From Synergistaceae bacterium (GTDB taxonomy: Bacteria > Synergistota > Synergistia > Synergistales > Aminobacteriaceae), in contig JAFSSM010000006.1 of NCBI GenBank assembly GCA_017451025.1, positions 1 to 34,824 of the forward strand: 34,824 bases of DNA. Direction: 5' to 3'. Of this stretch, positions 1-34,824 are shown piece after piece. Position 1 is the first letter of the stretch; the number at the start of each line of letters is the position of its first letter. A program made the position numbers and the translations under genes. The notes beneath the pieces were generated by a model. It had not been told where the DNA came from and did no database searches. It was given only the letters and a program-made list of their open reading frames with translations.

Positions 1-1839
1 AGCCCAATCGAGAGTAACGTCTACGCTGACATTCTGAGAGAATTTTTCGCCGGAAACTGCGGTCAAATCGGTTGAGGCAGTAATGGCGATGTCGACCGAG
101 AGGACTGGAGTTCCGGACTTGGTGAAGACGGTCTGCCGTGAAAATACAGTGTTGCCTGCCTCATCTTTTGCCGTCTGAGGAGTTCCGGGTTCGGAAGCTG
201 CTTCGCCGCCGGAGCCTTTGTTGTCGTCTTCTTCTGCCTTGACAATCTCGAACGTCTTTGTTGCAGTACCGGTGTAATTGCCCTTGCCTGTAGCGGTAAC
301 AGTTGCGGTTCCGGCTTCGGTGTTGTTGGAGAACTCAAGCGTATAGTGCGTGTCAGCGATGAGGGGAGTCCCGCCGTTCGTGATGGTAACGGTCGGGGTC
401 TTGGCCGTGCCGTCGTAGCTCACGGTCGGGGTCTTGGCCGTGCCGTCATAGCTGACAGTTTCGGGCGATATGGTCATCGTGAAATCTTTGATGTCTGCCG
501 CAGTGATGGACACGGCTTTTGCCGCAGAGGAATACTCCTTGCTGTTGGTTGTGGCTTTGACGGAGTAGCTCCCGCTCCCTGCGATGTCTCCGCTGGTGGT
601 GTAGGTGGAGGAAGTTGCGCCAGAAATATCGGTGTTGTCCTTCTTCCACTGGTAGGTGTAGGCGATGTCATAGCTCAGGATTTTTGCGGGGCTGGGTACT
701 GCGGTGAGGGTGATGCCTGAGCCGTCGTAGGTTTTGTTGTCGGCAGAGATGGTAACGGTCGGGGCGGAAGAGAGTACGCCGTACTTGTAGATGTCGTGCG
801 AAAGACTAATGACCGATGCATTAGCAGCCAAGTAGTTGCTACTTGGGTTAGAATTAAATATACCACCTGAAACCTCAAACCTCTTGGAAGTATCATTATC
901 CTTAGAAATGAAAGAGAAAATAGACACATCAGAAGAAAATACTCCCCCAGCTATGCTGACCTTTGAATCTGTACTTAATCCTGGATAGTCTGAAGAAGTA
1001 TCAAACACAAATATCGAGCACGGTATCGCGGTTTTGCTATCGCCAACCAAACCCTTACTGTTCCCTGTCGTATTTATCACAAGTTTGCTATTTGCAGGTA
1101 TATCAACGACACCGGCCCTTGCAACGATACCAGCTCCGTTTTTGATGTTAAACGTACCTCCGTACAGATAAAATTCATCATTGTTGGGTGCATGTATCCC
1201 GCAACCAAAGGTTTCATCATCTGATTGTGCGCTGTTAAACGTACCGTCGTGCACATAAATCTTGTTTTTACCTCTATCTTCGGTGCCGTTAGTCCCCACA
1301 ATAAAATTATTTACTGATGAATATGTTCCTCCATAAATATGGATTTCAGCTCCATCAAATGCCATTAAAGGTGTTACTTGCGCTTTTATATTGAAATTAC
1401 TACAAGTACCATCTTCTTTACCAAGAAAAAGTGTAGATTTGCCTTTGTTTGCGCCATTGTTGAGAGATAATGAGTTGACACCACAATCAAGACTGGAGTA
1501 AATTCCTCCGCCACCTTGTGAGTCAAATATAGTCAATGTTCCTTGATTTTGAAGTATCCATCCTTTATAACCACTCGATGAGCTTATTTTATGTCCATTC
1601 AGATCAAGAGATACTTTTGAGTCGTAACTCACTACTGCTAATATAACGTTAGTTTCTACATCTTTAGAGAGTTTTATTTTACTTCCTATTAGGTCTCTAG
1701 ATCTTAGCTTGGCTCTCAAGTCCGCACTACTATCAACGAAAGTCCAACCATCGATCACCTGTGAAGCAGCCATTATAGGCGGAGCATACACAAAAAACAA
1801 CGCACACAACAAAACCATAAAACACGTTACACGCTTCAT
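1..1839 (-). CDS. Secreted surface protein, beta-helix and Ig-like modules (partial, runs off left edge)
   Basis: One reading frame stays open from an ATG at 1839 to base 1, giving 613 codons with no stop, so the C-terminus lies outside the window. The start has GGAGG 11 bases upstream. Residues 1-24 form a signal peptide: MKR, a hydrophobic core, then a likely cut after IMA. Residues about 30-350 carry recurring short Gly-rich turns such as IYGGTYSS, VHDGTFNS, LYGGTFN and VSGGIFNS, which suggests a right-handed beta-helix. From about residue 350 there are Ig-like segments (YQWKKDNTDISGA; SYDGTAKTPTV repeated twice; GNYTGTATKTF) and then a linker rich in Gly, Ser and Glu. Exported adhesin or S-layer-like proteins are built this way; the anchor is not visible. 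The first ~350 codons are AT-rich (ATA, AGA, GAT) and the rest is GC-rich (ACC, GCC, GGC), so the gene looks mosaic. Function and ligand are unknown. Confidence 0.8.
   Translation of the reverse strand, partial: MKRVTCFMVLLCALFFVYAPPIMAASQVIDGWTFVDSSADLRAKLRSRDLIGSKIKLSKDVETNVILAVVSYDSKVSLDLNGHKISSSSGYKGWILQNQGTLTIFDSQGGGGIYSSLDCGVNSLSLNNGANKGKSTLFLGKEDGTCSNFNIKAQVTPLMAFDGAEIHIYGGTYSSVNNFIVGTNGTEDRGKNKIYVHDGTFNSAQSDDETFGCGIHAPNNDEFYLYGGTFNIKNGAGIVARAGVVDIPANSKLVINTTGNSKGLVGDSKTAIPCSIFVFDTSSDYPGLSTDSKVSIAGGVFSSDVSIFSFISKDNDTSKRFEVSGGIFNSNPSSNYLAANASVISLSHDIYKYGVLSSAPTVTISADNKTYDGSGITLTAVPSPAKILSYDIAYTYQWKKDNTDISGATSSTYTTSGDIAGSGSYSVKATTNSKEYSSAAKAVSITAADIKDFTMTISPETVSYDGTAKTPTVSYDGTAKTPTVTITNGGTPLIADTHYTLEFSNNTEAGTATVTATGKGNYTGTATKTFEIVKAEEDDNKGSGGEAASEPGTPQTAKDEAGNTVFSRQTVFTKSGTPVLSVDIAITASTDLTAVSGEKFSQNVSVDVTLDWA
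389..454 (-). repeat. In-frame 33-bp tandem duplication
   Basis: Two adjacent 33-bp units at 389-421 and 422-454 differ at only two positions. Each encodes the 11-residue unit SYDGTAKTPTV on the minus strand inside the Ig-like region of the surface protein. The duplication keeps the frame and probably arose recently by slippage. Confidence 0.9.
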
Positions 1840-1869
1840 GTTACAATGTACCTCCATTATAAGATTTGC

Positions 1870-1954
1870 TCGGGATACGGCAAATCCCGAACACAAAAAT
1901 TCCCTGTCTTCAACCGAGAGGATTCAGCTCCCGCATATGAACACAGGGAAATTT
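1870..1954 (-). promoter_or_regulatory. Structured 5' leader of the surface protein gene
   Basis: A perfect 7-bp hairpin (1870-1876 with 1884-1890, 7-base loop) ends about 30 bases before the ATG of the surface protein. Just upstream, 1897-1907 can pair with 1943-1954 around a ~36-base loop. Both would lie in the 5' untranslated leader. I do not recognise a known riboswitch class, so these could be RNA stability or regulatory structures. Confidence 0.4.
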
Positions 1955-2045
1955 ATAATCATCTATATCGTCAGAAAAATATGGGGAAAATTTACGTAAC
2001 AGGAAGGATTTACACTCAAAACAAACGTCAACGAATGATAGTGTA

Positions 2046-2058
2046 CCCCCCCCCCCCC
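2046..2058. repeat. Homopolymeric C13 (G13) tract
   Basis: Thirteen consecutive C on the plus strand lie 207 bp upstream of the surface protein start. The surroundings are AT-rich, so chance origin is unlikely. Tracts of this length slip readily and drive phase variation in other bacteria. The exact length is also prone to sequencing error. Confidence 0.9.
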
Positions 2059-2273
2059 TTACACAAATTACGTATTTCTTCTTCTGCAAAATATTTTACG
2101 TTCACATCCACTTCACACGCATAATTCAACACACAAAGCATTAACGCTCTGATGCCTTCACTATATGCATATGCTTTCAAGATGTTCACTAAACAATTTC
2201 TCCTTTGATCTGCTAAAAATTTTTCTTCATGGAATGGTACGTAGTTTAGCACAAAGCTCAAACAGAAACAAGA

Positions 2274-2301
2274 AATCTCCCCGGCTTTCACCAGAGGGAT
2301 T
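2274..2301 (-). terminator. Probable terminator of the rib-serS-glycosyltransferase operon
   Basis: Just after the glycosyltransferase stop, the minus-strand transcript forms a stem of about 8 bp with one bulge, pairing AATCCCTC with GGGGAGATT. A T-rich stretch (TTTCTTGTTTC) follows. Confidence 0.5.
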
Positions 2302-2318
2302 ATCTCTTCCTAATTGCT

Positions 2319-5763
<3,445 letters not shown>

Positions 5764-5767
<4 letters not shown>

Positions 5768-6429
5768 AATATATCCTCCTCCAAATTTAACATGTGTCCC
5801 ATGCGGTGCTCTTTTGTGCTGAGATACTTAGAATTATACTCGTTCGGCGAAATCAGGATAGGGACTCGTTCGGTTATCTCTATGCCGTATTCTTCGAGGC
5901 CGGAGATTTTGCCGGGGTTGTTGGTCATGAGGCGAATGCGTTTCAGCCCCAAGTCCCGGAGAATTTCCGCACCTGTACCGTATTCCCTCATGTCCGGCGG
6001 AAATCCCAGAGCAACATTAGCGTCAACGGTGTCGAGTCCTTCGTCCTGGAGGGTATAGGCTCGCAGCTTGTTGAGGAGTCCGATTCCGCGACCTTCCTGG
6101 CGCATGTAGAGGAGAACTCCGCGTCCTTCGTCGGAGATCATCTGCAGGGCGGTGTGAAGCTGCGGTCCGCAGTCGCAACGCAGAGAACCGAGAACGTCCC
6201 CGGTAAAGCACTCGCTGTGTATGCGGGTTAGCACCGGCTCAGGGGTGAGAATATCTCCCATTACAAGCGCGAGGTGTGTGTGAGCGTCGTCATCTTGGGT
6301 GATGCTGCGGTATGCACTCACACTGAAAGTTCCCCATTGTGTCGGGATAGGGACGGTTAATTTCTTCTCGACGCGCTTGTATTCTGATTTAGTTATGATT
6401 ATCTCGTGATTGTGTGTATGATGGCTCAA
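5764..6429 (-). CDS. ribA: GTP cyclohydrolase II
   Basis: This enzyme opens GTP to 2,5-diamino-6-ribosylamino-4-pyrimidinone phosphate, formate and pyrophosphate, the first committed step of riboflavin synthesis. The three zinc ligands are seen at Cys74, Cys85 and Cys87 ([18 protein letters not shown]). They are followed by [16 protein letters not shown] and the guanine/phosphate-binding region around [14 protein letters not shown]. It is a stand-alone enzyme with no RibB domain in front. The start is a TTG at 6429 with a purine-rich stretch about 11 bases upstream; no ATG fits this frame nearby. The first residues are His-rich (SHHTHNH). It sits 29 bp after the DUF4160 gene and overlaps ribH by 4 bp. 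ribB must lie elsewhere or be replaced. Confidence 0.95.
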
Positions 6430-6458
6430 AATTTCTCATCTCTCTTTGCGGGATAATT

Positions 6459-6737
6459 TTAGCGGATATAGTGTATTTCGCCAAAATATTCCTGCCATGC
6501 TGCCTGTATTAACGTGCTTCTTTCCTCAACAACTTTGATGATTCTCCGCATAACCTTAAGGGGTATCATTGCTTTGTTGTGTTCAAGCAATGCTTTCCCG
6601 TCGCTGGTTATCCACAGTTTTGCAGAATTAGCGGAAGGCCGTCCGAACGCAACGTGAACGTGTATAGGTTCCAGCGGCATGCTTTCGTCTGACCAGAAAA
6701 AAATTACGTACCTGCCTATCCATAAAATCGTTGGCAT
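6459..6737 (-). CDS. DUF4160 family small protein (possible toxin-antitoxin component)
   Basis: The protein is 92 residues from the ATG at 6737, which has GGAG nine bases upstream; a TTG at 6755 in the same frame is less likely. The pattern MPTILWIGRY..FFWSDE..EPIHVHVAFG near the N-terminus is typical of DUF4160. Members are small and often paired with a second small gene as in toxin-antitoxin modules, but their biochemical role is not established. The stop of the preceding gene and this ATG are one base apart, so the two form a unit. The pair sits directly in front of ribA in the same direction and may share its transcript. Confidence 0.7.
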   Translation of the reverse strand: MPTILWIGRYVIFFWSDESMPLEPIHVHVAFGRPSANSAKLWITSDGKALLEHNKAMIPLKVMRRIIKVVEERSTLIQAAWQEYFGEIHYIR

Positions 6738-6738
6738 C

Positions 6739-7002
6739 TTAAGATTCTCCGTCAATTCCTCCGTCTTGCGAGCACTCTAAAATCAGCGATTCATGCCTGA
6801 ACACAAGCTGACGCAAAAACAGCATCTCAAGATAAGAATATCCGTTGACCTCCCACTTGAACATCGGCAGCCAGCATGTCGCGTTCTTGAACTTTCCGTC
6901 ATCTGTCGGAGTCTCAATGTAGACCTTCACTGATCCATCAGCCAGCATTTCAGAGTGAGTAACTTCTGTGTCATCGTTGAAGGCCATGAACGGGTACATC
7001 AT
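6739..7002 (-). CDS. Conserved small hypothetical protein, partner of the DUF4160 gene
   Basis: This 87-residue protein starts at the double ATG 7000-7002/6997-6999 behind a strong AAAGGAG site. It is acidic, with a likely beta-rich first half (EVTHSEMLADGSVKVYIETP) and a helical end. I have the impression of similar short proteins next to DUF4160 genes in other anaerobes, which would fit an antitoxin or accessory role, but this is from memory. It is the first gene of the minus-strand run that continues into ribA, ribH and serS. Confidence 0.6.
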   Translation of the reverse strand: MMYPFMAFNDDTEVTHSEMLADGSVKVYIETPTDDGKFKNATCWLPMFKWEVNGYSYLEMLFLRQLVFRHESLILECSQDGGIDGES

Positions 7003-7037
7003 GAATTATTCATCTCCTTTTAAGCTGTATATTAGCA

Positions 7038-7043
7038 TATAAT
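7038..7043 (+). promoter_or_regulatory. Likely -10 element of mtnA
   Basis: A perfect TATAAT lies 34 bases before the mtnA ATG in the gap between divergent genes. No good -35 hexamer is visible at the usual distance. Confidence 0.45.
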
Positions 7044-7076
7044 CATTCTGGCAAAATCAAAACTGGAGGGGTAATC

Positions 7077-8132
7077 ATGAACAGCATACTCAATTACGAG
7101 ACCGTCTCGCTCGAAGATGACGCACTGGTAATTCTTGACCAGACAAAACTCCCGAACGAAATAGTTATTCTTCATCTTCAGACACAGCCGGAAATTTGGC
7201 AGGCAATCCGTACGCTTCAGGTCAGGGGTGCACCGGCAATCGGTATAGCGGCGGCTTTGGGTGTTTACCTTGCGGCAAAGAATATTCACGCGGAGGACTA
7301 CATGTCATTCTTCGTGCAGTTCCACGAGGCGAAAGAGTACCTGAACTCTGCCCGTCCGACCGCAGTAAATTTGTCGTGGGCATTGAACCGCATGGAGAAG
7401 GTAGTTAGCGACAACGAGGGCCGGAATATTCCGGAAATAGTGGAGCTTCTGCGCAGGGAGGCAATCGCCATTAAGACAGAGGATACCGAAATGTGCAGGA
7501 AGATAGGCGAGCACGGATTGACCCTCATCAAGAACGGTGACGGTATACTGACCCACTGCAACGCAGGACAGCTTGCGACCTCGAAATACGGGACTGCATT
7601 AGCACCCATACATCTTGGCCGTGAGCGCGGAATGAATTTCCGTGTGTATTGCGACGAGACGAGGCCGCTGTTGCAGGGAGCCAGGCTTTCGACATTTGAG
7701 CTTGTGGCTGACGGAGTTGATACTACATTGATTTGCGACAACATGGCCTCACAGGTAATGAAGGAAGGGAAAATTGATGCGGTTTTTGTTGGGTGCGACA
7801 GGGTGGCGGCGAACGGAGATGCCTGCAACAAGATCGGGACTTCTGGCGTTGCGATACTGGCCAAGTACTATGGGATACCGTTTTACGTTCTTGGTCCGAC
7901 CTCGACAATCGACATGAACATAGCTGCGGGGAAAGACATTGTGATTGAGGAACGTCCGGCTGAGGAAGTTACGGAGATGTGGTACAGCCGGAGGATGGCA
8001 CCTGAGGGTGTGAAGGTATATAACCCGGCGTTTGACGTAACAGACCATGAATTAATCACCGGGATAGTTACGGAGCACGGTATAGCGCGTCCGCCGTACA
8101 GTGAGAGTCTGAGGAAAATAATGCTCCCCTGA
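7077..8132 (+). CDS. mtnA: S-methyl-5-thioribose-1-phosphate isomerase
   Basis: MtnA converts 5-methylthioribose-1-phosphate to methylthioribulose-1-phosphate in methionine salvage. The 351-residue length is normal. RGAPAIG begins at residue 50, the catalytic Cys161 lies in [11 protein letters not shown], the catalytic Asp241 in [10 protein letters not shown], and phosphate-binding residues in NKIGTSG. A GGAGGGG site lies just before the ATG. The gene stands alone: no mtnK, mtnB, mtnC or mtnD is adjacent. In organisms with partial salvage, MtnA can also act on 5-deoxyribose-1-phosphate, so its exact pathway cannot be told from this window. A hairpin terminator follows. Confidence 0.96.
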
Positions 8133-8148
8133 GTTTCTGGGGGAGCTT

Positions 8149-8168
8149 GCCGAAAGAGTCGGCTTTTT
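8149..8168 (+). terminator. Rho-independent terminator of mtnA
   Basis: Stem GCCGA/TCGGC with a 5-base loop is followed by five T. A second GC-rich hairpin overlaps the mtnA stop just upstream. The bases from here to 8429 hold no gene I can support. Confidence 0.75.
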
Positions 8169-8429
8169 CGGAAGGATGAGGAGCTTTGTCGGTGTTCCTG
8201 CTTATGTGCCTGTTCCGCCTCTCATTCCGGGCGTATTAGCTCCTGTTCTTCCTGAAACCTTAACCGTACATCATTAGGATTGCCGCAAATCTCACCAAGC
8301 CTTTATGCCTCTTCACGCGCGTTTTTCATCTGCAAAAATCTCAAGTGCCGTAACTATATATCCAGTTGCCAACTCCGTGATGTTGTAGAATATCCTCACA
8401 CAATCATTCAAACAGGAGGAGTTTTTTAC

Positions 8430-9272
8430 ATGAGAACATTTCTTGCACTAACACTCATTCTCACGCTCACAGCTGCATGCGCATACTCCGAAGGCCGCGA
8501 ACAGTGCTGGGACCTCGAGGAGCTCACTATCCTCAACAAACAGGACGTTGCTGGCGGAAAAGGCACCCTCTACGGAGAATTTGCCTACACCCGCGACAAG
8601 GCCGGAGATGACTGGGCCATTAAGGAAATCGGCTTCATGACCCTCAAACACGGAGACTTCATCGGACTCCACTCTCACGCTGACAACGAAGACGCTTACC
8701 TGATACTTTCCGGCAAAGGAGTCTTCACTGACGGAGAAGGCAATTCTTGGGTCGTCAAGGCCGGAGACATGACCATAGCCAGACCCGGCCAAGCTCACGG
8801 ACTCGCTAACCTTTTCGGTGATGACCTTGTTTTTCTGGACATTATCGCCAAAAATTCAGCCGCAGACCTCGACGCAATCAAAGCTAATCCCACGCCGCAG
8901 TTCTTCCCCGAAGAAAGACTCCGCAAGCTCAACAAGGAGAAAGCTGGCGGAGCAGGCAAGGGCACTCTCTACGGAAAATTTGCGTTCAGGCGTGAAGATG
9001 CTACGGAAAATCAGGCCATAAAGGAAATCGGCATGATGACTCTTCGTCCTGGAGACAGCATCAGCCTTCACTCGCACGCCGACAACGAGGATACGTACAT
9101 CATAATTTCCGGAGAAGGAATGTTCACTGACGGCGAAGGCGGAGAGTATATCGTAGGGCCTCAGTCGGTAACTCTTGCCGGGCCGGGACAGTCCCACGCT
9201 CTCGAGAACACCGGCAGCGAAAACCTGGTGTTCATTGACCTGATAGCTCAGAACCACGCCCTCAAGAAATAG
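8430..9272 (+). CDS. Exported protein with two tandem cupin domains
   Basis: The ATG at 8430 has AGGAGG eight or nine bases upstream and begins a signal peptide (MRTFLALTLILTLTAAC). The same frame is open back to 8280 but without translation signals. The cysteine after LTAA may be a lipobox, or signal peptidase I may cut after CAYS. The mature part has two homologous cupin-2 domains, residues about 45-145 and 180-280, about 60% alike by eye. Each has the metal-binding motif 1 (LHSHADNEDAY and LHSHADNEDTY) and the motif 2 histidine (RPGQAHGL and GPGQSHAL), so both metal sites look intact. Cupins range from isomerases to dioxygenases and sugar binders; the substrate here is unknown. A hairpin follows. 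Confidence 0.85.
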   Translation: MRTFLALTLILTLTAACAYSEGREQCWDLEELTILNKQDVAGGKGTLYGEFAYTRDKAGDDWAIKEIGFMTLKHGDFIGLHSHADNEDAYLILSGKGVFTDGEGNSWVVKAGDMTIARPGQAHGLANLFGDDLVFLDIIAKNSAADLDAIKANPTPQFFPEERLRKLNKEKAGGAGKGTLYGKFAFRREDATENQAIKEIGMMTLRPGDSISLHSHADNEDTYIIISGEGMFTDGEGGEYIVGPQSVTLAGPGQSHALENTGSENLVFIDLIAQNHALKK

Positions 9273-9283
9273 CCGGCTCAAAT

Positions 9284-9313
9284 AATCCCCTCTGGCAATA
9301 TTCAGGGGGGATT
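9284..9313 (+). terminator. Hairpin terminator after the cupin gene
   Basis: AATCCCC at 9284-9290 pairs with GGGGATT at 9307-9313. The following T tract is short, so it may be a weak terminator. Confidence 0.5.
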
Positions 9314-9340
9314 GTTCTAACCCAGAAGGAGGGGTACTGA

Positions 9341-10126
9341 TTGGCGAAAACTACTCCCGAACAAATCAGGGCATTTCAGCGGGCTACCTTGATGGACGAT
9401 GAATTTATGACGGTATTCTTCAAGGACAATATACCTGCTGTACAGTTCGTATTAAGGATATTGATGGGGAAACCTGACCTGATAGTTAAGACCGTCAAGG
9501 TTCAGGTGAAGCATGAAGCTCACAGAAAATCCAGGATGGTAATATTTGACGTGTATGCAGTTGATTCTGAGGGCAGGCACTACGATATTGAGTTCCAGAA
9601 CAGGAGTTCAGGTGCGGTGCCCTACAGAGGAAGGCTGAACAGTGCGTTGATGGACGTGAATATGCTGTCTTCCGGCGAAGATTATTCCCTGCTGAAGAAC
9701 AGGGAGAGCGTAGTAATTTTCATCACGAAGTATGACGTGCTGAAGGGCGGGAAGCCTATATACACGATTGAGCGAGTCATAAAGGAGACAGGAGAGGATT
9801 ACGGCGACGGGTCTCACATAATTTACGTGAACACTTCGCATAAGGATTACAGCACTGCGCTAGGGAAACTGATACATGATTTCCGGTGCGTTAATCCCGA
9901 AGAGTGGTATTATCCGGAATTTGCGGGACGTGCGAAGGAGCTTAAAGGAGGTGAAGATTCAATGAAGATATTGGACGACATGAAGGCAACGGAGCGAGTT
10001 GAGGTAAGCGAGAACATCGCAGTCAACTTTATCAAATCTGGCCTTCTTGCGCTGGAAGTTATCGCTAAGAACTGCAACCTGTCCTTACAGCGTGTGCAGG
10101 AACTAGCCGCCACCATTTCCCGCTGA
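9341..10126 (+). CDS. Rpn-type PD-(D/E)XK nuclease / putative transposase
   Basis: The 261-residue protein starts with TTG behind AGAAGGAGGGG. It matches the PD-(D/E)XK transposase-like family (Rpn/PDDEXK_2): an N-terminal DDEFMTVFFKDN, then the nuclease core with Asp70 (VIFDVYAVD), Asp82 and Glu84-Phe-Gln86 (YDIEFQNRS). The usual catalytic Lys is Gln, as is normal in this family. An ITKYDVLKGG..YTIERV segment follows, and a helical C-terminus. E. coli RpnA relatives promote RecA-independent recombination and cut DNA; whether any act as transposases is unproven. There are no inverted terminal repeats or target duplications that I can see, and hairpins bound it on both sides, so it is a solitary gene. 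Confidence 0.85.
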   Translation: MAKTTPEQIRAFQRATLMDDEFMTVFFKDNIPAVQFVLRILMGKPDLIVKTVKVQVKHEAHRKSRMVIFDVYAVDSEGRHYDIEFQNRSSGAVPYRGRLNSALMDVNMLSSGEDYSLLKNRESVVIFITKYDVLKGGKPIYTIERVIKETGEDYGDGSHIIYVNTSHKDYSTALGKLIHDFRCVNPEEWYYPEFAGRAKELKGGEDSMKILDDMKATERVEVSENIAVNFIKSGLLALEVIAKNCNLSLQRVQELAATISR

Positions 10127-10138
10127 CCCTACATCACA

Positions 10139-10163
10139 AAGGCCTGTACCCCATGCAGGCCTT
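10139..10163 (+). terminator. Hairpin terminator after the Rpn-type gene
   Basis: A perfect 8-bp stem AAGGCCTG/CAGGCCTT with a 9-base loop begins 12 bases after the stop. It is followed by a pyrimidine-rich but T-poor stretch. Confidence 0.6.
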
Positions 10164-10213
10164 CTCCCTTTCGTGTAAAATATTCCCATACCACACGGAA
10201 GGATTGACTCTCA

Positions 10214-12646
10214 ATGCCCCGCAAAAACTTACTCTCTGAAGCCGAAGCCAAAAAGCTCCGCCAAATTGACGCATACACCCACGAATCCCACTTCCGCACC
10301 AACAATCCCCCCTCCGGTCTCGCCCGCTACGACACACTCCCTCAGCCCCCGCACACATACTCATTCGACCCCCACACCTCCCCAACTCTCGACTGGGCCG
10401 GAAAATCCGAAGGGCTCTCCTTCTCCGTCCCGACCCTCTCCCTCCACGTCCACGAGGCCGTCAAGCCCCACAAAATCCTCCGCTCCGTCCAGAACCAGAA
10501 CGAAACCAGGCAGCTCACCCTCTTTGAGTCCAGGCTCGACCGCATCAACAGACGAAACCAGGCCCTCGAGTTCTACCAGCATTCCGGAATGTGGTCGAAC
10601 AGAATGATTGCGGGAGATTCACTCATAATAATGAACTCCCTGCTGATGAAGGAGAACATGGCCGGACAGGTTCAGACGGTTTACATTGACCCTCCATACG
10701 GGATAAAGTACGGGAGTAATTTTCAGCCGTTTGTGGGTAAGAAGGACGTGAAGGACAGGAATGATGATGACCTGAGCACTGAGCCGGAGATGATAAGGGC
10801 ATTTCGGGACACGTGGGAGCTTGGGGTGCATTCATACCTGACGTATTTGCGGAACCGGTTGTTGCTGGTGAGGGAGCTGCTGAGTGAGTCGGGGAGTGTG
10901 TTTGTGCAGATAAGTGATGAGAATGTGCATTTGGTGAGGAATCTGTGTGATGAGGTATTTGGTGCGGAAAATTTTGTTAGCATGATAAGCCTTGAGAAAA
11001 CTTCCGGAGCTTCATCTTCATTGCTTGCAACAATTAATGACTATATCGTGTGGTATGCTAAGGACAAGGAGCGGGTGAAATATCATCAGCTCTACAAGCT
11101 AAAGGAGTTAGGCAAGGAAGGAACAACACAATATACGCGGAGAGACGGAGACAAAATTTTTGCATTAGACAATTGCACCAGCGCAGGAGCGGCCAGTCAG
11201 GAACAACCTTTTATTTACGAGGGCAGAACGTATTATCCATCAAAGAATCGGCATTGGCGAGTCGCAGTAGAAGGCATGAAGGAGTTAGCAAGGCACGGAC
11301 GGCTTCAAGTTGTAGGCAACACATTAATGTATAAACAATATCTAGATGATTTCCCGGTTGCCCCAATAAATAACGTGTGGGACGACGCAAAGATGACCGG
11401 CTTCACCGAACCAAAGCGTTACGTGGTGCAGACAGCTTCACTCGCCATCGCCCGCTGTATCCTCATGACCTCAGACCCCGGCGACCTCATCCTCGACATC
11501 ACCTGCGGCTCCGGCACCACCGCCTTCACCGCCGAACAATGGGGCAGACGCTGGATAACCTGCGACACCTCCCGCGTCGCACTCGCAATCGCCAGACAAC
11601 GCCTCCTCACCGCAACTTTCCCCTACTACTCCCTCGCTGACCCCGAAACCGGAATCTCCGCAGGCTTCCGCTACAAAACCGTTCCCCACATCACCCTAAA
11701 GTCCATCGCCAACAACGAACCGCCCTCTCAAGAAATCCTCTATGACCAGCCCGAAACTGACACCAAACGCATCCGCGTTACAGGCCCCTTCACCGTCGAA
11801 GCTCTACCCGCTCCCGTAGTCTTCTCTCCAGAAGAAGCAATCGAGACCGAATACCTCAACGAGGGCGCAAAACTCTCCGACTGGCGCGAACAGCTCCTCG
11901 CTACAGGCATTCTTGGACGCGGCGGCGAACGTATACGCTTTGCACGGATTGAACCTCTGACCGGAAGGCACTGGCTCAACGCTGAGGGCGAGACTGTGGA
12001 CGGCAGACGTACAGCTGTGTGTTTCGCCGGAGAATCTTCGCTGATGGATTCTGCACGGGTTGAGGGTGCCCTCGATGAGGCTGAGGACATGCGCCCCGCA
12101 CCGGAAGTGATAGTTTTTGCGGCGTTCCAGTTTGACCCGGAGGCGGCGAGAATGATTGCGGCGGTGAACTGGCAGGGAATTGCGGTGCTTCAGGTTCAGA
12201 TGAACCCCGACATGATGACCGAAGACCTGCGCCGGAAAGTCAGGACGGATCAATCGTTCTGGCTTGTGGGCCAGCCCGACGCTGAACTTGAGGAAGTTGG
12301 AGAGGGGCTTTACCGCGTGAAGGTTTTGGGTTTCGACTACTACAACCCCAGCACGAATAAAGTAGAGTCCGGCAACGCAGACAAGATTGCTATGTGGCTT
12401 CTGGATACTGATTACGACAGAATGACCCTCGAACCGTCGCAGGTGTTTTTCCCGATGGAGGGAGTGCCTGGAGACTGGACAAAACTTGCTAAAACTCTCA
12501 GGGCAGAGATTGACGCGGAGGCACTGCAGAAATTTGCAGGCCATGAATCTTTGCCGTTCGAGTGCCGGAAGGGCCAGCGTGTGGCGGTGAAGATTATTGA
12601 CAACAGGGGCATCGAGAGCATGAGGATATTGACGCTTGATGAGTAA
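10214..12646 (+). CDS. Type III-like DNA adenine methyltransferase (Mod), without a restriction partner
   Basis: This 810-residue protein is a beta-class amino-methyltransferase. The catalytic motif IV (YIDPPYG, residues 157-163) precedes the AdoMet motif I (LDITCGSGTT, 427-436). Such proteins methylate adenine at N6 in a specific sequence. Residues about 255-395, between the two motifs, form the target recognition region. Its DNA (about 10976-11400) is clearly more AT-rich than the flanks, as expected for an exchanged recognition module. A C-terminal region of ~350 residues (QFDPEAARMIAAVNWQG) is typical of long Mod proteins coupled to DEAD-box Res subunits. Here no res gene follows: flgL converges immediately downstream. 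It is either an orphan epigenetic methylase or a remnant. The ATG is preceded by GGAAGGA. Codon third positions swing between C-rich and G-rich blocks within the gene. Confidence 0.9.
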   Translation: MPRKNLLSEAEAKKLRQIDAYTHESHFRTNNPPSGLARYDTLPQPPHTYSFDPHTSPTLDWAGKSEGLSFSVPTLSLHVHEAVKPHKILRSVQNQNETRQLTLFESRLDRINRRNQALEFYQHSGMWSNRMIAGDSLIIMNSLLMKENMAGQVQTVYIDPPYGIKYGSNFQPFVGKKDVKDRNDDDLSTEPEMIRAFRDTWELGVHSYLTYLRNRLLLVRELLSESGSVFVQISDENVHLVRNLCDEVFGAENFVSMISLEKTSGASSSLLATINDYIVWYAKDKERVKYHQLYKLKELGKEGTTQYTRRDGDKIFALDNCTSAGAASQEQPFIYEGRTYYPSKNRHWRVAVEGMKELARHGRLQVVGNTLMYKQYLDDFPVAPINNVWDDAKMTGFTEPKRYVVQTASLAIARCILMTSDPGDLILDITCGSGTTAFTAEQWGRRWITCDTSRVALAIARQRLLTATFPYYSLADPETGISAGFRYKTVPHITLKSIANNEPPSQEILYDQPETDTKRIRVTGPFTVEALPAPVVFSPEEAIETEYLNEGAKLSDWREQLLATGILGRGGERIRFARIEPLTGRHWLNAEGETVDGRRTAVCFAGESSLMDSARVEGALDEAEDMRPAPEVIVFAAFQFDPEAARMIAAVNWQGIAVLQVQMNPDMMTEDLRRKVRTDQSFWLVGQPDAELEEVGEGLYRVKVLGFDYYNPSTNKVESGNADKIAMWLLDTDYDRMTLEPSQVFFPMEGVPGDWTKLAKTLRAEIDAEALQKFAGHESLPFECRKGQRVAVKIIDNRGIESMRILTLDE

Positions 12647-12650
12647 TAAA

Positions 12651-12681
12651 AAGCAGCCGGTGAAATACTCACTAGCTGCTT
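12651..12681 (-). terminator. Terminator of flgL, shared tail-to-tail with mod
   Basis: AAGCAGC/GCTGCTT stem, extended by an inner GTGA/TCAC pairing, is followed on the minus strand by TTTATT. It lies between the convergent mod and flgL genes and serves mainly flgL. Confidence 0.75.
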
Positions 12682-12707
12682 CACACAGAACACTTTTTAT
12701 GTTTAGT

Positions 12708-15700
12708 TTAATGGAGGAAGTCCAGAAGGGTGGGCTGAATCAGTCTTGATATTACCGCCAAATTAGCCTGGTACATGTAATCCGCAACCATCAGCTGGGA
12801 AATTGCATCAGCAGGGTCAATCTTCACCAGGTCATCGTAGCTTTCCGTCATTATCGCGCTTTCTTGGGTGAGCTTCTCGCCGTTGTACTCGTAGCGTGCC
12901 TGCAGTGCCCCGTTCTCCGACATCACCGAAAGAATATTGCTGATGAAGTCGTCTATCTTCGGCAGCAGCTTATCCGCCAAATTGTCCCTGTTGCCCGACT
13001 CTATCGCCGCTATCACGTCGTTAATCACCCCGAAGCCGTTCTGCCTCATCGTGTTTGCGCCGCTCCTGATCGTTGCGTTCTGGCTGTGAATGCCGTACTG
13101 GTAGAAGTCGTTGTTGTCGATACCTCTGGTAGTAGCATCACCGTCAAGGTTGTAGCCGCCGCGATAATAGCTCCTTAAGGAAGTCTCATCGCCCATAAAA
13201 TCGCTCGTTACGTCCGTTCCATCCTTCTCGAACTTCACTTCCAGTGAATAGCCGCGCATAGACCAGAGCATAAGTTCCTTGTCCTCGTTGACCTCCGCAC
13301 GAACATCATAGTCCTGCATTCTGGCATTAATAAACCTCGCAACATCATCTGCCTGAATCCTCGTGTCGCTTTCCCCCTCAATGCTCGTAACGTTGCGAAT
13401 TTCCGTCAGGTCAATCGTGTGCGAATATCCCGCTACCGTAATCGTAAGCTCCGTTGCAGGGAAGTTATCGGGGTCTGACATGTCCCACACAAAATTTGTG
13501 TCGTCCATTATGCCGTCGCCAGTTCCGTCAGCGTTCAGCCGCGTCTGAATCCCCGTGCTGATTCCCAGAGCATCCTGCGCAATATGTCCCTTCACGTCAA
13601 TTATGCTCACCGCAGAACCGTCCACCGAAGAAATCGAGATTAACGGGTAATCTCCGGAGTTGCGAGGGGGAGTCTGTCCCATGTGTTCATCGTAGTAATT
13701 CACGTACAGCCATTCGCCAGCCTGAGACCTGAGGCGGTCCATTACGTCCTTGACCGTATCGGTCTCGCTTACGTCAATTTCCACGCTGTGCCCCAAGTTC
13801 TCGAAGCGTATAGTCCCGTCGCGGAAATCTGCGGCCATCGCATCCCCCAAGCTCTCAGAGTCCCTTATGGGATATTCTGTTTTCGCGAGGTTGGACGTAA
13901 TTCCTCCGTGAATGCCCATCTGCGCGGCAATACCCGCAGAATAATCACTCCACACCGGATCGTTGAACGGCATATCCACAACAGTGAACGCCTCGCCCGA
14001 CAAAAAGTATATCGCCGAAGAACCGGCTATCTTGTTCATCGAAGCGTCAACGTGAACAGTACAGCCCATAATTTCGTGGCCTTCCTGAGCGTTCACGTCA
14101 TCAACTATTGCCTGCATAACTTTATTGCGGTCAACAAATCCGGTCTGAGGGTCAACCACTTCTGCCTTCTTGATGTTCACGTCGTAGTACATTCCGCAAT
14201 TCATCTGTACCCTGAGCGGAATACCTACGTTGTCGTCAACGCAGGGTGCTGACGGGAAATTCACGCACTTAGTGCCGGTTCCGGCCCGGGCGGATGTGTA
14301 TGCGTCGGTGCGCAGTGCTGTAGAGAGGCCGAGCTGGTCTGCGTAGTTGTACTCGTTCATGTCGAGGAACAGCACCTCTTCGCCGTTGAAGCCCCTTATC
14401 ACCAGACGCTGAGTCGCCGTTTCGCTGTCGGTGCCTGAGGCAGTAAGTGCCTTCTCCGTCGAATCTTCCTCAAGGGTAACCTCAATCCATCCTGACCCTG
14501 CATTTTTGAGCCTGTCCGCAACTTCCTGCAGTGTATAGTCTCCAGAGTTCAGCTTTATATCGGCATACCGTCCGCCGCTCATCACCCGCCAGTGAAGTTC
14601 TGTCCCGGCCTCAACGGTCAGCTTTTCCTGCGGGTCAAACTCCCTGCTCTTCATTGCCGTCTCCATTCCGAGCGCGTCGAATATGTCTATGTGGCTGTGG
14701 TCTAACTGCCTGCGTTCTGATGTCGCCTTGAGAATCGTGCTGCCGTCCTCGAAATTGAAGAGGGCTGATGCTTCGTTGATATATGCTTCGTTTTTCGGCT
14801 TCTCTGCCTGAATTATCAGCGAAGGACAATACATTTCTTCCGCCGCGTCGTTGTTGGCGAGCCTGTCCGTAGATGCTGTGCCGGTCTTCTGCGCTACAAT
14901 CGTTATGCTCTTTCCGTCAGCAGATGTACGTGCAACAACTCCCTCGATTGAGTTGACCTTCTCTGCAACGTCATCGAGTGTATCGTCCTTGTTGATGAAT
15001 ATCTTGGACTTAGTTACGGCATCGTCGCCGGTCTGAACTGTGAATGATGCTGATGTGCTGGTGATCGGGTCAGAAATTCCGAATATCTCCTCAATTCCTG
15101 TGCCTGATACCGTAATTTCTTCCTGAATGTCATTCTGCAGAACAAGCCTTCCCTTGAGATTTCCTGTCGAGAACGACGCAAAAGGTGTTCCGTCCTCAGA
15201 GCCGGAGAACTCGCGGTTGATTGCTGTAACCAGGTCAGTAGACGAGTCTATCGTTGTGAGGTCGAACGTTGCGGTCTTGCTCCCTGCGGTAATGGTTATG
15301 TCTCCTGAAGCACTGCTTCCCTTCCAGCTGAGGATGTTATTTTTGCCCATAAGGCCGTTAGGTCCGTTGCCGTTGAGCTTCCAGGAAACATTATCAGCAT
15401 CAAATTCTTTGGTGGTTATTGACGCGGGCATAGGCATATAGTCTGTGTCGGGCCAGCCGGTAATCCCGATTTTTTCGCCGGTGTTGCTCTTCATGATGAG
15501 CTGCTGTACACCCTTCTCGCTGTCCTTCTCAACAGTAACGTGAACCAGCATATCCGCTCCCTGTTCCTCAAGAGATCTGTTCACGATCTCGGCCAAGTCA
15601 TCAAGGCTGATTCCTGTGTGCTCGTCGGGGTCCCGGAAACGGTTATAGTCCGTCGAGTTCGAGTAGTCGGTGCTGGTCTTTCTGGTGTTGTAGTCGTTCC

Positions 15701-16382
15701 AGTCCTCAGGGATAAACACGGATAACGTTCTGTTGCCGACGGTGATCTGGACTTTTTCTTCGCGGCCTGTCCATTCCCAATTGAGCGGGACATAGTGCGA
15801 GCATATGAAGTATGAATCATCGTTTTCCTGCACAATATCATTCCCTGCAAATCCTACGTCACCAAGCAGTCCGTCATTCACCGCATACTTGATTCTTTCG
15901 TCCGAACCCTGATAGGTTATGCTTCCGTCAGACTGTTCGACGAATGGCCTTGTTGTTGTGTCTGTTCCTCCAAAAATATACTGCCCTGCAACTTTTGTGT
16001 TGAGGTTGTCGAGCATAATTTTCTTGTTGGCTTCTATCTGCGCAGTAATATCCTTGAGCTGGCTGCTGTCCAGAGAACCATCACCCGCCTGAATAATTAA
16101 CGACCTGATGGCCTGTGCCGCATCAAGGACATTATTCATTGCACTATCCGCATAACGCAGCATAGTGATTGCGTTGGTGGTGTTCTGGGTGTACTTGTCG
16201 TTAGCCTTCATTGCCGACTGCATAGCCAGCGACCTCGCAACCGCAGAAGGATTCTCTGTCAGGTTAGTATACTTGTCGCCCGATGCTATCTGCCTCTGCA
16301 AGTCCTGAATATTCCTCTGGCTCTTCAGGAGCGAGTCCATCAGGCTGCCGTACATTGTTGCTGTAGTTAATCGGCTGTACAT
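12708..16382 (-). CDS. flgL: Flagellar hook-associated protein 3 (FlgL), greatly enlarged
   Basis: FlgL joins the hook to the filament. The ATG at 16382 (MYSRLTTATM) has AAGGAG ten bases upstream; an ATG 39 bases further out would lie beyond a terminator-like hairpin and is rejected. Residues 1 to ~150 are the flagellin-like N-terminal helical domain (RQIASGDKYTNLTENPSAVA, AGQYIFGGTDT) and the last ~115 are the matching C-terminal helix (ALQARYEYNGEKLTQESAIM, MVADYMYQANL). Typical FlgL is about 300 residues; this one is about 1224. The ~900-residue middle contains several flagellin hook IN-like repeats (for example GDITITAGSKTATFDLTT and KIFINKDDTLDDVAEKVNS) and would form large surface domains. 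It is the last gene of flgM-flgN-flgK-flgL. fliW and csrA, which often follow, are absent here. Confidence 0.93.
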   Translation of the reverse strand: MYSRLTTATMYGSLMDSLLKSQRNIQDLQRQIASGDKYTNLTENPSAVARSLAMQSAMKANDKYTQNTTNAITMLRYADSAMNNVLDAAQAIRSLIIQAGDGSLDSSQLKDITAQIEANKKIMLDNLNTKVAGQYIFGGTDTTTRPFVEQSDGSITYQGSDERIKYAVNDGLLGDVGFAGNDIVQENDDSYFICSHYVPLNWEWTGREEKVQITVGNRTLSVFIPEDWNDYNTRKTSTDYSNSTDYNRFRDPDEHTGISLDDLAEIVNRSLEEQGADMLVHVTVEKDSEKGVQQLIMKSNTGEKIGITGWPDTDYMPMPASITTKEFDADNVSWKLNGNGPNGLMGKNNILSWKGSSASGDITITAGSKTATFDLTTIDSSTDLVTAINREFSGSEDGTPFASFSTGNLKGRLVLQNDIQEEITVSGTGIEEIFGISDPITSTSASFTVQTGDDAVTKSKIFINKDDTLDDVAEKVNSIEGVVARTSADGKSITIVAQKTGTASTDRLANNDAAEEMYCPSLIIQAEKPKNEAYINEASALFNFEDGSTILKATSERRQLDHSHIDIFDALGMETAMKSREFDPQEKLTVEAGTELHWRVMSGGRYADIKLNSGDYTLQEVADRLKNAGSGWIEVTLEEDSTEKALTASGTDSETATQRLVIRGFNGEEVLFLDMNEYNYADQLGLSTALRTDAYTSARAGTGTKCVNFPSAPCVDDNVGIPLRVQMNCGMYYDVNIKKAEVVDPQTGFVDRNKVMQAIVDDVNAQEGHEIMGCTVHVDASMNKIAGSSAIYFLSGEAFTVVDMPFNDPVWSDYSAGIAAQMGIHGGITSNLAKTEYPIRDSESLGDAMAADFRDGTIRFENLGHSVEIDVSETDTVKDVMDRLRSQAGEWLYVNYYDEHMGQTPPRNSGDYPLISISSVDGSAVSIIDVKGHIAQDALGISTGIQTRLNADGTGDGIMDDTNFVWDMSDPDNFPATELTITVAGYSHTIDLTEIRNVTSIEGESDTRIQADDVARFINARMQDYDVRAEVNEDKELMLWSMRGYSLEVKFEKDGTDVTSDFMGDETSLRSYYRGGYNLDGDATTRGIDNNDFYQYGIHSQNATIRSGANTMRQNGFGVINDVIAAIESGNRDNLADKLLPKIDDFISNILSVMSENGALQARYEYNGEKLTQESAIMTESYDDLVKIDPADAISQLMVADYMYQANLAVISRLIQPTLLDFLH

Positions 16383-16402
16383 GATAAATTTTCTCCTTAG
16401 TA

Positions 16403-16434
16403 CAAAAATAGCCCCCCGCATCCTTTGGAGGGCT
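16403..16434 (-). terminator. Terminator-like hairpin between flgK and flgL
   Basis: On the minus strand AGCCCTCC pairs with GGGGGGCT (one G-T pair, 9-base loop), followed by ATTTTTG. It lies 20 bases before the flgL start and could lower flgL expression relative to flgK by partial termination, or protect the 3' end of processed flgK mRNA. Confidence 0.7.
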
Positions 16435-16467
16435 TATTAATTCGAAACATCAACGGGTCTGCAAGAA

Positions 16468-19400
16468 TTATCGGCCGACTAATCCCATTCCGTTAATTAT
16501 CTTGTCGAGCATTTCGTCGTAGGTAGTGATGTATCTGGACATTGCTCCGAACGCGCGGTTCAGTATCACCATATCCATCAATTCCTCGTCGAGATTTACG
16601 CCGCTTACCGCCTGACGCTGAGAGTCTATCTGATCCGACACAGTGGCTTCCGTAGTGTACATGAGCTGTGCGTTCGCCGCCGCAGTGCCTATTCTGGTTA
16701 GCATTGCGTCATAGATCCCGCCGACGGTCATCGTGTGGTTCTCGAGTATCTTGCTGAAATTCAGGTCTACCATTCTGGAGGCGTTGGTGCCGTCTCCGTT
16801 TCCGCCGGACACTCCCTGAGTGGCTTTGCCCTCGCTGTCCTTTTTGCCCATTGCCGCACCAATCAGTGAGGGGTCTGCTTCAACTCTGGCATCAACGCTA
16901 AGTTTTCTGGCCGCTCCCGATTTAGTGCCGAGCTGGTTGAAGAAAGCTGTACCTGTAGTAGTTACGTCGCCGCCTACTCCGTAGCCGGAATACTGGTAAG
17001 CATTTACGTGCTGAACCAGGCCGTAAGCCATGCTGTCAATATCATCAATCATGCCTGGTATCATTCCGTCGCGAATTTCCTCCATCGCCTTGATCGATCC
17101 GTCCCTGATGTGATGGCGGACTGTTATTGTCGTTGACCCTGCGTCCTTGAGGTTCAGCCACATACCCTCGCTGACTTCGCTTAATGTCTTTGCGCTGTAG
17201 CGTTCGCGGGAATCTCCGGTAGTTGCCGGGATTCTTCTGGCCTTGTTGAACTTGTTATCGGAGGAAAGATAGCGCACGTTGTTGAGGCTGAACGAGGCAT
17301 CCTGAGCTACTCCGAAGTCAGGGATGTACGCAACTTCCCTGTAGCTGTAAATCGTGTTGCCGCTGCTGTCGGTCATATCAGTAGCTATCTGCTGATTTTT
17401 GGTGAGGCCGAGACGGCGCAGCACCTGCATATTTCCGTCAGCACTGCCCATCAGGGTAATTCTCTGCGCTTCGCCCGCAACGTCCGCAGAAATTTCCAGA
17501 TACCCCTTCTCAACAGAAGCGTGCACCCACTGTTCGGGTTCAGTGAGTCCAAATTCTTCCTGGTACTTCTCGTTAATCTTGTTGCGAATGGTAATCAGGC
17601 TGTCGGAACTCTCAACGTCAATCGTAATCACCGGATTTTTGTTGACGATGCCTAGCCTCGAAGCTAAATCCCCTTCAACGTCAGAAATGGAGATAAGGTG
17701 ATTGTCGTCGGAGTCAATGTAGAACTGAGTAACTGTGCCTGACGTAGATTTGCCTGATACTACGCTGGTGTTGGCGAGTGCCGGGTTGTCGGAGCTTCCT
17801 GCTTTAGCGAGAGTTGAGGCCATAAATTCCGTGAGGTCTTTCACTGTGAGGACGTGCTGTCCTGCGTATAGTGAGCTTGCTGAATCGACAATCTTGGTCT
17901 CGGTGGTCAGGTCAGAACTGAGCACCCATTTTCCGAGTGAGTTGTTCCACGAAGCAGTGAAGTCCACCTGATCCGCCGATACTCCGACACGGAAAGTGTA
18001 CTTGTCGCCAGCTTCACCCTGTCCGAGAATTTCGCCTTCACCGAGTCCCTTGCTGGGAGTTTCCTTGAAGTTTGAGGAAGTTACGCGTGTTCCCTGAGTG
18101 CCTACCTGGATTCTGAATGAGCCTGAGAGGTTAAGAGCGTCTTCAACATTTGTGGGGTCAACTCTCATGTTTACAGGTGTTAGTTCGCGCTTGGCCTCAG
18201 AGAGTGTTCCGAGAAGGCCGCTGTAGTCGGTGATTTCGAGGGGTGATTCGTCTTCTGCTGTGAACATCAGCGCATAAGTATCTGGTGATGATGTTACCTG
18301 AACTTCCTCAACGTCGAGGTTCATGGTACCCTTCGAGGAATCGATAAAATTCATCAGCTCCGTTATGCTGAGTGTATCGTTCCCTGCCTGGCCTGTTATG
18401 CCTGTATCCACTCCGTCAAATTCTGCCCTCATCTTCCAGTCATTGATGGGCGAGCTGGAATCATTAGGGTCTGTGTGTCCCGCGTCAATCTTTATTGTCA
18501 GGATATGAGGAAGGCCGCTATCGTCGAGCGTCCTGAACTGCAATTTGTAGGGTATATCAGCAGAGTTCCCGTCCAGAATAAACTTGTTGCTGTCGAAAGC
18601 AGAAGTCCTCACCGCAAAAGTCTCCAGGCAGTGCGCATTTCCGCCGCCCGCCGTCCACTCCGCTCCGTTAGCCACACGGTCAACCACAAGCTGGTATGTC
18701 CCTTCCGGTCCTGTCGCCAGAGCATCAGCCACTGCCGGATTGCTCACAATGTCGAACTCGTTATCGCTGACCTGCACGTCATAATACACCTGGTTATCCC
18801 ACATGAACGAATGCGCGACCAATTCACGCACATGTGTTCCCTGCACAAGCACCCTGCCGTTCACCGACAGGAAGAACTCTCCCTTCACATCGTACTTTTC
18901 GACCGGCTCATTGTAGGATATGTCCATCATCTTGGAGAGCTTGTCGATGAGCAGGTCCCTCTGATCCATCAAGTCATTGGGAGTCTGGTCAAGAGCTTCC
19001 GCACTCGCTATCCTGTAATTCAGGTGTGCCAAGTTATGCAGCATCATGTTGGCTTCGTCCACTGACTGCTTAATCTCAAGGTTGACGCGCTCGTTGTAGG
19101 TCCTGAAGTTGTCGACGAGGTTATCCATCATCATACCGAGAGAGTTTGCGGAAGTTACGAGGGCCTGACGCGCCGAAGTGTCCTCCGGAGTCTGCTGGAG
19201 GTTCTGCATGTTCGTGAAGAACACATCCATTGCCGAACGAATGCCTGACGATGTAGGCTCGGGAATGTAGCTCTGCACAGCATCATAGAGATCGTTTACC
19301 TTCTCCCAGTAGCCGAGCGTCGACTGCATATCCCGGAACTGGAAGTCCAGAAATTCATCGCGTATCCTCTCGATGTCTGAGGCATACATGCCCTGCCCGA

Positions 19401-19572
19401 GCTGTCCTGTGTGCGGAATATCCTCCGGCGTAACCGTCTTGAAGTTCACGCGCTGGCGGGAATACCCCTCAGTCCCCATATTGGAGATGTTGTGCCCGAC
19501 GGTCTGCATTCCCAATCGGAAAGCATTCAAAGCACTTCTGCCCATTTCGAGCCCGCCGAATGTACTGCTCAT
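16468..19572 (-). CDS. flgK: Flagellar hook-associated protein 1 (FlgK), enlarged
   Basis: FlgK caps the hook and, with FlgL, forms the hook-filament junction. At 1034 residues it is about twice the usual ~550. The N-terminus is diagnostic: SALNAFRLGMQTVGHNISNM, EGYSRQRV and LGQGMYASDIERIRDEFLDFQFR. A helical D1 region follows (GIRSAMDVFFTNMQNLQQTPEDTSARQALVTSA, in part). The C-terminus carries SGVNLDEELMDMVILNRAFGAMSRYITTYDEMLDKIINGMG-like helix residues. The extra ~480 residues in the middle are beta-rich, with hook IN-like stretches (NPVITIDVESSDSLITIRNK). A GGGGG stretch about eight bases before the ATG serves as ribosome site. The gap to flgN is 6 bp, so they are co-transcribed. Confidence 0.94.
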   Translation of the reverse strand: MSSTFGGLEMGRSALNAFRLGMQTVGHNISNMGTEGYSRQRVNFKTVTPEDIPHTGQLGQGMYASDIERIRDEFLDFQFRDMQSTLGYWEKVNDLYDAVQSYIPEPTSSGIRSAMDVFFTNMQNLQQTPEDTSARQALVTSANSLGMMMDNLVDNFRTYNERVNLEIKQSVDEANMMLHNLAHLNYRIASAEALDQTPNDLMDQRDLLIDKLSKMMDISYNEPVEKYDVKGEFFLSVNGRVLVQGTHVRELVAHSFMWDNQVYYDVQVSDNEFDIVSNPAVADALATGPEGTYQLVVDRVANGAEWTAGGGNAHCLETFAVRTSAFDSNKFILDGNSADIPYKLQFRTLDDSGLPHILTIKIDAGHTDPNDSSSPINDWKMRAEFDGVDTGITGQAGNDTLSITELMNFIDSSKGTMNLDVEEVQVTSSPDTYALMFTAEDESPLEITDYSGLLGTLSEAKRELTPVNMRVDPTNVEDALNLSGSFRIQVGTQGTRVTSSNFKETPSKGLGEGEILGQGEAGDKYTFRVGVSADQVDFTASWNNSLGKWVLSSDLTTETKIVDSASSLYAGQHVLTVKDLTEFMASTLAKAGSSDNPALANTSVVSGKSTSGTVTQFYIDSDDNHLISISDVEGDLASRLGIVNKNPVITIDVESSDSLITIRNKINEKYQEEFGLTEPEQWVHASVEKGYLEISADVAGEAQRITLMGSADGNMQVLRRLGLTKNQQIATDMTDSSGNTIYSYREVAYIPDFGVAQDASFSLNNVRYLSSDNKFNKARRIPATTGDSRERYSAKTLSEVSEGMWLNLKDAGSTTITVRHHIRDGSIKAMEEIRDGMIPGMIDDIDSMAYGLVQHVNAYQYSGYGVGGDVTTTGTAFFNQLGTKSGAARKLSVDARVEADPSLIGAAMGKKDSEGKATQGVSGGNGDGTNASRMVDLNFSKILENHTMTVGGIYDAMLTRIGTAAANAQLMYTTEATVSDQIDSQRQAVSGVNLDEELMDMVILNRAFGAMSRYITTYDEMLDKIINGMGLVGR

Positions 19573-19578
19573 TTTATT

Positions 19579-20034
19579 CTACCCCCTGAAATCAGCCGAA
19601 CCAGACTGCGCAACTCTGTCCCCGTTAAGTCTCTGCCATTCAGAGAGCAGCATTGATGTGTACTGTTCGTTCTGGTCGATAAGGCCGTTAAGTATGATCA
19701 TTTCACTCTTCAAAACAAAAATGGACTGCGTTAACCTGTCAGCAGCCCCATTAAAGATTGTGCGTTCTTCATTATCCATAACCGCCGCAAGTGAACTCAC
19801 TTTAGGTTCACACGAATATTTTGCGGCCAGTTTTTTGGCCAGGTCATTGCGCAGTGCGTCCTGAGTCTGTGTGTCGAAAAATATATCGCGGCTTTCGTCC
19901 ATGAGGGCGTTCACGGAGTCTACGTCGCGTTCTGCCATTGCACTGCGCTGTTCGCGAATTATTTCTGTCAGGTCATCTATGCAGTCGGCTTCATTTGTTA
20001 CTGCACGGATAAGCTCCTCAAACTCGGCACGCAT
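19579..20034 (-). CDS. flgN: FlgN-like flagellar export chaperone
   Basis: A 151-residue, mostly helical, acidic protein between flgM and flgK, the classic position of FlgN, the chaperone that binds the C-termini of FlgK and FlgL before export. The pattern EEQ/EIIREQRSAMAERDVDSVNALMDE, then a second long helix (TQSIFVLKSEMIILNGLIDQNEQY) fits the FlgN family. Sequence conservation in this family is low, so the call leans on size, helicity and position. Gaps of 7 bp to flgM and 6 bp to flgK show a single operon. The client proteins here are unusually large, which may place extra demand on this chaperone. Confidence 0.8.
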   Translation of the reverse strand: MRAEFEELIRAVTNEADCIDDLTEIIREQRSAMAERDVDSVNALMDESRDIFFDTQTQDALRNDLAKKLAAKYSCEPKVSSLAAVMDNEERTIFNGAADRLTQSIFVLKSEMIILNGLIDQNEQYTSMLLSEWQRLNGDRVAQSGSADFRG

Positions 20035-20041
20035 AGCATAA

Positions 20042-20335
20042 TCATTCTTCCGTTGCGTCCAGAATGCCGGACATGTACAGAATATTAGCCAGTTTGTCCA
20101 GAGGAGGATTGTAGCTCCCGGAGTCTATCTGTTCTTTCAGGGCAGATACTTTATCTTCGCGGATGTCTGGAATATTCTTGAACTCTGCGCTTGCTCTGGC
20201 CAGAAGTGAGCCGAACGAGCTGATGTTGGCGTTGTCTGTCTCCTGAGAGTATGTGCCGTTGTAGGAGATGCTGCGCCTGGATTTTCTGTTATTGAGGGCT
20301 TCGGCTGAATACTGCCCTGATGTTATGCGGATCAT
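20042..20335 (-). CDS. flgM: Anti-sigma-28 factor FlgM
   Basis: FlgM holds sigma-28 (FliA) inactive until the hook is complete and FlgM itself is exported. The 97-residue protein has the disordered, polar first half and the C-terminal sigma-binding helices of the family: IPDIREDKVSALKEQIDSG, then Y..PLDKLANIL. The ATG at 20335 follows AAGGAGG by 11 bases. It is the first gene of the operon, with a sigma-28-like promoter about 56 bases upstream, as for flgM genes elsewhere. Confidence 0.9.
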   Translation of the reverse strand: MIRITSGQYSAEALNNRKSRRSISYNGTYSQETDNANISSFGSLLARASAEFKNIPDIREDKVSALKEQIDSGSYNPPLDKLANILYMSGILDATEE

Positions 20336-20390
20336 CTTTTACTCTTCCTCCTTCTCAACAAAATTTGTAACGCCCCATGTTTTGGAGTAA

Positions 20391-20418
20391 TTCTCGGTGA
20401 TTCTCGCGATTATCTTTA
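20391..20418 (-). promoter_or_regulatory. Sigma-28-like promoter of the flgM operon
   Basis: On the minus strand TAAA (20415-20418) is followed after 16 bases by ACCGAGAA (20391-20398), close to the sigma-28 consensus TAAA-N15-GCCGATAA. Spacing is one base longer than ideal and the -10 differs at two positions. Confidence 0.45.
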
Positions 20419-20433
20419 ACGGAAAACTATCTG

Positions 20434-20439
20434 TATAAT
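20434..20439 (+). promoter_or_regulatory. TATAAT element upstream of the truncated glycosyltransferase-like gene
   Basis: A perfect TATAAT lies 24 bases before the first possible start codon. No matching -35 is seen and no ribosome binding site follows, so the promoter may be a leftover. Confidence 0.3.
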
Positions 20440-20462
20440 TACTCACAGCTCACAGCCTCGTC

Positions 20463-21194
20463 TTGTCTTCATCAACTATGCCAATGAATAATACATATAC
20501 CAGCAAAAATTTGCATTATGGGCGCAAAGATGATTATGTCTTCTACTGCGATTCAGGAGCTTTCTTTTTTGGTGATGCTATGCCCCTGATTGAGAGCATG
20601 GGTGATTGCGATGTGTGGGTAAGCGGTATCAGCCTCATCGAGGAACAGTGGACGAAGCCGGAAGTGTTTGTGCGGTTGGGGGCAACAGACGAAAGCATCA
20701 GGAAGTCGCCGCTGATACAGGGAGGTTTTGTGCTGGTAAGGAAGTCGGAAATGTCGACGGAGTTTGTCAGCAAGTGGCTGGAATTATGCTCAAGGCCGGA
20801 ACTGCTAATGCCGCTTGAGCCAAACGAACCCAAAGGCGAGTGCATCGAACACAGAGAGGATCAATCACTGCTGAGTGTGCTTTGCAAATTGAGAGGGATT
20901 AAGGCACATAAACCTCCTTGCGTTTTGCCGAAATACTACCGTCTGCTTCATCCCAAGTCAGAGCTGAAAAAGTTAGTGAAGAAATTATTGGGAATAAAGC
21001 CTCCAGTTCACAAGTGGGCTGCTGCAAAATCCGTAAAGGTTGTCTACGAGGACACATATTCTCCGTGCATATACCTTCACAGGATCAGGAAGGCAGGAAG
21101 TGTTTTCTCGGTAGTTGTGCAGGCATTAAGAGGGATGGGACCGCGACTTGCCATGAAGTTCATTGCCGGGTGCGTGAAGGGTTTGCTGTGCTGA
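20463..21194 (+). CDS. Glycosyltransferase-like protein, probably 5'-truncated
   Basis: The open frame encodes 243 residues from a TTG (or ~238 from the ATG at 20478) with no ribosome binding site. DDYVFYCDSGAFFFG resembles the DxD-like nucleotide-sugar site of a family of surface-glycan glycosyltransferases. PLIQGGFVLVRKSE, FVSKWLELC and HREDQSLLSVLC match later parts of the same family. Those proteins usually have another ~70-90 residues before the CDSG motif, with a start like VFINYAN. Here the bases just upstream encode LVFINYANE in a different frame and then a stop. This suggests an internal deletion that removed part of the N-terminal half and shifted the frame. Basic C-terminus, perhaps membrane-associated. 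Family assignment is from memory. Likely nonfunctional, but a short active form cannot be excluded. Confidence 0.55.
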   Translation: MSSSTMPMNNTYTSKNLHYGRKDDYVFYCDSGAFFFGDAMPLIESMGDCDVWVSGISLIEEQWTKPEVFVRLGATDESIRKSPLIQGGFVLVRKSEMSTEFVSKWLELCSRPELLMPLEPNEPKGECIEHREDQSLLSVLCKLRGIKAHKPPCVLPKYYRLLHPKSELKKLVKKLLGIKPPVHKWAAAKSVKVVYEDTYSPCIYLHRIRKAGSVFSVVVQALRGMGPRLAMKFIAGCVKGLLC

Positions 21195-21230
21195 GTGTCC
21201 GGAGCATCCCTGCACCTGACTTCAAGCGGT

Positions 21231-21236
21231 TATAAT
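21231..21236 (+). promoter_or_regulatory. Likely -10 element for the DUF4405 gene
   Basis: Perfect TATAAT 30 bases before the ATG at 21266, in the gap after the glycosyltransferase-like gene. No strong -35. Confidence 0.4.
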
Positions 21237-21265
21237 ATTCTCCATCTCACAATTTCGGAGGCACA

Positions 21266-21970
21266 ATGAATCTCAAACGCATAACCGATATTCTCATGAC
21301 CATAGCCTTGATGCTCCTGATGTCTAAGCAGATCACCGAGCAGGCAGGCCACGAATACACTGGAATAATCATGTTCACGCTGTTCCTGCTTCACCAGTAC
21401 CTCAATAGAAAGTGGTACTCGTCTATCTTCAAGGGCAGGTACTCGTTCGTGCGGACGTTCTCACTCGTCGTGAACTTGTCCCTGCTCGTGTCGTTCGTAA
21501 CTACTGCCTTCTCCGGAATAATCATGTCCGAGAATTTCCCCTCCCTCAACGTCGAAGCATTAACATCGTTTGCGCGTGAAGCTCACCTGTCGTGTTCGTA
21601 CTTGAGCTTCGTCTTGATGGGTGTACATCTTGGCCTGCACTGGGGAATGATTGCGGGAAAAATTACCTCTGCGTTGCCTGGAATATTAGGGAGCGCATTT
21701 GCCGGGTACGGACTGTACGTGTTTATGAGCCTTAGACTCTGGGAATATATCTTCCTGATAAACGAGTTTGCGTTCATAGATTACGACAAGAACCCTGTGC
21801 TGGTGTTAATCGAGAATATTGCGATGATGTCATTCTGGACTCTTGCGGGCTATCAGGCAAGCAGAGTCTTGGCCGGGAAAATTCTGCGTCCATTGTTGAG
21901 TATTGCGATTGCCGGAGGAGTTTTCGCGGTGCTGTGGGTGTTTATCGGAATACCGGAGGCTGGCTGGTGA
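21266..21970 (+). CDS. DUF4405 membrane protein (cytochrome b-like)
   Basis: A 234-residue integral membrane protein with about six or seven hydrophobic segments. Conserved family features are visible: TDILMTIALMLLMSKQIT, HEYTGIIMFTLFLLHQYLNRKW, FKGRYS, the SGIIMS segment, and REAHLSCSYLSFVLMGVHLGLHW with paired histidines. The histidines in helices 2 and 4 resemble those of b-type cytochromes, so heme binding and a redox role are plausible but unproven. Its TGA overlaps the ATG of the next gene (ATGA), indicating a coupled pair with the DUF4491 protein. Confidence 0.8.
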   Translation: MNLKRITDILMTIALMLLMSKQITEQAGHEYTGIIMFTLFLLHQYLNRKWYSSIFKGRYSFVRTFSLVVNLSLLVSFVTTAFSGIIMSENFPSLNVEALTSFAREAHLSCSYLSFVLMGVHLGLHWGMIAGKITSALPGILGSAFAGYGLYVFMSLRLWEYIFLINEFAFIDYDKNPVLVLIENIAMMSFWTLAGYQASRVLAGKILRPLLSIAIAGGVFAVLWVFIGIPEAGW

Positions 21971-22254
21971 TGAACTGGTCGGGAATAATTATCGGGCTTG
22001 CGAGTTTCGTGATTATCGGGATATTTCACCCTGTTGTGATTAAGTGCGAGTATTACTTCGGCGCAAAGGTCTGGCCGGTATTTCTGGTGCTGGGGCTAGT
22101 CGGTCTTGGAGTGTCGCTCATGATTGAGGACGATATTCTGTCGGGGATAATCGGGGTGCTGGGGTTCTGTCTTCTGTGGAGCATACTGGAGCTTAGGAAG
22201 CAGGAGGAACGTGTAAGTAATGGATGGTTTCCGCGCAACCCTAAGCGCAGATAA
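21970..22254 (+). CDS. DUF4491 small membrane protein
   Basis: The ATG at 21970 overlaps the TGA of the DUF4405 gene; the frame is open 36 bases further upstream but the coupled start fits the family. The 94-residue product has three membrane helices and the family pattern: GLASFVIIGIFHPVVIKCEYYFG, then LGVSLMIEDDILSGIIGVLG (shown in part) and the C-terminal ERVSNGWFPRNPKRR. DUF4491 has no established function. Translational coupling with DUF4405 suggests they work in one complex. Confidence 0.85.
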   Translation: MNWSGIIIGLASFVIIGIFHPVVIKCEYYFGAKVWPVFLVLGLVGLGVSLMIEDDILSGIIGVLGFCLLWSILELRKQEERVSNGWFPRNPKRR

Positions 22255-22261
22255 TCCGTGA

Positions 22262-22267
22262 TATAAT
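22262..22267 (+). promoter_or_regulatory. Likely -10 element for the zinc-ribbon gene
   Basis: Perfect TATAAT 38 bases before the ATG at 22305, just after the DUF4491 stop; -35 not recognisable. Confidence 0.4.
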
Positions 22268-22304
22268 TGCACAAAATTTCACTGAGGAAGGAAGTTCTGT
22301 AATA

Positions 22305-22562
22305 ATGGCAGAAAAGACCTGTGTGTATTGTCATAAGCCCCTGAAGCTGAAAGAGGCAGGCTATCCTATGGGAAGTGCACTGCTGAAGGCGGACAGGGTT
22401 CACGTAGATATTTACGAGTGCCCTGAATGCGAGAGGATAGAGCTTTTTGCGGCGGAGAGCGATCTTGTTACGTGCCCGAAGTGCGGTTCGACGCACAGCA
22501 AGAAGGAGAAGTGCGCGGTGTGCGCAATGAACGCGGCGATCGACGAGGCCACCGGCAAGTAG
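22305..22562 (+). CDS. Small double zinc-ribbon protein
   Basis: The 85-residue protein has four CxxC pairs at Cys6/9, 39/42, 57/60 and 70/73, enough for two zinc ribbons. The pattern YECPECERIELF..AESDLVTCPKCGS is common in short bacterial zinc-ribbon proteins of unknown role; nucleic acid or protein binding is usual for such folds. GGAAGG lies upstream of the ATG. It has its own -10 element and a strong terminator, so it is probably a single-gene unit. Confidence 0.8.
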   Translation: MAEKTCVYCHKPLKLKEAGYPMGSALLKADRVHVDIYECPECERIELFAAESDLVTCPKCGSTHSKKEKCAVCAMNAAIDEATGK

Positions 22563-22580
22563 TAACACAGACAAAAACAT

Positions 22581-22620
22581 TTCCCCCCGGTCTCAAAGCA
22601 GAGGCAGGGGGGAATTTTTT
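22581..22620 (+). terminator. Strong Rho-independent terminator of the zinc-ribbon gene
   Basis: TTCCCCCC pairs with GGGGGGAA and is followed by TTTTTT. Confidence 0.85.
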
Positions 22621-22699
22621 ACAACTACATTTACAACTACAGAAATGTGCGATGAATCGTTGCACTGCAAGGCTTTTCGCCGCCAATCTTTCACACAAA

Positions 22700-23479
22700 T
22701 TACCGCTGTATAACTTTCACGAACTCGAACAATCCATCAATTGAACCGCTATATTTTGTCCCGAAACCTTTTGCGTGAAACTCCTCAAGAGTCATGTGCT
22801 CAATGTATTGCGGGCCTGCTATTACGGAGAAGTCCTCGAGGTGCAACTCATTCATGATCCCAGCTACAAATTCAGGGCTAAATATCCTGTGCGCATTAAA
22901 AGCTACTCCGCTATCATCTCCGACAGGCACAGCAATATACAGATGTCCTCCAGGTGCTAACACCCTCTGCATAGATTTCATAGCCGCAAAACAAGCCTCA
23001 GCGTCTATTGCATCACCGTAACGGCCAAGACCAAAATGTTCGGGAGCACATAATGACGACAGCGATACCAGCGAATTATCAGCAATACCCTCAAGATTTG
23101 TTGCGTCTGCCTGTATAAACTTCAGTCCTTCGACTTCTTGGGGAAATGGTCTGATGTCAAGCATAGTTACCGGCATGAACGGCAAAATATGCGCAATAAA
23201 TCCGTCAACCCTTGAGCCAATATCGTAGTGTTCACTTGGCCTTACGTGAAAAATTTTGCGTGCCGCCCACAAGTCCTGCCAGAAGTAATAGCTCAGTGAA
23301 GCGGCGTTATCGTTCCACTCATCGAGGCAGGGATAGAGATTTTTGAATGTTGCTCGAAATTCCGGGCGGGTGTTCTGGCTGTTGTAGCTGTTCATGTCTC
23401 GAAATATTCTGCGGAAGCCCCGCAATGTCCTGAATGGATGCGCGATAAAGCTATTGAAGACTGCTCTGCGATTTAACAT
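22700..23479 (-). CDS. DUF268 family, methyltransferase-like protein
   Basis: The ATG at 23479 (MLNRRAVFNSF) follows GGGAGAAG; an open stretch of 12 more codons upstream crosses the preceding terminator and is rejected. The 259-residue protein resembles DUF268 proteins, which look like AdoMet-dependent methyltransferases. YDIGSRVDGFIAHILPF corresponds to the AdoMet site, then MLDIRPF, FIQADATNLEGI, the LSSLCAPEHFGLGRYGD stretch, and LAPGGHLYIAVPVG. Members often sit in polysaccharide gene clusters; the substrate is not known. It follows the aminotransferase gene, separated by a terminator. Confidence 0.75.
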   Translation of the reverse strand: MLNRRAVFNSFIAHPFRTLRGFRRIFRDMNSYNSQNTRPEFRATFKNLYPCLDEWNDNAASLSYYFWQDLWAARKIFHVRPSEHYDIGSRVDGFIAHILPFMPVTMLDIRPFPQEVEGLKFIQADATNLEGIADNSLVSLSSLCAPEHFGLGRYGDAIDAEACFAAMKSMQRVLAPGGHLYIAVPVGDDSGVAFNAHRIFSPEFVAGIMNELHLEDFSVIAGPQYIEHMTLEEFHAKGFGTKYSGSIDGLFEFVKVIQR

Positions 23480-23497
23480 GATACTTCTCCCTTTATA

Positions 23498-23532
23498 CAA
23501 AAATTCCCCGCCCAAATTCAGACGGGGATTAA
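23498..23532 (-). terminator. Terminator of the gpmA-aminotransferase unit
   Basis: On the minus strand AATCCCCGTC pairs with GGCGGGGAATT, with the following T tract (ATTTTTG), just after the aminotransferase stop. Confidence 0.75.
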
Positions 23533-23542
23533 TTATCGTGTG

Positions 23543-24760
23543 TTACGCTCTGATTGCTTCTGCCCTGCCAGGATATGCCGCTATTGCGTTCTTCAGAATG
23601 TATAACGCCTTCTCCAGGTCCTCCTTCTTCAGGACATAGGCCATCCTCACCTCGTCAAGTCCCAGTCCAGGCTCTGCGTAGAACCCGCTGCCAGGTGCTG
23701 CCATCGTCGTCTCTCCGTTGATGTCGAAATTCTGCAGCATCCAGATTATGAACTTCTCAGAGTCGTCCACAGGCAGCTTCACCATCGTGTAGAACGCTCC
23801 CTTCGGCTCATGGCAGACTACACCGTCAATCGCCTTCAGTCCCTTGTACAGGACATCACGCCTCATCTTGTACTCAGCGTTGACCTCCTGAAGATAACTC
23901 TTCGGAGTCTTGTACAGTGCCGCCGCTCCTACCTGCTCAATCGCTGAAACACTAAGCCTGCCCTGACACAGCTTCATAACTTCCGCGAGAAACTCCCTGT
24001 TCTTGATGGCAATGCACCCTATCCTGATTCCGCACGCACTGAAACGCTTTGACACCGAGTCAATCATTATTACCCTGTCCCTCGCGTCCTCAACTGCTCC
24101 GAAGCTCAGGAAATCTCCGGCCTCGTAGATAAACTCCCTGTAAACTTCGTCAGCAATGATGAACAGGTCGTGTTTCTTGGCCAGACGGCAGAGCATCCGC
24201 ACTTCGTCGGGAGTGTAGGCTACACCCGTAGGGTTGCAGGGGTGCGATACCCAGAATGCGCGGGTCTTCGGAGTAATCAGCTTCTCGACTTCTGACTCCG
24301 GCGGAAGGTGAAAACCATTCTCCGCAGTCGTCGGAATTGGCGAAAGTTTGGCGAGTGCCAGTTTCGCAAAAGTGTTGTAGTTCGCGTAGAAGGGCTGAGG
24401 TACAAGAATCTCGTCGCCTGGATCGCAGAGAATCATCACCACAAACTGCAGCGCCTCGCTTCCGCCGCAGGTTACGTAAATTTCATCAGGCTCATACGGA
24501 ACTCCCATAGCCTTATAGTAGCCGGAAATTGCTTCCCTCAACGGCAGAATGCCTTGCGAGGGCTGATAGGCTATCGTTGACGGGTGAAAGTTCTTGATGG
24601 CCTCGAAGTACTCATCAGGTGTCCGGATATCAGGCTGTCCGATGTTCAGGTGATATACCTTCTTGCCCTTAGCCTTTGCCTCGTCAGCGTAGGGAATGAG
24701 CCTGCGGATTGGCGAGATTTTCAGTGCCTTTATCCTGTCCGAAAAATGCATAGTTGCCAT
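23543..24760 (-). CDS. PLP-dependent class I aminotransferase (aspartate aminotransferase type)
   Basis: A 405-residue fold type I aminotransferase. Visible residues: Tyr65 region (STIAYQPSQG), Asn176 in NPTGVAY, Asp204 and Tyr207 in IIADEVYREF, and the PLP-binding Lys238 in IDSVSKRFSACGIRIG. It moves an amino group between an amino acid and a 2-oxo acid, most likely aspartate and 2-oxoglutarate, but the amino donor cannot be fixed from sequence. The ATG at 24760 is only two bases from the GGGGG stretch; the ATG at 24751 (MHFSDRI) has better spacing and may be the real start. It begins about 10 bp after gpmA, in the same operon. Confidence 0.9.
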   Translation of the reverse strand: MATMHFSDRIKALKISPIRRLIPYADEAKAKGKKVYHLNIGQPDIRTPDEYFEAIKNFHPSTIAYQPSQGILPLREAISGYYKAMGVPYEPDEIYVTCGGSEALQFVVMILCDPGDEILVPQPFYANYNTFAKLALAKLSPIPTTAENGFHLPPESEVEKLITPKTRAFWVSHPCNPTGVAYTPDEVRMLCRLAKKHDLFIIADEVYREFIYEAGDFLSFGAVEDARDRVIMIDSVSKRFSACGIRIGCIAIKNREFLAEVMKLCQGRLSVSAIEQVGAAALYKTPKSYLQEVNAEYKMRRDVLYKGLKAIDGVVCHEPKGAFYTMVKLPVDDSEKFIIWMLQNFDINGETTMAAPGSGFYAEPGLGLDEVRMAYVLKKEDLEKALYILKNAIAAYPGRAEAIRA

Positions 24761-24770
24761 TACCCCCTGA

Positions 24771-25517
24771 TTACTTCGCTTTGCCCTGCGAAGCTACTGC
24801 TGCCTGTGCCGCCGCAATTGCCGCCGCATCTCCAAGATAACGGTGCGAAATCGGCTTCAGGTTCTCATCAAGCTCGTACACCAGCGGTACACCCGTCGGA
24901 ATGTTCAGCTCGAGAATGTCCTTCTCGGAAATGTTGTCCAGGTACTTCACGAGGGCACGCAGTGAATTTCCGTGAGCCGCAATGATAATTTTCTTGCCCG
25001 ACTTGATGGCCGGTACAATGCTCTCCTGCCAGAAAGGTACAACGCGTGCAACTGTGTCTGCCAGGCACTCGGTGAGGGGCAGTTCGGCTTCGCTCAGGCC
25101 GGTGTAGCGCGGGTCATGTCCCGGATAACGCTCGTCCTCTTTCGTGAGGACTGGGGGCTGAATGTCATAGCTTCGCCGCCAGATTTTCACCTGAGCATCT
25201 CCGTACTTGGCCGCAGTGTCGGCTTTGTTGAGGCCCTGCAGTGCTCCGTAGTGGCGCTCGTTGAGCTTCCATGAATGCTGGACGGGAATCCACATTCTGT
25301 CCATTTCCTCAAGCACAAGCCACAAAGTTTTGATTGCCCTTTTGAGCACCGACGTGAATGCGTAGTCGAAAGCGAAGCCCTCTGCCTTGAGGAGACGGCC
25401 TGCAGAACGTGCTTCCTCTATGCCTTTTTCCGAGAGGGGGACATCTGTCCAGCCGGTGAACCTGTTTTCCTTGTTCCATGCTGATTCGCCGTGGCGGATT
25501 AATACTATTTCGTACAT
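24771..25517 (-). CDS. gpmA: 2,3-bisphosphoglycerate-dependent phosphoglycerate mutase
   Basis: GpmA interconverts 3- and 2-phosphoglycerate in glycolysis and gluconeogenesis. The catalytic histidine is His9 in [10 protein letters not shown]. Arg60 (LKRAIKTLW), Glu87 ([11 protein letters not shown]) and the second histidine in [14 protein letters not shown] complete the active site. The 248-residue length is standard, with an Ala-rich tail. AAGGAGG lies upstream of the ATG. It is the first gene of a two-gene unit with the aminotransferase. Confidence 0.97.
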
Positions 25518-25592
25518 AGCTATATTTTCCTCCTTAATTGTCAGTAAATTTTGCAGGTAAGATTAGCAGAAAGTTCGAAAAATTCAAAGCCG

Positions 25593-26510
25593 TCATAGGG
25601 CTATTTCGTGCTGGAACGGTGCATTGAGTCTTTCATTTGCCGTCCTGATATTTTTTTCATCAATGTCTATCCCGATGTAATGCCTCCCCAAATTTCTGGC
25701 AGCTATGCATGTTGTACCTGAACCTGCAAAAGGATCAAGCACTGTCTGACCCTCAATAGTTACCAGTGAGACCAGAAGCTCCATCAGCTTCAATGGCTTT
25801 TGCGCGGCATGAAGTCCCTTATCTCTGCCGGAAGACTGAACACGTATTATGTTAGAGCAATTGTCGTCACGCGCATTATAGTTTTCGAGGGCATGTTCAT
25901 TCCACGCGCCAAGTCCGCAATCTATAACGTTATCCGCAATCGTTCCTCCAGTCCTATAAGGCTTCTGAAACCACAGAATCGGTTCAAACACAGGGGCAGG
26001 ATTTCCCAGTCTCCAGCCTTCCCACTTGGCTGCGTTGTACGAATCACCTCTGCGCTCGTATACGGCAGAGAGTCTCTGTGCGCGGTGAGGGGCAATATCT
26101 TTTTCCCATGCCAGCATTTCCCTGAACGTGAAGCCGGAGTCTTCCAGTGCGGCAATACACCTGTGAGCATAACGTCTTCCCGCAAACACGAAGCAGGATG
26201 CTCCAGGCTTGAGCACCCTCAGCCAATCAGGAGACCATGATGCGCACCATTCCTGATATTCGCGGGATATGTTCTTGTCCGCATAGCTCCAGCCGTTCAG
26301 AGGTTTTCCCCTGCGCTTGAAGAGACCGCCGCCTAAAGACTGAGCTGGCGAGCTGCCTCCGTAAGCAGAATTTGTATTGTTGTGGAGAACATCCCAGTCA
26401 TCAAGGCCTATTCCGTATGGTATATCGGAGATTATTGCGTGCAGGAAGCTGTCGGGAAAAGTCTTGAGAATTTCTATTGAGTCGCCTTGAAGCATAGTAT
26501 CGATCTTCAT
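25593..26510 (-). CDS. HindIII-type DNA adenine methyltransferase
   Basis: This beta-class methyltransferase (305 residues) has motif IV as SDIPYGIG (residues 28-35) in place of the usual DPPY. It also has LFKRRGKPLNGW, RVLKPGASCFVFAGR, WEKDIAPHRAQR, GLHAAQKPLKLMELL and motif I LDPFAGSGTT (259-267). I recall M.HindIII sharing these blocks, including DIPY, and the adjacent endonuclease is clearly HindIII-like, so the target is probably AAGCTT, methylated at N6 of adenine. All catalytic motifs are present, so it should be active even if the nuclease is damaged. The ATG follows GGAG by nine bases. It would overlap the restored end of the endonuclease gene by ATGA. Confidence 0.9.
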   Translation of the reverse strand: MKIDTMLQGDSIEILKTFPDSFLHAIISDIPYGIGLDDWDVLHNNTNSAYGGSSPAQSLGGGLFKRRGKPLNGWSYADKNISREYQEWCASWSPDWLRVLKPGASCFVFAGRRYAHRCIAALEDSGFTFREMLAWEKDIAPHRAQRLSAVYERRGDSYNAAKWEGWRLGNPAPVFEPILWFQKPYRTGGTIADNVIDCGLGAWNEHALENYNARDDNCSNIIRVQSSGRDKGLHAAQKPLKLMELLVSLVTIEGQTVLDPFAGSGTTCIAARNLGRHYIGIDIDEKNIRTANERLNAPFQHEIAL

Positions 26511-26562
26511 CTCGATATGCTCCTAACGTAAGCATCTATTTGCGCCAGCTTCTCGTTAATCT

Positions 26563-27372
26563 TCAGGGTGGCGATAAGCTCATTAACGGCCTGTTCGCGA
26601 GAATAGCTCCTGATTGCTGCAATTTTGTCCAGCCAGAAGATTTTTCCTGCATACTTCGCTGAATTATTGCTGACACCTGCACACCAAGCGATTCCTCGAA
26701 AACTTCCGGCTTAACATTAAAGAAGCTCTCGATGAAGCAGTTGAACTCCGAAAGGAAATTATTCTTCATGCTTGAGACCGTAACGCTGTGAGAGAAATTC
26801 TCGCAGAAGCTCCAGACGTACGCCAAATTCAGGTTAGGAGATTCTTCTATGCTGTTGTCGATCATGAATGCCAAGTGTTCCCAGCTCAGGAGGCAGACAT
26901 TGTGAGTAAGTGCCTGAGCATAAATCTGACTGCTCCTGCCCGGATACTGGAAGTATGGCGCACACAGAACTGCATAATCATTGTCTTTCCGCCAGCCTGA
27001 CAGTGCCGACACCTTAAAATCCTTCTGGTTCTTAGCTGTTCTGCTTAGTCTGAAAGCCTTAGCGTCAGCTACAAGACTGTACCCAAAATATTTTGACGCA
27101 GCGAGCACATCTGCGGAATCACCACGTTCTTTAAGGGCTGCAGATTTTAGCCCAAGTTCACGAAATGCTCGAGCAAGAACCATATCTGAAGCCTTCGAAA
27201 ATAGTTTTTCTTCGGTGGAGTCATGAGGCAGATATTCTGGGATTATACTTGTTTGTCTCAGAGTCGCGGCAAAATCATAGCCGGAATTTACGCAGGCTTC
27301 CAGCTCACGGCATACCTCGTCAAAATTTTTCCCTGCACAATCGCCAATTATCGACAATATTTCATGGAACAT
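26563..27372 (-). CDS. HindIII-like type II restriction endonuclease, C-terminus lost by frameshift
   Basis: The start is the ATG at 27372 with GGAGG seven bases upstream (a GTG three bases earlier is too close). As read, 269 residues. Residues 51 to ~165 match R.HindIII strongly as I remember it: STEEKLFSKASDMVLARAF, the active site LVADAKAFRLSRTAKNQKDF with Asp103 and Lys105, and DYAVLCAPYFQYP. From residue 245 the sequence stops resembling HindIII. The +1 frame continues the match (IFWLDKIAAIRSYSREQAV, then KLAQIDAYVRSI) and ends at 26507 with an ATGA overlap of the methyltransferase start. One missing A in the AAAAA run (plus-strand T5, 26641-26645) explains it. The whole gene would then be 26507-27372, about 288 residues; HindIII has 300. 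Whether this is a true mutation or a sequencing error is open. Confidence 0.88.
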   Translation of the reverse strand: MFHEILSIIGDCAGKNFDEVCRELEACVNSGYDFAATLRQTSIIPEYLPHDSTEEKLFSKASDMVLARAFRELGLKSAALKERGDSADVLAASKYFGYSLVADAKAFRLSRTAKNQKDFKVSALSGWRKDNDYAVLCAPYFQYPGRSSQIYAQALTHNVCLLSWEHLAFMIDNSIEESPNLNLAYVWSFCENFSHSVTVSSMKNNFLSEFNCFIESFFNVKPEVFEESLGVQVSAIIQRSMQEKSSGWTKLQQSGAILANRPLMSLSPP

Positions 27373-27447
27373 CACAACACCTCCGTAATTTTTGGGTCAG
27401 GCATTAAGAGTAGCACAAAGCCTCGCAAATTTTTCATGCTTTCACGG

Positions 27448-27453
27448 TATAAT
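27448..27453 (+). promoter_or_regulatory. Likely -10 element of the 27485 operon
   Basis: Perfect TATAAT 32 bases before the ATG at 27485, in the gap between divergent genes; no clear -35. Confidence 0.45.
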
Positions 27454-27484
27454 TTCTCTATCACACACAAAGGAGAAAAAAAAC

Positions 27485-28033
27485 ATGGCCGCTCAGAATA
27501 CACTCGGCTTCATGACTGTAGAAGGATCTGAAGGACAGCTCAGAGGTATTGCCCTCATCACCGACGCAAGAGGTATCCCGATAGATTTTCGTTACACTGA
27601 CCTGGTGCGCCCCAAAAAACTTGAACGAATACTTTACGGCGACTCGTGGAACACTTACTTCAAGCAGGAGATAATTCTTGAGAGCGTGCTTGAAGCAGTT
27701 GAAGCACCAAGCATATGGATCTGCCAGGACAACGAAATTCTCTCAGCACTCCGCAATCTCTCAAAGGTTAAGACCGTTCTGCTCGAAGAATCTCCTCACG
27801 TCCCGCTCGAAGGCCCCGGCAGCATGGAGAACACCGCAGACCCCGGAGTGTTTCTGCTCCAGGCAGACCCGCACGGAAATCCTTTGAGGGCAGAATTTCC
27901 CGAAGGCACACGTTCCGACGAAGTACAGCAGGTAGGCGCAATGCTCACCGAATACGCCGAAACTATGAACATCCTCGAACCGTTCAGCAGGCTTCAGCGT
28001 CTGGTCTCTGCACTCGCCACAGGTACGGAATAA
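27485..28033 (+). CDS. Conserved-looking protein of unknown function
   Basis: The ATG at 27485 follows AAAGGAG, giving 182 residues; an open stretch of 31 codons upstream lacks signals. No family that I can name. The N-terminal part (GFMTVEGSEGQLRGIALITD, then GIPIDFRYTDLVRPKKLERILYG) reads like a well-folded alpha/beta domain, with a second segment ending in GVFLLQADPHGNPL. No signal peptide, membrane helix or zinc site. TAA and the ATG of the next gene share one base (TAATG), so both are translated together. The S1-domain and DUF501 genes follow in the same direction. Confidence 0.7.
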   Translation: MAAQNTLGFMTVEGSEGQLRGIALITDARGIPIDFRYTDLVRPKKLERILYGDSWNTYFKQEIILESVLEAVEAPSIWICQDNEILSALRNLSKVKTVLLEESPHVPLEGPGSMENTADPGVFLLQADPHGNPLRAEFPEGTRSDEVQQVGAMLTEYAETMNILEPFSRLQRLVSALATGTE

Positions 28034-28614
28034 TGCTCGGTTCTGTCCGCTCGTTCCTGGCCAGAAAGTCCGCACAGCACGTTGAAGTTTACACGACTGA
28101 TGCGTTCGCGACGGAGCTTGTTCCTGTGCATTCAGCCAGAAAATCCGTAGAGACCTACACCCTCAAGCCGGAGTTCAGCGTCAAAGTTCTGACCCTGCCT
28201 ATGGGCGAAAAGCAGAAGTGCAAGGTTGAGGGATTCTCTCTGTCGCAGAAGAGGCCGGAAGCTAAGGGCTTCAGGGTTAAGCTGTACACAAAGCAGGACG
28301 TGAAGGTTCGCACCCTTCCTCCGCGCAGAAAGATAAACATCTTCAAGGGCACAAAGAAAATTCAGGGAATGCCCATCGAGCTTGATAACAAGCTGAAATT
28401 CCTGAAAAACAAACCGCCCCTCGCAAAGAATGAAGCAATTCTTGCGTGGTACTGGCCTATAGTTGATAATGCCGTGATAAAATTAGCGTTGGACAAACAG
28501 CGCGGAAAGCTCTTAGTCTGGTACAACCCGGACAGCCGGCACGGAAAGGCCAGAGGACTGTACCTGATAAGAAGGCTTGCTCTCGGGGCAAAACCCGAAT
28601 GGCGTTGGGTGTAA
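28033..28614 (+). CDS. Basic protein of unknown function
   Basis: 193 residues, strongly basic (many Lys and Arg), starting at the ATG that overlaps the previous stop. The N-terminal half shows short beta-like repeats such as VEVYTTD, VETYTLKP, VKVLTLP, VKLYTKQ and VKVRTLP. The C-terminal half (LAWYWPIVDNAVIKLALD, LLVWYNPDSRHG) is more compact. I do not recognise it. Overall charge and neighbours (S1-domain protein next) would fit an RNA- or ribosome-linked role, but that is speculation. A T-rich stretch follows without a hairpin. Confidence 0.65.
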   Translation: MLGSVRSFLARKSAQHVEVYTTDAFATELVPVHSARKSVETYTLKPEFSVKVLTLPMGEKQKCKVEGFSLSQKRPEAKGFRVKLYTKQDVKVRTLPPRRKINIFKGTKKIQGMPIELDNKLKFLKNKPPLAKNEAILAWYWPIVDNAVIKLALDKQRGKLLVWYNPDSRHGKARGLYLIRRLALGAKPEWRWV

Positions 28615-28651
28615 CATTTTTTTATATTTTTATACATAGGAGCACATTTTT

Positions 28652-29224
28652 ATGGGAGAGGCTATTACGCACGAAAACCTTCCAGCAGAATTGAGCGCAG
28701 GAGAAATTGTAGACTGCACCGTAGAACAGATAATGCCTTACGGAGCTTTTGTGAGAATAGCGAAGAACGGGCGCAAGGGGATGATACACATTTCCGAACT
28801 GTCCTACAGCTTCGTGAAGAACATCACTGATGTCCTAAACATTCAGGACAAGATAAAGGCCAAGATCATCAAGATTGACGAGCGGGGCCGAATAGACTTG
28901 TCGCTGAAACAGACGCAGGAGCCTCCGCAACAGACGAGGCAGTCCAGGCCGGAGCGTCGTCCGCAGTCAGCCGGAAGGCCGTTTGTCCCGCGAAGCGAAG
29001 CCCGGCCTCCGAGAGAGCGTGAGGGTGCACCGAGAGAGTTTCGGGATTTTCGTGTTATGCAGGAAAATTTCCGTGAGGCTAACCCTGAAGACTCGGACAG
29101 TTTCGAGAAGAAGATGGCCTCATTCCTGAAGACCAGCGAGGCCAAGATTACGGACCTGAACACGAGAAATTCTGCGCGTGCAGGCCGTCCGTCGAGGCGC
29201 AGGCAGAACAGCAGGGACTACTAG
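28652..29224 (+). CDS. S1 RNA-binding domain protein
   Basis: 190 residues. Residues about 15-85 form an S1 domain: GEIVDCTVEQIMPYGAFVRI, KGMIHISELSYSFVKNITDV, VLNIQDKIKAKIIKIDERGR, IDLSLKQ. A long Arg/Pro/Gln-rich disordered stretch follows (about 92-135), then a short helical motif (DSFEKKMASFLKTSEAKI) and a basic tail (GRPSRRRQNSR). This layout is that of small S1 proteins in Firmicutes and relatives that bind RNA or ribosomes. The ATG follows GGAG. It probably belongs to the operon of the two unknown genes upstream and DUF501 downstream. Confidence 0.88.
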   Translation: MGEAITHENLPAELSAGEIVDCTVEQIMPYGAFVRIAKNGRKGMIHISELSYSFVKNITDVLNIQDKIKAKIIKIDERGRIDLSLKQTQEPPQQTRQSRPERRPQSAGRPFVPRSEARPPREREGAPREFRDFRVMQENFREANPEDSDSFEKKMASFLKTSEAKITDLNTRNSARAGRPSRRRQNSRDY

Positions 29225-29225
29225 A

Positions 29226-29837
29226 GTGCATAAGCAAATAATCAGCGGGGGATGTCTTAGGGCATCTCCCGTTTTTCACAGGGACATTCTGGAACTTGAG
29301 GGCAGATACTCGGACTCCAAACAGAAATTCGATGCATCGCTGATTGCCGGGTGCGTGAGGTGCAGGTTCGGGAAAGTGCAAGTGTTGGTGTGCAGGCCGT
29401 TTTCGGTGAAGATGAGGCCGTTTCCGACGACGTTCTGGCTGGTGTGTCCCTATTTGACGCACAGGGCGGGAATGCTCGAGTCTCGTGGAGGAGTGCGTGA
29501 ACTGGAGGCATCTATCACAGATTTTCGCGAGTGGAGACGCTACAACATTCTTCATCAGGAAATCCGGCTAAACCTTATGGAGAAATTTGCTCTGAGAGCA
29601 GCACGAAAGTATCAGCCCAAAATTTTCCGTTCTGTTATGCGTTCAGGCATCGGCGGAATGAAGCAGGCAGAGACCGTCAGCGTAAAATGCCTCCACCTGC
29701 AGACTGCGTCGTTTATCGCTCTGGGAAAACATCCAGGCAGTGATTGGCTTGAGAGGCAGGGATTAGGGGCTAGGGGGCAGGGGCTGTGCTCTGACTGCGG
29801 AGGGGATCGTTCATACTGCCAGCCCTGTAGCCTTTAA
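29226..29837 (+). CDS. DUF501 domain protein
   Basis: The GTG at 29226, two bases after the S1 gene stop, is the most likely start (203 residues); the frame is open upstream within the S1 gene. DUF501 hallmarks: RCRFGKVQVLVCRPF, FPTTFWLVCPYLTHRAGMLE with the PT.W...CP motif, GGVRELEASI, and GIGGMKQAETVSVKCLHLQ. The family has no proven function; conserved Cys and His suggest metal binding. The last ~25 residues ([16 protein letters not shown]) run 68 bp into the 3' end of larE on the other strand and look low in complexity, so the natural stop may have been lost. Confidence 0.8.
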   Translation: MHKQIISGGCLRASPVFHRDILELEGRYSDSKQKFDASLIAGCVRCRFGKVQVLVCRPFSVKMRPFPTTFWLVCPYLTHRAGMLESRGGVRELEASITDFREWRRYNILHQEIRLNLMEKFALRAARKYQPKIFRSVMRSGIGGMKQAETVSVKCLHLQTASFIALGKHPGSDWLERQGLGARGQGLCSDCGGDRSYCQPCSL

Positions 29838-30585
29838 GGTCAAGGCTCACGTAGGAGAAACCGTAACTCTTCAGCTCGTCGCAGACTTTTTCCCGAAGGT
29901 CAAGCATTTTCCCGAAATCATCAGGCAGAAGCTCAATCCGTGCAAGATTTCCGTGAAGCCGTACCCGCATCTGTCTGAAGCCCAATTCCCGCAAGAACTC
30001 TTCAGCACGTTCAACCATCAGCAATTTTTCCGGAATGATTCTTTCTCCGTAGACGAACCTTGAGGCGAGGCACGCATACGACGGCTTCTCCCAAGTGGGC
30101 AGGCCAAGTTCACGCGATAATTCCCGAATTTCGCTCTTGGTCATGTTGGCGTAACGCAGAGGACTCTTCACGCCGAGTTCATCGATTGCCCGCAGTCCTG
30201 GCCTGTAATCACCCAAATCGTCAACATTTGAGCCTTCAACGACGTGAGCGAAGCCTAGTTCACGTGCAGTGAAGAGAATCTTTGAGAATATTCCGCGCTT
30301 GCACAGGTAGCACCTGTCCGGCGGGTTGTCCGCTACTCCGTCTATCGCAAGCACATCGGCGTTGAGCACCAGATGGTCAGCACCGATGCTCCGGCACAAA
30401 GCCTCCGCTTCCTCAAGCTCCCGCTTCGGAACGAACGACGACGATAATGTTATTGCCAGTGCCTTATCACCGAGCACGTCATGCGCAACCCTAAGCAGAA
30501 ATGTTGAATCCACTCCGCCGGAAAACGCAACTGCAACGCTCCCGAGCGAAGCGATATAGTCCTTCAGAACTGTGTACTTGTCCAA
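29770..30585 (-). CDS. larE: ATP-dependent sulfur transferase LarE
   Basis: LarE provides sulfur for the nickel-pincer cofactor of lactate racemase and related enzymes. The PP-loop [10 protein letters not shown] binds ATP. Later motifs are [40 protein letters not shown] and [10 protein letters not shown], whose cysteine is the known sulfur donor in sacrificial LarE. The extra CxxC (RCYLC) could with that cysteine hold a [4Fe-4S] cluster, as reported for some LarE proteins that are not sacrificial; this is inference. The start is a TTG with GGAGG eight bases upstream; an ATG at 30624 lies in a hairpin and is rejected. larA, larB and larC are not present here. The 3' end overlaps DUF501 tail to tail. 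Confidence 0.9.
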
Positions 30586-30609
30586 AAAATTCACCTCCAG
30601 AAAATACAG

Positions 30610-30635
30610 CAAAGCCCCGCACATTTATGCAGGGC
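30610..30635 (-). terminator. Terminator after tRNA-Ser
   Basis: Minus-strand stem GCCCTGCA/TGCGGGGC with a 6-base loop, then TTTG, 15 bases after the tRNA end and before larE. The T tract is short, so larE may also receive read-through. Confidence 0.6.
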
Positions 30636-30650
30636 GTTATTCTCAATTTA

Positions 30651-30738
30651 TGGCGGAGAATGGAGGATTCGAACCCCCGGAGGCTTGCACCTCAATTGAT
30701 TTCAAGTCAACCGCCATCGACCACTCGGCCAATTCTCC
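30651..30738 (-). tRNA. tRNA-Ser (UGA anticodon)
   Basis: The minus strand folds as a class II tRNA. The acceptor stem is GGAGAAT/ATTCTCC with discriminator G and an encoded CCA. The anticodon stem TTGA/TCAA holds loop CTTGAAA with anticodon TGA. A long variable arm (TGAGGTGCAAGCCTC) is typical of serine, and the T arm carries GTTCGAATC. Length 88 including CCA. Confidence 0.95.
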
Positions 30739-30759
30739 GTTCTTCCTAAAACTTGCGCA

Positions 30760-30765
30760 ATTATA
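30760..30765 (-). promoter_or_regulatory. Likely -10 element of tRNA-Ser
   Basis: Perfect TATAAT on the minus strand, 22 bases before the tRNA 5' end. Confidence 0.5.
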
Positions 30766-30802
30766 GCACACACCCTACAATTTTTCATAGGAGGTGCTGT
30801 TC

Positions 30803-31852
30803 ATGTCAGAATACTCAATCTCGAAAGTTTACCCAACAGACAGGCGGGCAGTTGCTCAGGTAGAAAAATTATTGCTCGCTGAAGGCATAAGGCGCGACAA
30901 GAATTTAGATTACACCTGCGCCGCATACGATGACGACTATAACATCATTGCCACCGGAAGCTGTTTCGGAAATACCCTGCGCTGTATGGCCGTAAGTCAT
31001 CTTCACCAGGGCGAAGGCCTCATGAATGACGTAGTAACCCACCTCGTACAGCACGAGTACGAACGCGGCATCAATCACCTGTTCATGTACACAAAGTGCA
31101 ACTCCGCAAAATTCTTCGGGGACTTGGGCTTCTACGAGATAGTCAGGATTGCGGATCAGGTCGTCTTCATGGAAAATCGCAGGACCGGCTTCGCTGATTA
31201 CCTCGCGGACTTGGCCGGAACTAAGCGCGAAGGAGAGAGAGTAGCCGCCCTAGTCCTCAACGCAAATCCCTTCACGCTGGGACATCAGTATTTGGTCGAG
31301 AAGGCGGCAGGCGAAAATGACGTGCTCCATGTCTTCATCGTGAGCGAGGATGCTTCGCTTGTGCCCTTTGCAGTCAGGAAAAAGCTGGTGATGGACGGAA
31401 CTGCTCACCTCAAAAATATTGTCTACCACGACACAGGCCCGTATATCATCAGTTCTGCAACATTCCCCAGCTATTTCCAGAAGGACGACGAGGCAGTAAT
31501 ACAGAGCCACGCAAATTTAGACCTGGAAGTGTTCGTGAAAATTGCAGAGGCTCTCGGAATTAATGCGCGTTATGTCGGTGAAGAACCCAAGAGCCTGGTT
31601 ACTGGAATCTACAACCGCATAATGTCCGAGAAGCTACCTGAGCACGGAATACGGTGCGTAATCGTCCCGCGAAAGACCGAAAGTTCCGGAGAAGTTATCA
31701 GCGCGTCGAACGTCAGGCAGGCCATAAAGGAAGGCAGGCTCGAGAGCATCAAGGGACTTGTCCCGGACAGCACATACAACTTCTTTGCAGGACCCGAAGC
31801 CGAAGAAGTCATCAGAAAAATACGCGGTACGGATAACGTCATTCACTACTAA
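30803..31852 (+). CDS. citC: [Citrate (pro-3S)-lyase] ligase
   Basis: CitC acetylates the prosthetic group of the citrate lyase acyl carrier protein and so activates the enzyme in anaerobic citrate use. The ATG at 30803 follows AGGAGG by eight bases. The protein has ~349 residues: an N-terminal GNAT-like domain (LRCMAVSHLHQGEGLMNDVV) and a C-terminal nucleotidyltransferase domain with LNANPFTLGHQYLVEKA and SSGEVISASNVRQAI. None of citD, citE, citF, citX or citG is in the window; galT follows instead. It may serve a distant citrate lyase. Length and motifs look intact. Confidence 0.9.
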   Translation: MSEYSISKVYPTDRRAVAQVEKLLLAEGIRRDKNLDYTCAAYDDDYNIIATGSCFGNTLRCMAVSHLHQGEGLMNDVVTHLVQHEYERGINHLFMYTKCNSAKFFGDLGFYEIVRIADQVVFMENRRTGFADYLADLAGTKREGERVAALVLNANPFTLGHQYLVEKAAGENDVLHVFIVSEDASLVPFAVRKKLVMDGTAHLKNIVYHDTGPYIISSATFPSYFQKDDEAVIQSHANLDLEVFVKIAEALGINARYVGEEPKSLVTGIYNRIMSEKLPEHGIRCVIVPRKTESSGEVISASNVRQAIKEGRLESIKGLVPDSTYNFFAGPEAEEVIRKIRGTDNVIHY

Positions 31853-31916
31853 GAATGCTACAATACCATCACACTTTTTCCCCAATACACAATTCTTTAC
31901 GGAGGTATTTTTTGAC

Positions 31917-33407
31917 ATGGTTAATCATGAACTGAACAGGTTAATAGCCTTCGCTCTGCACCATCAGCTCATTACACCTGCCGACAAAATTTGGGCCGCC
32001 AATTCCCTGATAGGAATACTCGGCATTCATGACTTCCAGCCCGAAGACATCAACGAGCCCTTCACCAATTCTCCCGACAGCATCTTGGCGCGTATTCTCG
32101 ACTGGGCCGCAGAAAACAAAATCATCGAGAACACAGAGACCGAGCGCGACCTTCTGGATACGGAGCTTATGGGCGCATTAACCCCCAGACCGTCGGACGT
32201 GATAGAGAGGTTCAACGCCCTGCGTGCACAGTCCCCCGTAATGGCTACGGATTATTTCTACGCACTGGGAGTTTCGTCGAACTATATTCGTTCCGAACGC
32301 ACAGCCAAAAATATCTGCTGGAAGAGTGCAACGGATTTCGGGGAGCTTGACATCACAATTAACATGAGCAAGCCCGAAAAAGACCCCCGTGATATTGCGA
32401 AGGCCAAGACCATCAAGGCCACAGGTTACCCGAAATGCCTTCTGTGCAAGGAAAACGAGGGTTTTTACGGCCATCACGGACACCCTGCGCGCCAGAACAT
32501 CAGGCTCATTCCCGTTGAACTTAGCGGCAAGGAATGGTACTTCCAGTATTCCCCCTACAGCTACTACAACGAACACTGCATTGTGCTTGACGGAAATCAT
32601 GTGCCTATGCTGATTTCACGGGAAACGTTCGAAAATCTGTTTGCGTTCATCACGGAATTTCCCCACTACTTCGCCGGGTCAAACGCTGACCTGCCCATCG
32701 TCGGAGGCTCGATACTCTCTCACGACCACTACCAGGGCGGGCGTTATGTCTTCGCGATGAACAATGCACCCTTCGAGAGAATGTACGACTATGCGGATGT
32801 AACTGCAGGCAGGATTAAGTGGCCGATGAGTGCTGTGCGTCTGCGTTCGGCAAATCCCGAAAAGCTCATACCGTTGGCGGACAAAATATTATCAGCGTGG
32901 CGCGAATGGACGGATGAGAGTGTTGGAGTGTTAGCGTATTCCGACGGAGAACCCCACAACACAATCACTCCGATTGCGCGCAGACACGGAGAGGACTACG
33001 AGCTGGACCTTGTGCTCCGCAACAACAGAACCAGCGAGGAGCACCCGTTAGGCATATTCCACCCGCACGCAGAAGTCCATCACATCAAGAAGGAGAACAT
33101 CGGCCTAATCGAGGTTATGGGGCTTGCGGTGCTTCCTGCTAGACTGAAGGGTGCACTCGAGAAAATTTGCGCGGCCTGGCTTGAAGGGAAAGAAACTTTG
33201 CCTGCGGAGCTTGAGGCACATGAAGTTTGGTATGAAGGCTTGAGGAAGAAGCATAAGGGCTTGAGCGGCGAGGCTGAGGCCAGAAAGATGCTTAGAGACG
33301 AAGTCGGTCATGTGTTCGCACAAGTTCTGACCGACAGCGGAGTCTACAAGAGAACGCCGGAAGGTTTATCAGCGTTCGACAAATTCATAACGGAGGTATT
33401 ACGTTAA
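31917..33407 (+). CDS. galT: UDP-glucose-hexose-1-phosphate uridylyltransferase, class II
   Basis: GalT swaps UDP between glucose-1-phosphate and galactose-1-phosphate in the Leloir pathway. The ATG at 31917 has GGAGG 11 bases upstream; a longer frame reaches back into citC and is rejected. At 496 residues it is the long class II form. Conserved parts: DYFYALGVSSNYIR, CKENEGFYGHHGHPARQN, FQYSPYSYYNEHCIVL, GGSILSHDHYQGG and GIFHPHAEVHHIKKENIGL. The usual galK and galE are absent. Its TAA overlaps by one base (TAATG) the DUF4432 gene, which may epimerise the sugar substrate, so the pair probably handles a galactose-like sugar. Confidence 0.95.
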   Translation: MVNHELNRLIAFALHHQLITPADKIWAANSLIGILGIHDFQPEDINEPFTNSPDSILARILDWAAENKIIENTETERDLLDTELMGALTPRPSDVIERFNALRAQSPVMATDYFYALGVSSNYIRSERTAKNICWKSATDFGELDITINMSKPEKDPRDIAKAKTIKATGYPKCLLCKENEGFYGHHGHPARQNIRLIPVELSGKEWYFQYSPYSYYNEHCIVLDGNHVPMLISRETFENLFAFITEFPHYFAGSNADLPIVGGSILSHDHYQGGRYVFAMNNAPFERMYDYADVTAGRIKWPMSAVRLRSANPEKLIPLADKILSAWREWTDESVGVLAYSDGEPHNTITPIARRHGEDYELDLVLRNNRTSEEHPLGIFHPHAEVHHIKKENIGLIEVMGLAVLPARLKGALEKICAAWLEGKETLPAELEAHEVWYEGLRKKHKGLSGEAEARKMLRDEVGHVFAQVLTDSGVYKRTPEGLSAFDKFITEVLR

Positions 33408-34399
33408 TGGAGCGCACAAAGTTTTATCGTTATGTGGGCAATGAGGAGCAGGTTTACGGAGTACGCAGGGTTATTCTCGATGACGGGAATGCTCGCGGCG
33501 TTGCAATCTACCAGGTTACAACAGCAGGAGGGCTTCAGCTGGACATTCTGCCTGATTCTGGACTGGACATCGGGCATCTGCGCTACAAGGGCGTGAACAT
33601 CAGCTACACCACCAAGAACGGCTACTGTTCTCCTGCGAGGTTCCTTCCTGTGTCAAACGAGTTCGGGCATTATTTTTCGGGCGGAATGCTGTTTACGTGC
33701 GGGCTTCTCTCTGCGGGACCGGAGAACACCGACACGAAGGACGGAGGATTTCAGCCTCTTCACGGACGCATTCACGGACAGGGAGCGCATAACTTGGCCG
33801 GATACTTTGACGGCGAAAATATCATCGTCAGCGGAGAACTGAAGGAAACTCAGGCGGGCGGGTACAACTTCAGCCTGAAGAGGAAGTACATCATTCCTGC
33901 TTGCGGGAGCGAGGTAATGATTGAGGACGAAGTAACTAACCTTACTCCGGCACCGGTTGAGTACATGATGCTCTATCACATGAATTTTGGGTGGCCGATG
34001 CTCAGTGAGAAGGCATTTCTGGAATTTCCGGCCAAGCGCAAGGTTACGCCTCGTACTCCTTATGCGGAGAAGGGACTGGCTAAGCAGTGTGAGTTCTGTG
34101 AACCGATTGACGGCGAGGAGGAGCAGGTGTTCTTCAACGAGATGGAGAGTGAGCCGTATGTGAGGCTGAAGAACCCGGAGCTTGGGATTTGCGCAGAGAT
34201 TAACTGGTCGCTGGACACGCTGCCGGTTCTTGCGCAGTGGAAGAACATGGCCAGCGGGGATTATGTGCTGGGGCTTGAACCGTCGAACTGCTACATTATG
34301 GGGCGTGAACGCGAGAGAAGGGAAGGGAGACTGCCTGTGCTTGATGCGTTCGGGAGCGTGAAGCATAGTGTGAAGCTGAGACTGTCAGAACTGGCCTAG
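33407..34399 (+). CDS. DUF4432 aldose epimerase-like protein
   Basis: 330 residues with the galactose mutarotase-like beta fold of DUF4432: LQLDILPDSGLDIGHLRYKG, FLPVSNEFGHYFSGGMLFTCG, LHGRIHGQGAHNL, VEYMMLYHMNFGWP and LEPSNCYIMGRERERREG. Histidines in the HGRIHG and YHMNFG motifs lie where mutarotases have theirs, but catalysis has not been shown here. Translation is coupled to galT through TAATG. A likely task is anomer conversion of the hexose entering the galT route. A bidirectional terminator follows. Confidence 0.85.
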   Translation: MERTKFYRYVGNEEQVYGVRRVILDDGNARGVAIYQVTTAGGLQLDILPDSGLDIGHLRYKGVNISYTTKNGYCSPARFLPVSNEFGHYFSGGMLFTCGLLSAGPENTDTKDGGFQPLHGRIHGQGAHNLAGYFDGENIIVSGELKETQAGGYNFSLKRKYIIPACGSEVMIEDEVTNLTPAPVEYMMLYHMNFGWPMLSEKAFLEFPAKRKVTPRTPYAEKGLAKQCEFCEPIDGEEEQVFFNEMESEPYVRLKNPELGICAEINWSLDTLPVLAQWKNMASGDYVLGLEPSNCYIMGRERERREGRLPVLDAFGSVKHSVKLRLSELA

Positions 34400-34410
34400 T
34401 GATTAAGAAA

Positions 34411-34433
34411 AGACCTGCTTTTTCGGCAGGTCT
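34411..34433. terminator. Bidirectional terminator between galT-DUF4432 and ssrA
   Basis: A perfect 8-bp stem AGACCTGC/GCAGGTCT around a 7-base loop. On the minus strand it is followed by TTTC, on the plus strand by GTCTATTTTG, so it can serve both the sugar operon and the tmRNA. Confidence 0.7.
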
Positions 34434-34466
34434 GTCTATTTTGTCGGTCTTGACCGAATTATCTTC

Positions 34467-34824
34467 TGGTGGAGGCGGGGAGATTTGAACTCCCGTCCGA
34501 CGCGGGCCAATCGTGATGGCTCCTACAGGCTTATTCCCTGATTGTTGTCGTCCGCTGAATGGGCAGAGACACCCTCTCAGCGTTCCTAGAGTCTTACGGG
34601 TCTATCACCATACCGGACTCTCTATATGGCGGGGAGCTGAATTTCATGACACCTTCGGCGAACCTTCAGCATTGTCCGTCCGTCGGCGTAGCTGGCAACT
34701 AGGCCGCTAATGCGAAATTATCTTCGACTTTTATTGTTTTGTCCTAAGTTTTACGGGTGATTATAGACTTTCCCCGGCCTGCTCCTTCAGATCCTCCTTC
34801 GCGCCGTCGAAACCTGTCGCCCCC
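34467..34824 (-). ncRNA. ssrA: Transfer-messenger RNA (tmRNA)
   Basis: tmRNA rescues stalled ribosomes with SmpB and tags the nascent peptide for proteolysis. Minus-strand 5' end GGGGGCGACAGGTTTCGACG pairs as GGGGGCG with CGCCTCC before ACCA at the 3' end (34467). The T arm GGAGTTCAAATCTCC is clear. The tag frame reads GAA-GAT-AAT-TTC-GCA-TTA-GCG-GCC-TAG (34725-34699), giving EDNFALAA if resumption is at GAA after AAGTC, which aligns with TAGTC before the resume codon in E. coli. Length 358; the first base coincides with the window end, so it is complete. The promoter is outside. Confidence 0.93.

Follow-up and report, generated by a model that had tools for sequence, protein, structure and literature searches.

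When an endonuclease gene is divided between two reading frames beside an uninterrupted methyltransferase gene, has the enzyme been lost, is it switched off, or has the DNA been misread? This question is raised by a HindIII-type locus in the window, the whole 34,824-nucleotide stretch of DNA analyzed here, which comes from a member of the Synergistaceae of gut or rumen. Our preferred answer, to which we assign a probability of about 0.86, is that a recent, natural one-base deletion inactivated the endonuclease (R) of a HindIII-type cassette and left an intact methyltransferase (M) behind.

The HindIII-type cassette

The frameshifted R open reading frame (26563..27375, minus strand) starts with GTG at 27375 or ATG at 27372 and encodes 270 amino acids, about 245 native residues followed by about 25 out-of-frame residues. 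The PF09518 (RE_HindIII) profile matches residues 8-249 (E=2.9e-57; 194.6 bits, above the curated cut-off of 25.3), and R.HindIII (PDB 2e52) matches query positions 5-250 (E=3.5e-63). The product departs from the family frame after about residue 245 and, as a HindIII-family protein, is incomplete: the frameshift near residue 246 costs it the C-terminal helices. The preliminary description, made from the sequence alone, had called it HindIII-like to residue ~244 and unrelated beyond, and the two matches, ending at 249 and 250, bear this out. It had also assigned the HindIII C-terminus to the other frame, and aligning both frames confirmed this assignment. The native C-terminus lies out of frame at 26507..26638 (minus strand); searched alone against the PDB, the frame 26507-26644 matches residues 251-292 of R.HindIII (E=0.0028), with HindIII chains as the only matches, and it is 57-80% identical to the C-termini of congeneric R proteins. 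This out-of-frame segment is as similar to the congeners as the rest of R, no stop codons were found in it, and the stop codon that originally ended R shares an ATGA with the start of M, just as had been noted.

M (25593..26510, minus strand) is, as previously claimed, intact. Its 305 amino acids form an uninterrupted N6_N4_Mtase domain (PF01555, E=1.7e-46) containing the motifs DIPYG and DPFAGSG, and it is collinear with M at the HindIII-family loci of congeners (70-79% identity) and, as in M.HindIII-type pairs, accompanied by a HindIII-family R. An AGGAG at 26520..26524 (minus strand), the likely ribosome-binding site of M as judged from sequence, would likely serve M independently of R translation. 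Because M is intact and has its own likely ribosome-binding site, it has probably kept its activity, and AAGCTT sites are probably still methylated without being cleaved.

The closest known relatives are R.HindIII and M.HindIII of Haemophilus influenzae (PF09518; PDB 2e52, 3a4k), which share with the window the R-then-M order with overlap, the fold of R (TM 0.91 to 2e52_A) and a similar M (~60% identical to the methyltransferase of the HindIII-type locus in H. influenzae HI-5290). In contrast to that system, the frameshift deprives R of the window of ~45 C-terminal residues, which make up the final two helices, and the cassette sits next to gpmA in the genome of a member of the Synergistaceae. 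Judged by blastn junctions and gene order, it occupies 25592..27415 (no strand assigned), with gpmA on one side and a divergent gene on the other. In G022, the nearest congener identified (gpmA 98% identical), the site is empty, and relative to it the insertion comprises ~1.82 kb with R and M only. A 7-bp direct repeat, CAAAGCC, borders the insertion at its right (25585..25591) and left (27416..27422) ends, resembles a target duplication and is present as a single copy in G022. R-M genes also stand beside gpmA in two further genomes (G008 and G026) and elsewhere in other congeners. Viral and plasmid relatives of R are distant, at 47-56% over part of the protein and mostly ~36%.

Position and predicted effect of the missing base

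To locate the lesion, eight congeneric R genes and two further loci were compared with the window at the nucleotide level. All eight congeneric genes read GAA AAA (AAG in one), then exactly six bases, then TGG, and the window has GAA AAA, five bases and TGG. The run of A residues is five long in the window (26641-26645) and four to five in the eight congeners. Given a run of normal length and five rather than six bases after it, the comparison places the lesion outside the A5 run: the missing base is that of the codons following the run, between GAA AAA and TGG (26636..26640, minus strand). The frame switch had earlier been put in the A5 run itself, a claim we withdraw, since A4-A5 also occurs in congeners and the gap lies in the next five bases. 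The reconstruction EKIFW, which depends solely on placing the change in the A-run, falls with it, and judging from the congeners the ancestral motif was most simply EKSFW. We also considered a frameshift hotspot and discarded it: the R gene of a Treponema (L091) breaks nearby, but its lesion falls within an A7 run that lies a few codons beyond this point.

A lesion outside the A5 run argues against a homopolymer switch and against a homopolymer error alike. Phase-variable R-M genes are known from other bacteria, and the frameshift does adjoin the A5 run, so slippage at A5/T5 could be imagined to toggle R. However, comparison with congeners shows a run of normal length, and it is unremarkable in a window that holds 88 A/T runs of at least five, and no simple-sequence repeat that could set the R frame, as expected of a phase-variable R-M gene, was found at the lesion. 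Moreover, a frameshift in a DpnII-family R gene of the same genome lies outside a homopolymer, and other R genes of this genome were lost through truncation. We therefore regard a phase-variable switch as very improbable. The odds of programmed -1 frameshifting at GGAAAAAUC, which would yield a low level of full protein and couple R and M translation, appear just as slender. In its favor, the two frames overlap, the A5 run would be their junction and the downstream frame is conserved. Against it, intact relatives in the genus have the same A-run within an R gene read in a single frame, and in the zero frame the stretch does not form a slippery heptamer of the type X XXY YYZ.

Under the preferred reading of a one-base deletion, the break near codon 246 would remove the two C-terminal helices of the HindIII fold. 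An AlphaFold model of the frameshifted R keeps this fold (TM 0.90-0.91 to 2e52; Foldseek E ~1e-25), with pLDDT dropping to 56 and 41 over the last 20 residues. The model of an intact congener R contains confident helices at 259-269 and 272-286 (pLDDT ~90-94), both absent from the model of the frameshifted protein. The frameshift also costs the family-conserved residues W248, A263, L267 and I280 (alignment numbering). Since the last two helices are lost and an unrelated tail of ~25 residues stands in their place, the frameshifted R is very probably inactive. Given that the catalytic core and HindIII fold are retained, residual DNA binding or nicking by the truncated protein may be possible.

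Mutation, sequencing error and the age of the break

If the lesion were a sequencing or assembly error, the true R gene would be intact and the system would restrict AAGCTT. Such an error is conceivable, since the event concerns a single base and the assembly consists of 62 contigs, and the C-terminal frame is uninterrupted and well conserved. To weigh it, 585 open reading frames of three congeners were screened against 0.83 Mb of the window's genome. This gave 142 matches and four frameshift candidates, one of which was the R gene; the others were two read-throughs of tRNA regions at the N-terminus and one spurious open reading frame. No frameshift was found in the remaining ~139 orthologue comparisons within the sampled 0.83 Mb (95% upper bound ~2% per gene; the figure counts comparisons, and some matches may be one gene counted twice), which speaks against an error, as do the position of the gap outside a homopolymer and two more R genes of the genome that are cut to about half their length, a loss that base-calling errors leave unexplained.

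An intact, restricting enzyme might also be suggested by the strong avoidance of AAGCTT, which occurs 38 times in the 2.35-Mb genome as compared to ~690-770 expected from sampled sequence. We nevertheless rejected the view that this depletion proves recent R activity: congeners without HindIII-family genes are equally depleted (median of 27 sites per Mb, vs 19 in those with R; p=0.28), and AAGCTT is not depleted in G013, a genome with M only. It follows from the equal depletion of these congeners that AAGCTT avoidance cannot date the loss of R. Taken together, we consider a sequencing or assembly error unlikely, though less so than a switch or programmed frameshifting. Among the three options left by the preliminary description, natural inactivation with a solitary methyltransferase thus stands, while the phase switch is disfavored by the missing repeat tract and the homopolymer error by a gap that lies elsewhere.

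The loss of R by natural deletion was most likely recent, to judge by the state of its sequence: R deviates at two of 66 strongly conserved columns, inside the range of live genes (0-9 in 47 intact relatives).

Endonuclease loss and site avoidance in the genome and genus

Taken alone, the broken R is an ordinary pseudogene. However, a census of the neighbors of PF00145, PF01555 and PF02086 methyltransferases in this genome yielded four R loci, all of them broken; an intact R may lie elsewhere in the genome. Besides the HindIII-type gene, these are a DpnII-family R (L189, G000:C57, 600-1500) whose coding sequence is divided between two frames because a single base is missing outside any homopolymer, an NgoMIV-family R (L186, G000:C7) ending at 135 of 290 residues and an MvaI/BcnI-family R (L192, G000:C18) ending at ~144 of 264 residues; their neighboring methyltransferases are all uninterrupted. 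In the genus as a whole, the four families account for 50 R genes, of which 22 are broken and 28 intact (intact/broken: HindIII 6/3, DpnII 10/9, NgoMIV 3/3, MvaI 9/7), a count that leaves out two matches at contig ends. Where both partners can be seen, 12 loci combine a broken R with an intact M, one shows the reverse and three have both broken (12 versus 1, exact p=0.003). For seven of the DpnII remnants, no M lies within 1.5 kb. Among ~75 HindIII-family loci from outside the genus, ~8 are broken too. A plausible reason for R to decay first is that its loss would be harmless and cheap, whereas loss of M would be lethal as long as R is active.

Solitary methyltransferases beside degraded R genes have been described (Seshasayee et al., via PMC6471742), and decay of R that leaves a solitary methyltransferase is, according to that account, a known kind of event. 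The intact M beside a broken R in the window fits the decay product expected from R-M systems there; unlike the cases as relayed in that source, the losses here comprise 4/4 R loci of one genome and 22/50 across a genus. Helicobacter pylori and Neisseria gonorrhoeae (PMC6789123) have R-M-rich genomes with many R-M genes in varying activity states. Like ours, these genomes hold several R-M systems, of which mutation has inactivated some, but neither of the two single-base lesions described here shows the repeat or homopolymer tracts that underlie phase variation in such species. The more unusual leads are the genus-wide scale and the avoidance of at least ten restriction motifs. The pattern offers a countable natural series of Type II death, from intact genes through the just broken and the remnant to the methyltransferase alone.

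Site avoidance was surveyed in 0.83 Mb of the window's own genome, G000 (L106-L125, L146-L165 and the window). Observed/expected ratios of 0.02-0.13 were obtained for GRCGYC, GAATTC, RGCGCY, AAGCTT, GTSAC, GTTAAC, GATATC, GCATGC, CCNNGG and GRGCYC, several other palindromes in the same sample were near 1, and avoidance of multiple motifs is common to several congeners. Methyltransferase matches in the genome numbered two for C5 and nine for N6/N4, with none for D12 above its cut-off; given so few matches, most avoided motifs are without an evident enzyme among the families surveyed. Rusinov et al. (2015, PMC4687349) interpret shared site avoidance as a trace left by R-M systems that have since been lost. 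In line with that study, congeners here avoid the same sites with or without the system; what differs is that at least ten motifs lie at or below ~0.13 of expectation at once. Site avoidance in the genus is no evidence for a currently active enzyme. We tentatively suggest, as a rather doubtful generalization, a genus-wide disarmament in which gut and rumen Synergistaceae repeatedly gain compact Type II R-M cassettes, lose R and keep M, with the motifs staying near-absent long afterwards or through an unrecognized pressure.

Several further loci were noted along the way. In G013, whose genome has 1234 AAGCTT sites, a HindIII-type methyltransferase (L142, G013:C42:3327-4253) stands alone, and neither an R gene nor a convincing R remnant was found beside it. 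A HindIII-type locus of G011 (L085/L008) carries frameshifts in both R and M. On a 3,368-base Holophagaceae contig (L035), a HindIII-type R exits one end and its C-terminus appears at the other, before M, a layout resembling a small circular molecule. The window itself also encodes, at 10214-12646 (plus strand), an N6/N4 methyltransferase of 810 amino acids with a long C-terminal part; no recognizable endonuclease gene adjoins it, and the gene that precedes it (9341-10126) appears, by eye, to be of the Rpn-family nuclease/transposase-like type.
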